The notes under the pieces: model-generated
The model's database searches: none
Seen by the model: the letters and a program-made list of their open reading frames with translations, nothing else
Told to the model about the DNA's origin: nothing
Source of the DNA: Chroococcidiopsis sp. TS-821
GTDB lineage: Bacteria > Cyanobacteriota > Cyanobacteriia > Cyanobacteriales > Chroococcidiopsidaceae
Reading direction: 5' to 3'
Length of the DNA: 64,000 nucleotides
NCBI RefSeq assembly: GCF_002939305.1
Contig: NZ_MVDI01000007.1
Span: forward strand, 124,001-188,000
Made by a program: the position numbers and the translations under genes
In this document: piece by piece, positions 1-64,000 of the stretch
How positions within the stretch are numbered: the stretch's first letter is position 1
Layout: the number at the start of each line of letters is the position of its first letter

Positions 1-565
1 TCGCCCAATCGCCTACTTGTACCGTGCTAGAATCACCTAACGGTGCAACAGGAACATCTCCACCAGCATCAATTTTAACTACAGCCAAATCAGTTACTTC
101 ATCAATTCCTTGTACAGTGCCTTCGAAAGTACGTCCGTCTTTGAGTTGTACTGTGACTCGATCCGCTTGGTTGACGACGTGGGCGTTGGTAAGAATCTCA
201 CCGCTAGGATCGATGATTACACCAGAACCAAGTCCGCGTAAGGTTTCTGGGGGCATTTGTTGCGAAAAACCGTCGCCAAAGAAACGGCGGAAGAACGGAT
301 CTTCGAGAAATGGTTCCGGAACCCGACGCGTTACTGTACGCTCGGTATCAATGCGTACTACAGCAGGTCCAACGCGATTGACTGCGGCAGTAACAAAGCT
401 ATTTGCGGTTATTGGAGCTTTAGCTTGCGCAATGCTAGTGTTATTTTCAGCAATGGGTGCTGCTTGACACGGTAACACTCGCAAAGTGCTAAATGTCAAA
501 ATAACTCCTAGTGCGATCGCTAATATGTAAGTACGAAGGCGCATCAACCATGATTTCACATGCAT
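1..565 (-). CDS. HtrA/HhoA-type periplasmic serine protease, N-terminal part
   Basis: Translated from the minus strand, this is the first 188 codons of a trypsin-fold DegP/HtrA protease; the gene runs off the left edge. The start is ATG at 565-563, followed by basic residues and a hydrophobic segment (about residues 7-30), which is a signal peptide or membrane anchor. The catalytic His lies in TNAHVV and the catalytic Asp region in TDLAVVKID; the Ser (GNSGG) would lie outside the window. The stretch before the protease core has the [15 protein letters not shown] motif of the cyanobacterial HhoA/HhoB/HtrA proteins. These degrade or refold damaged periplasmic and lumenal proteins. Which of the three paralogues this is cannot be decided from the part seen. 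Confidence 0.9.
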
Positions 566-832
566 ACCTGTATAGTTTCCACCAGCTTTTTATGTAAGAC
601 TACTCTGTTTTGATTTTGACCTAAGTTTGAGCCATTGTAACGTTTGACTGTTTTTGATTTATCATCCTCCTCAATAATTGTACGGCTTTAAACCTGGAGT
701 TGAGAAATTCAAACATCAGACTATAACGACTATTCTTCCCACTTTTTGGTAGTTTTTCTTCTCTTCACTCAAAACTCACTGAGTTTATTTGAGTCACTCG
801 GTTCTCAAAAAATTGTCTTAATTTTCTATCCT

Positions 833-1741
833 ATGAATGTCTTCTCAAAAAAAAAGCCTCCTATACATATTGATGATGAAACTATTAATGGCTATATATT
901 TATGACTCCCACTTTCTTAATTATGGGAGTTTTCTTACTTTTACCAATCTGTTTAGCAGTTGTTTTGGCGTTTTATCGAGTTCAACCATTGGGAGATGTT
1001 AGTTATACCTTTAGAGGTTTGCGTAACTTTTGGCGAATGTTTAGCGACGAACGTGTCAAAATTGCTTTAAGAAATACAGTAGAGTATGTAACAATCGTTG
1101 TTCCAACACAAACTTTACTCGCGTTAAGTTTAGCCTTGGTTCTCAATACACAAATTAAAGGAAGAAACTTTTTTAGAGTACTATTTTTTTTACCAACAGT
1201 TACTTCATCTGCTGTTTTAACATTGATTTTTATGTGGATTTGTAACTCTAATGGGTTACTCAATCGCTTTCTTGCTTTTTTAGGTTTACCTACGTACAAC
1301 TGGCTAGGCGATCCGAGTGTTGCACTCAAAGCGATTATGCTTATGAATATTTGGGCAACTGCGCCGCTTTTTATGGTAATTTATTTAGCAGCTATGCAAG
1401 ATATTCCAGAAACGCTCTACGAAGCAGCAACGTTAGATGGCGCAAGTGCCTGGGATAAGTTTATCTATATTACTTTACCTTTTCTACAGCCTGTCACTTT
1501 TTTTGTTATTGTTATGGGAATAATTGGAACCTTTCAATTATTCGATCAATCTTATATTTTTTCGCGAGGTTCAGGAGGTCCTAATAACTCTACTTTGACA
1601 GTTGTATTATTAATTTATCAATATGCTTTTAAAAATCTTGATATGGGTTATGCAGCCGCGCTTGCTCTCATGTTAGCACTTGCAATTATGATTGCAACTT
1701 TGCTTCAGCGATTGTGGATTAAAGAAGATAAGTTTAATTGA
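833..1741 (+). CDS. sugar ABC transporter permease, MalF/UgpA type
   Basis: About 302 residues with six hydrophobic segments and the EAA loop of binding-protein-dependent permeases (EAATLDGASAWDKF near residue 200), which docks the ATPase. It would form the membrane channel with the next gene for uptake of a sugar or glycoside. The ATG at 833 is chosen over a TTG at 746 because MNVFSKKK leads directly into the first conserved cytoplasmic segment. The downstream permease starts 10 bases after its stop, so the two form an operon. No binding protein or ATPase gene is next to the pair, so the substrate cannot be inferred. The gene is AT-rich and contains no HIP1 octamer, unlike most of the window. 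Confidence 0.9.
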   Translation: MNVFSKKKPPIHIDDETINGYIFMTPTFLIMGVFLLLPICLAVVLAFYRVQPLGDVSYTFRGLRNFWRMFSDERVKIALRNTVEYVTIVVPTQTLLALSLALVLNTQIKGRNFFRVLFFLPTVTSSAVLTLIFMWICNSNGLLNRFLAFLGLPTYNWLGDPSVALKAIMLMNIWATAPLFMVIYLAAMQDIPETLYEAATLDGASAWDKFIYITLPFLQPVTFFVIVMGIIGTFQLFDQSYIFSRGSGGPNNSTLTVVLLIYQYAFKNLDMGYAAALALMLALAIMIATLLQRLWIKEDKFN

Positions 1742-1751
1742 ACAAGGATTT

Positions 1752-2585
1752 ATGTTGCTTAAAAAAACTACTTTACTTGCACCTATTTTATATATCATCT
1801 TAATTTTGTATGCGATTTTGACTTTTATACCTTTTGCTTGGGCGTTATCTGCTTCATTTAAACCTCTATCAGAAATTGTATCAGGTACAGATGGTTTTAT
1901 TCCGCAACAGTTTACGCTAGAAAACTACCAGCAGATTTTTGTCCAAGAACCGTTATTTGGTAGATGGTTATTTAATAGCGTGTTTGTTGCTGTATGTGTA
2001 ACCTTAGGTAACTTAATCTTTAACTCAATGGCGGGCTATGCTTTGGCTCGACTTCATTTTCCTGGAAATCAACTATTCTTTTTTTTGATATTAGCAGTTT
2101 TGATGGTTCCTGGACAAGTAACTTTGATTCCTACTTTTTTAATTTTGAAGTCTTTAGGCTGGCTGAATTCTTATCAAGGACTTATTGTTCCTAGTCTTGT
2201 TAATGCAACTTTTATTTTTATGATGCGACAGTTTTTTATTAACTTCCCTAAGGAATTAGAAGAAGCAGCAGCGCTGGATGGACTAGGGTATTTAGAAACT
2301 TTCTTTCAAATTGTGTTGCCGTTAGCCAAACCAGCTTTAGCAGCACAAGCAATTTTTATTTTTATGGGCTCTTGGAATAATTTTTTAACTCCCTTACTGA
2401 TTTTATCAGACAGTGAAATGTTTACTCTACCATTAGGATTAAATACATTTAAAGGACAATATATCAGCTATTGGAACTATATTATGGCAGCATCAATGAT
2501 GTTTACTTTACCAGCTTTGTTGATTTATGCCTTTTTTAATCGGTATTTTATTCGCGGAGTTACGTTTACAGGCGGTAAAGGGTAA
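1752..2585 (+). CDS. sugar ABC transporter permease, MalG/UgpE type
   Basis: About 277 residues, the second half of the heterodimeric sugar permease begun by the preceding gene. It has six membrane segments and the EAA loop EAAALDGLGYLETFFQIVLP near residue 180, then the usual LAAQAIFIFMGSWNNFL stretch of the CUT1 family. The start is ATG 1752 because AAGGA at 1744-1748 gives a ribosome site 3-4 bases upstream; an in-frame codon at 1692 lies inside the upstream gene. Base composition is AT-rich like its partner. Substrate is unknown. Confidence 0.9.
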   Translation: MLLKKTTLLAPILYIILILYAILTFIPFAWALSASFKPLSEIVSGTDGFIPQQFTLENYQQIFVQEPLFGRWLFNSVFVAVCVTLGNLIFNSMAGYALARLHFPGNQLFFFLILAVLMVPGQVTLIPTFLILKSLGWLNSYQGLIVPSLVNATFIFMMRQFFINFPKELEEAAALDGLGYLETFFQIVLPLAKPALAAQAIFIFMGSWNNFLTPLLILSDSEMFTLPLGLNTFKGQYISYWNYIMAASMMFTLPALLIYAFFNRYFIRGVTFTGGKG

Positions 2586-2660
2586 AGACTAGCCCTACAT
2601 TGTCACAAATTAGCTGTCAATGTTTAAACTGAAACTAGGTTGTGAAGATTTTTTTTCGTT

Positions 2661-3413
2661 ATGGCAGGACATAGTAAATGGGCAAATATTAAGCGCCAAA
2701 AGGCGCGTGTAGATGCAGTTAAAGGAAAGACTTTTACGCAATTATCGCGGGCAATTATTGTAGCAGCAAGAAATGGCGTACCCGATCCGGCGGGTAATTT
2801 TCAGCTACGAACAGCGATTGAGAAAGCAAAAGCAGCTGGGATACCGAATGAAAATATTGAACGCGCGATCGCTAAAGGTGCAGGTACTTACGCAGACGAC
2901 TCGGCGCAGCTTGAGGAAATTCGCTACGAAGGCTATGGACCGGGCGGTGTCGCAATTTTGATTGAAGCCTTAACCGATAACCGCAATCGTACTGCTGCTG
3001 ATTTGAGAGCCGCGTTTAGTAAAAATGGTGGTAATCTCGGTGAAACGGGTTGTGTTAGTTGGATGTTTGCCCAAAAAGGAGTCGTCATACTTTCTGGTGC
3101 GGTTGATGAAGAAAAGCTGTTAGAAGCATCATTAGAAGGTGGTGCTGACTCGTATGAACTTGCAGATGGTACGGCTGAAGTATTTACAGATGTAGGTAAT
3201 TTGGAAAACCTCAGTCAATATTTGAAAAATGAAGGTTTTGTTGTCAGTGATGTGGAGTTGCGCTGGATTCCTAGTAATAGTGTCGAAGTGAGTGACTCGG
3301 AACAAGCGCGATCGCTACTGAAGTTAATTGATACGCTGGAATCTCTCGATGACGTACAAAACGTTACGGCTAACTTTGAAATGGCTGATGAATTAATGGC
3401 GTTGAGTGTTTAA
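2661..3413 (+). CDS. yebC: YebC/PmpR family regulatory protein
   Basis: A 250-residue protein with the invariant start [14 protein letters not shown] and the family body through to its C-terminal acidic segment; length matches the family (about 250). YebC-family proteins act as DNA-binding regulators in some bacteria and, for some members, have been linked to relief of ribosome stalling at proline stretches. The role in cyanobacteria is not fixed. It follows the sugar permeases by 75 bases, with no sign that they share a function. Confidence 0.95.
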
Positions 3414-3486
3414 GCAAATATACCTTGATTCCCAAAGCTCGATCGCGTAACAATTAAGAATAAACGATGTTTTAGCTAGTTATACA

Positions 3487-4728
3487 ATGGTGCTGGAGCA
3501 GTTGGAACAAGCAATTTGTCCTCAGTTGGACTGTGACTATGACTTGGCGATCGTCGGTGGTGGTATTGTTGGACTGACGCTGGCGTGTGCGTTGAAAGAC
3601 TCTGGATTGCGCGTTGCAGTGATTGAAGCTAAACAGCATTCTGTCGCAGCGGCGAAAGGACAAGCTTACGCAGTTCACCAACTTGCAGCACGAATTTTCC
3701 AGGGAATTGGCGTGTGGGATAAGATGTTACCCAACATTGCACATTATCGCCGAGTGCGGCTATCTGATGCAGATTACCCTGGGGTCGTTGAATTTCAAAC
3801 AACAGATTTAGGCACAGATGTCATCGGTTATGTCGCGGAACACCAAGCGCTGCTAGCACCTTTGCAAGAATTCCTGCAGGAATGCGCTAACGTCACTTAT
3901 TTGTGTCCGGTAGAAGTTGTTGAGACAGAATATAAACCAGATTTCGTCGAGATTTCAGTTGCCATTGAGGGAAAACTGCAAACAATCCGCACGCGATTAC
4001 TTGTTGCTGCCGATGGAGCGCGATCGCGTATTCGTACCGCCGCCGGTATCAAAACTCGTGGTTGGCAATACTGGCAATCTTGTATTGTCGCCTTTGTGAA
4101 ACCAGAAAAGTCTCATAATGATACCGCTTACGAGCGATTTTGGTCGAGCGGTCCCTTTGCGATTTTACCTTTACCAGGGAATCGCTGTCGGATCGTATGG
4201 ACAGCACCGCATGAAGAAGCAAAGGCTTTACTCGCGTTGGATGACGCGCGGTTTTTGCAAGAGTTACAGCGTCGCTATGGCGATCAAATGGGGAAACTCG
4301 AACTAGAAGGCGATCGCTTTATTTTTCCAGTGCAGTTAATGCAGAGCGATCGCTATGTCTTACCGCGCCTTGCTTTGATTGGTGATGCAGCGCACTGTTG
4401 TCATCCGGTGGGTGGTCAAGGGTTAAACTTAGGCGTACGCGATGCAGCAGCTTTAGCGCAGGTGTTGCGAAATGCGCATGAGAATAGCCAGGATATCGGT
4501 AGTATTCAGATACTACAGCAATACGAACGTTGGCGCAAGCGGGAAAATTTAACAATTTTGGGTTTTACTGATTTGTTAGATCGGATGTTTTCTAACAATT
4601 GGTTGCCGTTGGTGGCGATTCGCCGGATTGGTTTGTGGATGTTACGACGGATTCCAATGTTTAGAGTTTATGCGTTACAGTTGATGATTGGTTTGCGAGG
4701 ACGGATACCAGAGTTAGCGCAGAGGTAA
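3487..4728 (+). CDS. FAD-dependent hydroxylase, UbiH/UbiF/Coq6 family
   Basis: A 413-residue flavoprotein monooxygenase. The N-terminal Rossmann motif GGGIVG is at residues 24-29, the second FAD motif GDAAHCCHPVGGQGLN begins near residue 299, and VAADGARSRIR (about 173-183) is the DG motif. Proteins of this family hydroxylate aromatic rings in ubiquinone synthesis; cyanobacteria make plastoquinone, so the substrate may be a quinone precursor or another aromatic compound. The C-terminal 60 residues are basic and hydrophobic and may bind membrane. It stands alone between yebC and the DUF72 gene on the same strand. Confidence 0.88.
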   Translation: MVLEQLEQAICPQLDCDYDLAIVGGGIVGLTLACALKDSGLRVAVIEAKQHSVAAAKGQAYAVHQLAARIFQGIGVWDKMLPNIAHYRRVRLSDADYPGVVEFQTTDLGTDVIGYVAEHQALLAPLQEFLQECANVTYLCPVEVVETEYKPDFVEISVAIEGKLQTIRTRLLVAADGARSRIRTAAGIKTRGWQYWQSCIVAFVKPEKSHNDTAYERFWSSGPFAILPLPGNRCRIVWTAPHEEAKALLALDDARFLQELQRRYGDQMGKLELEGDRFIFPVQLMQSDRYVLPRLALIGDAAHCCHPVGGQGLNLGVRDAAALAQVLRNAHENSQDIGSIQILQQYERWRKRENLTILGFTDLLDRMFSNNWLPLVAIRRIGLWMLRRIPMFRVYALQLMIGLRGRIPELAQR

Positions 4729-4773
4729 AGAAGAAGCACAAGAGACATAGACAATTAGGAATTACAAATTAGT

Positions 4774-5625
4774 ATGTTTCGGATTGGGTGTGCGGTGTGG
4801 TCGTATAAGGGATGGGTTGGTAATTTTTATCCGTCGGGGAGTCGAGCGAGTGAGTTTTTGCAGCTTTATAGTCGGCGGTTGACAACGGTGGAGGGAAATA
4901 CGACTTTTTATGCGACACCTGATCGAGAGACGGTAGCGCGGTGGGCTGCGGATACGCCGTCAGGGTTTGAGTTTTGTTTGAAATTACCGCGAGAGTTAAC
5001 GCATCAGGGATTGTTAAAACCTTCAATTTCTGGCGCGTTGAGTTTTTTGGAACAGGTGCGGGGATTAGGAAGTCGCTTAGGACCAATTTTTGCACAGTTA
5101 CCACCGCGCTATGGACCTGAGTTTTTGGAAGATTTGAGGGCGTTTCTCGGTGCTTGGGTGCAGGAAGATGCGGAATTGGCGTTGGAAGTGCGCCATCCTG
5201 ACTGGTTTACGGAACCTTATAGGAGTCGACTGAACAGTATATTAGAAGAGTTGGGAATTGGGCGAGTTTTGCTCGATTCGCGTCCGATTTACGATACGCC
5301 GGAAGATGTGCAGATTCTTTCGGAACGTCGCAAACCGCAGTTACCCTTGCAATTGAGCGTAACCGCACCTTTTAGTTTGATTCGTTTTATTAGTCATCCG
5401 CAGCGCGATTTGAATCAAAGCTTTTTGCAAGAGTGGGTAAGTGTGGTTGATGCGTGGTTACGTCAAGGTACGCGCGTGTATTTTTTTGTACATTGTCCGC
5501 AAGAAGCGCGATCGCCTGGTACGGCACGTTACTTTTATCATATGTTAGAAAAACACGGTGTTACAGTTTTGCCGCTTCCTTGGGATAGTATTGGGGAATC
5601 GCCTACGCAGCTTAGTTTGTTTTAG
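4774..5625 (+). CDS. DUF72 (YecE-like) TIM-barrel protein
   Basis: A 283-residue protein with the signature start FRIGCAVWSYKGWVGNFYP, the motif TTVEGNTTFYATP and the late segment VYFFVHCPQEARSPG typical of DUF72/YecE. The fold is a TIM barrel; biochemical function is not established. Start is ATG 4774, 45 bases after the flavoprotein gene, so co-transcription is possible. Length is normal for the family. Confidence 0.9.
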   Translation: MFRIGCAVWSYKGWVGNFYPSGSRASEFLQLYSRRLTTVEGNTTFYATPDRETVARWAADTPSGFEFCLKLPRELTHQGLLKPSISGALSFLEQVRGLGSRLGPIFAQLPPRYGPEFLEDLRAFLGAWVQEDAELALEVRHPDWFTEPYRSRLNSILEELGIGRVLLDSRPIYDTPEDVQILSERRKPQLPLQLSVTAPFSLIRFISHPQRDLNQSFLQEWVSVVDAWLRQGTRVYFFVHCPQEARSPGTARYFYHMLEKHGVTVLPLPWDSIGESPTQLSLF

Positions 5626-5634
5626 ATAAGCTTG

Positions 5635-5750
5635 GCGAATAAATTCGCAGCTCAAAAACTAAGTCCACCTCCGCGGACTAATGCGAAAATCAGAGCGATC
5701 AAAACCTATAAAGACAGGTTTTATTTGTGTAGCTGCGGTTTTAACTGCTA
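5635..5750 (+). repeat. palindromic interspersed repeat cluster
   Basis: Four consecutive dyads: GCGAAT/ATTCGC (5635-5648), AGTCC/GGACT (5662-5679), AAAACCT/AGGTTTT (5701-5722) and a GC-rich half palindrome around 5735-5748. The arrangement, including the 'tgtgtagctgcggtttta' tail, resembles dispersed palindromic repeats known from cyanobacterial genomes. It begins 10 bases after the DUF72 stop and could also act as its terminator. Membership in a genome-wide family is inference. Confidence 0.55.
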
Positions 5751-6310
5751 GGCTAAAAAATTAGCGAATAATTTTTACGACATCGTAAAGACCGCGTTCG
5801 TTATCAGCGTAAGCTTGCCAGTTTAGTCTCTTGACTCATAAATTGTTGTAGACGTCTATAAAATTAGTTTTTTTGGATGATAGCGTTAAGAATAAAGCAT
5901 AGAAGCACGGAAAACACAGAGGAAAGTTTAGGAGAGGTTCTTGCGAGCATAATATTACTCTAGTTTTTTAGAAGAAAACGAGCTTCATATCAAAGTATGA
6001 TTAATCTTTATACAGTTACCTCAAAAGAACTAAAAATTCTTATATTGCTTTATATTTAAAGACAGGAACAGTAGCATCAGGAAGTACTAAAGAAGCGATT
6101 TTCGTCACCTCAAAGCAATTATAAAAAAACTCGAACAGACTTCTAATTATCGCAGTGAAATGGATTCTGCACCAAACTAGTGACAACAAATATATGAGTT
6201 TTTAGTAGTAGGGTGCAAATGTTTTGAGGAATAAAATTTGTTTTGAAAAATCTCTTTTTATACCTTCTCTTTGTGTCTTTTGTGGTTCATTAAATTTCAC
6301 TCATAGCTTT
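5751..6310. other. intergenic, no gene recognised
   Basis: About 560 AT-rich bases between two convergent genes. All frames are broken by stops and no protein remnant, tRNA or clear terminator was recognised. Confidence 0.6.
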
Positions 6311-7021
6311 TCAACTAACACGACCGTAACGCGCAACCACAGAATTATGTGGATTAGCTTGATTAGTTAAATACGCCCACAATTGATCTCCTAGGGAAAA
6401 ATGCCACCATTCACTAGGATGACGCTGAAACCCAGCCGAATGCATTGCCTCAAACAATACCTGGCGGTGGAAGTGGTATTTTTGTGCTTCAGCATCAGTG
6501 CTATTGGTATAGTAATCGGGATGCGATCGCGGCGATAATTCATCAATCGCAGAACCCATATCAACCGTCTCGCCAGTATCATTGATGAGTGTTAGATCGA
6601 CAGCAGCCCCTGTACTATGTGGTGGCGGGTAGCGATCGTCTAAACTCGGTACTGCCCAAAGCTGATAAACTTGTTGCCAAATTTCCTGACGCTGAGTTGC
6701 AGATAAATTATCAACTTGCAACTCGGCAGCGCGCACAACTTGCTCAAACGTGTAATCTACCATAAATTGCTGCACAGCTACAGGGCGATAGGCATCAAAA
6801 ATGAGTAACCGCCACGCAGGATACTGTTTTTGCAGTTGAGTTTGCGCGGCGAGTAAAGCTGATACGACACCTTGACGTAAATAATACGGCGAGCGATCGC
6901 CATAAACTGCACCCAATTGCTGATAAGGATGCGGAGAAACCACCGCCAACTTTTCTAGAGGAATCAAAACGAGGGGTTCGTGACACTCTAGAATGGGAAC
7001 TTGCTGATAGGGCTTCTCCAT
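6311..7021 (-). CDS. D-alanyl-D-alanine dipeptidase, VanX/DdpX family
   Basis: A 236-residue M15D zinc peptidase. Seen residues: Arg79 in FDAYRP, His135 and Asp142 in HSTGAAVD (zinc ligands), and Glu204 with His207 in EWWH (catalytic Glu and third zinc ligand). All key VanX positions are intact. The family cleaves D-Ala-D-Ala, for vancomycin resistance in some bacteria or for recycling of cell-wall dipeptide; with no vanA/vanH nearby a recycling or catabolic role is more likely. No signal peptide is evident, so a cytoplasmic location is inferred. The malectin-domain gene lies 20 bases upstream on the same strand. Confidence 0.9.
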   Translation of the reverse strand: MEKPYQQVPILECHEPLVLIPLEKLAVVSPHPYQQLGAVYGDRSPYYLRQGVVSALLAAQTQLQKQYPAWRLLIFDAYRPVAVQQFMVDYTFEQVVRAAELQVDNLSATQRQEIWQQVYQLWAVPSLDDRYPPPHSTGAAVDLTLINDTGETVDMGSAIDELSPRSHPDYYTNSTDAEAQKYHFHRQVLFEAMHSAGFQRHPSEWWHFSLGDQLWAYLTNQANPHNSVVARYGRVS

Positions 7022-7041
7022 AATCGGTAAGTAATTCCCTG

Positions 7042-8661
7042 TTAACCTCGTAACACTTCAATGGCAGAAATTAAAGGAAAGTCTTTCTCCGCCTTAAAAG
7101 TTAAGTTGAGCTTACCATCAGTAACTTGTACGCCTCTAATTGATACCATCGTTGCGTTTAAAGCACCACCAGCCGCTTTTGTGATGTCGTAGTTATTCAT
7201 CACAAGCTTACCCTCAGCTAAAACGTCAAAGACGCGTCTACCAACGCCGCCAGGACCTTTACCAGGCGCACCCCAATACGTTTCAGCAAAATGCAATCGC
7301 ACTTCGAGATTTCCTGAAATGTTAATTGGCAGGTTAAAGTTGACAATCCGCGATGCTAGAGGAGTTGTGTTTGTAATTTTTCCACGATAAGTTTGGTAAA
7401 GTTTATCATTCGTTGTGTTGGCGATCGCAACGTTACCTGCATTTTCTGCTTGTGCGTTTGCTGGCGAGAACCAGCCTTTACCAGAATCAGAAGTCCAGAC
7501 TTTACCCGTATTATCGGTGTAAGAAACGTTACTACCTACATTTATGCGATAGAGTGTAGAGCGCGTTTCTGGCTTGATGTTACTTATTAAATAGACATTA
7601 TCCTGATAGTCATAGTTGATTCCAGAATAGTCCATTGCTAGAATCCAAGTGTTGGGGATAATTTGCCCTTGACGATTTCTCGCTGTCCAAAAGCGAACGT
7701 GATGTCCACTTGGTCCTGGACTACCTTTTTGTTGGTCGATTAATTGATTATTTTTTGTTGGATCGCTCCACTCTTGATCGATTTTAAAGCCGAAAGTTCC
7801 ATTTGGATTAAACGAACCTTGTGCAAGTTGCGATAAATTTTGTTTGCGCGGGAGTAGCGTTTGTCCGTCAATTCCTGCATGAGTAAAAACGACTTTAGTG
7901 GCGTTGCTACCTTTGCTATGCCAGAAAATTGTTGCAGTTTTTCCTTGCATGTGGTAGGCAGCTAATTGTTTTACGCTCACTGGTTGCGACGGATTTGCCT
8001 TTTGCCAGTAAGCTGAAAGTACTTCGTCACCGACGGCTTGCACTAAACCATTTTGATTGAGTTTTTGTCCAGGACCGGTAACTTTTGTTTGATAGCCGAA
8101 AACTTGGAGAATTTCGTTTAAACTGGGTTCTTGATTACCTTCGGATACCGATTGCCAGAAGCCGGAAAGCTGAACGACTTTGCTCGCCTCGTCGGCATCG
8201 TTGGATTTGATCGTTAAAGTACCATTATGAATGCTACCACTCGTTGCTTTAAAGCGGATGCGTAAATCAAGCTGTCCTCCAGGGACGATTGTTACAGGAA
8301 CTTTGATATTGTTGAGCAATTCCCACGGACCTGTAATAGGCAAGCCGGTGATTCTAAGCGGGCTAGTTCCTAAGTTTTTAGTTCGCAGCGTAACCGTGTC
8401 ATGAACTCCGTTGTCAGGCGGGTTATTCAGACTACCAATACGACTGAAGACAAGGCGATCGCTGTATGGTACGTTATCGAGGTTTTGAATATCAATTTCT
8501 GGACCACTGACTGCTGCTTGTATTGCAGAATGCTGCTGTAGAGGAGACAGCGTGCTTAAATCTGTTTGCGTGTGATTGAAGTTGTTATGCAGCGTACTAG
8601 TGTGGTTGTTTGGAGTAACAGACCCACTAGCTAAAGTATCCAATTGATAGTTGATCGCCAT
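7042..8661 (-). CDS. malectin-domain protein with ASH-like N-terminal domain
   Basis: A 539-residue protein of unknown role. Residues about 65-165 look like an immunoglobulin-type ASH/choice-of-anchor-D domain (TLRTKNLGTSPLRITGLPI, then LTIKSNDADEASKVVQLSG). Residues about 385-537 match malectin (YRINVGSN, RLHFAETYW, FDVLAEGK, NLTFKAEKDFPLISAIEVL), a carbohydrate-binding fold. The middle part is not recognised. No classical signal peptide is visible (start MAINYQLDTL), so export would need another route. It precedes the VanX-like gene by 20 bases, so the two may share a transcript. A cell-surface or glycan-binding role is inference. Confidence 0.75.
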   Translation of the reverse strand: MAINYQLDTLASGSVTPNNHTSTLHNNFNHTQTDLSTLSPLQQHSAIQAAVSGPEIDIQNLDNVPYSDRLVFSRIGSLNNPPDNGVHDTVTLRTKNLGTSPLRITGLPITGPWELLNNIKVPVTIVPGGQLDLRIRFKATSGSIHNGTLTIKSNDADEASKVVQLSGFWQSVSEGNQEPSLNEILQVFGYQTKVTGPGQKLNQNGLVQAVGDEVLSAYWQKANPSQPVSVKQLAAYHMQGKTATIFWHSKGSNATKVVFTHAGIDGQTLLPRKQNLSQLAQGSFNPNGTFGFKIDQEWSDPTKNNQLIDQQKGSPGPSGHHVRFWTARNRQGQIIPNTWILAMDYSGINYDYQDNVYLISNIKPETRSTLYRINVGSNVSYTDNTGKVWTSDSGKGWFSPANAQAENAGNVAIANTTNDKLYQTYRGKITNTTPLASRIVNFNLPINISGNLEVRLHFAETYWGAPGKGPGGVGRRVFDVLAEGKLVMNNYDITKAAGGALNATMVSIRGVQVTDGKLNLTFKAEKDFPLISAIEVLRG

Positions 8662-8763
8662 TGCCGACCTGAGAGGTTATATAGAGGTAAAAAATTGTAC
8701 TGACGAGCTATATAAAATCTTTACCATGTTTTTCTGCACAAGACGTCACAAATATCATCTACC

Positions 8764-9831
8764 TTAACTAACAGGTACAGAATGGGGAGAAACCCGCCAA
8801 ATCTTGATTGTTCGATCTTTGCTCCCAGTTGCAAAATTTAAACCGTTGTGACTAAAGGCGACGCACGTAATTCCTTGAGAATGATCTGCAAGATTGCGGA
8901 CAACTTCTCCATTTTTGATATTCCACAGTCGAATCACTCGGTCTTCACTAGCAGTTGCAAAGGTTTCGCCATCGCTGCTAAAACTAATTGCTGTGACTTC
9001 TTTTTTGTGTGCGGCGATCGTGCGGCGGAGTTCGCCGTTGCTCGTATTCCAAAGCTTGACTTCTCCAATATTACTACCACTTGCGAGCGTTTTGCTATCA
9101 GGGCTAAAGGCAACAGTGTATACTGGTCGTGCATGTCCTGCTAGCGAGTGCAGTAACTTACCTGTTCGCATATCCCAAATGTTGGCTCTTTGGCGATAAG
9201 TACCACTCGCAATCATTTGTCCGTTGGGACTAATCGCGATCGCCGCTACGCCTCCTTGATCCGCAATTGTACGTAAAAGTTGTCCTGTGCGCGCGTGCCA
9301 GATTTTGATTGTGCGATCGCCACTTCCACTCACTAAAATCTCGCCGTTGGGGCTAAATGCGATCGAACTCACCCAATCTTTGTGCCCTGTTAACGTGCGG
9401 ATGTTTTTGCCCGTTTTGAGGTCCCACAGTTTAATTGTTTTGTCCCCACTGGCGCTGGCTATTATCTGACTATCTGGAGTAAACGCGACTGAACTAATCC
9501 AGTCTTTGTGTCCTGATAAAGTGTGTAGCAGCTTTTTTGCACCCAAGTCCCACACTTTTACGGTGCGATCGCCACTTCCACTTGCTAGAACTTGTCCATT
9601 CGGGCTAAATCCTACTGTATAGATTGCCCGTGCGTGACCGCCGCTAATTGTATCTACTGATAATTTACCGCGCCACGCATTCGCTGCGGCTTGCAGCAGT
9701 TCGGTTTGTAATGATTTTGAACTAACGGCATGTGGTGTTACTTGTACTATAGATTGCGGCATCGCTGCTAAGGGCATGACGCCAAAAGTTAATAATGGAA
9801 GCGCGGTAAACACAATTTTTCGCGAGCGCAT
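8764..9831 (-). CDS. exported WD40 repeat protein (single propeller)
   Basis: A 355-residue protein. A signal peptide (MRSRKIVFTALPLLTFGVM...) is followed by seven WD40 repeats from about residue 62 to the end, each with the pattern [26 protein letters not shown]; one repeat (around residue 195) is weaker. Seven repeats are enough for one closed beta-propeller. Such cyanobacterial proteins serve as periplasmic or thylakoid-lumen scaffolds; no enzymatic domain is present. It lies upstream of the malectin gene on the same strand with a 102-base gap. Confidence 0.85.
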   Translation of the reverse strand: MRSRKIVFTALPLLTFGVMPLAAMPQSIVQVTPHAVSSKSLQTELLQAAANAWRGKLSVDTISGGHARAIYTVGFSPNGQVLASGSGDRTVKVWDLGAKKLLHTLSGHKDWISSVAFTPDSQIIASASGDKTIKLWDLKTGKNIRTLTGHKDWVSSIAFSPNGEILVSGSGDRTIKIWHARTGQLLRTIADQGGVAAIAISPNGQMIASGTYRQRANIWDMRTGKLLHSLAGHARPVYTVAFSPDSKTLASGSNIGEVKLWNTSNGELRRTIAAHKKEVTAISFSSDGETFATASEDRVIRLWNIKNGEVVRNLADHSQGITCVAFSHNGLNFATGSKDRTIKIWRVSPHSVPVS

Positions 9832-10481
9832 AAAGCTATCTTTTCAGGTGATTTCACAACGAACTTCATCAGCCGATTGAGGCTTTTGGCTACTTGTTGG
9901 TAAGGTCTACAACCTTCTCAAGAGCAAAATTGTCTTTCCTTGTGCCAGCTATTTTAAATCAAGAATCTACTGTCATACTGCCTAGTTTGTCGTATTTTCT
10001 TCCTCAATTTGTATATTGAAGACAAATATATTGACTAATTCTTAGCAAATTCAGCAGAAAATATTGTCATTTTATGTCAGAATCATTATGGAAACTTACA
10101 TCTCTTAAATAAAATCAGCAAATTCTGAAAAGCTCTATACAAAACTAGCGATGTTGACAAATAGCGGTGGACGCGAGTAATTAAAGATTTTGCAGATGTT
10201 TTTTGCCTCACCTAACGAATTTAGGTGTTGTGGATTGTTGAATTGAGAGAGCCAATGAGACGTGTAGAAGCTGCTAAATGCATTTTTGTTCCCGACCTTT
10301 ACAAAAAGAAACACTGCGACAATTCTTGGCATTTTTCACCGCATCATCTGCGCTCATTAGCAACTATTTTTTAATTTGTTTAAACTGAGATCTAAGCTGC
10401 TAAATGAATTCAAATTGGCAAAAGTGACGATGTAGTTGTAACTTTTACCAAGGCAATTCAACTCTTGGGGAGAGTCAAGCG
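9832..10481. other. intergenic between divergent WD40 and kinase genes
   Basis: About 650 AT-rich bases that must hold the promoters of both divergent genes. A 65-codon minus-strand open frame (10135-10332) has no ribosome site or recognisable protein and is judged spurious. No RNA or repeat was recognised. Confidence 0.6.
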
Positions 10482-12617
10482 ATGATAGGTAAATTGCTCG
10501 GTGGGCGATACCGAATTGTAGATATTTTAGGAACTGGGGGCTTCGGTCAAACCTACGTTGCTGAAGATATACACCGCCCTGGTCATCCTAAATGTGTTGT
10601 TAAACACCTCAAGCCTACTAGCAGTAATTCTAGTTTTTTAGAAAATGCGCGACGTCTCTTCCAATCGGAAGCTCAAACGTTAGAAAAGTTAGGAAATCAC
10701 GATCAAATACCTAGATTACTCGCTTATTTTGAAGAAAACGAAGAATTTTATCTAGTCCAAGACTTTATTCAAGGTCATCCTCTAAGTGCCGCATTACAAA
10801 GAGATAGTCGCTGGAGTGAAGCCAAAGTCTATCAGATGTTGCGGGAAGTTTTAGAAATTCTAGAATACGTCCACAGCCAAGGAGTTATTCATCGTGACAT
10901 TAAGCCAAACAACTTAATTCGACGCCATGAAGACGGCAAATTAGTTTTAGTTGATTTTGGTTCGGTAAAGCAAGCATGGACGCAAGTTGTAACAGCATAC
11001 GGGCAAACAAAAACAAGTTTTGCCTTGGGTAGTCCAGCAACGATTGGTATTGGTACTCCGGGATATATGCCAACTGAACAAGGACGAGGTAGACCGCGTC
11101 CGAATAGTGATATTTATGCACTAGGAATTATTGGCATTCAAGCGCTTACTGGACTTAGTCCGATGTGTTTTCAAGAAGATATCGATACTGGCGAAATTTT
11201 GTGGCTACACGCAGCAGCCGACGTTAACCCAGCGCTGGCTAGTATCCTCTCCAAGATGGTGCGCTACCACTTTAAAGATCGCTACCAAACTGCAAGCGAA
11301 GTTTTGCAAGATTTAGAGCGCATCAATTTACCAGCAGTAGAACATCCCACCAATTTAATATTTGAACAAGTACCTTTACCGAGTCCGTCACACAGCACCA
11401 TCATTTTTACCGAAGATAATACAGCAAACGCGGAATCTCAGCGCGTCATTCCAGTAACTTTAGCAGGTTCTACCGAGCTTTATACAGGAGGTCAAATTCC
11501 GCGGTTGCTCGCCCCCACGAGCGATCTGATACCTACACCGCCTCAAGTAACGTCTAGCCAGCCTACTATTGCTACACCACAAACAGCTTCTTCAGTAAAA
11601 AAGACCTCTGTAAAGCCACCTGTCAGCAGTCACGTCAAAGACACGAGTGATGCAGCGCCGAGTCAACACAAAATTAGGATTGGTGCGGGCATTACCGCGA
11701 TCATTCTCAGCTTAGTTGCAGGTTATGCAATTTACTGGCAACCGCGTCCCAGTGTTTCTAGACCTTTAGAGCACATGAAATCTCTCAAAGCCGAAGGAAG
11801 GTACGAAGAGTGCGTTGACCAAGCTTCTACCTTATTAGCAGAACCTAGCGACTACACAACAGATGCGCAATCAATTTTACACGAGTGCCAAATTGCCCAA
11901 GCAATTCGATTTGCTGGAGAACGTAACTTCCGTGCAGCGATAATGGAAGCCAACAAAATTCCATCGTCTGCGCCTTTTTATCAAAATGTGCAGCAACTGA
12001 TTGCACAGTGGTCGAATAGTATACTCGAAACGGCGACAAACGAATATCAATCAGGCGATCTCAAACAAGCGATCGCAATTGCCCAGCAAATTCCTAACTT
12101 AAGTCCTGTCTACCTAGAAGCGCAGACATCCATCAAGCAATGGAATAGCGAATGGGAAAGTAACACGCAACACGTTGAAGCTGCACAAAAGGCTTTAAAA
12201 GCTGAAAAATGGGAAGAAGCAATTGCCGAAGCCAATAAAGTTTTAGATACTGTTTACTGGCAACAACAAACACAGCCGATTATTCAAACTGCCGAATCGA
12301 AGCTAGCAGAAGTTAAGAAAACTACTGTTGCTAACCAATCCACAACCACCCCTCCTCAGAAAACAACACCTGTTGTTCGGAAGACGGCGATCGCAAAGCC
12401 TAAATCTACAACACCAGCCCCAAGACGCACTGTTGCAACTTCTACAGTAAAACGCGTCACTACTCCGACAAGGCAGACTCCAGCAAGACGCGTGCAGCCA
12501 CGCACTGTCAACCGAACACCACCACAAAGAACCGTTCGCCGTCCCGCAGCGACTCAACCACGTCCCGCGACTCCTGCTAAACCATCGTATAGTTGGACAA
12601 CGAAAACCATACCCTAA
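10482..12617 (+). CDS. eukaryotic-type Ser/Thr protein kinase, membrane-anchored
   Basis: A 711-residue protein. Kinase domain about residues 9-280: glycine loop GTGGFGQTY, ATP-binding Lys in CVVKHLKP, catalytic loop HRDIKPNN, metal-binding DFG in VDFGSVKQ, all intact. A single membrane helix lies near residues 402-420, followed by a helical repeat region (about 430-610) with recurring AIAxAxxIP units, and a Pro/Thr/Arg-rich basic tail. The layout, cytoplasmic kinase plus one membrane segment plus an extracytoplasmic sensor-like part, is that of cyanobacterial Spk kinases. Target proteins are unknown. The stop lies 5 bases from the stop of the convergent yidD gene. Confidence 0.9.
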   Translation: MIGKLLGGRYRIVDILGTGGFGQTYVAEDIHRPGHPKCVVKHLKPTSSNSSFLENARRLFQSEAQTLEKLGNHDQIPRLLAYFEENEEFYLVQDFIQGHPLSAALQRDSRWSEAKVYQMLREVLEILEYVHSQGVIHRDIKPNNLIRRHEDGKLVLVDFGSVKQAWTQVVTAYGQTKTSFALGSPATIGIGTPGYMPTEQGRGRPRPNSDIYALGIIGIQALTGLSPMCFQEDIDTGEILWLHAAADVNPALASILSKMVRYHFKDRYQTASEVLQDLERINLPAVEHPTNLIFEQVPLPSPSHSTIIFTEDNTANAESQRVIPVTLAGSTELYTGGQIPRLLAPTSDLIPTPPQVTSSQPTIATPQTASSVKKTSVKPPVSSHVKDTSDAAPSQHKIRIGAGITAIILSLVAGYAIYWQPRPSVSRPLEHMKSLKAEGRYEECVDQASTLLAEPSDYTTDAQSILHECQIAQAIRFAGERNFRAAIMEANKIPSSAPFYQNVQQLIAQWSNSILETATNEYQSGDLKQAIAIAQQIPNLSPVYLEAQTSIKQWNSEWESNTQHVEAAQKALKAEKWEEAIAEANKVLDTVYWQQQTQPIIQTAESKLAEVKKTTVANQSTTTPPQKTTPVVRKTAIAKPKSTTPAPRRTVATSTVKRVTTPTRQTPARRVQPRTVNRTPPQRTVRRPAATQPRPATPAKPSYSWTTKTIP

Positions 12618-12622
12618 TAAAG

Positions 12623-12841
12623 TTAATTTTTTGGTACTGGATCGTAACCACCTGGATGCCAAGGATGACAGCGCAACACTCGTCGCACTGCCAAAATTCC
12701 GCCGTGCCATACTCCAAAGCGCTCGATGGCTTCGATTGCATACTGCGAACAGGTAGGATGAAAGCGGCAACTAGGAGGAAACAGCGGTGAAATTAAAATC
12801 CGATAGCCGCGAATTAAGAAAAGAATCAGACGTTTCATCAA
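12623..12841 (-). CDS. yidD: YidD, membrane protein insertion efficiency factor
   Basis: A 72-residue protein with the complete family pattern: [32 protein letters not shown] and later [12 protein letters not shown]. YidD is a small amphipathic membrane-associated protein that aids YidC-dependent insertion; it often sits in the rpmH-rnpA-yidC operon, but here it stands alone, convergent with the kinase gene and divergent from the phytol-kinase-type gene. Confidence 0.93.
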
Positions 12842-12899
12842 AGAGCCAATTCTCGATAGAGTGTTACAAGAATACTTCTGTTCAGCTTAAGTCAAGACC

Positions 12900-13595
12900 T
12901 TGCTTACTTTAACCTGGTTAGAATCGGTGCCAGATGTATGGCAGCAGATTATTATTGTAGGAACGTGGATCGGTACAATCTTATCAATAGCATTAATTGC
13001 TAATCGCTACACAAATGCCGACTCAGAAATCACGCGTAAAATTGTGCACATCGGTACCGGTAACATCATTTTGTTTGCTTGGTGGTTAAATATTCCTGCA
13101 AGTGTAGGTATTGGGGCTTCAATTGTAGCGAGCATCGTTACCCTGCTATCGTACAAATTTCCGCTGTTACCTGGAATTAACAGCGTGGGACGTCAAAGCT
13201 TAGGAACATTTTTTTATGCAGTAAGTATTGGTGTCTTAATCGCCTGGTTTTGGTCTATCGAACAACCGCAATACGCCGCTTTAGGCATTTTGGTAATGAC
13301 GTGGGGCGACGGGTTAGCAGCATTAGTTGGTCAAAGATTCGGTAATCATCGCTACAAAGTTTGGGGAATTCAAAAAAGCTGGGAAGGTTCTTTAGCAATG
13401 GCTGCTGTCAGTTACATCGTCAGTAGCCTGATTTTGCTAAGCGTCCAAGGTAGCATTTGGCAAACTTGGTTGATCTCGCTAGTTATTGCCCTCGTGGCGA
13501 CAAGTTTAGAAGCTTTCTCGAAATTTGGTATTGATAATTTGACTGTTCCTCTTGGTAGCGCCGCGATCGCTTTTGCTTTGACTCAGTTGCTGTAG
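12900..13595 (+). CDS. phytol/polyprenol kinase family membrane protein
   Basis: A 231-residue integral membrane protein of the CTP-dependent diacylglycerol/polyprenol kinase family. Seen: ITRKIVHIGTGN near residue 43, SVGRQSLGTFFY, the motif MTWGDGLAALVGQRFG, and KSWEGSLAM near residue 160; about six membrane helices. The cyanobacterial members correspond to plant VTE5, which phosphorylates phytol freed from chlorophyll for tocopherol and chlorophyll synthesis. The start is uncertain: TTG at 12900 gives the best N-terminus, GTG at 12927 is the alternative, and no good ribosome site is visible for either. Confidence 0.82.
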   Translation: MLTLTWLESVPDVWQQIIIVGTWIGTILSIALIANRYTNADSEITRKIVHIGTGNIILFAWWLNIPASVGIGASIVASIVTLLSYKFPLLPGINSVGRQSLGTFFYAVSIGVLIAWFWSIEQPQYAALGILVMTWGDGLAALVGQRFGNHRYKVWGIQKSWEGSLAMAAVSYIVSSLILLSVQGSIWQTWLISLVIALVATSLEAFSKFGIDNLTVPLGSAAIAFALTQLL

Positions 13596-13600
13596 GTTAA

Positions 13601-13675
13601 GTAACTGGTAATTGGTCATTGGTAATCGGTAATCGTATAAATATACCACCTGTTACCTATTACCCATTACCCAAC
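13601..13675 (+). repeat. inverted repeat of GGTAAT/ATTACC units
   Basis: A run of short direct units (ggtaattgg, cattggtaatcgg) is followed after about 17 bases by their complement (ttacctattacccattaccc). It forms a long imperfect hairpin directly behind the phytol-kinase-type stop. A related piece (cttacccattacccaac) recurs at about 53507-53523. It is typical low-complexity filler of cyanobacterial intergenic DNA and could serve as a terminator. Confidence 0.6.
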
Positions 13676-13713
13676 TGCATTGCACAATAAACAAAGAACA
13701 CTAGGAGGTGGAA

Positions 13714-14676
13714 ATGGAGAAGCGACGCTTAGGCACAACTGATATTCAAATTACTCCGATTTTGCTGGGAACGTGGCAAGCAGGTCAAAAACAATGGGTT
13801 GGCATTGAGGATGAAGAAAGTATCAAGGCAATTCGCGCTGCGGTTGATGCGGGAATTACGACAATCGACACGGCAGAAGTGTATGGTAATGGTCACTCCG
13901 AACAAGTCATCGCGCAAGCCCTAACTGATGTTCCACGCGAGCAAATCGTTTACGCTACAAAAGTTTTTGCCAATCACTTGAAATATGACCAAGTTCTCGA
14001 AGCTTGCGATCGCTCGCTGAAAAACCTAAAAATTGAGTACATCGACCTTTACCAAATTCATTGGCCTTCAGGTTCTTTCAATACCGAAATCGTGCCGATT
14101 GAAGAAACAATGCGTGCTTTAAATCAATTAAAGCAACAAGGTAAAATTCGCGCGATCGGAGTGTCTAACTTCTCCCGCGCCCAGTTAGAAGAAGCCGCGC
14201 AGTATGGACGCATTGATAGTATTCAACCTCCTTATTCACTATTTTGGCGTTGGGTCGAGAAAGACGTGATGCCGTACTGTATTGAGAATAATATCTCGAT
14301 TCTTGCTTATTCTCCGCTGGCGCAAGGATTATTGACAGGGAAATTTGGTCGCGGACATCAATTCGACCCCCAAGATAATCGCGCAAAAAATAAGCTATTT
14401 CAAGGAGAAAACTACGAACGAGCGCAGCAAGCTTTAGAAAAACTGCGTCCGATTGCTGAACGTCATCAAATTTCGCTAGCAAATTTAGCAATTGCGTGGT
14501 TGATTGCGCAGCCCCAAACCCAAGCGATCGTTGGTGCGAGAAATGCTGAACAAGCTGTGGGTAACGCTAAAGCAGCAGAAGTCAAACTCACTTCTGAAGA
14601 ATTAGCTGAAATTGATGCTATTGGTCGCATTGTTACCGATCATCTTGATGAAAACCCAGTGATGTGGAATTTTTAG
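13714..14676 (+). CDS. aldo/keto reductase
   Basis: A 320-residue TIM-barrel oxidoreductase using NADPH. The tetrad is visible as Asp52, Tyr57, Lys83 and His116 (IDTAEVYGNG, YATKVF, IHWPSG). The late segment AIVGARNAEQAVGNA binds the cofactor phosphate. Start is ATG 13714 because a near-perfect ribosome site AGGAGG sits at 13703-13708; an in-frame GTG at 13708 overlaps that site. Substrate cannot be told; members reduce aldehydes, sugars or xenobiotic carbonyls. It appears to be a single-gene transcript. Confidence 0.92.
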   Translation: MEKRRLGTTDIQITPILLGTWQAGQKQWVGIEDEESIKAIRAAVDAGITTIDTAEVYGNGHSEQVIAQALTDVPREQIVYATKVFANHLKYDQVLEACDRSLKNLKIEYIDLYQIHWPSGSFNTEIVPIEETMRALNQLKQQGKIRAIGVSNFSRAQLEEAAQYGRIDSIQPPYSLFWRWVEKDVMPYCIENNISILAYSPLAQGLLTGKFGRGHQFDPQDNRAKNKLFQGENYERAQQALEKLRPIAERHQISLANLAIAWLIAQPQTQAIVGARNAEQAVGNAKAAEVKLTSEELAEIDAIGRIVTDHLDENPVMWNF

Positions 14677-14825
14677 GAACAGAGGTCGCAGATTGGGGGA
14701 TTTAGAAATATGAAGGTGATTGGTATGTTGCTAAGTTGTTGGCTGTTGTTGCGAAATTCAAAGACTTTTAAACTTGAGTAAATCACTAGTGGCGATGTGA
14801 GAATCGCGTGATAACTTAAGTATTA

Positions 14826-15098
14826 AGACACCGGATAGATATAAATCAATCTAAAAAGTTCTCGGCGCGGTGTCTCCTGTCGTAGAACTACTATTAGCAC
14901 ATACCAAGCATAGCTTTAGAGGCAACACACCTTAAACAGGTAAAGCCTAACCTAGGTCTGGAATGACACTTCTATGCTGGAGTTGCAAACCTCGTAAACC
15001 TTAGTTTTTCTACTTAATCTCTTTAATTCCAAATTCAATTTGAAGAAGTTGAGTCTTATTTCCTCAAGGGTCTAGTCAATCTGTTCTTGGCTAGACCC
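14826..15098 (+). ncRNA. candidate structured RNA of unknown class
   Basis: This gene-free stretch contains unusually many complementary segments. AGACACCG (14826-14833) pairs with CGGTGTCT (14868-14875), enclosing a TAGAT/ATCTA stem. CCAAGCATAG (14904-14913) pairs with CTATGCTGG (14972-14980) with one bulge. Inside it AGGC (14920-14923) pairs with GCCT (14945-14948), and within that ACCT (14929-14932) with AGGT (14938-14941). The last hairpin (15068-15098) looks like a terminator for plus-strand transcription. I could not match it to 6S RNA, tmRNA, RNase P RNA or SRP RNA from memory. Strand and ends are inferred; no convincing promoter was found. Confidence 0.4.
15068..15098. terminator. stem-loop between convergent transcripts
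   Basis: A perfect 8-bp stem GGGTCTAG (15068-15075) / CTAGACCC (15091-15098) with a 15-base loop, followed on the plus strand by AAATTGTTTT. It lies 20 bases beyond the stop of the minus-strand hydrolase gene, so it may end transcripts from both sides. Confidence 0.6.
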
Positions 15099-15118
15099 AA
15101 ATTGTTTTAACGTGGCGG

Positions 15119-16048
15119 TTAGGTTAGTGAGAGTACCCACTCTTTTAAAAGCGAGTTAACTTGATCTGGTACTTCATCATGCGGGCAATGTCCGGCGCGT
15201 AAGAAATATTCTGTTAGTTGTGGATAGTACTTGCGAAACTTAGGCGATCGCTCTCTTGCATTCATCCAAGGATCCGCTTCTCCCCATAAAAGCAGTAACG
15301 GACACTTTAGCTGTTGTAGCAGCGTATCAACTTTTTCTCCTTGAGGAGTACTAAACACCGAGGCAAAAACATCAACCGCACCAGGATCGCACGAGGGACG
15401 ATAAATGTCTTCCACAAGCTGGTCTGTAATCGCACTTTTATCAAGATAAACTTTTTCTAAAGTTTGGCGGATTACCCAAGGTTGGCGGATGTACTGAAAC
15501 AGTAAAAAACGCCCTAAAGGTTGCTGAAAGAACCATTTTGCTGACTCTTGCAGAAATTGTTGTACCCAGTCGGGCTGTTTTGGTGGTTGAATTTCAGATT
15601 GTACAGCTTCCGATTCAGCAGTCGGTCGATCTTCATTAAAAGGACCTGCGCTATTGAGTAAGGCTAATCCTGCGGCTGCGTCTGGTCGCTGGGCTGCAAC
15701 ACACAAACTCGCATACCCGCCCAAAGAGTTACCTGCTAACACGACTGGCTGACCAATGACTTCTTGAATAAAGTCGTATAGCTGATCGCGCCATAAATCT
15801 CCGCTGTATTGCCACTTTGGTTTAGCTGAACGCCCAAAACCTAATAAATCAATTGCCCATACTTCAAAATCACGCGATAACCCAGCAATATTTTTGCGCC
15901 AATGGTCGGTTGAAGCGCCAAATCCGTGTACTAATAATAATGGAGGATGCTCTGAGGATTGTCCGGCGCACACATAATATATTGACTGTCCTCGCCACTG
16001 CCTATATGCGCCAGGAATCGAGCTAGTAGCAGCTGGAGTCGCCTGCAT
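15119..16048 (-). CDS. alpha/beta-fold hydrolase
   Basis: A 309-residue hydrolase. The oxyanion motif LLVHGFGAS is near residue 40, the nucleophile is Ser108 in GNSLGGYAS, the acid is likely the Asp in LLLWGEADPWM, and the base is His287 in AGHCPHDE. All parts of the triad are present. Sequence style is that of cyanobacterial and plastid esterases (pheophytinase-like), but the substrate is not predictable. Start is ATG 16048. It is divergent from aroE. Confidence 0.88.
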   Translation of the reverse strand: MQATPAATSSIPGAYRQWRGQSIYYVCAGQSSEHPPLLLVHGFGASTDHWRKNIAGLSRDFEVWAIDLLGFGRSAKPKWQYSGDLWRDQLYDFIQEVIGQPVVLAGNSLGGYASLCVAAQRPDAAAGLALLNSAGPFNEDRPTAESEAVQSEIQPPKQPDWVQQFLQESAKWFFQQPLGRFLLFQYIRQPWVIRQTLEKVYLDKSAITDQLVEDIYRPSCDPGAVDVFASVFSTPQGEKVDTLLQQLKCPLLLLWGEADPWMNARERSPKFRKYYPQLTEYFLRAGHCPHDEVPDQVNSLLKEWVLSLT

Positions 16049-16160
16049 AATCTCAATAAATGTTAAGTTACTTTAATAATTCTATCGCAGAGCGTTATGG
16101 CATGTGAGCGTGTAGCTCAATAGAGGTCAGGGGTCAGAAATTTGGTTTGGGTATTGGTAA

Positions 16161-17024
16161 GTGATTACAGGAAAAACTCAACTGCTTGGCGTTATAGGAC
16201 ATCCAGTAGAACACTCGTTGTCGCCAGCGATGCATAATGCTGCGATCGCGCATTTGGGACTTGATTATGTTTATTTGCCACTATCAGTGAAACCTGAAGC
16301 TTTAGCAACGGCAATAGCTGGGTTGGCAGCAATTAATTTCACAGGCTTTAATGTTACAATTCCGCACAAGCAAGCAATTCTACCTTTACTGTCAGAAATA
16401 TCTCCTGTAGCTCAAGCAGTAGGAGCTGTTAATACAGTTTGGCGTCAAGGCGATGCTTGGGCAGGTACTAACACGGATATTGCAGGTTTTTTGGCTCCGC
16501 TACAAGCTCAAAATCGCGATTGGTGTAGTGCTGTAGCAGTAATTTTAGGCTATGGAGGAGCCGCGAGGGCAGTCGTAGCTGCGTGCGCTCAACTAGGTTG
16601 CCCAATAATTCATATTATTGGTCGTAACTGGCAAAAGCTACAGCAGTTTTACGCTAGTTGGAACGATGCGGATATCAGCAGTAAACTGCAAGTTCATGCT
16701 TGGGATAAACTACCACAATTGATTCCGCAAGCAACCTTATTAGTCAATACGACTCCTGTAGGAATGCATCCGCACGCTGAAGCCTCACCATTAAGTAATG
16801 CACAAATGAAGCTTTTGTCGCCGGAAGCGATCGCATACGATTTAATTTACACTCCCAGTCCTACCGAGTTTTTGCAACAAGCAGAAAAACAAGGCGCGAT
16901 CGCCATCGATGGACGCGAAATGCTCGTTCAACAAGGAGCCGCAGCGCTACAAATTTGGTTAAAACAACCTGTACCAGTCGAGGTGATGCGTCAAGCATTG
17001 CATCAGCAACTACAGCGGGAGTAA
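16161..17024 (+). CDS. aroE: shikimate dehydrogenase
   Basis: A 287-residue enzyme that reduces 3-dehydroshikimate with NADPH in the aromatic amino-acid pathway. Seen: substrate site SLSPAMHN (about 19-26), catalytic pair Lys70 (in NVTIPHK) and Asp106 (in NTDIAGF), and the NADP-binding GYGGAAR. Start is GTG at 16161, giving the usual MITGKTQLLGVIGHP N-terminus. A short GAGGT/ACCTC hairpin sits just after the stop, before the convergent gene. Confidence 0.94.
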   Translation: MITGKTQLLGVIGHPVEHSLSPAMHNAAIAHLGLDYVYLPLSVKPEALATAIAGLAAINFTGFNVTIPHKQAILPLLSEISPVAQAVGAVNTVWRQGDAWAGTNTDIAGFLAPLQAQNRDWCSAVAVILGYGGAARAVVAACAQLGCPIIHIIGRNWQKLQQFYASWNDADISSKLQVHAWDKLPQLIPQATLLVNTTPVGMHPHAEASPLSNAQMKLLSPEAIAYDLIYTPSPTEFLQQAEKQGAIAIDGREMLVQQGAAALQIWLKQPVPVEVMRQALHQQLQRE

Positions 17025-17047
17025 CGAGGTTTGACCTCTTAGTTCGT

Positions 17048-17668
17048 TCACGCTTGTGGCCAACGCCAATTATAGCGATTCCAACTGTACACGCCTTGAA
17101 TTTCGTACTCTGCACCATTACTTAAGCGAACAATACAGCTCGTTGTAGTATGATTTCCTTCGCATGCTTCTTTGATTTGCAATACAGTGCAGCTATACCA
17201 CTCGCGCTGACACGGACCTGTTTCTTGCACCCATTCCCATAAGCCATTTGATACTTCAATGCGATCGCCAACCTTTAGTCTTAAAGCTTCTTGCGCTTCA
17301 CTTTCAGCATACTCGGCAATATGAACGGGTTTGATGCGATTGAGCCATTGCAAGCCGTAGCGATCGCGGATAAACTGTACTTTTCCTGAATCGCGACTCA
17401 TTAACCAATCATTCAACAGTTGAATCTTCCAATCGCGATCTTGTTGTTGTTGTTCTTTAATATATTCCCAAAAGCTGCGACGTTCTTCGGCGGTGAGTTC
17501 TTGTAAGGGATTCGTCGCAGTTCCATCGAGAAGGGTGTCAGCTGAATTTTGCTGATAGGCGATCGCTTGGATGATAATTTCTTTTTGCTGTTCTGTGAGA
17601 GCGCAGCCAGCTGCTTCACAGTTTCTAAATGCTGCTTGCAGGGTTGCTTCGAGCTCTGCAGGGTTCAT
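17048..17668 (-). CDS. conserved hypothetical protein
   Basis: A 206-residue soluble protein without signal peptide or membrane helix. The N-terminal part (about 1-110) is helical, Gln/Glu-rich and contains QQQQ runs. The C-terminal half (about 130-206) is beta-rich with RLKVGDRIEVSNGLWEW and ends in the aromatic stretch VYSWNRYNWRWPQA, suggesting a small SH3- or KOW-like barrel. Function is not recognised. Normal base composition with HIP1 sites argues for a resident gene. Confidence 0.7.
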   Translation of the reverse strand: MNPAELEATLQAAFRNCEAAGCALTEQQKEIIIQAIAYQQNSADTLLDGTATNPLQELTAEERRSFWEYIKEQQQQDRDWKIQLLNDWLMSRDSGKVQFIRDRYGLQWLNRIKPVHIAEYAESEAQEALRLKVGDRIEVSNGLWEWVQETGPCQREWYSCTVLQIKEACEGNHTTTSCIVRLSNGAEYEIQGVYSWNRYNWRWPQA

Positions 17669-17801
17669 AGCAAGTTAAGTCGCGATTCCCTATTTTACGA
17701 TAAAACCTGAATACAAAACTTTTAAAACGCTTGTCCCTTGGAAAATCTCAGCTTAAGCTGAGGTTGGTCACAATTACTTTTAGTGTTTAGTGTTGTTGTT
17801 T

Positions 17802-18233
17802 ATGCATCGTGGTTTTACTGTTCTCCTCTTAACTTGTCTGATTGGGATCGCTACTTGTTTGTGGAGTCCCCCAGCATTAGCACTCACTCAAATCAAACTC
17901 TCTAATCTTACGTATCACGAGTGTCCTCAAGAACTCGCCGAAGGAGCAGTAACGAGTGGTGGTACTACAATGGCAGCCAACTGCTTTATTGTTACTGGAA
18001 AGGCCGAAAATGCTTCTAATAAACCAGTTTACGACGCTGATATTTTTGGCAGAATCTACGACGCTAACAATGAACCCGTTATGCAAAACCGCACTCGCTT
18101 GGGTTCGATTGCCGAAGTTCCACCAGGTGTTAGTGATTTTGAACTAAGAATTTCTGTACCGGCAAATCAGCCTACTCCTTTAAAGCTAAAGCAGTTTAAG
18201 GCAGCCGGTTTTAGCGGTCAAGTCCGACGGTAA
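17802..18233 (+). CDS. secreted protein with FxLYD-like beta domain
   Basis: A 143-residue protein. MHRGFTVLLLTCLIGIATC... is a signal peptide ending near ALA; the rest (ITGKAENASNKPVYDADIFGRIYD style pattern, then VPPGVSDFELRISVPA) has the rhythm of FxLYD-type immunoglobulin-like domains that bind partners in the periplasm. ATG 17802 is chosen over a TTG at 17790. Function unknown. The convergent yggT gene starts 15 bases beyond its stop. Confidence 0.72.
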   Translation: MHRGFTVLLLTCLIGIATCLWSPPALALTQIKLSNLTYHECPQELAEGAVTSGGTTMAANCFIVTGKAENASNKPVYDADIFGRIYDANNEPVMQNRTRLGSIAEVPPGVSDFELRISVPANQPTPLKLKQFKAAGFSGQVRR

Positions 18234-18248
18234 TTTCAGTAACCCAGC

Positions 18249-18530
18249 TTAGTAGTAAGCAAATGCTCCTGGCAAACCACCGATGAGGCTTCCTGCTACT
18301 TGTAATAGTAAAATAGCCAAAATCGGTGAGATATCAATTCCACCTAGTGGAGGAATGAATGAGCGAAACAGGTTGAGATAAGGATCGGTTATTTGGCTAA
18401 TTGCAGCAAAAGGTTGCGAATACCAGTCAATATTGGGAAACCAGGTAAGGAGTACCCGAATAATGATGATATAAGTATAAATTGTAATAAACGTAACTAG
18501 CGTATTTGTCAGTAAGTAAATGGAACTCAT
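18249..18530 (-). CDS. YggT family membrane protein
   Basis: A 93-residue protein with two membrane helices and the family pattern LLTWFPNIDW...ISQITDPYLNLFRSFIPPLGGIDISPILAILLLQ. Start is placed at ATG 18530 (MSSIYLL) rather than the further upstream 18566, which adds an unrelated basic stretch. In cyanobacteria and chloroplasts YggT/YlmG proteins are linked to nucleoid distribution and cell division. Confidence 0.88.
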   Translation of the reverse strand: MSSIYLLTNTLVTFITIYTYIIIIRVLLTWFPNIDWYSQPFAAISQITDPYLNLFRSFIPPLGGIDISPILAILLLQVAGSLIGGLPGAFAYY

Positions 18531-18639
18531 AGATCGAGAGTGAGTTACTAAATTGTACTTCAACAAAGAATGATTTTAATTTAGCCGATATTAGCTCTTT
18601 TGGGATCTTTAGTAAGAAAGATCCGCCAATAATGTGTTG

Positions 18640-18978
18640 CTATGAGTCTTGGGGCGAGCGCTCGCTATCGGGCTGATTGCTGTTGACTTGTCCCAAGGTG
18701 AGGCGGACTTCATCAATTGTTTCATTGAGTTGAGCAATTTTATCTTCTAAACTACGCCGTGCAGTTTCAATACTCTGATCCGAGTAAGCCGCTTTGATTT
18801 GGCGACGCTTAAGACGATTGTTGTCTGATAGTTTTGAGTTGCGCTTTTCGGAGAATTCTCCCGTTACTTCATAGTTAGCATTTTGGCTAGCTAACAAAGC
18901 GCCAATCACACCTCCTACGATTCCTCCTACGATTGTGCCAGTTAGAAAACCACTAACAAACCCATCACGCTGATTCAT
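18640..18978 (-). CDS. YtxH-like membrane protein with coiled coil
   Basis: A 112-residue protein. After MNQRDGFVSGF comes one glycine-rich membrane helix (GTIVGGIVGGVIGALLA, residues about 14-30), then a charged segment and a coiled coil with heptads (residues about 68-100: ARRSLEDKIAQLNETIDEVRLTL). This matches the YtxH-like family of cyanobacteria, of unknown role. The tail is Ser/Asp-rich. Confidence 0.78.
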   Translation of the reverse strand: MNQRDGFVSGFLTGTIVGGIVGGVIGALLASQNANYEVTGEFSEKRNSKLSDNNRLKRRQIKAAYSDQSIETARRSLEDKIAQLNETIDEVRLTLGQVNSNQPDSERSPQDS

Positions 18979-19123
18979 GTCGATCTTGCCCTCTTGGAAT
19001 GCGCTGTTGCTTATTCAAATGGTAGGCGATGTAGCCTTGTGTGGAGAGTCTAGATTAATCTTTTCTGGGTAAAGGCTTTTGTAGCAGTAGTCAAAATCGT
19101 CACTTTGACCTCTGACCCTAACA

Positions 19124-19774
19124 TTATGTTCCAAACGTGCGATCGCCTGCATCGCCTAATCCAGGAACAATAAAGCCTTGTTCGTTAACAAACTCATCGA
19201 CGGTTGCTGTGTAAATCACTAATCCAGGATAAGCTGCACCGATTTTTTGCAATGCTGGAGGAGCAACAACGACGGAAATAATCCGCGTCAAACTTGGATC
19301 GACTCCGCGTTTTTCTAATTCGGCTAAGGTCATCATAATCGAGCCTCCTGTCGCCAACATTGGCTCAGTAATTAAAACTCGCGTTTCTGGGGCAAACCGT
19401 TCGGGAAGTTTATTTAGGTAGCAACTAGCTTCTAAAGTTGTTTCGTCGCGTACCAAACCCAAGTGATAGACTGATGCTAATGGTAGCAACGTTTGCGCGC
19501 CTTCGAGCAAAGCTAATCCAGCGCGTAAAATTGGAACAACGGCGATCGGAACTTCAGGATTAATTAACGTGGCTGGCGCAGGTGCTAACGGAGTATCGAT
19601 AGTTACTTCTTGCGTTGGTAGCCAATCTCGCACGGCTTCATAAGTCAACCAGCGCCCTAGTTCTGTCATGGCGCTTTTGAATAGAACCGACGGCGTCGCT
19701 GCATCGCGAGCAACGCCTAACCAATGCTTAATTAATGGATGGGGTGGAACATAAACACGCAATTGCAGCGTCAT
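19124..19774 (-). CDS. upp: uracil phosphoribosyltransferase
   Basis: A 216-residue pyrimidine salvage enzyme that makes UMP from uracil and PRPP. Seen: VPILRAGLALLEGA, the PRPP loop VLITEPMLATGGSIM, and the conserved C-terminal uracil site PGLGDAGDRTFGT. In the PRPP loop Glu takes the place of the more usual Asp (DPMLATGGS), a conservative change. Start is ATG 19774; length is normal. Confidence 0.93.
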   Translation of the reverse strand: MTLQLRVYVPPHPLIKHWLGVARDAATPSVLFKSAMTELGRWLTYEAVRDWLPTQEVTIDTPLAPAPATLINPEVPIAVVPILRAGLALLEGAQTLLPLASVYHLGLVRDETTLEASCYLNKLPERFAPETRVLITEPMLATGGSIMMTLAELEKRGVDPSLTRIISVVVAPPALQKIGAAYPGLVIYTATVDEFVNEQGFIVPGLGDAGDRTFGT

Positions 19775-19938
19775 AGCTCGATCAAATGACTGGTAGGTAC
19801 ATTACTGGTCTGCATCATCATACTCTCTTCCAGCGCGGCTGGGGAGGTCATACGACTCGGACTGCTGCAAAAATCGCTAAAGTCGTAGCTGCTGGACAAA
19901 AGAACTCTCAAACTGTTGAAAATAATTTGCATTAACTA

Positions 19939-19968
19939 TTGACAACATTTATCAATCAAGTTTATAGT
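19939..19968 (+). promoter_or_regulatory. sigma70-type promoter of candidate sRNA
   Basis: TTGACA at 19939-19944 and TATAGT at 19963-19968 with an 18-base spacer. No protein gene follows on this strand, but a terminator does at 20008-20047. Confidence 0.6.
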
Positions 19969-19974
19969 GACATT

Positions 19975-20047
19975 CAGTGTTCTCCTCTCTTTTAAAGATC
20001 GGCAGACGGGGTTGGTCAGCAGTAGCAGACTGATCCCTATTTTTTTT
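19975..20047 (+). ncRNA. candidate short regulatory RNA (about 73 nt)
   Basis: It lies between a consensus promoter ending at 19968 and an intrinsic terminator with eight T. The 5' half is unstructured and holds the pyrimidine tract TGTTCTCCTCTC (19978-19989), whose CTCCTC could pair with Shine-Dalgarno sequences. This is the same general plan as the cyanobacterial sRNA Yfr1 (unpaired CU-rich core, terminator hairpin), but the Yfr1 core ACUCCUCACAC is absent. The exact 5' end is estimated from the -10 box. The rest of the gap (20048-20314) shows nothing recognisable. Confidence 0.45.
20008..20047 (+). terminator. intrinsic terminator of candidate sRNA
   Basis: GGTCAG (20014-20019) pairs with CTGATC (20030-20035), extended by GG/CC across a small bulge, and is followed by T8 at 20040-20047. 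Confidence 0.65.
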
Positions 20048-20314
20048 GAAAGTGAACGGGCAGAAAATCTATGCGATTGATGGGATGATGGCTTTGGAGG
20101 GCTGAAAGCGCTAAAGAAGGCGCTCGCTGCGATTTTGAAACTCTATCAACCTTTGGCTGCCAAACTTAAAATTACCCCGTGCCTGAGAAGTCTGACAAAA
20201 CCGTGAGAAATTTTTGCAAGAATTTAGAAAGAACTTCGCGTCAAACGCCAAAGCTAATTCTACAATCAAGGCTGGAAAGTTGATAACGGCGGTAATGAGT
20301 TAAGCATCTGCAGC

Positions 20315-22027
20315 TCAAACGGCTAAGGTTAAAGTCCTACCCTCCTGTAGTAATTGAGTAAAGAAATTTGCAGGAAGAGGGCGGCTGAAGTAGTAGCCTT
20401 GCACTTCGTCACACCCTCTAGTTTGCAGGTAATTTAATTGTTCTTGGGTTTCGACACCTTCGGCAATCACGCTTAAGTTGAGACTATGCGCGAGCGAAAT
20501 GATAGCATCGACAATTGCGGCATCATCCGAGTCTACTACCAAGTCGCGTACAAAAGACCGATCGATTTTCAGCGTGTGAATCGGAAATCGTTTGAGATAG
20601 TTTAACGAAGAATAACCCGTACCAAAGTCATCAACCGAAAGCACAATTCCCATGCTGTGCAATTGTTGCATGATACTTATTGATTGTTGAATGTTATCAA
20701 CCATCAAGCTTTCAGTGAGTTCGAGTTCAAGGTAACTGGGATCTAACCCTGTTGTATTGAGAACTTGAGTTACGGTTTCGACTAAATTTTGTTGCTTGAA
20801 TTGACGCGCTGATAAATTAACTGCCATCTTCAATGCTGGAAATCCTTGGGCTTGCCATGCAAGGCTTTGCGCACAAGCAGTACGTAACACCCACTCACCA
20901 ATTGGCACAATCAAGCCAGTCTCTTCAGCAATTGGAATAAATTTAGCTGGAGAAACTAAGCCGCGTGTGGGGTTTTGCCAGCGAATCAGTGTTTCTACAC
21001 CAATGATCCGTCCGGTGTGCAAGGAAATTTGCGGTTGATAGTGCAAAAGGAGTTCTCCGCGATCAAGCGCGTAGTAGAGTTCATTTTCTAATGCTAGTCG
21101 TTCTTGTAAACTGTTATTAATGTCGGCTGAATAAAACTGATAGTTTGACCCTTGCCTTTGTGCTTGATGCATGGCTGTATCAGCATAGCTGATAAGATTT
21201 TCGACACTTGTGCTGTCATTGGGGTAGATGGCGATTCCTAAATTAGCGCCAGTCGTGATTTCGTGCTGGGCGATCGCAAAAGGTTTAGCAATCGCATGAC
21301 ATAGTTTTTCAGCTAGGGTGACAATGTCGTCAACAGCGCGCAGGTGAGTTTGCACGATCGCGAACGTGTTACTGCCAAAGCGTGCCAGAATGTCATTGTC
21401 ACTCATGCAACTTATAAACCTTTGAGCCGCATTTCGTAGTAGAGCATCACCCGCTTGATAGCCTAATGTATCGTTAATATTTTTGAGGCGATTTAAGCGA
21501 AGTACAATAACCGCCAACATCTGGTGACTATTTTGGGCTTGTGCTACTGCCTGTTGCAAGCGATCGCGAAATAAATCGCGGTTTGGCAATCCTGTTAAGT
21601 CATCGTAGTTTGCCATGTAGTTGATGACTTGATCGAGTTTTTTCAGCGTATGTGCTGTATCTGCCATCAAAATCCCAGCTTCATCGGTAAATTCTGTTGG
21701 CAAATTTGGTAGTTGTCCGTGCAGTAAGTATTTTCTTAAACTTAAAAAGGTCAGCGATATTGGTGCGAGTAAATTATGTAAAGCGTATAGTGTTAGTCCT
21801 GTACCAATTAGAGTTGCTAATAGGGCAACGATCGTAATGTGCAACTTTAATTGCAGCGCAAAAGATGTTGAGTAAACGAAATAAATCAGTAAAGATAAAA
21901 GCGGTATATGCGTGCCGATAAAGGCAATTACCACGATCTTACCCTTATAACTTTTTAATAAGGGAAAACGCGATAAAAATGAGTATAATTGGAGGTTAGG
22001 AGAGCGCAATTTGGCAATTATTCCCAT
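20315..22027 (-). CDS. membrane GGDEF-EAL protein, degenerate GGDEF
   Basis: A 570-residue protein. Two membrane helices (about 30-50 and 60-85) lead through a short linker to a GGDEF-type domain (about 135-300) and an EAL domain (about 315-560). The GGDEF signature is replaced by GSNTF at residues 218-222, so cyclic-di-GMP synthesis is not expected. The EAL signature is ETL with Glu345 kept, and DDFGTGYSSLNYLKRFP, KIDRSFV and AEGVET are intact, so phosphodiesterase activity is plausible. It likely hydrolyses c-di-GMP, with the GGDEF domain serving as a regulatory GTP sensor, as shown for other such hybrids. Confidence 0.88.
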   Translation of the reverse strand: MGIIAKLRSPNLQLYSFLSRFPLLKSYKGKIVVIAFIGTHIPLLSLLIYFVYSTSFALQLKLHITIVALLATLIGTGLTLYALHNLLAPISLTFLSLRKYLLHGQLPNLPTEFTDEAGILMADTAHTLKKLDQVINYMANYDDLTGLPNRDLFRDRLQQAVAQAQNSHQMLAVIVLRLNRLKNINDTLGYQAGDALLRNAAQRFISCMSDNDILARFGSNTFAIVQTHLRAVDDIVTLAEKLCHAIAKPFAIAQHEITTGANLGIAIYPNDSTSVENLISYADTAMHQAQRQGSNYQFYSADINNSLQERLALENELYYALDRGELLLHYQPQISLHTGRIIGVETLIRWQNPTRGLVSPAKFIPIAEETGLIVPIGEWVLRTACAQSLAWQAQGFPALKMAVNLSARQFKQQNLVETVTQVLNTTGLDPSYLELELTESLMVDNIQQSISIMQQLHSMGIVLSVDDFGTGYSSLNYLKRFPIHTLKIDRSFVRDLVVDSDDAAIVDAIISLAHSLNLSVIAEGVETQEQLNYLQTRGCDEVQGYYFSRPLPANFFTQLLQEGRTLTLAV

Positions 22028-22349
22028 ATTTTATATTTTTCAAGCTACTCGTTTATTCAAAATGCAAAATACTTCATGGGTGCATTGTTCCTAACTCAAC
22101 AACTAATATCGCATTTCCATCAAATTTGTGAAGTTCAATTTGAGGTTACTTATTAATAATATTAATTAACCAGAATTTACTAAAAAAATATTTAAAATTG
22201 CTATAAACAGATAATTTTTATTAGTAATTAATTGTGTCAATTCAGCACTATTAAAACAGAAAGTGTATAGCCAGTATCTTAATCAAAAAAAAGTTTGGCT
22301 ACCGCAGTGAAATTACTGAAAAACTTGAACTTCAAAAGTTTTGTAACTG
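22028..22349. other. intergenic, no gene recognised
   Basis: About 320 very AT-rich bases between two minus-strand genes, probably the promoter of the GGDEF-EAL gene. No coding frame or RNA structure was recognised. Confidence 0.6.
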
Positions 22350-24557
22350 CTAGACTTTGATTAAAGCTTGCAGTGTAGTTTGTAAATTTGTCAAACTGAG
22401 CGGTTTACTCAGATAACCATCTGCACCTGCAGCAAGACAGCGCTCGCGATCGCCTGTCATTGCCATTGCAGTCAGCGCTACGACTGGTACTGATTGCCAA
22501 TAAGGACTAGATTTAAGTTGCTGGATTAGTTTAAATCCATCGACTTTAGGTAATTGGATATCCATGAGAATCAAGTCGGGTAAAGCTTTAGCAGTTGCAG
22601 CGTACAAGTGAATCGCTTCCATCATCGCCCGACCGTCTGGAATTAACTCGACTCTGTAACCTTGTAATTCCAGCATTTCGAGAATGAGAGCTTGGTTGTA
22701 TGGCTGATCTTCTACAACCCAAATCCATTTTCCTTCGCCAGTGGCGATCGCGCCATCTTGCGCCGCAGAAGCTGCAACTTGATGCGGATGACGTGCGAGT
22801 TGCTGGCGCATTTCCGTTAACGGTAGCCAAACGCGAAAGGTACTTCCTTGATTTTCTACTGATTCTAGCGAAACCGTGCCACCATGAAGTTCTGCGAGCC
22901 GTTTTGTCAGTGCTAGCCCCAAGCCAGTTCCTTCGTGTTGCCGAGTTAAAGATGCATCGACTTGTTGAAAAGGACGAAATAGTAAATGCCACTTTTCGGG
23001 CGGAATACCAATTCCTGTGTCTTCTACGGCAATACACACATACGGCGTGCTTAAATTAATGGGACTGCAATCAGGTCGAAAAGTTTCTGATAGTAATTCA
23101 TTGCCATACGCGATCCGATAACTTAGTTTAATCTGACCGCCTTCGGGTGTAAATTTAACCGCATTCGAGAGTAAGTTAATTAAAATCTGACGAACGCGAC
23201 GCTCGTCTAAATTAGCGTGTTTTAAGCGAGCGTCCAAATCGAGAGAAAGTTTTAACCGCTTCTTATTGACGCGGGGCTGAATCATCTCCTGACATTGAAG
23301 ACACAGATCGGGAATTGAGACAGGTTGTAATTCTAATTCAGCTTTACCTGATTCAATTTTCGATAAGTCGAGAATATCATTAATCAGTTGCAACAGGTGT
23401 TGACCGCTTTCTTCAATCACCTGCAAATATTTTGTTTGACGCGCAGTTAAAGACGCGATATCTTGGCGTAGCAGTAAATCGGAAAAACCTAAAATACTAT
23501 TCAAAGGCGTGCGTAGTTCGTGCGACATCGAAGCTAAGAATTCGGACTTCAGCTGCGAGGCTTGCTCTAAATCTTGGTTAATTTGACGCAGGCGTTCTTG
23601 GGCTTGGGCGCGTTCAATTGCCACTCCGAGCATTCGACAAGCTGCCATGAGCATATCTTGCTGTGGGGCATCTTGTAACTTTTGCAAGCTGCGAGATTCT
23701 AGAGTTAGTACACCGATGATCGTGCCGTCGGCTGCGGGTATGGGGAAGATACCTAATTGACCGATCCCAGGGTGGCGAAATGCGGATACTGCTTTTGGGT
23801 GTTTGAAATAATCTTCAACGAATAGCGGTTTAGCCGTTTCCACGACTTGCCAAAGTAGTCCTTGTCCGTAGGGAATACCGCGATCGAGCAAGTTTGCCAT
23901 TTCTGCTACGACAGCTTCGCCATACGTCGCCACAAATTGCCCAGAAATTTCATTAGTAAGGACGTGCGCTAAAGCCTCTTGCCCTCTACCGGAAATGACT
24001 TTGACATCACCAAACGCTGCTCCCATTGCTTGCACAAGATAGCTCAGTGCAAAATGTCCGATTTCTTGTAGTTCACTCGCCGGCTGAATGCGTTCCATCA
24101 AACCCAAAAGGAAGGCTTGTCGTTTGAGTTCGGCATTGAGATGCGCTTGAGAACGTCGGTGTTCGGTAATATCTAAAAAAGTAATGATGCTGCCGGCGTT
24201 GGATGTCTCGCTACAATAAACTTCTAGTGATGTTCCGTCGGTTTGCTCAACATAAATTGGAAAAATTGTCTCAGGCGATGCAGTGGCGCTGAGGAATTGA
24301 GCGTACTCTGTTTGCGACCAGTAGCCTTGCTTAACAATTTCCGCAAAAATTTCTTCGTAGTGGGGTTTTTGTTTGAGCCAGTCGGCGTATAACCCCCAAT
24401 TTCGACAAAATTGTTGATTGAAGACAACAAGGCGATTTGTAGCATCAAACAACGCGATCGCTTCACCATGAGGATCGAGTTGTGCTTGCTGGCGACCATT
24501 GATATTGGGTTCTGATTCTGATGGCTGTGTTGGCGATTGCACCCGTAGTGGCAGCAT
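22350..24557 (-). CDS. hybrid sensor histidine kinase (PAS-GAF-HisKA-HATPase-REC)
   Basis: A 735-residue two-component sensor without membrane helices. Order: PAS domain (about 30-125), GAF domain (about 155-320), coiled coil, HisKA with phospho-accepting His346 in SMSHELRTPLNSILGF, ATPase domain with N box NLLSNAVKFTPEGG and G boxes VEDTGIGIP and GTGLGLALTK, then a receiver domain with Asp666 in LILMDIQLP and the PLSLTNL end. It should autophosphorylate and pass phosphate to its own receiver; no response regulator or HPt gene is adjacent. The GAF domain lacks the obvious Cys context for a bilin, so a photoreceptor role is not supported. Confidence 0.9.
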   Translation of the reverse strand: MLPLRVQSPTQPSESEPNINGRQQAQLDPHGEAIALFDATNRLVVFNQQFCRNWGLYADWLKQKPHYEEIFAEIVKQGYWSQTEYAQFLSATASPETIFPIYVEQTDGTSLEVYCSETSNAGSIITFLDITEHRRSQAHLNAELKRQAFLLGLMERIQPASELQEIGHFALSYLVQAMGAAFGDVKVISGRGQEALAHVLTNEISGQFVATYGEAVVAEMANLLDRGIPYGQGLLWQVVETAKPLFVEDYFKHPKAVSAFRHPGIGQLGIFPIPAADGTIIGVLTLESRSLQKLQDAPQQDMLMAACRMLGVAIERAQAQERLRQINQDLEQASQLKSEFLASMSHELRTPLNSILGFSDLLLRQDIASLTARQTKYLQVIEESGQHLLQLINDILDLSKIESGKAELELQPVSIPDLCLQCQEMIQPRVNKKRLKLSLDLDARLKHANLDERRVRQILINLLSNAVKFTPEGGQIKLSYRIAYGNELLSETFRPDCSPINLSTPYVCIAVEDTGIGIPPEKWHLLFRPFQQVDASLTRQHEGTGLGLALTKRLAELHGGTVSLESVENQGSTFRVWLPLTEMRQQLARHPHQVAASAAQDGAIATGEGKWIWVVEDQPYNQALILEMLELQGYRVELIPDGRAMMEAIHLYAATAKALPDLILMDIQLPKVDGFKLIQQLKSSPYWQSVPVVALTAMAMTGDRERCLAAGADGYLSKPLSLTNLQTTLQALIKV

Positions 24558-24711
24558 TCTTTCGACAAGACGACAATTCTTGCTTAAGTTTATTTAAAAA
24601 TCTATTGAAAAAGTTAATTACGTTTAATGATAAAAATTACATGAAATTTGTGATGCAAAACACAAAACTGAGAGTTTAGGCAATTCCTGCCGAAAATAGA
24701 GTCTTCCTTAA

Positions 24712-27700
24712 TTAAACGCGGTAATTTCTCATCTCTCCTGCACCTTTGCCCCTTGGCTCCTCTACTTCTTCAGTTGCTCCAAGGGCTTTGAGCATAGCAA
24801 TTTGAGCTTCAGTTAAGCCTGTGACACCAGTGATATTCATGCCTTCATAAGGGCGTTCGCTACGGATGGTGGTTATGCACTCGCCGGTATCGAGATTCCA
24901 AAGTTTGATTTTTTCTTCTTGTTCGCCACTTGCGAGGAGTTTTCCCTGAGGGTGAAAACTAACGGATGTGACGCGATCGCTATGTCCTTGTAAAGTTTGT
25001 AAACACTTACCTGTGCTGACTTCCCAAAGTTTCAATGTTTTATCATCGCTTGCACTGGCAAGGAGTTGTCCGTCAGGACTGAATGCAACTGACCAAACGC
25101 CATTGCTATGTCCTTGCAAGGTTTGTAAACATTCACCTGTGTCAACATTCCATAACTTTACAGTATAGTCGTCGCTCGCACTTGCTAGAATTTTGCCTTG
25201 CGGATGAAAAGCAACCGACCACACGCCGTTAGTATGTCCTTGGAGGACTTTGATACATTCTCCGGTAACAACGTCCCATAACCTAACAGTTACATCACCG
25301 CTACTTGCTAAAATCCTGTCCTGGGGATGAAACGCCACCGACCACACCCAGTTTGTATGTCCGACAAGCGTTCGCAGACAACGCCCTGTTGCTACATTCC
25401 ATAACTTCACAGTACGATCGCCGCTAGCACTTGCTAATATGTTGTCTTGAGAATGAAAGGCAACGGACCATACCCAGTTTGTGTGTCCTTGCAATGTTCT
25501 CATCAGCTTACCTGTTGCAACGTTCCACAAATTAATTTTTTCGCTGGCGCTTGCGAGAATTTGCCCGTTGTGGCTAAAGGTCGTCGAAAGAATACCACGC
25601 GTATGCCCTTGAAAAGCTTTGACAACTTTACCTGTGTGGATGTCCCACAAGCGTACGGTGCGATCGCTACTTCCTGTAGCCAATAAGGTTCCGTCAGGAC
25701 TAAAAACAACGACTCGAACGAGATTCGTGTAACCCGAGAGTGTTGTGAGCGCTTTACCTGTTTCTACGTCCCATAGTCTTAACAAGCGATCGTCACCACC
25801 ACTAACTAAAGTTTGTCCATTAGAACTAAACGCAATTGCCCAAACCCGACTTGCGTGTCCTTGCAGAGTTTTTATGCATTGTCCGGTGGTCAAATTCCAT
25901 AACTTAATCGTTTTGTCGTGACTGCCACTTGCAAGTGTTTGGCGATCCGGGCTAAATGCTAAGCTTTGAACTAGATAGGTATGTCCTTGTAAGCACAAGC
26001 AGCTGCTGCTATTAATATCCCAAAGTGTAACGTTGCCATCATCACTACCACTGGCGAGCAGCGTACCATCAAGATTAAAAGCGATCGCGCGGATTGGCTG
26101 CGTCGATTCGGTTGATTGGATAACTTGACCGTTAGTCACATCCCATAACTTGATACTTCCGTCATTGCTACCACTTGCTAAGATTGTTCCTTGTGGATTA
26201 AAGCTGACAGACTCAACGCGATTGGTGTGTCCTAAGAAAGATTGTCGAACTTCACCTGTGGTAACGTCCCAAAGTTTGACAGTGCAATCGTCGCTTCCTG
26301 TTGCTAATGTTTTACCATCAGGGCTAAAAGCAAGTGACCATACCCAACTTGTATGTCCTTGTAGCGTTCGCAATAGTTCACCTGTGCGTGCGTCCCAAAG
26401 TTTGACAGTGCGATCGTCGCTTCCTGTTGCTAAAATCGTGCCGTCAGGACTAAATGATATGGCTAAAATCCAGCGGATATGACCTTTCCATGTTGAAATA
26501 GGTTTCATGTCTGCAACGCGCCACAAGCGAATTTGCCCCGCTTCTCCCGCAGTCGCAATGATTTCTCTGTCTGGGCTGTAGGTCAGTGCTAAAATGCAAC
26601 CGAAGTTTTCGCTAAATGCAGAGTTGGTTAAATCTGCGTGTTGCAAGTTAACGTGCTGCAAGTTAGCGTTTTTGAGATAAGCTTGCCAAACACTCATCTC
26701 TGAAAAGTCGTAGTGACTTAAATCAGTTTGCAAGTGAATGAGTAAGTTAAGAATGTTTCCGCCACCGTATCCGGAAGCAACTGATATCCGCAGTTCATGG
26801 AGAATGCGATCGAGATGTTCTGCAATTCTTTTTTTATTTCTGAAGCTTGCGAGAAGTTTATCGACTAATGGTTGAACGAGCAGTCGCGCTTGCGCATCGC
26901 GAATGTAATCTTTCGTTTGTGCTTTAATTAACGCATGGCTATTGAAAAGTTGAATATTTATTGTTGTAATTTCATCACAGATTTGAGTCACGAATTGATC
27001 GGTGACGTATTCCATCACTACTGGTTGTTGCGTGAAGCTTGCAGTATTTTTGAGTGTTATTGATGTAGCTTTTTCAATTAAAGAGCGCTGTTGTAGCGAT
27101 TCGAGTGCTTCTAGAACCTCGCGCGGCGATATGAGTGGTAGGATATCTTGCTTGAGTTCTGCTAATGTAACAGGTTCGCGATTGATTGCTAACCAATACA
27201 TAATTTGCTGTTCTGCTACCGACAACCGCGTAAATTGTTGTGCGAGCAGATCCCAGATATCGCCAAAAACAGCAGTACCTTGTGCGAGAAATTGCGCAAC
27301 ATCACCATCAAACAATTCCTGGATATTTGTCGCAACTATTTTTAAGGCTAACGGATTGCCGCGATAATGCTCTAGCAAGAGTTGCTGTTGTCGTGTCGAA
27401 CAAACAAGTCCTTTTGCTTGAAAGATTTCTTTCGCTTCGACTTCGGTTAACCCATTTAAATGTAGCGATCGCACGGGTAACGTAATTCCTTCATAAGATG
27501 CTAAGCCGCGCGGCTTCTCGCGGCTTGTGAGAATAGCACAGCTTTGATGCGGCGTTTGGGCAATACACCGCAAAAGTTGACCGTATTCTTCATATCCTTC
27601 AAGATAATAACCTGCACGTTCACCCTGACGTAAGATTGTTTCGGCATTATCAAGAATCAGTAAACACCGCGCAGTACGTAAATAATCAATTAAATGTGAG

Positions 27701-28395
27701 ATTTTAGCTTCAGTACTTTCAGGTAAGTCGTCGATTGTTTCTTGTTGATTTGAGAAAAATAAAATTAAGCTTGTTAATAAATCTTGAATCGGTGGTGCAT
27801 TCCGCAAACTCCGCCAAATTATATACTCAAAATCGCCTTGCAATTGTTGGGCTAACTTGACTGATACGCTGGTTTTACCAATTCCACCCATTCCTAACAA
27901 CGCTACTAATCGACAGCGATCGGCAACAATCCATTGTTGTAGTGTTGCTAATTCTTCTGTTCTTCCATAAAAAATTGATACATCTGGTGCATCTCCCCAG
28001 TCATGTTTAATTGTAGTTTTGTTTTGAATTGGTACTAATTTAGTACTTAGTGAATGAAGAGATGAAACTTTAGGAAGTATAGTTTCACTTGTAGTGCTTG
28101 CACGCCACTTTACTGTCGTTAGATTGTTTAACTCTTTAGGCACCACTTTTGCATAGCGTAATACAACAGATTGAAAGTTATTTTTAGTAACTTTTTTACC
28201 AAATACTTTGGTCAGTAGCTGCCATAAATGAGAACCAGTATCTTTAATATAACCAGTATCATAACCAGAGGCTTTAGCAATCTCCATGTACGATTTTCCT
28301 TCCCAAGATTGCCGAAATACTATTTCTTGAGCCTTGTTTAAGCGTCCTTCTTCGAGAAGTTGCTCGACAACATCTATTGCTTCTTCTACGTTCAT
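24712..28395 (-). CDS. NLR-like STAND protein: HTH, NB-ARC, 14 WD40 repeats
   Basis: A 1227-residue protein. Residues 1-85 resemble the helix-turn-helix N-terminal domain of vWA-MoxR-associated/NB-ARC proteins ([27 protein letters not shown]). An NB-ARC ATPase follows (about 140-430): P-loop GMGGIGKTS near residue 170, Walker B LLILDNAE, sensor [11 protein letters not shown] helical linker reaches residue 600. From there 14 WD40 repeats run to about 1185, enough for two seven-bladed propellers. Several repeats are nearly identical (for example the [10 protein letters not shown] units), a sign of recent internal duplication. The short tail ([17 protein letters not shown]) recurs in cyanobacterial relatives. 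Signal-triggered oligomerisation is inferred from the family; the effector output is unclear, perhaps the HTH domain. Confidence 0.88.
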
Positions 28396-29214
28396 CTAGC
28401 GGCACTCCTTATTCGTTGCTGTTGCCGTGCTGTACTAAGCGATAGATAATAAACTTATCACCGATTTAAATTGGCTTCATATCCGTAGATTAAGTAGTAA
28501 CGGTGTAAATAACAATACTAATTACTTCCGGCAAGTTTAGCTAGAAAGGTAGCAGCAATCGATTTTTTCGCTTCAGCAACATCATTCTACTATTTCTGCA
28601 TGCAATTCATGCTTGCCTTAATACATTTTTATTACTTTTAGCTGACCTTCTGGTGTCTTTTCCTGACTGACAAGGAACGTATGATAACGGTAAAGTATGT
28701 TTCAAGTAAGCGACCGAGACAAAGAACTTTTCTTTGATTTGAGCAGAAACCTTAACAAAAAATAAAAAAATGGAGTAATTAAATAGTGGATACTAAAAGC
28801 GTATCAAATTTTTAAAAGTTATTCTGCACTTAGCGATCGAGCACGCAAAAGATAGTTGTATCAAACTGATATGCAAGTATTAGCTAAATCGTCAAGAATT
28901 AAAAATGAAGTTTGAAAATTTGGTAAAGGCTGCATATTTTTGAAAATTTTTGCTGATGATTCAATAAACATTAATTTTAGTGAATAAAAAGAGCTGCCAT
29001 GAATAAAGCAGTAAATTAAAGTAGTCAGCAATAGCAAAATAAACGATGTGCAAATAATTCATTTTTGAGTGAAAAAGTGAGGAGAGTATAGATAAGCTAA
29101 TTTGCACAATTTGAAGAATTAGGGGCATCTACTACATAAATCAATTGAGTGCGACATATATAAGTGCAGGTTGTCATACAAACTTTAGAGCAGGTATTCG
29201 AGGAAGACAATCTC
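28396..29214. other. long AT-rich divergent intergenic region
   Basis: About 800 bases between the divergent NB-ARC and HetZ-related genes. No protein or RNA gene was recognised; it must hold both promoters. Only one HIP1-like half site occurs. Confidence 0.6.
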
Positions 29215-30348
29215 ATGATTAAGTGGACAGAAGATCTCACACAAAGTTGGCGATCGCGGCTTTGTCTTGAATTACAACAATATCCAGAAGTGTTCCAAGC
29301 GAGTATTGTACGTTGGCTGATTGGTAATGATATTGAAAGAATCGAGACACTGCTTCCTCATGAACTAGAACTCGTACAGCAAGGAATGGAATACCGCTAT
29401 CGCATCTTACTGCATCGCTATTTAGGACAAAGTCCAGAACGCGCTTACCGAAACTTAACAACGCGCTTGAGTAGTTTGGTGATTCTCCGCAACAAGATTC
29501 GCACTTGGGTGTCACTCAGTCGCGATCGCGCAACTACAGTACTTGATGTTTTACAAGAAGTGATTCAAGAACTATTGCAAAGCGATCGCTATATGCAGCA
29601 ACAAATGAACTGGATTGCGCAATGCACTGATGATGCAAAACTGCGGAACGCTCTATTATTTGCGAGTTTGGAGGAATATAGCCTGCGACGAATTCGCAAT
29701 CAACCGTTGATTGTCTATCGGTTTGTTAACTACTTACGTCGGGCTGCGCGCGGTGGGTTAACGCAAGTTCCCGCCCAAGATCTTGTTAAGCTTGTATCGG
29801 AGAATTTTTGTACCGAAGACAATGACGAGCCAATTAGTTTATTTGATACCCAAGCGATCGCCAAATTTCAGGATCGACAAACGTATATTGAGCAACAAGC
29901 TTTAAGAATCAAAGTTCAAAAAAAATTCTCAGATTATTTAGCCCAGAAAGTGGGGACAACCGCAGTTAAGTGGCTAGAGCTATATCTGCAAGGAAAATCA
30001 CCTGAAGCGATCGCTCGTTGTTTAAATTTGCAAGTTAAAGAAGTATACCGCCTGCGCGAGAAAATTACTTATCATGCCGTACGCGTCTTTGCAGCAAAAG
30101 AACAAACTGAACTTGTGGGAAACTGGTTAGAAACTTCTTTACAGGAACATAGTTTTGGTTTAACGCCACAGCAATGGCAAAATTATTGGGAGAAGCTTAC
30201 TCCTACTCAGTGTCAGCTAGTTGAGTTGTTAAGAGATGGCAAGGATACAACAACAATTGCGCGCGTGATGCGCTTGCAGGTGCACCAGGTAGTCAGCGAG
30301 TGGACTAAGCTATACCTAGTTGCTCAAACAATTCGTACTCAAGGATAA
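29215..30348 (+). CDS. HetZ-related-type HTH protein
   Basis: About 377 residues, all helical and basic. RLSSLVILRNKIRTWVSLSRDRATTVLDVLQEVIQELLQSDRYMQQQM and later GKSPEAIARCLNLQVKEVYRLREKI resemble proteins that I recall being annotated in cyanobacteria as HetZ-related. The C-terminal half contains two helix-turn-helix units of sigma-region-4 style (about 280-310 and 345-375), so DNA binding is likely. ATG 29215 follows a GAGGAAGA site; an upstream in-frame GTG at 29164 would add 17 residues. HetZ controls heterocyst formation in filamentous species; this relative need not. Confidence 0.6.
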   Translation: MIKWTEDLTQSWRSRLCLELQQYPEVFQASIVRWLIGNDIERIETLLPHELELVQQGMEYRYRILLHRYLGQSPERAYRNLTTRLSSLVILRNKIRTWVSLSRDRATTVLDVLQEVIQELLQSDRYMQQQMNWIAQCTDDAKLRNALLFASLEEYSLRRIRNQPLIVYRFVNYLRRAARGGLTQVPAQDLVKLVSENFCTEDNDEPISLFDTQAIAKFQDRQTYIEQQALRIKVQKKFSDYLAQKVGTTAVKWLELYLQGKSPEAIARCLNLQVKEVYRLREKITYHAVRVFAAKEQTELVGNWLETSLQEHSFGLTPQQWQNYWEKLTPTQCQLVELLRDGKDTTTIARVMRLQVHQVVSEWTKLYLVAQTIRTQG

Positions 30349-30511
30349 AATGATTCCTACCTGTATCGTTTTTTTTGAAATAGTCCAGCGAAATTAACCA
30401 GAACAATCCTCTCATCTTCCACTATACTAATTTAGTAGGAATTAATACATAAACTTAAGTAAATTTACGATTATTCGATTGTGAGAGGTAGCGATCGCGT
30501 ACTTCAACGGG

Positions 30512-31474
30512 GTGGTACAGGTGGATATTCAGCAAATGTTTTGGCTTATCGATAATGTGATATCTCTTGAAGCCTGTTTGTATCATCAAGTACTGCCTTT
30601 GTCTTTAGCAGAAAATGTTCTTCGGCTAGGCATGGTCAATCTTGAAGACACCGCAGCGAAAGATTATGTTAGTTGTATTGTGTCTCATTTGAATTACTCG
30701 CTGGTATCGCAACCACTTGGTTTGAATACGCATCGAGCAATGCTTTCTGCGTACTTAAAACACAAAGAAACGACGCAGCAAGCACAACAACAGGCAATTC
30801 CTCCTTTAGCTGTAGAAAAGACATCCTCCGCAACCGAGTTAGAATCAACAGCGGAACAATCATTAACGCTACCCGCATTAGAAGTCAATGCACAGCATCT
30901 TGAAAGTTCTGTAGAACTACTAGCTACTTTATCTGCCAAAGAGCTACTGCAAGAGCTACTCGGGAGGATACTGACTGAAGGCATTGGTAGGCTCTATTTT
31001 GAGCGACAATATCCTCAGTACGGTCGTATTCTTTGGAGTCTCAATGGTGTCGTGCAGTCTTTCTTAGAAAAACTTCCTGCTCAACGATTTCAAGAAGTTA
31101 TCGACGAACTTAAGCATTTAATGCATTTAGCGATCGCACCTGTCGAAGATCAAACACAAGTAGAAATTGAACGTCTTTACCAAAATAGCCGCATACTCTT
31201 ACGCTTACAGATTATGCCTGGTGCTTTTGGTGAAGAAGCCACGCTCCAAGTTTTGCGCGGTGCAGCCTTAGAGTTTTATCAACAGCAGCAATTAACGTAT
31301 CTCGGTCAAGATGCATTATCCATTGCGCAACAACTACAGCAGAAGTTACGGGAACTGCACAAGCGAGCTAAAACGCATCCTAACTTGAGTCGCGAACAAT
31401 TAGAGGCGCTACCAGTGCTCAATCAATTGCTGGTAAATGTCAATAACCAATTAGAAAAGCTGAAAGAAATTTAA
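30512..31474 (+). CDS. PilB-like protein lacking the ATPase P-loop
   Basis: A 320-residue protein. Residues about 10-80 resemble the MshEN/T2SSE N-terminal module (LPLSLAENVLRLGMVNLEDTAA), a domain that binds c-di-GMP in some type IV pilus and secretion ATPases. After a low-complexity linker, residues about 145-255 resemble the N2 domain of PilB/GspE ATPases (LLQELLGRILTEGIGRLYFERQ, LRLQIMPGAFGEEATLQVLRG). The protein then ends in coiled coil, with no Walker A or B motif. It could be a regulator of pilus motors that reads c-di-GMP, which is inference. Start is GTG 30512; another GTG at 30521 is possible. Confidence 0.65.
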   Translation: MVQVDIQQMFWLIDNVISLEACLYHQVLPLSLAENVLRLGMVNLEDTAAKDYVSCIVSHLNYSLVSQPLGLNTHRAMLSAYLKHKETTQQAQQQAIPPLAVEKTSSATELESTAEQSLTLPALEVNAQHLESSVELLATLSAKELLQELLGRILTEGIGRLYFERQYPQYGRILWSLNGVVQSFLEKLPAQRFQEVIDELKHLMHLAIAPVEDQTQVEIERLYQNSRILLRLQIMPGAFGEEATLQVLRGAALEFYQQQQLTYLGQDALSIAQQLQQKLRELHKRAKTHPNLSREQLEALPVLNQLLVNVNNQLEKLKEI

Positions 31475-31560
31475 CGATACCTACTGTCTACTTTCAAGCC
31501 TACATCATGCCTTCTTAGCTAATTACCTGCTACATTGGCTTTTAAGACTCCACAGCCAAG

Positions 31561-33354
31561 ATGACAATGACGGAAGCAACTGCTGTTCGCCCCGATAGCA
31601 AAATTAATACAACGCCACAGATAGTGTATCAGGTAGCCATGTCGCAGCCTGAATCGCACTTATTTGAAGTCACTTTGAACCTTACAGGTTGGCGATCGCC
31701 ACTCCTCGATCTCAAGCTACCCGTTTGGACACCTGGTTCGTACTTAGTTCGAGAATACGCTAAGCACATCCAAGATTTTACCGCAACAGCAGGAGAAACA
31801 TCCTTATCCTGGCGCAAACTCAGTAAAAATCACTGGCAAGTTACAACTACAGACATAAACACAACAATTACAATTCAATATCGGGTATTTGCGCACGAAT
31901 TATCAGTCCGCACAAATCACTTAGACGCAACTCACGGTTACTTTAATGGTGCAGCACTATTTTTTAGAATTCCTGAGTGGGAAAAACAAGCGATTGGCGT
32001 CACAATAGTACCGCCCAAACCTGAATGGCGAGTGACAACTCCTTTACCAGTCTCCACAACTCCTTACACTTTCATCGCCTCTGACTATGACACCTTAGTT
32101 GACAGCCCCTTTGAAATAGGCTGTCATACGTTACATCATTTTGAAGCCTTAGATAAATCTCATGAATTAGCCATTTGGGGAAAGGGAAATGTTGATGTAG
32201 CAAAGACGATCTCTGACATCCAAAAAATTATTCAGGTAGAAGCCGAGATCTTTGGTGGTTTACCTTACGAAAGGTATGTCTTTTTGTTGCACCTTTCTTC
32301 GCAAGGTAATGGCGGTTTAGAACATAAATATAGTTGTTCGTTAAATTATCCACGCTTAGGATTTCGGGCGAAAGAGAAATACGATCGCTTTATGCAATTG
32401 GTAGCGCACGAATTTTTTCACTTGTGGAATGTCAAGCGAATTCGTCCAAAAGCGTTAGAAGTATTTGACTACGACCGCGAAAACTATACGCCGTCGCTGT
32501 GGTTTTGTGAAGGGACGACAAGTTATTACGATACTATCATTCCTTTGCGTGCGGGAATTTATGATGTTAAGTCGTTTTTAGATAACTTAAGTAAAGATAT
32601 TACGCGCTTACAAACGACGCCAGGGCGCTTAGTGCAACCTCTATCCGAATCAAGTTGGGATGCTTGGATTAAGTTGTATCGCCCTGATGCCAATAGCGGT
32701 AATTCTCAAATTTCTTATTACCTCAAAGGTGAATTAGTGTCGTTGCTGCTCGATTTACTAATTCGCGATCGCCATAATAACACGCGATCGCTTGATGATG
32801 TAATGCGGCAAATGTGGCAACAATTTGGTATATCAGAAATTGGCTTTACTCCAGAACAGTTGCAACAAGTTATTGAAACTGTCGCAGAAACGCATTTGAG
32901 TGATTTCTTTAATAAATTTATCGATGGTGTTGAAGAATTACCCTTTGACCGGTATCTTGAGCCCTTTGGTTTACAAGTAGCAATAGATAACGAAGAGGAT
33001 TCCGCACCTTATTTAGGAATTAGGGCGCAGACAGAAAACGGAAGGGAAATGATTAAGTTTGTCGAAGCAGGTACGCCAGCAGCTGCTGCAGGGATCGATC
33101 CAGGAGATGAGTTACTTGCGATTGATGGCATTAGAGTACAAGCTAATAATTTAAGCGATCGCCTGCAAGATTATCAGCCGCATGACACTATCCAAGTGAC
33201 AGTTTTTCATCAAGATGAATTACGCACCTATGACGTGAGACTTGCTGCGCCTCGCCCTAATAAATATCAGATTGTAGCAGTAGATCGTCCTTCTTCAACT
33301 CAGCAGCAGAATTTTCAACAATGGTTGGGAGTTCCTTTAAAGACGCTTCAGTGA
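31561..33354 (+). CDS. M61 family metallopeptidase with PDZ domain
   Basis: A 597-residue glycyl-aminopeptidase-type enzyme. An N-terminal beta domain (about 20-190) precedes the zinc site HEFFH (His283, Glu284, His287) with the third ligand in WFCEGTTSYYD (Glu317). A PDZ domain lies at about 475-560 (PYLGIRAQTENGREMIKFVEAGTPAAAAGIDPGDELLAIDG in pattern). The family removes N-terminal residues from peptides; no signal peptide is seen, so it is probably cytoplasmic. Start ATG 31561; length is normal. Confidence 0.92.
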   Translation: MTMTEATAVRPDSKINTTPQIVYQVAMSQPESHLFEVTLNLTGWRSPLLDLKLPVWTPGSYLVREYAKHIQDFTATAGETSLSWRKLSKNHWQVTTTDINTTITIQYRVFAHELSVRTNHLDATHGYFNGAALFFRIPEWEKQAIGVTIVPPKPEWRVTTPLPVSTTPYTFIASDYDTLVDSPFEIGCHTLHHFEALDKSHELAIWGKGNVDVAKTISDIQKIIQVEAEIFGGLPYERYVFLLHLSSQGNGGLEHKYSCSLNYPRLGFRAKEKYDRFMQLVAHEFFHLWNVKRIRPKALEVFDYDRENYTPSLWFCEGTTSYYDTIIPLRAGIYDVKSFLDNLSKDITRLQTTPGRLVQPLSESSWDAWIKLYRPDANSGNSQISYYLKGELVSLLLDLLIRDRHNNTRSLDDVMRQMWQQFGISEIGFTPEQLQQVIETVAETHLSDFFNKFIDGVEELPFDRYLEPFGLQVAIDNEEDSAPYLGIRAQTENGREMIKFVEAGTPAAAAGIDPGDELLAIDGIRVQANNLSDRLQDYQPHDTIQVTVFHQDELRTYDVRLAAPRPNKYQIVAVDRPSSTQQQNFQQWLGVPLKTLQ

Positions 33355-33554
33355 CGTCATGTCTTACTAGGTGTTAGCGATTGGCAATGAGTGCTAATCG
33401 CTTTCACAACCTAAAGGAGATCAATTCTCTCAGTGAAATGCAATAAATTTCCTCTCATTATTATCAGAAATCATACCCGTACGGGATGACAAAAAATAGA
33501 TTCAAAACTAGTATAGGGATTTTGTAGTTTGAAAAAATATTTGGGCGCTCGCTA

Positions 33555-33992
33555 ATGGTGTCAACGGTAAGTTGGATAGAAGATTTTCATTTATTAATAG
33601 ATGTAGAAACCATTGTTCGGATCTTAGACCGGCAAGTGGTAAGCCTGATTCAATTACTTGCGCTTTTTGTTATTTCTATAGGAATCGTTAAAGCTTTACT
33701 GATTTTTGTGCAACAAGCTTTATTTCAATCGCATTCCGGTACTGCTTTTCAAAAAAGCCGCTTAGAAATGGGATATTCTTTTTCGTTAGGACTCAGCTTT
33801 TTAGTTGGTGCCAGTATTTTAAAAACAATCATCGCGCCGACTTGGGATGATATCGGTAAACTAGGTGCAATTATCTTGATTCGGACAGTTTTAAACTATC
33901 TTCTTTTACAAGCAATCGCTAAACAATCACTGACGAACAACACCGATATGAGTAACAGCCAACCGCAAAAGGCGATCGCAAGTGCTAAGTAG
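33555..33992 (+). CDS. DUF1622 membrane protein
   Basis: A 145-residue protein with three membrane helices matching DUF1622 (RLEMGYSFSLGLSFLVGASILKTIIAPTWDDIGKLGAIILIRTVLNYLL in pattern). Function is unknown. It is alone between the M61 peptidase and mnmA genes, 83 bases before the latter. Confidence 0.85.
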   Translation: MVSTVSWIEDFHLLIDVETIVRILDRQVVSLIQLLALFVISIGIVKALLIFVQQALFQSHSGTAFQKSRLEMGYSFSLGLSFLVGASILKTIIAPTWDDIGKLGAIILIRTVLNYLLLQAIAKQSLTNNTDMSNSQPQKAIASAK

Positions 33993-34075
33993 TCACCGAG
34001 ATGCGCTGCCAAAACACAATCAAGATTGCCTTCGTTTAAAATTGAGATCTGGGCAATTGTATTGAAGCCACATCC

Positions 34076-35128
34076 ATGAAAAAAGTCGTAGTTGGTCTAT
34101 CTGGTGGCGTTGATAGTTCCACAGCTGCTGCCATTTTACAGCAACAAGGTTATGAAGTTGTAGGGCTTACCCTTTGGCTGATGAAGGGTAAAGGTCAGTG
34201 CTGTTCTGAAGGTATGATCGATGCGGCTTACATTTGCGAACAGTTGGGGATTGCGCATCACGTTGTCGATATTCGCGAAGTCTTTCAAGCCAATATCATC
34301 GATTATTTAGTTGCGGGTTACAGCGCAGGAATTACACCGCTACCGTGTTCGCAGTGCAACAAAACAGTTAAGTTTGGTCCTATGCTAGATTATGCCCGCG
34401 AACATTTGGGCATTGATAAAATTGCTACAGGACACTATGCAAGAATCGCTTACGATGCTGCAACAAATCGCTATCAATTGCGTCGGGCGGTAGATCGTAA
34501 TAAAGATCAAACGTACTTTTTATACGATTTGTCACAAGATTTACTTGCAGGCACAGTTTTTCCATTAGGAGAAACGACGAAAGCTCAAACACGACAGATA
34601 GCCGCGCAATTTGACCTAAAGACAGCTAACAAGCCTGAAAGTCAAGATTTATGCTTAATCGAAGCTAACGGCTCGATGCGGCAATTTCTTGATAAGTACA
34701 TTACACCGAAAAAAGGTGAAATTGTTGACGCTACGGGAAAAGTCTTAGGACAGCACGACGGCGTACATCATTATACAATCGGACAGCGGAAAGGCTTAGG
34801 AATTGCTGCGGCTGAACCGTTGTACGTGATTGGCTTAGATGCAGTGATGAATCGAGTGATTGTGGGCGATCGCACCAGCGCTACGCAATCCGAATGTACT
34901 GTACAGCGCGTCAACTGGGTTTCCATTGCTGAACCGACTGCACCAATTCGGGCAGAAGTTCAAGTACGATATCGTTCGCACCCTGTTGCTGTTACAGTGA
35001 TTCCCTTAGAAAACTCGCGTGTCAAACTCGTCTTTGACGAACCGCAATTTAGTATCACCCCAGGTCAAGCTGCGGTTTGGTACGATGGCGACACAGTATT
35101 AGGTGGCGGCGTCATTGAAAAACAGTAG
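34076..35128 (+). CDS. mnmA: tRNA-specific 2-thiouridylase MnmA
   Basis: A 350-residue enzyme that thiolates U34 of tRNA-Lys, -Glu and -Gln. It has the PP-loop [13 protein letters not shown] at the start, the nucleophilic Cys in [18 protein letters not shown], the second catalytic Cys in [11 protein letters not shown], and the C-terminal [11 protein letters not shown] and [14 protein letters not shown]. All catalytic positions are present and length is normal. The stop lies 4 bases from that of the convergent ABC ATPase gene. Confidence 0.95.
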
Positions 35129-35132
35129 AAGT

Positions 35133-36485
35133 TTACACGCTACTTTCTTCAACAACTTTATCAGTTTGTAAGGGAAGATATAATCGTTCTTCGCTAGCAT
35201 CATATTCAAATAATTCGGCATAGCGTCCCCAGTCTACTGCTGTTGCAAATTGACGCTCGGCTTCTATGTGAGGAAAATACTCATCCCACAAATCGAGGAA
35301 AAAATCTGCCCGCATAGAGCCACTTCTTTTTTCTCGCAGAGTTTGTACAATACTGCCAATGACAGGAACGTGTTTTAGTACCTGTTGTCGAAACAAATCT
35401 TTACTCCGCAAAATTGTTGTTGTGGCAAAATCTCGTCCAATTTCTGTTAATTGAACATCTCCCTGTGAAACTTGAGCAAAATTTAGTAAGACAGCAGCAT
35501 CTAAAATGGGTAGTAAGTCATCTACAGCAAGTTGAAGACGTTCTGCAAGATGTGGCAAATCGTCTGTGCCTTCAGGTCGATCGGCAATCAGTTCTAGTAA
35601 ACCACTAATACCACCAACGCGAGCATGAGGTAGCGGTTTGGCATAGGGAGACTGCGATGCTACAGGCACTTGGGGAGATTCAAAGGCAACTTCTGTTACT
35701 TTGATCTCAGGATTTGTCATGATTGTATAAATGTAGTCCACCAAAGATTTGAAGCGAGAACTTGCGCGATCGTGAGGACGCGGTAAGTCAACAACAACCT
35801 CACCCCGCACTTTTCCAGGATTTGCCCCTAAAATTACAACGCGATCGGCAAGAAATACCGCTTCCTCAATATTGTGGGTGACAATCAAAATACTTTTAGA
35901 AGGAAACGATTTAGCATTCCACAAATCGTCAATTTCACCCCGTAGGTTTTCTGCAGTCAACACATCTAGTGCACTAAAAGGTTCATCCATAAATAAAACT
36001 TGCGGTTCCAGGACAAATGCTCGTGCAAAACCGACACGCTGTTTCATTCCACCAGATAATTCTTTAGGATAGGCACTCTCAAAACCATCTAAACCGACAA
36101 GATCAATTGCTTTCAATGCTCGTTTTCGGCGTTGTTCGCGGCTAACACCCTGCGCCTCCAGTCCCAATTCAACATTTTCTTGTACAGTTAGCCAAGGCAG
36201 AAGTGCAAAGCTTTGAAACACCATTGCTACATCGCGATTTGCACCTCGAAGTAACTTGCCATTGCTCAAGACTCGTCCCTGGCTAGGAGGAATTAAGCCT
36301 GCCATGATACGTAGTAGCGTACTTTTACCACTACCACTGCGTCCTAACAAAGCAACGACTTCACCCGATCGCACGACCAAGCTAACGTCGCTTAGCACCG
36401 TGAATTCACCTTTGCCTTCCGGTAGGGGAAAACTTTTGTAAACCTGTTCAACGGTAATCAGAGGCTCCTCGTGACTCGCGACCAT
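35133..36485 (-). CDS. NitT/TauT-type ABC ATPase with AAA-associated C-terminal domain
   Basis: A 450-residue protein. ATPase part (about 8-260): Walker A GRSGSGKST, signature LSGGMKQRVGFARAF, Walker B VLFMDEPFSALD. The extra C-terminal domain (about 290-440; GGISGLLELI, DLPHLAERLQLAVDDLLPILDAAVLLNFA, TEIGRDFA) is the AAA-associated domain often fused to nitrate/sulfonate/bicarbonate-type ATPases. It pairs with the permease gene 12 bases upstream. No substrate-binding protein is nearby, so the substrate is unknown; the domain may sense metabolites. Confidence 0.9.
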   Translation of the reverse strand: MVASHEEPLITVEQVYKSFPLPEGKGEFTVLSDVSLVVRSGEVVALLGRSGSGKSTLLRIMAGLIPPSQGRVLSNGKLLRGANRDVAMVFQSFALLPWLTVQENVELGLEAQGVSREQRRKRALKAIDLVGLDGFESAYPKELSGGMKQRVGFARAFVLEPQVLFMDEPFSALDVLTAENLRGEIDDLWNAKSFPSKSILIVTHNIEEAVFLADRVVILGANPGKVRGEVVVDLPRPHDRASSRFKSLVDYIYTIMTNPEIKVTEVAFESPQVPVASQSPYAKPLPHARVGGISGLLELIADRPEGTDDLPHLAERLQLAVDDLLPILDAAVLLNFAQVSQGDVQLTEIGRDFATTTILRSKDLFRQQVLKHVPVIGSIVQTLREKRSGSMRADFFLDLWDEYFPHIEAERQFATAVDWGRYAELFEYDASEERLYLPLQTDKVVEESSV

Positions 36486-36497
36486 ACTTTTTTCCTT

Positions 36498-38222
36498 TTA
36501 CAAATGATATTTAGCTTCTGCTAACTGATACAATCGCCGCCAAAACAAACGATTTAGCCCAACCACAAATAAACTCATCATCCCGATTCCCAGCACGATC
36601 CGCGACCAGTCTCCGACTGCGGTAGCTTGAGCAATATAGGTTCCTAAACCCGTTGCCGTAAGTGTTGTTTGTCCCCAAGAGACAATTTCTGCAACAATAC
36701 TGGCGTTCCAGGCTCCACCGCTAGCCGTGATGCCACCTGTCACCCACGCTGAAAAAATCCCTGGAATAATCAACCTTTGCCAACGTTTCCAACCTTGTAA
36801 TCCAATATCGCTTGCCATTTCTCGCAAGTCAGTTGGAATGCTTTGCGCGCCCGCGATCGAGTTGAACAAAATATACCACTGAGCGCCCAGTGACATTAGT
36901 ATAATGCTTCCCCACTCGATACTAATATGAGAACGGATGAAAAATAGTGTTGCAAAGGGAAAAATAAAGTTTGCTGGAAAAGAAGCGAGAAACTGCACCA
37001 CAGGTTGTAACAAACGTGCCAACTTAGGGTTAAAGCCGATCGCAACACCAATCGGAGTCCAGATTAGCGTAGCAAATATCAATAGCACCGTAACGCGCAG
37101 CAAAGTCAGGACGCCGAGCCAGAAGGTTTTGAGAACTTCAGCAAAACCAACGGTAGTTAAAATAAAATGCAATGCCCAAGCGACTAACGCTCCGATAATC
37201 AGCAATAAGATAAAGTTGTAAAGGCGATCGCCCATCTTTTGCTTCTCAGTAACACTTGCAGTAGGCTTGGGTCGCGTTAATCTGGATAAAACCTGATTGA
37301 CTGTTTCTCGCACTGGAATCAGGGCGTTGCCAATCAGTCGCGGAATTCGAGCCGCTTTCAACAAGTCATACACCCACGATTCTGGAGCTTGTGCCGCAGC
37401 ACTTTGCTCCAAGCGAAACTTATCTGACCAGGCAATCAGTGGTCGCCAAAATAACTGATCTACTAAGATAATCACAATGGCAATTGTGAGCAATGCCCAC
37501 CCTAAAGCCGGAAGATTTTCTGCGGCGATCGCCGTTGCTACATACGACCCAATTCCTGGTAAGGTATATTCTTGGTTTAGGACACTAATCGCTTCACTCG
37601 CTGCGACAAAGAACCAGCCCCCACCAAAGCTCATCATTGCATTCCATAGCAACCCAATCATTGATGCAGGAACTTCTAGTTTGGTAAATCGTTGCCAGCG
37701 CGAGAGTTGGTAAAGGGTAACAGCTTCATCGAGTTCTTTTGGTACAGTTCGCAAAGACTGGTAAAACGAAAAAGTCATATTCCAGACTTGGCTAGTAAAG
37801 ATTGCAAAAATAGATGCCGCTTCCAATCCCAACAAACTACCAGGAAACAACGCAATAAAGCCTGTGACTGTAATCGAAAGAAATCCTAAAACTGGAACTG
37901 ATTGCAAGATGTCCAGCAACGGAATCATCACCTGTTCAGCGCGACGGCTGTTAGCAGCGACATAACCGTAAACAAGTGTGAAAACAGTTGAGCACAACAA
38001 CGCAATAAACATCCGCAAGGTCGATCGCGCTGCATAGTACGGCAAGTTAAGCGGATTGAGATCGATTCCAGGCACAATATCTGGAGGCTGAAAACTCACC
38101 AAAGTTCCAGCCCCTACACGCGCAATAAGTGCGAGTAAAACTAAGGTGCCAAGAATAACTGCAATATCAGCCAACCCAAATGGCAAGCGTCGAAGTGCTT
38201 CAGGGGAAGGAAAAGTTTTCAT
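36498..38222 (-). CDS. ABC permease, two fused permease domains (NitT/TauT type)
   Basis: A 574-residue membrane protein with two consecutive binding-protein-dependent permease domains (about 70-260 and 355-560), each with its own EAA-type loop (LDEAVTLYQLSRWQRFTKLEVP and LREMASDIGLQGWKRWQRLIIPG). A single chain thus supplies both halves of the channel, and the ATPase encoded next would drive it. The fused layout with an AAA-associated ATPase is found for uncharacterised nitrate/sulfonate-like importers. No periplasmic binding protein is encoded here. Confidence 0.9.
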   Translation of the reverse strand: MKTFPSPEALRRLPFGLADIAVILGTLVLLALIARVGAGTLVSFQPPDIVPGIDLNPLNLPYYAARSTLRMFIALLCSTVFTLVYGYVAANSRRAEQVMIPLLDILQSVPVLGFLSITVTGFIALFPGSLLGLEAASIFAIFTSQVWNMTFSFYQSLRTVPKELDEAVTLYQLSRWQRFTKLEVPASMIGLLWNAMMSFGGGWFFVAASEAISVLNQEYTLPGIGSYVATAIAAENLPALGWALLTIAIVIILVDQLFWRPLIAWSDKFRLEQSAAAQAPESWVYDLLKAARIPRLIGNALIPVRETVNQVLSRLTRPKPTASVTEKQKMGDRLYNFILLLIIGALVAWALHFILTTVGFAEVLKTFWLGVLTLLRVTVLLIFATLIWTPIGVAIGFNPKLARLLQPVVQFLASFPANFIFPFATLFFIRSHISIEWGSIILMSLGAQWYILFNSIAGAQSIPTDLREMASDIGLQGWKRWQRLIIPGIFSAWVTGGITASGGAWNASIVAEIVSWGQTTLTATGLGTYIAQATAVGDWSRIVLGIGMMSLFVVGLNRLFWRRLYQLAEAKYHL

Positions 38223-38290
38223 TATTGAATTGGATAATAAACGTGGGTGATAGTTGTATTAGGCACAGCGCTTGAGTCTTTTACTTCCCG

Positions 38291-38322
38291 CTTCGCGAAG
38301 TTACTCATAAAGTATTATGAGT
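38291..38322. promoter_or_regulatory. two palindromes between divergent genes
   Basis: CTTCGCGAAG (38291-38300, perfect 10-bp palindrome) and ACTCATAA-AGTA-TTATGAGT (38303-38322, perfect 8-bp arms). They lie between the divergent ABC permease and DUF2252 genes and could be operators or a hairpin; no regulator is known. Confidence 0.4.
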
Positions 38323-38398
38323 TATGCAAGTATCAGAAATTTTAATTCACAACTCAAATCTCAAAACTGGTGAACCAATATTTTACAAAATTTGAGTT

Positions 38399-39775
38399 AT
38401 GCCATTGCCTGCATCTGAACCTACACCTCCTGCTATATTGTGTCGCCAGGAACGTCGCTTGGCAGGTAAACAACTGCGACAACAGGTAGCGCGATCGCTC
38501 CATAGCTGGTGGCAACCAACGCGCGATCGCCCCGATCCCATTGACTTAATCGAACAATCTAATCAGCGCCGCATTCCTGAACTTGTTCCAATTCGCCACT
38601 GGCGGATGATGCAGTCTCCCTTTACCTTTTTGCGTGGTAGTGCGATCGTCATGGCAGCAGATTTGGCGACGACTCCGACTACGGGTATTATGGTGCAAGC
38701 TTGTGGGGATTGCCATTTGCTCAACTTTGGCGGCTTTGCCACTCCAGAACGGAATCTCATTTTTGACCTGAATGACTTTGATGAAACGCTGGTTGCTCCC
38801 TGGGAATGGGATGTAAAGCGCCTAGTCACAAGTATTGCGATCGCTGGACGAGATCTCTGCTTATCGGAGCGTGATAGTTTAGACGCAGCACAAGCAGCTG
38901 CCCAGGCGTACCGATTGGCGATCGCCCGCTACAGCGAAATGCGAACCTTGGAAGTTTGGTATGCACGACTCGATGCTCACTTACTGATCGAACACGCTCC
39001 TGATGAAGATACCCGCCAGCAATGGGCACAAATGGCAACTAAAGCCTTTAACCGAACGTTAGATCGAGCAGTGTCGCAGTTGACGGAACTTGTCGATGGG
39101 CAGCGTCGCTTAATTGACAATCCACCGTTACTTTATCATCTACCCAACCAGAAGGAATATTTTGAGGAAATCCAGGCGTTGTTTGAGGAATATCGAGATA
39201 CCCTCCAGGTCGATCGTCAGTTTTTACTCGATCGCTATCGTCTTGTAGATGTCGCGCTCAAAGTCGTTGGCGTGGGTAGTGTAGGTACTCATTGCGGTGT
39301 CGCATTACTGCTCGATGACAATGACGATCCCCTATTGTTGCAATACAAAGAAGCGAGACCCTCGGTACTAGAACCTTATGCAGGCAAGAGTTTGTACCCC
39401 CACGAAGGACAACGAATTGTGAGTGGACAGCGGTTGATGCAGGCAGCTAGTGATATCTTTTTGGGATGGACTAGCAATTCGCAGGGGCAGGACTTCTATT
39501 TTCGTCAACTGAAAGATATGAAGACTTCTATCAAATTGAAAGGTATGTCTGCTCGTAGATTAGAAGATTACGCCGAGATTTGCGGGGCGGCTTTAGCCCG
39601 TGCCCATGCCCGTACAGGCGACTCGGTTTTAATTAGTAGCTATTTGGGTAAAAGTGATGCTTTCGATCGAGCTGTGACGGATTTTGCTGTAACTTATGCA
39701 TATCAAGTTGAGCAAGATTATCAAGCATTGGTAGAAGCTGTGCGATCGGGGCGAATAGAAGCAAAAGCAGGTTAG
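38399..39775 (+). CDS. DUF2252 family protein
   Basis: A 458-residue protein with the family signature RRIPELVPIRHWRM, then CGDCHLLNFGGFATPERNLIFDLNDFDETLVAPWEWDVKRL in pattern and LLQYKEARPSVLEPY. DUF2252 has a kinase-like fold with similarity to aminoglycoside phosphotransferase relatives; its substrate is not established. Start ATG 38399. No functional tie to neighbours is evident. Confidence 0.88.
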   Translation: MPLPASEPTPPAILCRQERRLAGKQLRQQVARSLHSWWQPTRDRPDPIDLIEQSNQRRIPELVPIRHWRMMQSPFTFLRGSAIVMAADLATTPTTGIMVQACGDCHLLNFGGFATPERNLIFDLNDFDETLVAPWEWDVKRLVTSIAIAGRDLCLSERDSLDAAQAAAQAYRLAIARYSEMRTLEVWYARLDAHLLIEHAPDEDTRQQWAQMATKAFNRTLDRAVSQLTELVDGQRRLIDNPPLLYHLPNQKEYFEEIQALFEEYRDTLQVDRQFLLDRYRLVDVALKVVGVGSVGTHCGVALLLDDNDDPLLLQYKEARPSVLEPYAGKSLYPHEGQRIVSGQRLMQAASDIFLGWTSNSQGQDFYFRQLKDMKTSIKLKGMSARRLEDYAEICGAALARAHARTGDSVLISSYLGKSDAFDRAVTDFAVTYAYQVEQDYQALVEAVRSGRIEAKAG

Positions 39776-39812
39776 AGTTACTTCAGTTGTTGCTCAAAGC
39801 AGTTTAGGATAA

Positions 39813-39962
39813 TTAAGCACCCTCCCAAATTGCGACAACTGCAAAGACTAAAAACAGCAACCCACCGATCGCACTCAGCAACCGTTCAGATACAAAGAAG
39901 GTTTTGTCACCTAATTCGGAAACGGTAATTAGTAACAAACCTGCGGTAAATGCTGTTAACAC
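39813..39962 (-). pseudogene. GDT1/Mnx manganese exporter reduced to 49 codons
   Basis: Codons 1-24 (VLTAFTAGLLLITVSELGDK then TFFV) match the N-terminus of GDT1/UPF0016 cation exporters including the ExGDK metal motif; the next 25 codons (SERLLSAIGGLLFLVFAVVA then IWEGA) match the extreme C-terminus of the same family. The roughly 150 residues between, with the second ExGD motif, are missing, yet the reading frame is preserved. Start is GTG 39962 behind a strong GAGGAGG site. In cyanobacteria the full protein (Mnx) exports Mn2+ to the thylakoid lumen or periplasm. The product cannot form the usual six-helix transporter. Confidence 0.8.
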
Positions 39963-40299
39963 TCTCAGCCTCCTCAGAATTTACAACAATACATCTGAGT
40001 GAGCCTGATGAGCATAACAACATTTCACCAAGCCACAGCAGATGTGAACTTAGTGAAGGTCTCGCCTCTCAAGCTTAAGTGTTTAGTTCAGCTTAAACAT
40101 ATTACAGAACTTGCTACCCAAACCAGGCAAATTGCCAGTGTGTTGATTTGGGTGACTGATTACTTGAGTAACCAGCAGCGAGTGGGACGAAGTCTGCGCT
40201 CGGTCATTCGGTTGAACATATTCATGAATTGATGTAGGCGATCGCCCCCGTGTTGGTTGTCAGTGAGGCGCAATCGTCTGCGAATCTGCTACTTGGGTC
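39963..40299. other. gap with an unsupported 75-codon plus-strand frame
   Basis: A plus-strand frame from about ATG 40008 to 40232 has no ribosome site and no recognisable protein. The gap mainly holds the upstream region of the shrunken GDT1 gene and the TGTTTA palindrome. Confidence 0.5.
40080..40099. promoter_or_regulatory. TGTTTA-N8-TAAACA inverted repeat
   Basis: TGTTTA (40080-40085) and TAAACA (40094-40099) form a perfect dyad 118 bases upstream of the GDT1 remnant and just behind the Crp/Fnr-type regulator gene. Two six-base half-sites with an eight-base centre would suit a helix-turn-helix dimer; the link to that regulator is inference. Confidence 0.35.
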
Positions 40300-40863
40300 T
40301 TACGAGCAATGCCACAAAAAACCGCGCTTACCTAATCGGCTGATTGCACCTTCTTGCTCAAACTGCTGTAGTAAGCGTGTCACGCTTACTCTTGTGGTGC
40401 CGATCGCATCTGCCATGTCTTGGTGCGTCAGACGGATCTCGACCAGAATACCCTGCTTCGTTTCGCTGCCAAACTTATGAGCTAGCCATTTCAAGAATTG
40501 CCATAGACGTTGTGGAACTTGTCCACTGCGCATCTGAAGTAGCTCTTGCATTTGATAAATGTGAGACAGCATCACCTGATTGAGACTTTCAAACTGTCCA
40601 AAATCTAGAGTATGCGCCTTTACATCTACTAAACACTCAATTTGGCAAGGATAAATACGAACAAGGGGCTGACCAACAATATCTCCTGTACCCCATAAAC
40701 CCAGGGGGATCGCTACTCCATTTTCAGTAAAAGTCAATATGCGAACGGCTCCGGTTTCAATTCGCCAGAGTGTAGTTTTGCTAAGTGGCAAAAACTCTCG
40801 CCGTTTAAACGTTTGGATCGCTGAATAATCGTATTGAGACAGCATGAGGCTAGTATTAATCAT
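40300..40863 (-). CDS. Crp/Fnr family transcriptional regulator
   Basis: A 187-residue regulator: cyclic-nucleotide-binding-like beta barrel (about 20-110; LPLSKTTLWRIETGAVRILTF) and a C-terminal winged helix with LTHQDMADAIGTTRVSVTRLLQQFEQEGAI (about 144-173). The effector pocket lacks an obvious cAMP phosphate-binding signature and there are no Cys clusters, so the signal is unknown. It sits inside the MgtE/GDT1 cluster, 10 bases after the preceding minus-strand gene, and may regulate it. Confidence 0.88.
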   Translation of the reverse strand: MINTSLMLSQYDYSAIQTFKRREFLPLSKTTLWRIETGAVRILTFTENGVAIPLGLWGTGDIVGQPLVRIYPCQIECLVDVKAHTLDFGQFESLNQVMLSHIYQMQELLQMRSGQVPQRLWQFLKWLAHKFGSETKQGILVEIRLTHQDMADAIGTTRVSVTRLLQQFEQEGAISRLGKRGFLWHCS

Positions 40864-40873
40864 GAGTTTTTTA

Positions 40874-41254
40874 CTATAAGCGATCGGTAGATCTGGAGAG
40901 AGTGCGCCATTTTAACACCAGAAAGGCGTGTAAATCCTTGATACTGCGTTTCTCTAGCCACCTTAGCCAAGCAAGTGCCCAGCGCAAAGGGCAGTGTGAC
41001 AATAACCAGCACCAGAGACGATCTCTAAGCGAATATTGGTTCGATGGCAGGCTTCCTCCTATACGAGATAGCCGAATCGCATAACGAACTGCCGATCGTT
41101 CAGCCTTCAGCGCTAACTGCTGGAAAATTTCCCGATGCAGTTCGCGGGATTCGCGTTTAGCTAATGTCCAGTAAATTCGGGATGACATCCAACTGCGGCG
41201 ATAAGAACGCTGAAATACTGCAATCAAGCGCGATTTTAGAGTTCGTTTGCTCAA
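40874..41254 (-). CDS. basic hypothetical protein of the MgtE cluster
   Basis: A 126-residue, strongly basic and Trp/Arg-rich protein. The central part (TLAKRESRELHREIFQQLAL, then KAERSAVRY) has the ExxH spacing seen in ferritin-like domains that precede VIT1/CCC1 metal transporters, but the match is weak. No signal peptide; one amphipathic stretch near residues 75-100. It lies between a stand-alone MgtE-N protein and the Crp/Fnr gene with a 10-base gap, so probably one operon. Confidence 0.55.
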   Translation of the reverse strand: MSKRTLKSRLIAVFQRSYRRSWMSSRIYWTLAKRESRELHREIFQQLALKAERSAVRYAIRLSRIGGSLPSNQYSLRDRLWCWLLSHCPLRWALAWLRWLEKRSIKDLHAFLVLKWRTLSRSTDRL

Positions 41255-41305
41255 GCTTCACCTCCCGCAGGCAGAGCCGTACAAAAATAAGGCAAGTCTA
41301 CCTGT

Positions 41306-41698
41306 CTAATCGCCACAGTCATTCTTATCAACCATTGCAGCAGGTTGAGTCATCAAATTACCAAACAGCCAGTGGAGAGTTATCTGAAATTCTGCCCTCA
41401 GATTTGCCATCAATTGTTCTATCACCTCAGTAGGCAAGCCAGCTAACAGACGATATCGCCTTTCGGGTTCCATTGCTTCTAGCACCCCAATTAACTCTGA
41501 TGCTTCCATCGCTTGGAGTATCTCAGCCTGTTCCTTTGGTGGTAAATCATCGAGAACGATTGCTGCCAAACCTTCTCCTAAAATCTGAAGTGCCAATATG
41601 CGCTGCTTTAGGTCTTCGGTCAATGTCCGTGCTGTTGCAGACACACTGAGGTAACTAGCAAGCTGTTGTGTAAAAGCTTGAAACGGCATTTGAGACAT
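41306..41698 (-). CDS. stand-alone MgtE N-domain-like protein
   Basis: A 130-residue soluble protein whose residues about 28-95 (LQILGEGLAAIVLDDLPPKE, then QAEILQAMEASELIGVLEAM, then EPERRYRLLAGLP) have the superhelical repeat pattern of the MgtE_N domain, in which acidic helices bind Mg2+ and gate the channel. No CBS or membrane domain follows. It could bind Mg2+ or MgtE itself. The position two genes downstream of mgtE on the same strand supports a shared function; the exact role is not known to me. Confidence 0.7.
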   Translation of the reverse strand: MSQMPFQAFTQQLASYLSVSATARTLTEDLKQRILALQILGEGLAAIVLDDLPPKEQAEILQAMEASELIGVLEAMEPERRYRLLAGLPTEVIEQLMANLRAEFQITLHWLFGNLMTQPAAMVDKNDCGD

Positions 41699-41766
41699 GA
41701 TTCACCTCTTTTGTTGCTGAACAATGCTGCTCGATCTTGTTAAAGCCATTGACGGTCATTTGCCCA

Positions 41767-42318
41767 TCAAACTGAACGATCTAGCGCGCGGATAAAAGCA
41801 TCTTGAGGTGGAATGCCGTGCTTGAGCAGCTTGACATACTGCAACTCTGCCTGTCGAGCGCATAATTCAGCCCATTGCGTATCCAAAATTGCCAAGTCGA
41901 TGCAGGCTTGCGGTGGAATAGTGATGGTGGAAAGCGCCTCACACTTATTATGCTCAGCAGACAGCGAGTTCTGATGGTGGAATGATGTCAGATGGATATC
42001 TCCCACCCGATACCATGCAAAACTTTGATACATTATATAGCCCCGCCAACTTATGTAGCTCTCTAACTCTGAGTGATGGATTCTCCATTCATCTATCCCA
42101 CATTCCTCGGTTGGCGTGACGTACCTGGCAACTAGAATAGCCTTACCTGCAAGGCAAGAAACAAGAACGCAGCTATTGACAATCAGCCAGTCGTACCATT
42201 CTGCTTTATTTTGTGCAATTTTGGAGGTTGAGATGATTACAGCGGCGATCGCGCTACCAATGCCAATTGCAGCGCCCAATTTCCAAAGATTTCTCTGATT
42301 GTTAGGTCTAAACACCAT
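41767..42318 (-). CDS. hypothetical membrane protein of the MgtE cluster
   Basis: A 183-residue protein with two N-terminal membrane helices (about 12-30 and 43-65), then a cytoplasmic domain with conserved-looking Trp/Tyr residues (YISWRGYIMYQSFAWYRVGD) and a helical C-terminus ending LKHGIPPQDAFIRALDRSV. No family recognised. It lies between mgtE debris and the MgtE-N protein on the same strand. Confidence 0.6.
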   Translation of the reverse strand: MVFRPNNQRNLWKLGAAIGIGSAIAAVIISTSKIAQNKAEWYDWLIVNSCVLVSCLAGKAILVARYVTPTEECGIDEWRIHHSELESYISWRGYIMYQSFAWYRVGDIHLTSFHHQNSLSAEHNKCEALSTITIPPQACIDLAILDTQWAELCARQAELQYVKLLKHGIPPQDAFIRALDRSV

Positions 42319-42526
42319 TGTTCATATCTCCTGTCTTTTTTCTTTACCCATCAGGAGGAGCAGGATAGAGTAGACAATCTCTTCAGGATGCTCTCTACTA
42401 CATAGACTGAGTTTCGATGAGTGTATTACCACCAGGGTTCATACCGTTTCACTTTAAAGTTGATACAAATAGGAAGCAGAGGGGCACAGGAGAAATTATT
42501 TGTAGCTCTTTTTTAACGAACTGGTA

Positions 42527-42619
42527 TCACACACCCAATAGCAAGCTCATAAGATAGAAGTAGAGAAACAGCCCAACGAAGTCTTTGTAGTTGCTAGGGA
42601 TTTGGGTTGGTATAGTAAG
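42527..42619 (-). pseudogene. 3' end of a second mgtE copy
   Basis: The minus strand reads PTQIPSNYKDFVGLFLYFYL then MSLLLGV and a stop. This parallels the last residues of the intact neighbouring MgtE (TTIKDFTGLLLYFYLVSLLL then DIQT). The match is at protein level with many silent differences, so this is a divergent paralogue's end, not a recent tandem copy. Upstream the frame closes at 42620-42622. Confidence 0.75.
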
Positions 42620-42707
42620 TCATTGAAAATATTTCGTTGGCATGGGCTGCTTTCTGAATGAGTAAGTTAATCTGAATTCACGAAGGTGAAATAGGCATAA
42701 AAATACC

Positions 42708-44081
42708 TCAGGTTTGAATGTCAAGCAGCAAGGATACTAAATAGAAATAGAGCAACAGCCCAGTGAAGTCTTTAATCGTTGTAATAAAGGGATCGGCAGC
42801 TGGACCATGATCGAACCCCACTTTCAACAAAAGCCAGGGTAGCAGTGCCCCTAAGACCGCTGCCAGGCTGATAACTGCAAACAGGGAAAGCCCGACAGCC
42901 AAGCCGAGTTGGGGTACTCCGTTGGGGGCTCCCTGCCACACGTAGGCAATTAAACCACCTGCAACACCCAAGATTGCACCCATGATTACACCAATGCGGA
43001 ATTCTCGGAATAAGTAGCCGCCGTAATGCCGGATGTCAATATGCTGCCATGCCAGTCCACGAGCAAAAACAGTCGTTGATTGAGTGCCCACATTTCCACC
43101 CATATCCATGACTACCGGAATAAAAATGGCAACGACAACAACTGCTTCCAAAACTTCCTCAAAGTTTTGAATCACACCCCCCACAATCATGCCGCCAATT
43201 AGGGTAATAATTAAACAGACAATCCGCAGCTGAACAGCATAGCGAATGGGACCCCGAACCAGTTTTTCGCTCCAAGCTCGATCGCGACCTAGTAGATTAC
43301 CGACCCCAGCTTGAGCAAGGGCAGTAGCGGAGGCTTCTTCTTCAATCAGGTCAATCACGTCATCAAAGGTAATATCTCCCACCAACCGTCCTTCGCTATC
43401 AAGTACAGGAATGGCAGGCAGATTATAATCTTTAAGCAAACGGGCAGCTTGCATTTCAGGAGCAGTAACGCTGATGGCAATGTCTTTCCCGTCGATTAAC
43501 CGCTCAATCGGCATTTCAGGATTGGCTTTAATCAAGCACACTGTGCGAATAAAGCCGCGATAGAATCGCTGTTTATCAATTACAAAGACCATATCCAGTT
43601 CATCATCCCGCAAGTTTGATTCCCGCACCAAAGCGAGCACCTCCCCTGCTGTGGTTGTTTCTCGTACTGCCAGGTAGCGCAGGCTCATCCGCCGCCCCAC
43701 ACTGCCTTCGGGATAGCCTAGCAGCAAGTCAACAGCTGCACGCGATTCAGGACTAAGTTGGCTTAACAGTCGTTTGGTGACTTTGGCAGGCAGTTCTTCA
43801 AACAGCCGCACCCGCTGCTCTGGATCGAGCGCTTCCAAGAGCGGTACTATTTCGGGGTCTTCCATAGCTCGAATCAGATCTGCCTGTGCATCAGGATGGA
43901 GAAATTCAAACACAGCGATCGCCTTATCCTTCTCTAATAATCGAAACGCCAGCACCCGCTTTTTTGGTTCAATTTCGAGGAGCGATCGCACCAATTCAGT
44001 CACGCTCAGCTGATTTGCCGTTCGTTTTGCGGCTCCAAGTGCCTTGGGTCGCAGTAAGTCATTTAGTGCGTTGCGTTGCAT
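42708..44081 (-). CDS. mgtE: magnesium channel/transporter MgtE
   Basis: A 457-residue Mg2+ channel. Order: superhelical N domain (about 22-125), two CBS domains (about 130-255; LPAIPVLDSEGRLVGDITFDDVIDLIEEE), linker helix, then five membrane helices (about 280-455) with the conserved pore region PVVMDMGGNVGTQSTTV and DPFITTIKDFTGLLLYF. Mg2+ bound between the N and CBS domains closes the pore. Start ATG 44081 with AGGAG site 7 bases upstream. It is the core of the surrounding cluster; its neighbours include two proteins that resemble its own N domain. Confidence 0.94.
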   Translation of the reverse strand: MQRNALNDLLRPKALGAAKRTANQLSVTELVRSLLEIEPKKRVLAFRLLEKDKAIAVFEFLHPDAQADLIRAMEDPEIVPLLEALDPEQRVRLFEELPAKVTKRLLSQLSPESRAAVDLLLGYPEGSVGRRMSLRYLAVRETTTAGEVLALVRESNLRDDELDMVFVIDKQRFYRGFIRTVCLIKANPEMPIERLIDGKDIAISVTAPEMQAARLLKDYNLPAIPVLDSEGRLVGDITFDDVIDLIEEEASATALAQAGVGNLLGRDRAWSEKLVRGPIRYAVQLRIVCLIITLIGGMIVGGVIQNFEEVLEAVVVVAIFIPVVMDMGGNVGTQSTTVFARGLAWQHIDIRHYGGYLFREFRIGVIMGAILGVAGGLIAYVWQGAPNGVPQLGLAVGLSLFAVISLAAVLGALLPWLLLKVGFDHGPAADPFITTIKDFTGLLLYFYLVSLLLDIQT

Positions 44082-44223
44082 ATTATTCTCCTATTATTGA
44101 ATGTTCAGTTACGCGTGAGAACGCGATAAGTAGATGGGCAAAATCAGAAGAAACACTTTTTTATGTCGGGTAATGAGTACTTGGAGAATGGATATGCTTT
44201 CTGCGCTAACTAACTGCCAGCCA

Positions 44224-44415
44224 TTAAGTTACGTTGATTTTCACCCATTTACTTAGCTGTTCCCATTGTTGAATCTGCGCGTAAGCGTCTTACAGATCGC
44301 CTAAAAAACCTATTACTTTGGACTTAACCACACTGCTCGGAACCAACATGATGCCAAGAATAATAGCCAAAGTCAGGCAAGCTGCAATGACTAAGAAAAT
44401 CATGTCAGTGCTCAT
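44224..44415 (-). pseudogene. small single-helix membrane protein with in-frame stop
   Basis: ATG 44415 (site AAGAGGT upstream) opens 41 codons: MSTDMIFLVIAACLTLAIIL, then GIMLVPSSVVKSKVIGFLGD and L, one membrane helix and a basic tail, ending at TAA 44290-44292. The same frame continues without a break for 21 more codons (DAYAQIQQWEQLSKWVKINV, then T) to a second TAA at 44224. The continuation looks like protein and CAA to TAA is one base change, so a nonsense mutation, or less likely readthrough, is inferred. The 41-residue product may still be made. Confidence 0.55.
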
Positions 44416-44514
44416 AGGCGTTAAACCTCTTGGTGTAGAGTTGTTTTACTTGTCAGCGCATGATTCACTCTGCTTACCAGTGCCATCACCTCAAATGTCA
44501 GAACAGAATCATCC

Positions 44515-44853
44515 TTAAGTCCTAGCGGTTGCATAGCTAAGGCGGAATTGTCCTCGGCGTAAAATGGTTAGCAGTACTGCCTGCTCATCTGGCTCTAACA
44601 GATTTAAAAGCCAATTTTGCTCTGAAGTTTCCATGGCATACAGCAAAATGAGTTGCTCCTCGAAGCGAAGACCTCTAAAGACATTCAGTGCAGTTGGTTC
44701 CTCCAGCAGCAAAAAAAGCAAGACTCGTTTGTTAAGTGCGACCGTGGGAAGCAAATTGACTAACTCACCCACGTTTAGTTGATTGACCGCTTGCTTCATT
44801 GCTTCTAGCGTCGGCTGCTGCAAAATATCTCGCAGCAAATTTTGTCGAGTCAT
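44515..44853 (-). CDS. second small MgtE-N-like protein
   Basis: A 112-residue helical protein. LNVGELVNLLPTVALNKRVL then LFLLLEEPTALNVFRGLRFE and QLILLYAMETSEQNWLLNLL follow the layout of the MgtE N domain (compare LSVTELVRSLLEIEPKKRVL in the intact MgtE). No membrane or CBS domain. Start ATG 44853 has AAGGAG eight bases upstream; an alternative ATG at 44880 abuts the previous stop. It lies between the DUF7219 gene and the small membrane ORF, all on the minus strand. Confidence 0.7.
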   Translation of the reverse strand: MTRQNLLRDILQQPTLEAMKQAVNQLNVGELVNLLPTVALNKRVLLFLLLEEPTALNVFRGLRFEEQLILLYAMETSEQNWLLNLLEPDEQAVLLTILRRGQFRLSYATART

Positions 44854-44880
44854 GGCTGTATCTCCTTGGTGTAGATGCAT

Positions 44881-45150
44881 CTAAACTTCTTCAATCTCAA
44901 TTTGATCGAGCGTTGCTTCATGACTATTCAAATCACTAAGATTTAGTGCGGTATATTCCTCAAACTGTTGCCAAAGATCTACTAATCTGTGATATGCCTC
45001 AATTGGTGAAACCTTACCATTCGTCTGTAGACCGCACAGTAGTGACACTTGGTGAGCAAAATATTGGAAGTGAAGATTAAACGCGATATGTTCTGGAATG
45101 AATTCTCCCCGATAACGAGAGCGGGGATAGAAGAAATCAAGCTTATTCAT
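44881..45150 (-). CDS. DUF7219 family small protein
   Basis: An 89-residue protein with the pattern FFYPRSRYRGEFIPEHIAFN, then LHFQYFAHQVSLLCGLQTNG and KVSPIEAYHRLVDLWQQFEE, which I recall from the cyanobacterial DUF7219 family. The tail is acidic. Function unknown. It starts at ATG 45150 with an AGGAGG-type site, and its stop is directly followed by a possible start of the next gene. Confidence 0.75.
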   Translation of the reverse strand: MNKLDFFYPRSRYRGEFIPEHIAFNLHFQYFAHQVSLLCGLQTNGKVSPIEAYHRLVDLWQQFEEYTALNLSDLNSHEATLDQIEIEEV

Positions 45151-45797
45151 AGCTACCTCCTAATTTGCTGCAACGAGCTAGTTGAGTTCTATAGCCTGTT
45201 CGGTTGACATTCCACTGCAACTAATGGTGTAGTGCAATTTGACAAGGTAACAAACAGCCATTAGAACAAATGGTGCTAATTTTCTAAGTTAAAAACATAG
45301 GACATTCATCCATTGATGAACTACTGAATAGTCAAAGCCAATGGAAAATAAATCTGCGTAAATGTATGCTCAATTCCTAGATTGAAGTCACAGAAAGATA
45401 GCCTATTTATGAACTACTCAAATTCAGATTCAATAGGAATTGTTATTGTTATTTACTGGTGCAATTTCAACCGATTTCATTAGAGTTTTGAATGTTGGTT
45501 GTCAGCGTATCGCAACGCAAGTATTATCTGCGCAAGCTAGAAGCTTGAATTGCAATTTTCACCAAAAATCCAAGAGAATCAAGGAATGCAATGATTCTAT
45601 CCCTGATTCATCTCCATGCAAAACTCTGATGGCTAAAAATTTGCCAGCACTTCAGCATTCAACTCTTTAACTTTTGGTCAGTCCACCAAAAAACCAAGTA
45701 GCACAAATAATCATTGCTATGGAAATCCTCGCATGATTCATCTCCTTATCTTCACAGTCGCTGTGCCAGCCAACGACCAGAGATGAATCTAGTGGCT
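45151..45797. other. gap inside the MgtE cluster with possible gene debris
   Basis: A minus-strand frame (45667-45852, only a TTG start) reads DRLDEFASVGSSIEPLDSSL and later SIAMIICATWFFGGLTKS, which looks protein-like and may be the frameshifted continuation of the 45-codon ORF upstream. CTAATGG and CCATTAG arms flank about 45220-45275 before the DUF7219 gene and may be regulatory. Nothing else was recognised. Confidence 0.4.
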
Positions 45798-45935
45798 CTA
45801 TGCTAGAACCAACACTGGCAAATTCATCAAGGCGGTCGCTCGCTGACCCCAACTTAAATGCGGTTCAGGGTCTTCGTCTAATACGATGGTTTCTTCAGTG
45901 GCAGCTAGATAGCTACTACTACCAGAAGCCTCCAT
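45798..45935 (-). CDS. small acidic ORF (45 codons), first gene of the cluster
   Basis: Reads MEASGSSSYLAATEETIVLD, then EDPEPHLSWGQRATALMNLP and VLVLA. It has a good AAGGAG site before ATG 45935 and follows a consensus promoter (46011-46040). No family recognised. A protein-like frame continues in another phase downstream, so the gene may once have been longer. Confidence rests only on the translation signals. Confidence 0.45.
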   Translation of the reverse strand: MEASGSSSYLAATEETIVLDEDPEPHLSWGQRATALMNLPVLVLA

Positions 45936-45979
45936 TTGGGTTTCTCCTTATAAAAAAGTGAAAAAATAGTGAGCGAGCG

Positions 45980-46040
45980 GTTAGAAATGAATTTCTAACT
46001 GCCATTTGCTACTATAATCCTGACAAAGGTTCCTTGTCAA
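45980..46040 (-). promoter_or_regulatory. promoter with two inverted repeats, head of MgtE cluster
   Basis: On the minus strand TTGACA (46040-46035) and TATAGT (46016-46011) are spaced by 18 bases. A dyad, TGACAAAGG/CCTTGTCA (46021-46039), fills the spacer, and a perfect 9-bp inverted repeat GTTAGAAAT/ATTTCTAAC (45980-45999) covers the start region. Repressor binding at either site would block polymerase. The regulator is unknown; the Crp/Fnr protein of the cluster is one candidate. Confidence 0.6.
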
Positions 46041-46393
46041 TCTATTGAGAGTTAAGATTGGGTTAAAAAAGAGATATTGAGCAGATGATATATACAATAT
46101 TGACGCTGAGTGAATCACCTCAATAAGCTACAACCACCTATTAAGTGCCAGCTCATGTATAAATAAAAAATATATGCCAAAGAAGAATGTCTAGCTTTTC
46201 ATAAAATTTTCCTAAGCGATTGGCTATTGGCTTTATCGAGACAAAATAGGTTGTTTTATATAAGTAAGGATGTAAAGAAGAAAACTATATCAACTTATTC
46301 CTAAACCTAGACGCTGACCTGTTCTTGATAGTAGTGGCGAGACCATTTGATTGAGCAGTTTAATTCAATTGATAACCCCACAATCTTTTTAGT

Positions 46394-46540
46394 TCAATGA
46401 GCTTGTTCTCTGTATAGCTGTTCGCGTTGATATTTTTCGATCGCCGCTTCGCGTAACCAGTCGGACGGCGATTTTCGCGATCGCACATAAGCATCAAGTT
46501 CAATCGGTAATTTTACCCCAACCGCTTTTTCGCTACTTTG
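46394..46540 (-). pseudogene. CopG/ribbon-helix-helix antitoxin remnant
   Basis: The minus strand reads SEKAVGVKLPIELDAYVRSR, then KSPSDWLREAAIEKYQREQL and YREQAH, with the ribbon-helix-helix layout of a CopG-type antitoxin. There is no ATG, GTG or TTG between the upstream in-frame stop (46541-46543) and the homologous part, and no toxin gene follows. Read as a 5'-truncated gene. Confidence 0.55.
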
Positions 46541-47353
46541 TCACTGTAGTTTGACTTAAAATACGTGTTTGGATCTCCACCTTATTCTTGCCATAAATGC
46601 TTGTAATATTCCGGTTAACCGCATGAAATAACTAAGACAAAAAAGTCAAAAGCGCGTTTATGCTAGATGCCTTCGACTCAACCCCAAATATCCTAGTAAA
46701 CGCGAATTTTGTATTTTAGATGCATTTTATCGAAGATACAGGCAGGATCGCAACACCTGCACTGCAATGCACCGAATTAACCACCTTGCTAGCGCGAGGT
46801 CTCACAAAAGTAGAACGAGTCGGAATGTGACGAGAAATGCATCGCGCACGCCGCATGTCGTGTATTGGGTTAGTTGCTCGCCTACAGTACAATTAGCACA
46901 ATCAAAAGTGTCGCAGTGACCGAATGGGGCAGGTTGTAAAGTTAAAAACGCAACAGCACAATGGATACTCGCTAGAAGTTAATAAGTTCTTCTATAGTTA
47001 TCATCAAGCCGTAAAAGAATACGCTGTCATCTTGGATCGCAGTGGTAGAGCAAAGACAATGACTCCCAACAACAATCGCGATACTTGTTCGTGCCAAGAT
47101 TTGTATGTTTCTTGTTTGCATCGTTTTGTTGCAACGCTAGCACTTTTGCCGTTAGGCTTGACGACAGTGACTGCATACCTAGATCTCAAAATGAGACGAA
47201 TTGCATGTTAGAAGATAACTGGATTCATTACAGTAGTGCGATCGCTACGCGATAAAAAAGACAATCATCGGTTTGTTACTTGAATCGCTTCTCTATTGGG
47301 CGACATCTTGCTACTATATGCTTGCAGCGCAAATCTAAATAAAATCTAAAAAG
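46541..47353. other. gene-poor stretch before sat
   Basis: A plus-strand frame from about 46630 to 46920 is open for some 95 codons and basic (KRVYARCLRLNPKYPSKREF), but has no start codon or recognised homologue; it may be a remnant. A 95-codon frame at 46924-47211 has no ribosome site and looks spurious. Confidence 0.45.
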
Positions 47354-48532
47354 ATGAGTTATCGAGACGGCATTGCTCCCCACGGAATGCAATTGATCAA
47401 TCGTGTCGCCACACCGGAACAAAAGCAAGAATTTTTAGACAAAGCGGATTCTTTACCGCGCGTTCAACTTGATGAGCGAGCCGTTTCTGACTTAGAAATG
47501 ATCGCAATTGGTGGCTTCAGTCCGCTTAGTGGATTCATGGAACGCGAAGACTACGAACGGGTAGTTGCAGAAATGCGGCTAGCAAATGGTTTACCCTGGT
47601 CAATTCCAATTACACTCTCAGTGGATGAAGCGATCGCCGAACCGCTCAAAGAAGGTAGCTTAATCCGCCTGGACGATCCTCGCGGTCAATTTATTGGTGT
47701 CTTGCAACTCACGCAAAAATATCACTACGACAAAGCGAAAGAAGCCGTTAACGTTTATCGTACGGATGACATCAAGCACCCTGGTGTTAAAGTTGTCTAC
47801 GATCAAGGATCGGTAAATCTTGCAGGTCCAGTTTGGTTATTAGAGCGTCAACCTCATCCTTTATTTCCTAAGTACCAAATCGATCCAGCACAATCGCGAC
47901 AAATGTTCAAAGAAAAAGGCTGGAGAACTGTTGTCGGCTTTCAAACTCGTAACCCCATCCACCGCGCGCACGAATACATTCAAAAGTGTGCGTTAGAAAC
48001 CGTCGATGGATTATTTTTGCATCCTTTAGTCGGCGCAACCAAAGAAGATGATATTCCAGCCGATGTGCGGATGCGCTGCTACGAAATTTTACTTGAGCAT
48101 TACTATCCACAAGACCGCGTTATTTTAGCAATTAACCCCGCAGCAATGCGGTATGCGGGACCCCGCGAAGCAATTTTCCATGCACTAGTTCGCAAAAACT
48201 ACGGTTGTACTCACTTTATTGTCGGTCGCGATCATGCAGGTGTAGGCGATTACTACGGTACTTATGACGCACAGTACATCTTTGACGAGTTTGAGCCAGC
48301 AGAATTGGGCATCACGCCGATGATGTTCGAACACGCGTTCTACTGCAAGCGCACGCAGCAAATGGCAACAACAAAAACGAGTCCGAGTACACCGGAAGAG
48401 CGCGTTCACCTTTCGGGAACTAAAGTGCGAGAAATGCTGCGTCGTGGAGAATTGCCACCGCCAGAGTTCTCGCGTCCTGAAGTCGCCGCCGAGTTGGCAA
48501 AGGCAATGCGTATACCTGTAGAAGCGAAGTAG
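47354..48532 (+). CDS. sat: sulfate adenylyltransferase (ATP sulfurylase)
   Basis: A 392-residue enzyme forming APS from sulfate and ATP, the first step of sulfate assimilation. Seen: [15 protein letters not shown] (QTRNP and HRAH nucleotide-binding motifs, about residues 197-207), [12 protein letters not shown], and FSGTKVR-type [15 protein letters not shown] near the end. It is the single-domain form without a kinase domain, as usual in cyanobacteria. Start ATG 47354. No cysteine-pathway genes are adjacent. Confidence 0.95.
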
Positions 48533-48674
48533 CAAAACTGCAGGGAATGCAGAGGTGCAGGGGAGAATGAACAATTCACAACTCACAACTGTTCTACTAG
48601 CCACTAATTACTAACCCCTCACCCCTTGCTCCTAGTCTCTGTTAGGCTAAAAGCTGATGGCTAATAGCTAAAAT

Positions 48675-50945
48675 ATGAAGCGGCGGGATTTTTTTAAAGC
48701 AGTTGGCGGCATCGTTACCGCGTTAGGAATCAGTGAGTTGGATGTGTTAAGGTTGAGCGATCGCTACGGCTCAGCTTTGGCACAATCTACCTCGCGAAAA
48801 TTAGCACTATTGATTGGTATTAATGAATACTCAGCTACACCGCTTAACGGTTGTACGACTGACGTTGAACTTCAAAGCGAACTTCTTATTCACCGCTTCG
48901 GCTTTCAACCAGCAGATATTGTTGTCTTGCGCAATCAACAAGCAACTCGACAGCAGATTGAAGCTGCATTTATGCAGCATCTAGTTGAACAAGCACAACC
49001 AGGCGACATTGTTGTATTTCACTACAGCGGTTACGGACGTCGCATTCAGTTAGATGAGAAACACTCAGACGAGCAAAATCAACAAGAAAATAGCGACCAA
49101 CGGCTAGCACCTAAAACTTTAGACTCCACAATCAGTAGCTTAGTGCCTGTGGACAGTCCGATCGCGTCCTCAGCAGAATCGCTCGTTAATGACGTGCTAG
49201 AAGAAACGCTGTGGTTAATGTTGCGATCGCTACAAACAGAAAATGTGACAACAATTCTCGATACAAGCTTTTATACGCCCCCTACAGCACTATTACCAGG
49301 TAACTTGCGCATTCGTTCATTACCACAAATCGCATCAGCACAAATTCATCCTCTCGAACTAGAACTTCAGCAACAGCTTATCAATAGAATCGCACCTTAT
49401 CGGTTGCTCGTACCACCCCATGCCGCACTCAATTTACCAGGATTATTCATCACCGCATCGCAAACAGATCAACCTGCAGCCGAGACACAGTGGAGTGGTT
49501 TTAGTGCAGGGTTATTTACCTATGCCTTAACTCAATCGCTGTGGGAAGCGACTCCAGCCACAACAATTCACGTGAGCTTAAGTAAAGCAAGTAGTGTTGT
49601 TGAACAAGTTGTTGGTAAACAGCAGCCACAACTGTGCGGGCAAAAAAGTCAACAACAGGCTGATGTCGCACTTCACTTTATGCCTGATATTAATGTTAGC
49701 GCTGATGGTGTCGCGATCGCGGTAGAAGATAACGGCAAAGCCGCACAGTTATGGTTAGCAGGATTGCAGCCAACGCTTTTGCAGTACTACGGCGTCAACT
49801 CGCGATTTAAAGTTGTGTCACCGTCTAGCAGTGAGGCTACTACTTCTTCTGCGCAACTCCAAATGCGATCGCGTACAGGGTTAACCGCAAAAGCCTTACT
49901 GATTGCAGACAACGAAAATACCAACGCGATACAACCAGGTCAATTAGTTCAAGAAGCGATCCGCATTATCCCGCGTAATATCAATCTCAACGTTGCCTTA
50001 GATCCTGGACTCGAACGCATTGAGCGTGTCGATGCTACCAGCGCGTTTGCTACCGTTTCTTTTGTAACGTTAGTTACTTCAGGAGAACAACTCGCAGATT
50101 GCTTATTTGGGCGAATTCAAGATGATACCCAATCAACAACTGCTAGCCGTTACGGATTATTTACATTAGCCCGCGAATTAATTCCGAATACTGCGGGTGA
50201 TGCTGGAGAGGCTGTTAAAGTCGCCGTACAGCGGTTAATTCCGAAATTACAAACACTTTTAGCAGCAAAGTTGTGGCGGCTAACGAGCAATGAAAGCTCT
50301 GACTTAGATATTAAAGCAACTCTTGAAGTTGTCAGCGCGCAAAAACAAGTCATTATTGAGCGCGAAACACAGCACTTTCAGACAGATCGCCAAGTCGAAA
50401 AGACGACACCAACTGCTGTTTCTTCTACTTTAGGTATTCCATCATTACCAATCGGCAGCCGCATTAAGTATAAAATAATCAATCATAGCGATCGCCCCGT
50501 CTACTTATTACTGCTAGGTCTAGATAGCAGTAAAAATCCGATTGTCCTTTATCCAGGAAAAGCCCTGGCTGCTTCTGGTACTAGCGATACCGCATCGACA
50601 CAAGAGTTGGCGATCGCACCAGAGTCAACTTTAAGTGTACCTCGAACCGAGATCGATTTTGAGTGGATACTGCACGGACCACCTGCGGTTTGCGAAACGC
50701 AGCTAATTTTGAGTAGAGGTCCATTTACGCAAACCCTTGCGGCTTTGGATGCTGTGCGCGAAGACTTGCGTGGCGAAGAGTACATTAGTATCTTGTCAAA
50801 TCCATTAGAAGTTACCCAAGCCCTACTACGCGACTTACAAACCGCGAGCGCGATCGCTCTAGAAACAATTGGAGCCGCCCCTGATACCTACGCTCTAGAC
50901 GTCAATGCCTGGGCAAGCTTCAACTTCATTTATCAGGTAACTTAA
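48675..50945 (+). CDS. Tat-exported orthocaspase-like protein, Tyr/Ser variant
   Basis: A 756-residue protein. MKRRDFFKAVGGIVTALGIS carries a twin-arginine signal. The caspase-like p20 domain (about 40-310) has KLALLIGINEY and the His strand VVFHYSGYG, where Tyr120 takes the place of the catalytic His. In TTILDTSFY Ser198 takes the place of the catalytic Cys. It therefore lacks the His/Cys dyad of active metacaspases. The C-terminal part (about 590-700; RIKYKIINHSDRPVYLLLLG, VLYPGK) resembles DUF4384, common in such proteins. Tyr/Ser pseudo-variants of cyanobacterial orthocaspases are described; a binding or scaffolding role is likelier than proteolysis. Confidence 0.85.
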   Translation: MKRRDFFKAVGGIVTALGISELDVLRLSDRYGSALAQSTSRKLALLIGINEYSATPLNGCTTDVELQSELLIHRFGFQPADIVVLRNQQATRQQIEAAFMQHLVEQAQPGDIVVFHYSGYGRRIQLDEKHSDEQNQQENSDQRLAPKTLDSTISSLVPVDSPIASSAESLVNDVLEETLWLMLRSLQTENVTTILDTSFYTPPTALLPGNLRIRSLPQIASAQIHPLELELQQQLINRIAPYRLLVPPHAALNLPGLFITASQTDQPAAETQWSGFSAGLFTYALTQSLWEATPATTIHVSLSKASSVVEQVVGKQQPQLCGQKSQQQADVALHFMPDINVSADGVAIAVEDNGKAAQLWLAGLQPTLLQYYGVNSRFKVVSPSSSEATTSSAQLQMRSRTGLTAKALLIADNENTNAIQPGQLVQEAIRIIPRNINLNVALDPGLERIERVDATSAFATVSFVTLVTSGEQLADCLFGRIQDDTQSTTASRYGLFTLARELIPNTAGDAGEAVKVAVQRLIPKLQTLLAAKLWRLTSNESSDLDIKATLEVVSAQKQVIIERETQHFQTDRQVEKTTPTAVSSTLGIPSLPIGSRIKYKIINHSDRPVYLLLLGLDSSKNPIVLYPGKALAASGTSDTASTQELAIAPESTLSVPRTEIDFEWILHGPPAVCETQLILSRGPFTQTLAALDAVREDLRGEEYISILSNPLEVTQALLRDLQTASAIALETIGAAPDTYALDVNAWASFNFIYQVT

Positions 50946-51081
50946 AATTGAGGGGTGAGTGGTGAGAGATTAGTTTTGAATTCTCATTTTCAAGAGTTTT
51001 GGAGAGCACAGCCTCCCGGAGACACTATACGATCTCATAACTACAAAACTCTCCTGACCCCTGACCCCCGACCTCGCAAGA

Positions 51082-51864
51082 ATGGCTGAGCCAATTATTG
51101 AACTTAAAGGTGTGAGTAAAGCATTCGGCAACAATGTCGTTTTAGACAAAGCCGATCTAACACTTTATCAAGGAGAAGCCTTGGCGATTATTGGTCCTTC
51201 GGGTACAGGTAAGTCTACCATATTACGCATTATTGCTGGATTGTTAGCACCAGATGCAGGAGAAATTTATATTCAAGGACACCAGCGTAAAGGACTCATC
51301 GAAGATGCTGCCGATCCTATTAGTATTGGGATGGTATTTCAGCAGGCAGCGTTATTTGATTCATTGACTGTCGAAGAAAATGTTGGCTTTTTACTTTATC
51401 AACATTCGCGGCTATCGCGATCGCGGATTCGGGAGCTAGTCAATCAAAAATTAGAGATGGTTGGCTTAAGTGGTGTTGGCGATCGCTATCCTAGTGAACT
51501 TTCCGGCGGAATGCGCAAGCGTGTCAGTTTTGCTCGTGCAATTATGTCTAATCCTGATAATATTGAGGACTCTCCAGCCGTTTTACTTTACGATGAACCT
51601 ACTGCTGGTCTCGATCCAATTGCATCTACAGTTATTGAAGATTTAATTCGACAACTACAGTGTACAACTGGTGTGTGTAACACCTATGCGATCGTCACGC
51701 ATCAGGATAGTACTATCCGCCGTACCGCCGATCGCATTGTCTTTCTCTACCAAGGAAAAGTTCAGTGGGAAGGTTCTGTTAACGATATTGATGCTTCTGA
51801 TAATCCCCTCATTCAACAGTTTTTTAGTGGTAATGTTGACGGTCCTATTCAAGTTATTGGCTAA
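51082..51864 (+). CDS. ABC transporter ATPase, MlaF/TGD3 type
   Basis: A 260-residue ATPase: Walker A GPSGTGKST, Q-loop region VFQQAALFDSLTVEENV, signature LSGGMRKRVSFARAI, Walker B VLLYDEPTAGLDPIAS, H-loop VTHQ. The FQQAALFDSLTV and GGMRKRV patterns are those of the MlaF/Ttg2A family, which moves phospholipids between inner and outer membranes (TGD3 in chloroplasts). Its MlaE permease and MlaD partners are not in the window. Confidence 0.9.
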   Translation: MAEPIIELKGVSKAFGNNVVLDKADLTLYQGEALAIIGPSGTGKSTILRIIAGLLAPDAGEIYIQGHQRKGLIEDAADPISIGMVFQQAALFDSLTVEENVGFLLYQHSRLSRSRIRELVNQKLEMVGLSGVGDRYPSELSGGMRKRVSFARAIMSNPDNIEDSPAVLLYDEPTAGLDPIASTVIEDLIRQLQCTTGVCNTYAIVTHQDSTIRRTADRIVFLYQGKVQWEGSVNDIDASDNPLIQQFFSGNVDGPIQVIG

Positions 51865-52513
51865 TGTGAACTGACTCATATCGCAGGGGAGTAAGAAAGT
51901 AGAGGATTTGGTATCACTCTATTAACTATGGCTATAATTCTGATATCAAATCTAGCTCTAAAGCCTAATGTAATTTGCATAAAGTTAACCCGCTAAGTCA
52001 CCGGAATGAGTGAGTAACTTACAGCGGGTATTGGAAGTTTTATTGTCTTGAGAGTTTGCGAATGTAGAAATAAAGTCAACTAATTTTCTTTACTACTGCG
52101 GACATTATCTGCAATTAGCCTCATTAAACTTCGCACATCCAAACATATCCAAATAGTTGTTTCAGCTGTACGTTCAAAAACCTCCAAAGCTAACGATAAA
52201 CAACAATAAAAACTGAATACAAGGGTGAAACTAAAACCAGATGAATGTAACGAAAGTTGAGGTGTATTGCAGTGTAATTAGTACAGGAGGCACAGGTACT
52301 AATTCCAGTTAGTTGTTTCTGTTCATCTCTATTAGTGCCTTGATTTATAAACTAGCACTCCTTTTTTAGAAAAAAGCCTCCGATTGAGTAAAATTTATCG
52401 ACATTCATTTTTTGTAATAGTTGTGTAAACTAGTTTACAAAAATAGCGGCAATAACTTCAACGAGCCTGGGCGATTGCCCCTGTGTCGAGCGCGAACATT
52501 GTTGGCAAGCGGT
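51865..52513. other. intergenic, no gene recognised
   Basis: About 650 bases between convergent genes. A dyad GTGTAAACTAGTTTACA lies near 52424-52440 and may terminate the downstream minus-strand gene. No coding remnant was recognised. Confidence 0.5.
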
Positions 52514-53197
52514 TTACTGAGCATTAGTATTGCTAGTCTCTCCAGAACCACCCTCGGTTGCACTTGTTGCTGGCGTACTTTCCGGTGCAGCAGCGGTATC
52601 GCCACTACTTTGTGCATCTTGTGCTGGAGCATTACTGCTTTCTTGTGACTGCGATGACTGTGCAGGTTCTGGTTGTGTTGTTGGTGCAGGTGCAGCCGCC
52701 GGACTAGGAACAGTAATATTAATATCTGGCGCTTGCGGGGCTGGGGCTTGTTGCTGGGGAACCGGAACTGGAACGGGAACTTCAGTTGTTCGTTCAATAA
52801 TGGTCGTTTGGTTTTCAGGTGCGGGACTTGCTGCGGGCGACGGTTGTTGAGTCGGTGCGGGAACGACAATATTTGTGTTGGTAGGTACAGGTTCTTCGCG
52901 TTGATTGAGTAACCAAATTCCGCCTGCGGTTAAAGCTGCAAGTGAAGCAAGGAGAATACCCAGAAGTAAACCGCGCGAGGCGTTTTCGTTGTCTCTTGCT
53001 GCTAAAGCTTCTTCTTGATAGAGGTTTTCGGATATTTGACCTTGAACATATCCTTCGCAGTAAGCATCTGCATTGCTACTAGCATTGTTGCTTACAGTTT
53101 CGTGGGTTCGTGTTGTGTGAGTATTGCCATGCGCGTCAGTACGTGTCTCTTGGCGATCGCGGTGATAACTTTTGTAATCGTTAGGGTTAGTAGACAT
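52514..53197 (-). CDS. membrane protein with Pro/Ala/Gln-rich tail
   Basis: A 227-residue protein: hydrophilic N-terminus (about 1-70; RQETRTDAHGNTHTTRTHET), one membrane helix (about 73-93; GLLLGILLASLAALTAGGIW), then a long low-complexity tail rich in Pro, Ala, Gln and Ser with repeats such as VPVPVPV and PAPQAP. This looks like a single-pass protein with an extended extracytoplasmic linker. No family recognised. Confidence 0.7.
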   Translation of the reverse strand: MSTNPNDYKSYHRDRQETRTDAHGNTHTTRTHETVSNNASSNADAYCEGYVQGQISENLYQEEALAARDNENASRGLLLGILLASLAALTAGGIWLLNQREEPVPTNTNIVVPAPTQQPSPAASPAPENQTTIIERTTEVPVPVPVPQQQAPAPQAPDINITVPSPAAAPAPTTQPEPAQSSQSQESSNAPAQDAQSSGDTAAAPESTPATSATEGGSGETSNTNAQ

Positions 53198-53582
53198 AGC
53201 TTTAAAAGTACTCTCCTCGCAGGGATAAAAATGAGTTGTTATGCGGTATTTACGTAAGTTAAAAGTATTTTTTATTACTTTAACTCTGAGTTATCTATAG
53301 AGTAGCTTTTGCGATCGCGCACTCGGCTCTGTCTGCAGTAATGCTTTTTTCTTCTATCTAGCGATATATTTCGTCAAGCAATTCCTGCTATTTAATAAAT
53401 TTCCTAGTAATTACGCTTGACACTTACAAACACCAAAGGATAAGCGGAAACAAGCGTAAATATAAAGTTGATTGCTCAGTAACTGATCGTTGGCAATTGG
53501 AACGATTGCTTACCCATTACCCAACTTTGATATACCCAACAAGGCGAGTATGCATTGAAACACGCAATTATGCTTTACCAAA
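53198..53582. other. intergenic with filler repeat
   Basis: No gene recognised. A short CTTACCCATTACCCAAC unit near 53507 repeats the filler sequence found after 13601. Confidence 0.5.
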
Positions 53583-54665
53583 TCAATGCGAACCAACCGA
53601 ATTCATCACTAAATTATCTGACGTTGTATTAGCTGGAAAAAATCTAATTGCTTGTTCAGCAACGGCTAGCTCGACTCGCGTTCCTACTGGTAAGATAACT
53701 TCGGCGGATGTCCGCGCGTGTAATCTTTTACCCGATGCAGTTTGCAAGCAGTAACGGTATTCGCGTCCTAAAAACCTACGCGTGTGAATAATAATAGGAG
53801 CGCTATCCGCAGGCTGTAAGATTAAATCCTCTTCGCGAATCATTAAGTCTGCCACTTCGCTTTGTCCCATTTCTTTTCGTACAGTAAAACAGCCAATTTC
53901 TGTTTCCCACAGGTGTCCGCGACGCTTGGCTGGTAAAAAGTTAGCGCGAGTGACAAACTCTGCGACAAAGCGGGTTTGTGGATGCGAATAAACGTCTTCA
54001 GGGGTACCGAGTTGTTCGATTTTTCCTTGACGCATCACAGCAACTCGATCGGCGATCGCTAAGGCTTCTTCTTGGTCGTGCGTCACAAAAACGCCGGAAA
54101 TTCCTGTCGCTTTGAGAATTTCGCGTAACTCCTCGCGCAGGCGCAAGCGGACTTGCACGTCAAGGTTACTCAACGGTTCATCGAGTAAAATTAGCGCAGG
54201 TTCTGGTGCTAAGGCGCGTGCCAAAGCGACACGTTGCTGTTGTCCGCCAGATAGTTCGTGCGGGTAGCGTTTTTCTAATCCAGCTAAGCCAACAAGTTCT
54301 ATAAGTTGCGCGACGCGATCGCTGCTTTTTTTGCTATATCGCAAACCAAACGCAACATTCTCACCGACAGTTAAGTGCGGAAACAGGGCATAATCTTGAA
54401 ACACCATGCCTACCGAGCGTTGTTCTGGCGGTATCCAGTTCGCACCGGCGACAGTCTTTCCTGCGATTTCGATTCTTCCTGATTGCGGACGTTCAAACCC
54501 TGCGATTAACCGTAACAGCGTTGTTTTGCCACAACCTGATGGACCCAGTAAACCAAGTAAATCGCCTTGCACAAGACTCAGGCTGACATTTGCAACCGCT
54601 GGTGGTGGTTGATCGAATTGTTTCGTCACGCCATCTATGCGAAGAATAACTTGCTCCTGCTTCAT
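53583..54665 (-). CDS. iron(III) ABC transporter ATPase (FbpC/FutC type)
   Basis: About 360 residues. Walker A GPSGCGKTTLL, VFQDYALFPHLTVGENVAFGL, signature LSGGQQQRVALARAL, Walker B LILLDEPLSNLD, H-loop VTHDQEEA, and a C-terminal TOBE-like regulatory domain (RTSAEVILPVGTRVEL). This set is typical of Fe3+ importers. ATG 54665 is used; a TTG 12 bases upstream sits closer to the AGGAGG site and may also work. The permease gene lies just upstream, so one operon. Confidence 0.88.
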   Translation of the reverse strand: MKQEQVILRIDGVTKQFDQPPPAVANVSLSLVQGDLLGLLGPSGCGKTTLLRLIAGFERPQSGRIEIAGKTVAGANWIPPEQRSVGMVFQDYALFPHLTVGENVAFGLRYSKKSSDRVAQLIELVGLAGLEKRYPHELSGGQQQRVALARALAPEPALILLDEPLSNLDVQVRLRLREELREILKATGISGVFVTHDQEEALAIADRVAVMRQGKIEQLGTPEDVYSHPQTRFVAEFVTRANFLPAKRRGHLWETEIGCFTVRKEMGQSEVADLMIREEDLILQPADSAPIIIHTRRFLGREYRYCLQTASGKRLHARTSAEVILPVGTRVELAVAEQAIRFFPANTTSDNLVMNSVGSH

Positions 54666-54682
54666 AAAATGCAACAAACCTC

Positions 54683-56281
54683 CTACGATTGCTCTTGAGA
54701 AAGCATAAATAAAGTCGATCCGAAGGAAACTAACAACATCGTCAACGCTGCTGCTGCGGCATCGCTAAACGCAACGTTTTCTGTTGCTGACCAAATTCTG
54801 GTGGCGAGTGTTGAAAAACCAATGGGCGCGAGTAACAATGTTGCAGGTAGCTCTTTAATTGCGGTTAAAAATACCAATATTGCCCCACTTAGTATTCCTG
54901 GGCGGACAAGTGGTAAGGTAATTTCTTGCAAAGTTTGCCAAGGTGTTCTGCCTAAAACTTGAGCAGATTCTTCGAGTTGTGGATTGACTTGAAGCAGCGA
55001 ACTCCGCACTGTACCAACTGCTTGCGGTAAAAATAAGACTAAGTAGGCAAAAACCAGGATTGGTAAAGTTTGATAAATCCAAGGCAGATAATTAGCACCT
55101 AAAAACACGAGTGACAAGGCAACAACAATTCCTGGCAAGCCAAAGCCGATATAGCTACAGCGCTCGATTATAGCAGTTATTCGGCTGGGAAAGCGTACTG
55201 CTAAAATTGCTACAGGTAAAGCACAAGCCGTCGCCGCAATCGCCGCGAGTGCTGATGCCCAAATTGAGTTAATTGCAGGTTGTACCATGTCTTGCGCAAG
55301 GTTAACTGCATCTCCAGCACCAACTGTTAAGCCGCGAATCAACCAAAATAAAGTTACGCCTATTGGTAACGCTAAACTAAGCGACGCGATCGCTGCGCAA
55401 AATAAAAGTGCTGGAAGTTTCCAATATCCCAGTTTTATTGGTATGGTACGGCGGGACGTACCGCGACTGTAATACCTTGCTCGCGATCGCGCCTTGTGTT
55501 CCAACCACAAAATTCCTAACACCAACGCAACCAAAATTAAAGCTAAAGCAGCGGCTAAATTGCGGTTAAAACTCGATCTGTATTGCAGAAAGATGGCGCG
55601 CGTAAATGCATCAAACCGCATTAGTGAAGGCGTGCCGAAATCGCGTAGCGCATACAATGCAACTAAAAGCGAGCCAGCAACAATCGAAGGACGCAACTGC
55701 GGCAAGATGACGCGAAAAAAAGTATCTCGTCTACTATATCCCAAGCTCCGTGCAGCTTCTTCGATCGCGGGATCAATTCCGTGTAATCCAGCACGAACAC
55801 TCAACAAAATATACGGATAAGTAAATAAAGTGATGGCTAAAATCGTGCCAAACCAGCCATAAATGCTTGGTAGTTGTTGTACTCCCAATGGTTCTAGTAA
55901 TATTTGTAACAAACTGCCTCTTGGTCCAAACGCCGCAATTAAGGCGAAGCTACCTACATAACTAGGAACGGCTAAAGGAAGAGTTGTTACGATTAACCAA
56001 AATCGCCGCCAAGGCAAATCTGTCCTGACGGTTAAAAATGCAAGTGGAATTGCAATTAAGGCAGAAAATAGCGTAACTGCGGCTGCCATTCCCGCGCTGT
56101 TGAATAAGATAGTTACAGTTCGCGGGCGCAAGAGCAAATTTGATAGTTCTTCTCCTCCGACACCTGCTGTCCGAATGACCAAATACGTCAGTGGAACCGC
56201 GATCGCAAAGGCAGTAATTGCACCTGTAATGAGTAGAAATAATGGTGGTCTATGTGCTGAGATGCTCCTAGAGATTTGCAT
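54683..56281 (-). CDS. iron(III) ABC transporter permease (FbpB/FutB type)
   Basis: A 532-residue permease with 12 membrane helices in two repeated halves, each with an EAA-type loop (IEEAARSLGYSRRDTFFRVI and LEESAQVLGRTPWQTLQEIT). Single-chain double permeases of this size belong to the FbpB/FutB/SfuB group of Fe3+ importers. A candidate Fur box lies 200 bases upstream. The periplasmic iron-binding protein (FutA/FbpA) is not in the window and must be encoded elsewhere. Confidence 0.88.
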   Translation of the reverse strand: MQISRSISAHRPPLFLLITGAITAFAIAVPLTYLVIRTAGVGGEELSNLLLRPRTVTILFNSAGMAAAVTLFSALIAIPLAFLTVRTDLPWRRFWLIVTTLPLAVPSYVGSFALIAAFGPRGSLLQILLEPLGVQQLPSIYGWFGTILAITLFTYPYILLSVRAGLHGIDPAIEEAARSLGYSRRDTFFRVILPQLRPSIVAGSLLVALYALRDFGTPSLMRFDAFTRAIFLQYRSSFNRNLAAALALILVALVLGILWLEHKARSRARYYSRGTSRRTIPIKLGYWKLPALLFCAAIASLSLALPIGVTLFWLIRGLTVGAGDAVNLAQDMVQPAINSIWASALAAIAATACALPVAILAVRFPSRITAIIERCSYIGFGLPGIVVALSLVFLGANYLPWIYQTLPILVFAYLVLFLPQAVGTVRSSLLQVNPQLEESAQVLGRTPWQTLQEITLPLVRPGILSGAILVFLTAIKELPATLLLAPIGFSTLATRIWSATENVAFSDAAAAALTMLLVSFGSTLFMLSQEQS

Positions 56282-56479
56282 AAATCATTGATTGATGTAT
56301 CAAACTGTCAAATTTGCTTTGATAGGTGCGAAGTTGTGCTATTGTGTTAGAGTTGATTTTGAGAATTAATTTCTACTTACTGCGCTGTCAAATAAGAAAT
56401 TTTCTCACTACTTTTTAGAATCATAAAACAATACCTCAACAGTACGGCGGGAAAAAACTTGTTGTTTCTATACATTTAT

Positions 56480-56498
56480 TGAAAATGATTATGCTTAT
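56480..56498. promoter_or_regulatory. candidate Fur box upstream of iron transporter
   Basis: GAAAATGATTATGCTTATC agrees with the consensus GATAATGATAATCATTATC at 15 of 19 positions (my count). It lies in the region upstream of the minus-strand iron permease operon, consistent with repression by Fur-Fe2+. Confidence 0.55.
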
Positions 56499-56579
56499 CT
56501 TGCCAAGGGCGCGTGCGAAAAAAAGCAACTAAAGAAGTAGATATTGCAAATAAGTTGCAAACACGTAAGGCAATCCAGT

Positions 56580-57371
56580 TCACTGTGCCGTGGAAAACCG
56601 CTTTTGGCGTTGCGCTTCGTACAACAGCAAAGCAGCAGCGATCGCGACATTTAATGATTCGACTTCAGCATTTTGCGGAATTCTGACGCGAAGGTTGCTT
56701 TGGGCAACTAAGTCAGCGGATAAGCCCGCGCCTTCATTTCCCAGTAAGATTAAACTTGGACGCTGCCAATCGACTTCCCAGTAAGTTAACGGCGCATCTG
56801 CCTGTGTGGCAATAACTTGCATTCCTGCTTGTTGACATTTGCTCACCGTTGCCCTTAAATCGGGGCTGATAGCGATCGGCAAACGAAACCACTGTCCTGC
56901 TGTGGCTCTTAAAACTTTTGGGTTGTAAATATCAACGCTATTGGCACTCAACCACAATCCACTCGCACCAGCTGCCATAGCTGTCCGAATAATTGTCCCC
57001 ACATTGCCTGGATCTTGCACGTTTTCTAAAGCTAAGGTTAAACCATTGCATGGAACTTGGCTGCGTTCTAAACAGCGGGGCGCGGTTGCGACAACGCCAT
57101 CAGGGTTGACTGTTGTGGCGATCGCTTGCAAAACCTCTTCACTGACAATTTCCCCGCGTTGTGCTTGCTGAGAGGCTTGTTGCCATAGCAGCTGATTGCG
57201 ACTTTGCCACTGTGGAGTACAGCAGACGGTTGCCAATGGGTATTTTACGCGACAAGCTTCTTGTAGTAAGTGCGTTCCTTCGATTATGAACACGCCCTGC
57301 TCCCGTCGTTCTTTTGCGGAATGCAATTTCCGTAGTTGCTTGACCAGCGGGTTTTGCAAACTAGTGAGCAT
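56580..57371 (-). CDS. TrmH/SpoU family RNA 2'-O-methyltransferase
   Basis: A 263-residue SPOUT enzyme. The N-terminal RNA-binding part (LVKQLRKLHSAKERREQGVF) is followed by the knotted SAM site: ALENVQDPGNVGTIIRTAMA (motif 1), LILLGNEGAGLS (motif 2) and VRIPQNAEVESLNVAIAAAL (motif 3). It methylates a ribose of rRNA or tRNA; the exact site is uncertain (RlmB-like). Start ATG 57371. Confidence 0.9.
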   Translation of the reverse strand: MLTSLQNPLVKQLRKLHSAKERREQGVFIIEGTHLLQEACRVKYPLATVCCTPQWQSRNQLLWQQASQQAQRGEIVSEEVLQAIATTVNPDGVVATAPRCLERSQVPCNGLTLALENVQDPGNVGTIIRTAMAAGASGLWLSANSVDIYNPKVLRATAGQWFRLPIAISPDLRATVSKCQQAGMQVIATQADAPLTYWEVDWQRPSLILLGNEGAGLSADLVAQSNLRVRIPQNAEVESLNVAIAAALLLYEAQRQKRFSTAQ

Positions 57372-58182
57372 ACACGTTGTAGCAGGCGATCGCTAAATGA
57401 ATTTAAAGTTATCAGCTACAGTGTACTTTTTCAAGCTAATTTATACTGCGCTCTGTAAACCGCGAGCGCGATCGCACTCCCTAATCCCCCATGGAGACTT
57501 TTACTTTCATCCTATCGTCACAGATAGGCAACGGCACTGGGTAAGTAATCGGATACATTGATATCTTGCACCAATTTCATCTATTTCCCACTCTCCCACC
57601 CTGCACTATAAGGTGCAGGCTAACAGCTAAAGTCTGATTTATCAGACTGAATTAGCCTTGTAGTCCACTTTGAGTGGGGTTGAGCTATGAGCGTGGGAAT
57701 TAATTCCTAGGCGGGCTGTCGGGTTAACCGAGAATGATGCAAGCTCTCAGTTAAACAAGAAGTGCGATCGCATCGCTTTGCAGTCTACCTGCCACATCAT
57801 GATAACCTTGCACTCGCTCAAACTCAGTGTAGAGTTGCGTTCTCCTACCGATGACTTAAAGCATCTGCAGTTAAAAGTACAGGAATATATGGAGCAGGAC
57901 ACAGTGACTATTCTAATGAACGCCATCTATGGCTTGCTAAAGTAACCTTAATGGAATTTTTGGCAGACGTAAAACAGCTACGCAAGGAAGAATCTACTAC
58001 TCAAACTCAAGGAAGCGATCGATGACAAAAATTGATATAGCTATTCCTAGCTTCCCTTTTTACTCATTATTCATGAGTGAGGAATTACCAGATATGCGAT
58101 GCAAAAGCGCGTATCTGGAGTAGATACGGAGGACGAAGCTACGCTTCTAGGATAGAAACATAACCTACACTCATCAATCGTT
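57372..58182. other. 810-base desert holding a hairpin-rich element
   Basis: Between 57600 and 57707 four dyads follow closely: CCTGCAC/GTGCAGG (57600-57619), GGCTAA/TTAGCC (57618-57658) enclosing GTCTGA/TCAGAC (57632-57647), CCACT/AGTGG (57665-57677) and the palindrome GGAATTAATTCC (57696-57707). This is denser than chance and could be a structured RNA or the end of a lost IS200/IS605-type element. Further right only short frames without support are seen. Confidence 0.45.
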
Positions 58183-58821
58183 ATGACCCAAGCCTTACCT
58201 AAAATAGTCACCTTTGACGAATTTATCGCGCTTTATCCCGATTCCTCTGGGGTACGCTACGAGCTGCATAACGGGGAAATTGTCCAAATGGCACAGCCTA
58301 CAGGGAGACATGAAAGAATAAAAGGATTTTTGGCGGCTGAATTAACTTTAGAGTTTAGACGATTAAATCTCCCCTACTTCATCCCCAATCAAGTAATAGT
58401 AAAACCACCAGAAAGAGAATCAGGTTATTTTCCAGATGTATTAATACTAAATGACACTGCTTTGGTTAATGAACCGCTTTGGGAAAAATCTTCTGCTGTG
58501 ACTCAGGGTACATCAATTCCTTTAGTTATTGAGGTTGTCAGTACCAATTGGCGCGATGATTACTATCTAAAACTCGCCGATTATGTTGGGCGAAGCCCTT
58601 CCCGAAGGGTAGAGATGAACATTCCCGAATATTGGATTGTTGACTATGCAGCATTGGGAGCTAGGAAGTTTATCGGCGATCCCAAACAACCCACTATTTC
58701 AGTCTATCAACTCATTGATGGGGAATACCAAGTCAGTCAGTTTCGTGGTAGCGATAAAATTATATCTCCTGCTTTTCCTGAGTTCAATTTGACGGCGGAA
58801 CAAGTTTTTAATGCTGGTTAA
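58183..58821 (+). CDS. Uma2 (DUF820) family putative endonuclease
   Basis: A 212-residue protein of the restriction-endonuclease-like Uma2 family, widely expanded in cyanobacteria. Seen: VTFDEFIALYPDSSGVRYEL, the PD motif SGYFPDVLIL, EVVSTNWRDDYYLKLADY and the core IPEYWIVDY. About 11 extra residues (GRSPSRRVEMN) interrupt the segment between LADY and IPEYWIVDY and come from a palindromic repeat in the DNA (58586-58614). The active-site Asp and Glu/Lys region precede the insert and look intact. Biological role of the family is not settled. Confidence 0.85.
   Translation: MTQALPKIVTFDEFIALYPDSSGVRYELHNGEIVQMAQPTGRHERIKGFLAAELTLEFRRLNLPYFIPNQVIVKPPERESGYFPDVLILNDTALVNEPLWEKSSAVTQGTSIPLVIEVVSTNWRDDYYLKLADYVGRSPSRRVEMNIPEYWIVDYAALGARKFIGDPKQPTISVYQLIDGEYQVSQFRGSDKIISPAFPEFNLTAEQVFNAG
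58586..58614 (+). repeat. in-frame palindromic repeat inside the Uma2 gene
   Basis: GGGCGAAGCCC followed by TTCCCGAAGGG forms two overlapping short dyads. Similar GAAGCCCTTCCCGAAGGG units are common in intergenic DNA of cyanobacteria (recalled). Here the unit adds a multiple of three bases and keeps the gene open. Confidence 0.7.
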
Positions 58822-59158
58822 TGAGTGGTTAATTCCATACTGAATATGCACTTTCGTGGAAAATAATTATGAAAAATCTAATTTTGTTTGACCGCGCCTT
58901 ATAGACAAGCAATGATGAAGTAGTCAAGCGACACCGTTTGGAATTGAAAGGAGAAAAAGCTTTTTACAAATGAGAACCATTATTATTTTCCGAAAAGTTA
59001 GAAGCAGCGATCGCAAAAATTATAGAAATTCTAGGTGACAGCGATCGCGCGAGAAAAGCAAATTAAAGGGTGGCTGAGAGTCAAAAAAATTGCTTTGATG
59101 GAATCAGCTAATCCACAATAATACGAATCAAGTACTGAGTAAAACACAATGTTTGCTT
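58822..59158. other. intergenic with possible remnants
   Basis: A short plus-strand frame near 58990-59065 reads SEKLEAAIAKIIEILGDSDR, helical like the C-termini of some Uma2 proteins, but has no start codon. Nothing else recognised. Confidence 0.35.
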
Positions 59159-59293
59159 ATGACTATTAAAAAACAACTACTTCAAGAAATAGAATCCACT
59201 CCAGATACTCTTTTGGCTGAAACGCTAAACTTTCTACGCTTTTTAAAAACAAAACGAGATCTAGCCGTTTCTCGAATTAGAACGCGTCGTTGA
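59159..59293 (+). CDS. truncated DUF2281-like antitoxin
   Basis: 44 codons: MTIKKQLLQEIESTPDTLLA, then ETLNFLRFLKTKRDLAVSRI and RTRR. The first 34 residues match the N-terminus of DUF2281/antitoxin-like proteins (usually about 70-90 residues). From about 59262 the sequence is that of an unrelated broken gene read in another frame, so the ORF ends in a foreign tail. No toxin gene is present; probably non-functional. Confidence 0.55.
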   Translation: MTIKKQLLQEIESTPDTLLAETLNFLRFLKTKRDLAVSRIRTRR

Positions 59294-59625
59294 AGAAAAG
59301 ACTTTACTTGCAGGCACCTTCATCGAAGTTCAACGCGATCGCCGCAAATTCAACTTACCAGACGAACTAGAGAAATACCATACCTTCATCAGTAACGTTT
59401 TAGAACGCAGTCATATCTATCGGCGATCGACAGCTTATTTTGACAGTGGGGTACTCAAACTCTACGAAGAACCCCTGCTAAACATTATTCAAAACGAAGG
59501 CGAAATTCGTTTGTTATTAGATTGGCACGGCTTCACCAAACAAGCAGATATCGAAGAATTAGAAAAACTACACAGATCCCAACTACCGCGCTCAATACTT
59601 CCGTCGTACCTTAAAAGAATTCTAA
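59265..59625 (+). pseudogene. fragment of a PLD-like/helicase-type gene, frameshifted
   Basis: One frame reads LELERVVEEKTLLAGTFIEV, RRKFNLPDELEKYHTFISNV, then YRRSTAYFDSGVLKLYEEPL and EIRLLLDWHGFTKQADIEEL. The end is found in a second frame as YRAQYFRRTLKEF and a stop at 59623-59625. This resembles the N-terminal phospholipase-D-like part of DEAD/DEAH-box defence-type helicases. It lacks a start, the rest of the protein and frame continuity. A deletion joined it to the antitoxin gene on its left. Confidence 0.6.
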
Positions 59626-59677
59626 TCGTCTGCTCCTCTGCCCCTCCCTAGAGAGCCTTCAAGCAAAATATAAAAAT

Positions 59678-59758
59678 GCGGAACCCGGGACTTGAACCCG
59701 GAAGCCTTGCGGCACTAGAACCTGAATCTAGCGCGTCTGCCAATTCCGCCAGTTCCGC
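59678..59758 (-). tRNA. tRNA-Leu (CAG)
   Basis: The minus strand folds as a class II tRNA: acceptor GCGGAAC (59758-59752) pairs with GTTCCGC (59684-59678), the anticodon loop TTCAGGT gives anticodon CAG, there is a long variable arm, and the T arm reads CCGGGTTCAAGTCCCGG. CCA is not encoded. Confidence 0.95.
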
Positions 59759-60111
59759 TTATACGTTTTTTACGCAGTTCTTTATTTTCGCTCAAATTTG
59801 CTTAAGTGTCAAGATAGCTGGTCTAAGTGCAGAACACCGGTACAACATGGCATTCACCAAAGTGTTTTGCTTCTATTTTTTAGCTGCAGAAGTTCTCAAA
59901 ACTCTATAAGCTACCATTCACTGAAAGATAAAACAAGCGTGTAAGTACTCTTTTGTTTCAGCAATGATGAAATTAATATGCGATGACTCAGAAGGTTTAA
60001 CTTTTGCAAATGTCAATGTAGAATCAAAACCAACTTTGAACTTGTAAAAGTACCGAATTCTTTACGGAGGATAGACCTATTACTACCTCTCACGGCTTAC
60101 CAAACGCCCAC
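59759..60111. other. leader region of murA
   Basis: No further gene. It contains a strong Shine-Dalgarno sequence GGAGG at 60066-60070, well placed for ATT at 60079 but 41 bases before the first ordinary start codon at 60112. Confidence 0.6.
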
Positions 60112-61455
60112 GTGTTATCTGATGCTGACACTTCTGTTCTACAGATTTGGGGCAAGCATCCATTAAAAGGTCATGTCAAAATCAGTGGCGCAAAAAACTC
60201 AGCACTAACTGTCATTGCCGCAGCCTTACTTTGTCCTGAAGATTGCCGCATTCGCAATGTTCCTAACCTTGTTGATGTGAAGCGAATGGGACAAATTTTA
60301 ACCGCTTTAGGAGTTAAGATTGAGCATCAAGGCGATGTTTTAGACATTAATGCGAGTACGATTAGTCACTCAAAGGCTCCTTACGAGCTGGTTAGCCAGC
60401 TACGAGCAAGTTTCTTTATTATTGGACCGTTACTGGCAAGGTTAGGAGTCGCACGCATTCCCCTACCTGGTGGGTGTACAATTGGCGCTCGACCAGTAGA
60501 TCTCCACGTACGGGGTTTACAAGCAATGGGAGCCGACGTGCAAATTGAACATGGTATCGTTCACGCTTACGTCGCTGGTAATCAACGCAAACTCAAAGGT
60601 GCAAAAATCTACTTAGATTACCCCAGCGTTGGTGCTACCGAGACAATTATGATGGCTGCTACCTTAGCAGAGGGGGAAACAACGATTGAAAACGCTGCAC
60701 AAGAGCCAGAAGTCGTAGACTTAGCTAATTTTTGTCGAGCGATGGGGGCGCGTATTCGCGGAGCCGGAACGAATACAATTACAATCGCCGGAGTTCCTCG
60801 CTTGCATTCCACAGATTACACTATTAATCCCGATCGCATCGAGGCTGGCACTTTCCTAGTTGCTGGAGCGATTACGCATTCCGAAATTAGTTTGTCTCCG
60901 GTTGTTCCAGAGCATTTGACTGCGGTGATTGCGAAACTTCAGGAAACCGGCGCGCAAGTTGTCACCGAAGCTCCGGATTGCTTGCGAATTGTTCCTGGAG
61001 ACACAATTAAAGCAACAGATATTGAAACCTTGCCCTATCCTGGCTTTCCTACCGATATGCAAGCTCAGTTTATGGCGTTACTCACGCTCAGTGAAGGCGA
61101 TAGTTTAATAACTGAAACTGTATTTGAAAACCGAATGCGTCACGTCGCAGAGCTAAATCGCATGGGGGCAGACATTCGGATTAAGGGCAATCATGCACTT
61201 GTACGCGGTGTTTCGATGTTATCTGGCGCACCAGTCATAGCAACAGATCTTCGTGCTTCCGCAGCGCTTGTTTTAGCTGGATTGGCAGCAGATGGCAAAA
61301 CGGTTATTCAGTGCTTGCATCATCTCGATCGCGGTTACGAGCAGTTGGAAGTCAAACTACTTTCTTTAGGGGCAATCTTAGAGCGCGTTCCAGGTAGTGC
61401 CGATACTAGTAGTGCAAGTTTAACGAGTCATTCTGTTTTATTAGAGAAAGACTAA
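60112..61455 (+). CDS. murA: UDP-N-acetylglucosamine 1-carboxyvinyltransferase
   Basis: A 447-residue enzyme that adds enolpyruvate to UDP-GlcNAc, the first committed step of peptidoglycan synthesis and the fosfomycin target. Seen: [12 protein letters not shown] at the start, active-site Cys122 in [33 protein letters not shown], and [15 protein letters not shown]. The start is uncertain: GTG 60112 is the first canonical codon but has no ribosome site, while GGAGG at 60066-60070 is spaced 8 bases before an in-frame ATT at 60079 that would add 11 residues ([11 protein letters not shown]). Confidence 0.93.
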
Positions 61456-61640
61456 GCAACAATTGCGTTGAAGTGACTCGCGACTTGAGTCATCGCGCGC
61501 AAAGGTAATGATTGCCAGCCGCAGTGCAAAAGCTGTGATTCGTTATACTGAACACATAGCGCGTTAGTTCACAACGCGATCGCATCACCTGATTATTACC
61601 CACTGTAACTTTTCTATTCCTTTGTAAGCGAAAACGGCGC

Positions 61641-62516
61641 ATGTCTTTCTCTAAAACTCAGCTAATTGGTCTAAAAGCCGACGAGTTTCGTCATCCATTA
61701 GATTTAGAGGCAACTAAAGCTCTCAAACAAATCCCTGGCGCTGATATCATCATACGTAACCTGCTAGGGCAAATGGCGGAACAGTTTTTTTATGTAGACA
61801 ATATTGCCTCTAGTATCCTAGTCAGCGAGCAACAACTGCCTCAGTTCCACAAGCTGTTAATCGAAGCTTGTCGAGTGTTGGATCTAGAACCGCCACAGTT
61901 GTATGTCCGTCAGCATCCAGTTCCAAATGCTTATACATTTGCTATGCGTGGCAAACAGCCCTTTATTGTCATGCATACTTCTTTGTTGGATTTGCTGACT
62001 CCTGAGGAAATTCAGGCAGTAATCGCGCACGAATTAGGTCATCTGAAGTGCGACCATGGAGTGTATCTCACATTAGTCAACTTGGTTGTTTTAGCCGCAG
62101 GACAGTTGCCTAATTTAGGTGGCTTTGTCGCCCAAGCGCTGCAAGCACAGCTTTTAGAGTGGGTGCGATGTGCAGAGTTTACGTGCGATCGGGCTGCCCT
62201 CCTTGCGACTCAAGATCCCAAAATCGTGATGTCGCTGTTGATGAAGCTTTCAGGAGGTTCGCCAACTCTTGCATCGCAACTCAACTTAGATGCCTTTCTC
62301 GCGCAAGCCCGTGCCTATGACGATATTAGCAACACCGAGTTAGGGGAAGTCCTTAAATCAGCGCGGATATCACAACTCACTCATCCGCTACCTGTACTAC
62401 GCGCTAGAGAAATTGACCGCTGGGCATCGAGTCGAGATTATCAAAACTTGTTAGAAAGTCACGCTATGGATTATAATCATAAAGCTGCTCACAAGGGCGG
62501 GTGGCGAAACTGGTAG
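61641..62516 (+). CDS. M48 family zinc metalloprotease
   Basis: A 291-residue HtpX/Ste24-like peptidase with the zinc motif HELGH in VIAHELGHLKCDHG (about residue 134), and the third-ligand Glu in WVRCAEFTCDRAA. Only weak hydrophobic segments are present, so it may be peripheral. It is likely a quality-control protease. The last seven codons (GGWRNW and stop) lie inside the following tRNA-Leu gene: the TAG stop is in the tRNA D loop. Confidence 0.9.
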   Translation: MSFSKTQLIGLKADEFRHPLDLEATKALKQIPGADIIIRNLLGQMAEQFFYVDNIASSILVSEQQLPQFHKLLIEACRVLDLEPPQLYVRQHPVPNAYTFAMRGKQPFIVMHTSLLDLLTPEEIQAVIAHELGHLKCDHGVYLTLVNLVVLAAGQLPNLGGFVAQALQAQLLEWVRCAEFTCDRAALLATQDPKIVMSLLMKLSGGSPTLASQLNLDAFLAQARAYDDISNTELGEVLKSARISQLTHPLPVLRAREIDRWASSRDYQNLLESHAMDYNHKAAHKGGWRNW

Positions 62517-62577
62517 ACGCACCACACTCAAAATGTGGCGACCTTGCGGTCATAGGAGTTCGATTCTCCTCCTGCCC
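62495..62577 (+). tRNA. tRNA-Leu (CAA)
   Basis: Class II tRNA: acceptor GGGCGGG (62495-62501) pairs with CCTGCCC (62571-62577). Anticodon stem CCACA/TGTGG with loop CTCAAAA gives anticodon CAA. Variable arm CGACCTTGCGGTCA, T arm GGAGTTCGATTCTCC. Its first 22 bases overlap the M48 coding sequence on the same strand. Confidence 0.95.
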
Positions 62578-62659
62578 ATTCAATTTGTTAGGGTCGAGCG
62601 ATGTTTAACGCTGGCAGTGTATTAGTATCGCTCGTCAATGCGCGCTCGGAAATTAGCTT

Positions 62660-62696
62660 AAAGCAGTGTTTTTAATGTGACGCACTGCTTTTTTTT
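62660..62696 (+). terminator. intrinsic terminator after M48/tRNA-Leu
   Basis: AAAGCAGTG (62660-62668) pairs with CACTGCTTT, followed by a T8 run (62689-62696). It ends the M48/tRNA transcript. Confidence 0.8.
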
Positions 62697-63283
62697 GCGA
62701 GCGCCTGTTAATTACCTCAATTTCAAGTTCAAGATGGACGTAGCGTCAGCGCAACGATCAATCTATGCGATCGCCAAACGGAGATAGACGGTGTAAATTA
62801 CCCAGCTTTGACCTTCGTCAAGAAATTCAGTCAATTTCTTCAACCGCATGCACATATAAAGCAACTATGACTACCGTATATTTTCTGATATTACAATAAT
62901 TTTTTAGTGTAAATTGCTCGCAATATATCAGTAAAATTGCGCTTGGATTGTCAGGAGCTCTGGCGCTAACTTCTTTTAATGTTTGTTATAGCAGGGAGCA
63001 TAAGTAAAACTAAGAGTAGCCTAGTTTATAAAAACACATTATTAAAAAAAGCTTAAAAATATTTTTCGTAGAGGAAAGAACTTTTACCTTGTGAAAAAAA
63101 CTTAATCGTTCTTTCGATTCACTTGTTGTAGAGAAGGAAATCGCCTGCGATCGCTGCGCGCAAAATCCCAAGAATAATTGTTTTAGCTCAGCAAGCGATC
63201 GTATTGCCTAACTAGAAACTAAAGACCGATCAATTGTCTAAGCCACTAGCCGAAGACCAATGTCTATGTTGAGGAGTGAATAT
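62697..63283. other. intergenic upstream of M23 gene
   Basis: About 590 AT-rich bases with three HIP1-like sites near the right end. No gene, tRNA or clear regulatory RNA recognised. Confidence 0.5.
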
Positions 63284-63949
63284 ATGAAGCAAGCATCTGC
63301 ATCTAGTTATCAACCCAAAAATCGTATTCGTTGGAGAAAAAGTCTTCTTCTAGCTGTGCTAGGGCTCGTAAGTGCATCAAGCATAATTTGGCAACATTAC
63401 ACGACTCAAGTTGTAGCTGCTGAAGAAACTCAGGTTGCAGCTAGTAATTCTTGGCAGAATGCTTCATTTCCTGTAGAAAATTTTCAAGCTTACACTTCCC
63501 CATTTGGGTATCGTCGCTCGCCGACTGGAGGATCGGGATGGGAATTTCATCGAGGACTAGACTTTGCGGCACCGCAAGGAAGCTACATTCGTAATTGGTG
63601 GTCAGGGAAGGTTATTAAAGTTTCAGACCGCACTGCTTGTGGAACGCATATTGTTGTGCAATCGGGTGACTGGGAGCATATCTATTGTCACATGCAAGGT
63701 CACGTTGAAACGCAAGGTGGCAATCGCTACTTAATTGACCGCGAAGGTGGAATTCAAATTTGGGAAGGTCAATATATTCATAGTGGTGCGCGAATTGGTC
63801 GAGTAGGAATGACAGGACGCACTACAGGTCCGCATCTCCATTGGGGACTCAAGTACGCAAACAACTATGTAGATCCGGCTCTTGTTCTCAGAGCAATGTA
63901 CGCTCAGCAATCGGGTAGAACGCTACAATCTTCTGCAAGGATTCAATAA
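63284..63949 (+). CDS. M23 family (LytM-like) peptidoglycan endopeptidase
   Basis: About 221 residues. A basic N-terminus and one hydrophobic helix (about 22-42) form a signal anchor or signal peptide. The LytM domain has the zinc ligands in FHRGLDF (His, Asp) and GPHLHWGLKY (His), and the intervening HIYCHMQ His; all are intact. It would cut peptide bridges of peptidoglycan. ATG 63284 is chosen because GAGGAG at 63271-63276 is seven bases upstream; an in-frame ATG at 63260 precedes that site. Confidence 0.9.
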   Translation: MKQASASSYQPKNRIRWRKSLLLAVLGLVSASSIIWQHYTTQVVAAEETQVAASNSWQNASFPVENFQAYTSPFGYRRSPTGGSGWEFHRGLDFAAPQGSYIRNWWSGKVIKVSDRTACGTHIVVQSGDWEHIYCHMQGHVETQGGNRYLIDREGGIQIWEGQYIHSGARIGRVGMTGRTTGPHLHWGLKYANNYVDPALVLRAMYAQQSGRTLQSSARIQ

Positions 63950-64000
63950 GAATATTGGGAAGTTTGCATTATGTAGCGTTAATTTTTCCTGTGCTTTCTC

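Follow-up and report, generated by a model that had tools for sequence, protein, structure and literature searches.

In the available text of PMC7020235 and PMC11649195, Mnx is described as an exporter that protects Synechocystis from excess manganese. Mnx, also called SynPAM71, is a two-motif protein of the UPF0016/GDT1 family (PF01169); half-size UPF0016 proteins, Hmx1 and Hmx2, are treated in the available part of PMC11649195, where ManSR is the only Mn-dependent regulator said to have been identified in cyanobacteria. The available text of PMC7380456 reports a bacterial screen in which a UPF0016 gene was under yybP-ykoY control in 328 of the 333 strains having a member, so yybP-ykoY leaders on such genes are known in principle. 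The word riboswitch is absent from the available text of PMC7020235.

We examined a window of 64,000 nucleotides in which a 49-codon GDT1/UPF0016 (Mnx-type) remnant occupies positions 39813–39962 of the minus strand. The locus lies on contig C7 of a 5.23-Mb genome of 72 contigs (G000), taken to be cyanobacterial since named cyanobacteria make up most of its relatives. The pieces of the remnant match the start and the end of an Mnx/SynPAM71-type gene, and both its orthologue in a second genome of the genus (G001) and a paralogue on contig C2 of G000 are PF01169 proteins with two motifs; in the window copy, 156 of the 205 residues are gone, one motif with them, and the score falls below the Pfam cut-off. 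The leaders of intact relatives match the yybP-ykoY manganese riboswitch (RF00080), sharing GAAGGGGAGTAGC and a conserved 3' strand, whereas the window leader has lost its 5' part and yields none. We put at about 90% the probability that the locus is a young pseudogene of a redundant Mnx-type paralogue, carrying two lesions relative to G001.

G000 also has a pair of half-size GDT1 genes side by side (L002, G000:C12:34848–35347), of the same family as Hmx1/Hmx2 and given those names by resemblance alone. These are complete one-motif domains of 103–131 aa, unlike the window ORF, which consists of the joined ends of a two-domain gene.

The 49-codon frame and the 468-bp deletion

The reading frame is where the first-pass annotation had placed it, on the minus strand with a GTG start codon, and encodes 49 aa. 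The strong ribosome-binding site noted there was likewise confirmed: GAGGAGG (39969–39975, minus strand) stands 6 nt ahead of the GTG, and the motif is also found in G001. The product scores 24.8 bits against PF01169 (GDT1; E 2.8e-5), below the curated cut-off of 27. Its best outside match is the G001 orthologue, at E 9.1e-10, so the likeness to the family is not due to chance. The first motif, ELGDKT, is present and the second absent, leaving one of the two copies that full-length members have.

The comparison genome G001 was drawn from a set with one genome per species. Its contig C23 carries an intact gene of 205 aa at the corresponding place, convergent with the same DUF2252 gene and scoring 154.3 bits against PF01169. 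Window positions 39000–39893 match G001 C23:58264–59162, and positions 39894–40179 match C23:59631–59916, both at 90% identity (88% over the downstream piece of the ORF, 39813–39893). These two pieces abut in the window and are separated by 468 bp in G001. An intact, syntenic orthologue with 90% and 88% DNA identity flanking the gap establishes descent from a full-length GDT1/UPF0016 member.

The deletion junction, at 39893/39894 on the minus strand, lies on a codon boundary, and the 468 bp (156 codons) of G001 absent there encode residues 24–179 of 205, among them those of the second E-x-G-D-[KR]-[ST] motif (EWGDRT in G001). Retained are codons 1–23, the last 26 codons and the stop. The internal in-frame deletion of a GDT1/Mnx gene proposed by the first-pass annotation is thus borne out by G001. 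Its joining of N-terminal and C-terminal pieces of one family was right, with a split of 23 and 26 codons rather than 24 and 25, and its loss of about 150 residues was right in kind, the exact count being 156. An in-frame join is by itself a 1-in-3 event. Since G001 is diverged from the window by about 10%, it locates the ancestral break points approximately.

Short direct repeats at the junction, raised in the same annotation, were not found: the longest word common to the 30 bp around both G001 break points is 5 bp, and it lies off the junction. Deletion through direct-repeat recombination is therefore unsupported; judged solely from this lack of repeats, end joining without homology would be the most likely mechanism. 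Origin from a half-size gene was ruled out, the retained pieces being both ends of one 205-aa G001 gene at the same locus.

The truncated leader

A second lesion, missed by the first-pass annotation, lies upstream of the ORF. The leader of the G001 gene matches RF00080 with 33.5 bits (E 5.9e-6), below the Rfam gathering score of 45. The window leader is 90% identical to it as far as 40179, where homology ends; beyond that point G001 has GAAGGGGAGTAGC and the window has unrelated bases, so the window is without the P1 5' strand, the GGGGAGUAG loop and everything that lay upstream of them. The P1 helix and 5' loop characteristic of yybP-ykoY leaders are accordingly lacking, and what remains (39976–40179, minus strand, from alignment to the G001 leader and the consensus fold of 26 leaders) is the 3' portion of an aptamer of the yybP-ykoY type, with the downstream hairpin. 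Searching the window leader region with Rfam gave no match at E<=1, and the 13-base motif GAAGGGGAGTAGC, with up to 3 mismatches allowed, did not occur within 39962–40300. The ribosome site was retained because it lies outside both deletions.

In place of the upstream part of the leader, the second break point has 22 unassigned bases (40180–40201), and the truncated leader now adjoins a stretch (40202–40266) that is 75% identical to G001:C2:333–392. From 40305 on, the window is 94% identical to G001:C2 from 497 on. About 125 bases separate the leader from a Crp-type gene in the window, against at least 620 bases on C23 plus 496 on C2 in G001, these being separate contig records whose colinearity with the window we infer. 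By eye, a 23-base word was seen near both G001 contig ends (the end of L161 on C23 and the start of L160 on C2), in opposite orientation. This arrangement hints that a mobile element fills the gap between the two contigs in the assembly, so G001 does not fix the ancestral spacing between leader and Crp-type gene.

The consensus fold came from 28 hand-picked loci; both GGGGAGTAG (exact) and G-N-GAGAC-Y-TTCAC were required within 260 bases, which left 26 leaders and removed L046 and L059. Those two elements are accordingly invariant by construction. Neither the flanking GAA nor the C that follows GTAG entered into the selection, and the GAA of the P1 5' strand was present in 26/26 aligned leaders. 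In the RNAalifold consensus, GAAGG, before the GGGGAG loop, pairs with CCTTC at the 3' end. P1 was seen only in this consensus and was not the best structure when the intact G001 leader was folded as a single sequence. Single-sequence folding z-scores were −3.71 for the window leader and −2.75 for the G001 leader, with the downstream hairpin in both.

Nothing promoter-like was found when the new upstream stretch was scanned. A new promoter beside the truncated leader was rejected: the sole minus-strand promoter-like site (40472–40445) is inside the Crp-type gene, and 1.0 was expected by chance. A terminator at the leader hairpin was rejected as well, the scan giving none there and one terminator-like site inside the ORF (39872–39857), at chance level.

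Manganese exporter genes and leaders among relatives

The second full-length mnx that the first-pass annotation had proposed looking for is present, on contig C2 of G000. It encodes 205 aa with two GDT1 stretches (PF01169, 156.3 bits), and its leader matches RF00080 at 29.0 bits. Both full-length types are represented in G001 by orthologues, 61–62% identical to each other. A 32-protein tree places the G001 counterpart of the window gene together with L072, L074 and L011 (97/91); the C2-type proteins form a separate clade (100/99).

The short form was seen in none of the other genomes and loci searched. Matches from 39 further relatives, G000 itself set aside, included no counterpart of it; 29 of the 39 had a match at E<=1 with no open frame below 71 aa. 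None was found either in 18 other genomes of the family, a set overlapping the 39. We surveyed 151 loci, finding a match in 134 and none in 17; collapsing identical proteins left 108 distinct ones. At least 200 aa were present in 104 of the 108, and all 104 had two motifs; the four short proteins are L009, L020 and L136, each with an internal stop, and L131, which runs off its contig. At none of the 151 loci did a one-piece match begin by residue 8 and extend to at least residue 46.

Within 500 bases upstream of mnx, GGGGAGTAG was exact in 88 of the 108 and had one mismatch in 11 more (examples of upstream regions are L036, L037, L038, L040, L062, L072, L074 and L162). The other nine lack it at up to one mismatch; most of these are full length, and L011, from the same tree clade as the G001 orthologue, is among them. 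A missing aptamer end alone is therefore no proof of a dead gene. That most cyanobacterial mnx genes examined have a yybP-ykoY type leader is a side result of wider use. RF00080 matches at nine distinct loci scored 21.1–33.5 bits, and because all ten matches reported were below the gathering score, standard annotation may overlook these leaders. One RF00080-like leader (L046, G020:C208; 29.3 bits) stands at a locus with no mnx match, in a genome where the mini-protein found none at E<=1.

A probable recent pseudogene and the alternatives to it

We propose that the lineage of G000 and G001 possessed a pair of full-length Mnx-type genes, both preceded by a manganese riboswitch of the yybP-ykoY type. 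In the window lineage, one of them would have lost most of its membrane helices, together with the second cation-site motif, to the 468-bp in-frame deletion, and a further loss would have taken the 5' end of its leader and the DNA upstream. Members of the GDT1/UPF0016 family are considered to require both motifs for transport, so the 49-residue product would be inactive. The native promoter was probably lost along with the front of the leader, and a leader deprived of the P1 5' strand would no longer switch with manganese and would be stuck in the alternative hairpin. The loss would be tolerated because the C2 copy remains. Relative to intact relatives, then, the locus carries disabling lesions in both gene and leader, the leader bearing the second wound of a decaying copy; as far as sequence can tell, the remnant most likely has no function and is what is left of a spare manganese exporter that was lost recently. 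Counting against a pseudogene are the intact frame, GTG start and ribosome site.

Could the locus be full length after all, with 468 bp dropped in assembly? G000 is a draft in 72 contigs, which leaves room for an error at one or both break points, yet losses of this kind usually need repeats, and apart from the 5-bp word near the G001 break points, no repeat of at least 12 bp brackets the junction in the window (a single pair of 12-bp direct repeats, spaced 564 bp, lies elsewhere). A collapse would also leave the independent lesion in the leader unexplained, and it would have to produce a join that keeps the codon frame, with diverged codons unlike those of every other locus seen. We consider an assembly artefact improbable.

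The retained codons of the window differ from those of G001 by 13 synonymous base changes, and a further 5 changed bases fall in 3 non-synonymous codons. Neutral change would be about 73% non-synonymous, giving P(<=5 of 18) = 1e-4 under a simple model, and because 5/18 is far below the neutral share, most of the divergence arose under codon constraint. A gene that stayed whole until a short time ago would give this pattern, and so would a constrained mini-protein, so it cannot decide between them; it is consistent with the very recent deletion that the first-pass annotation offered as one of two options. The other option was a retained mini-protein of one to two helices; we considered it as a membrane peptide that spans once, carries one ExGDKT motif and has taken on a new role, such as an action on the intact paralogue. 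The low count of non-synonymous codons fits this, as do the preserved frame, start and ribosome site. AlphaFold2, run without an alignment, gave the 49-aa product one continuous helix over residues 2–48 (pLDDT 93.9, pTM 0.52), which is a weak pointer in the same direction since a lone hydrophobic sequence folds so readily. Set against these are the lack of any counterpart in the 39 relatives, the overlapping 18 family genomes and the 151 loci, the loss of the second motif, the truncation of the leader switch, and a new upstream stretch with no promoter-like site. A T-to-S replacement near residue 30 is the one change that is clearly new in the window lineage, as judged by eye from L072, L074, L011 and L018, and it cannot demonstrate selection. 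This option thus found no positive support, and we think it very improbable. Its more specific form, in which the peptide modulates or poisons the intact C2 Mnx and is expressed free of manganese control now that the riboswitch has lost its front end, we likewise hold to be highly doubtful. The damaged leader and the absence of counterparts favour a recent lesion over a constrained mini-protein.

For annotation, the pseudogene reading carries the lesson that a neat in-frame mini-ORF with a good ribosome site may be the deletion scar of a redundant paralogue. Elsewhere in the window, an ORF of 130 aa on the minus strand (41306–41698) has an MgtE_N domain only and lies near a full MgtE-type transporter gene (42708–44081, minus strand); this could be another metal-transporter gene reduced to a fragment.
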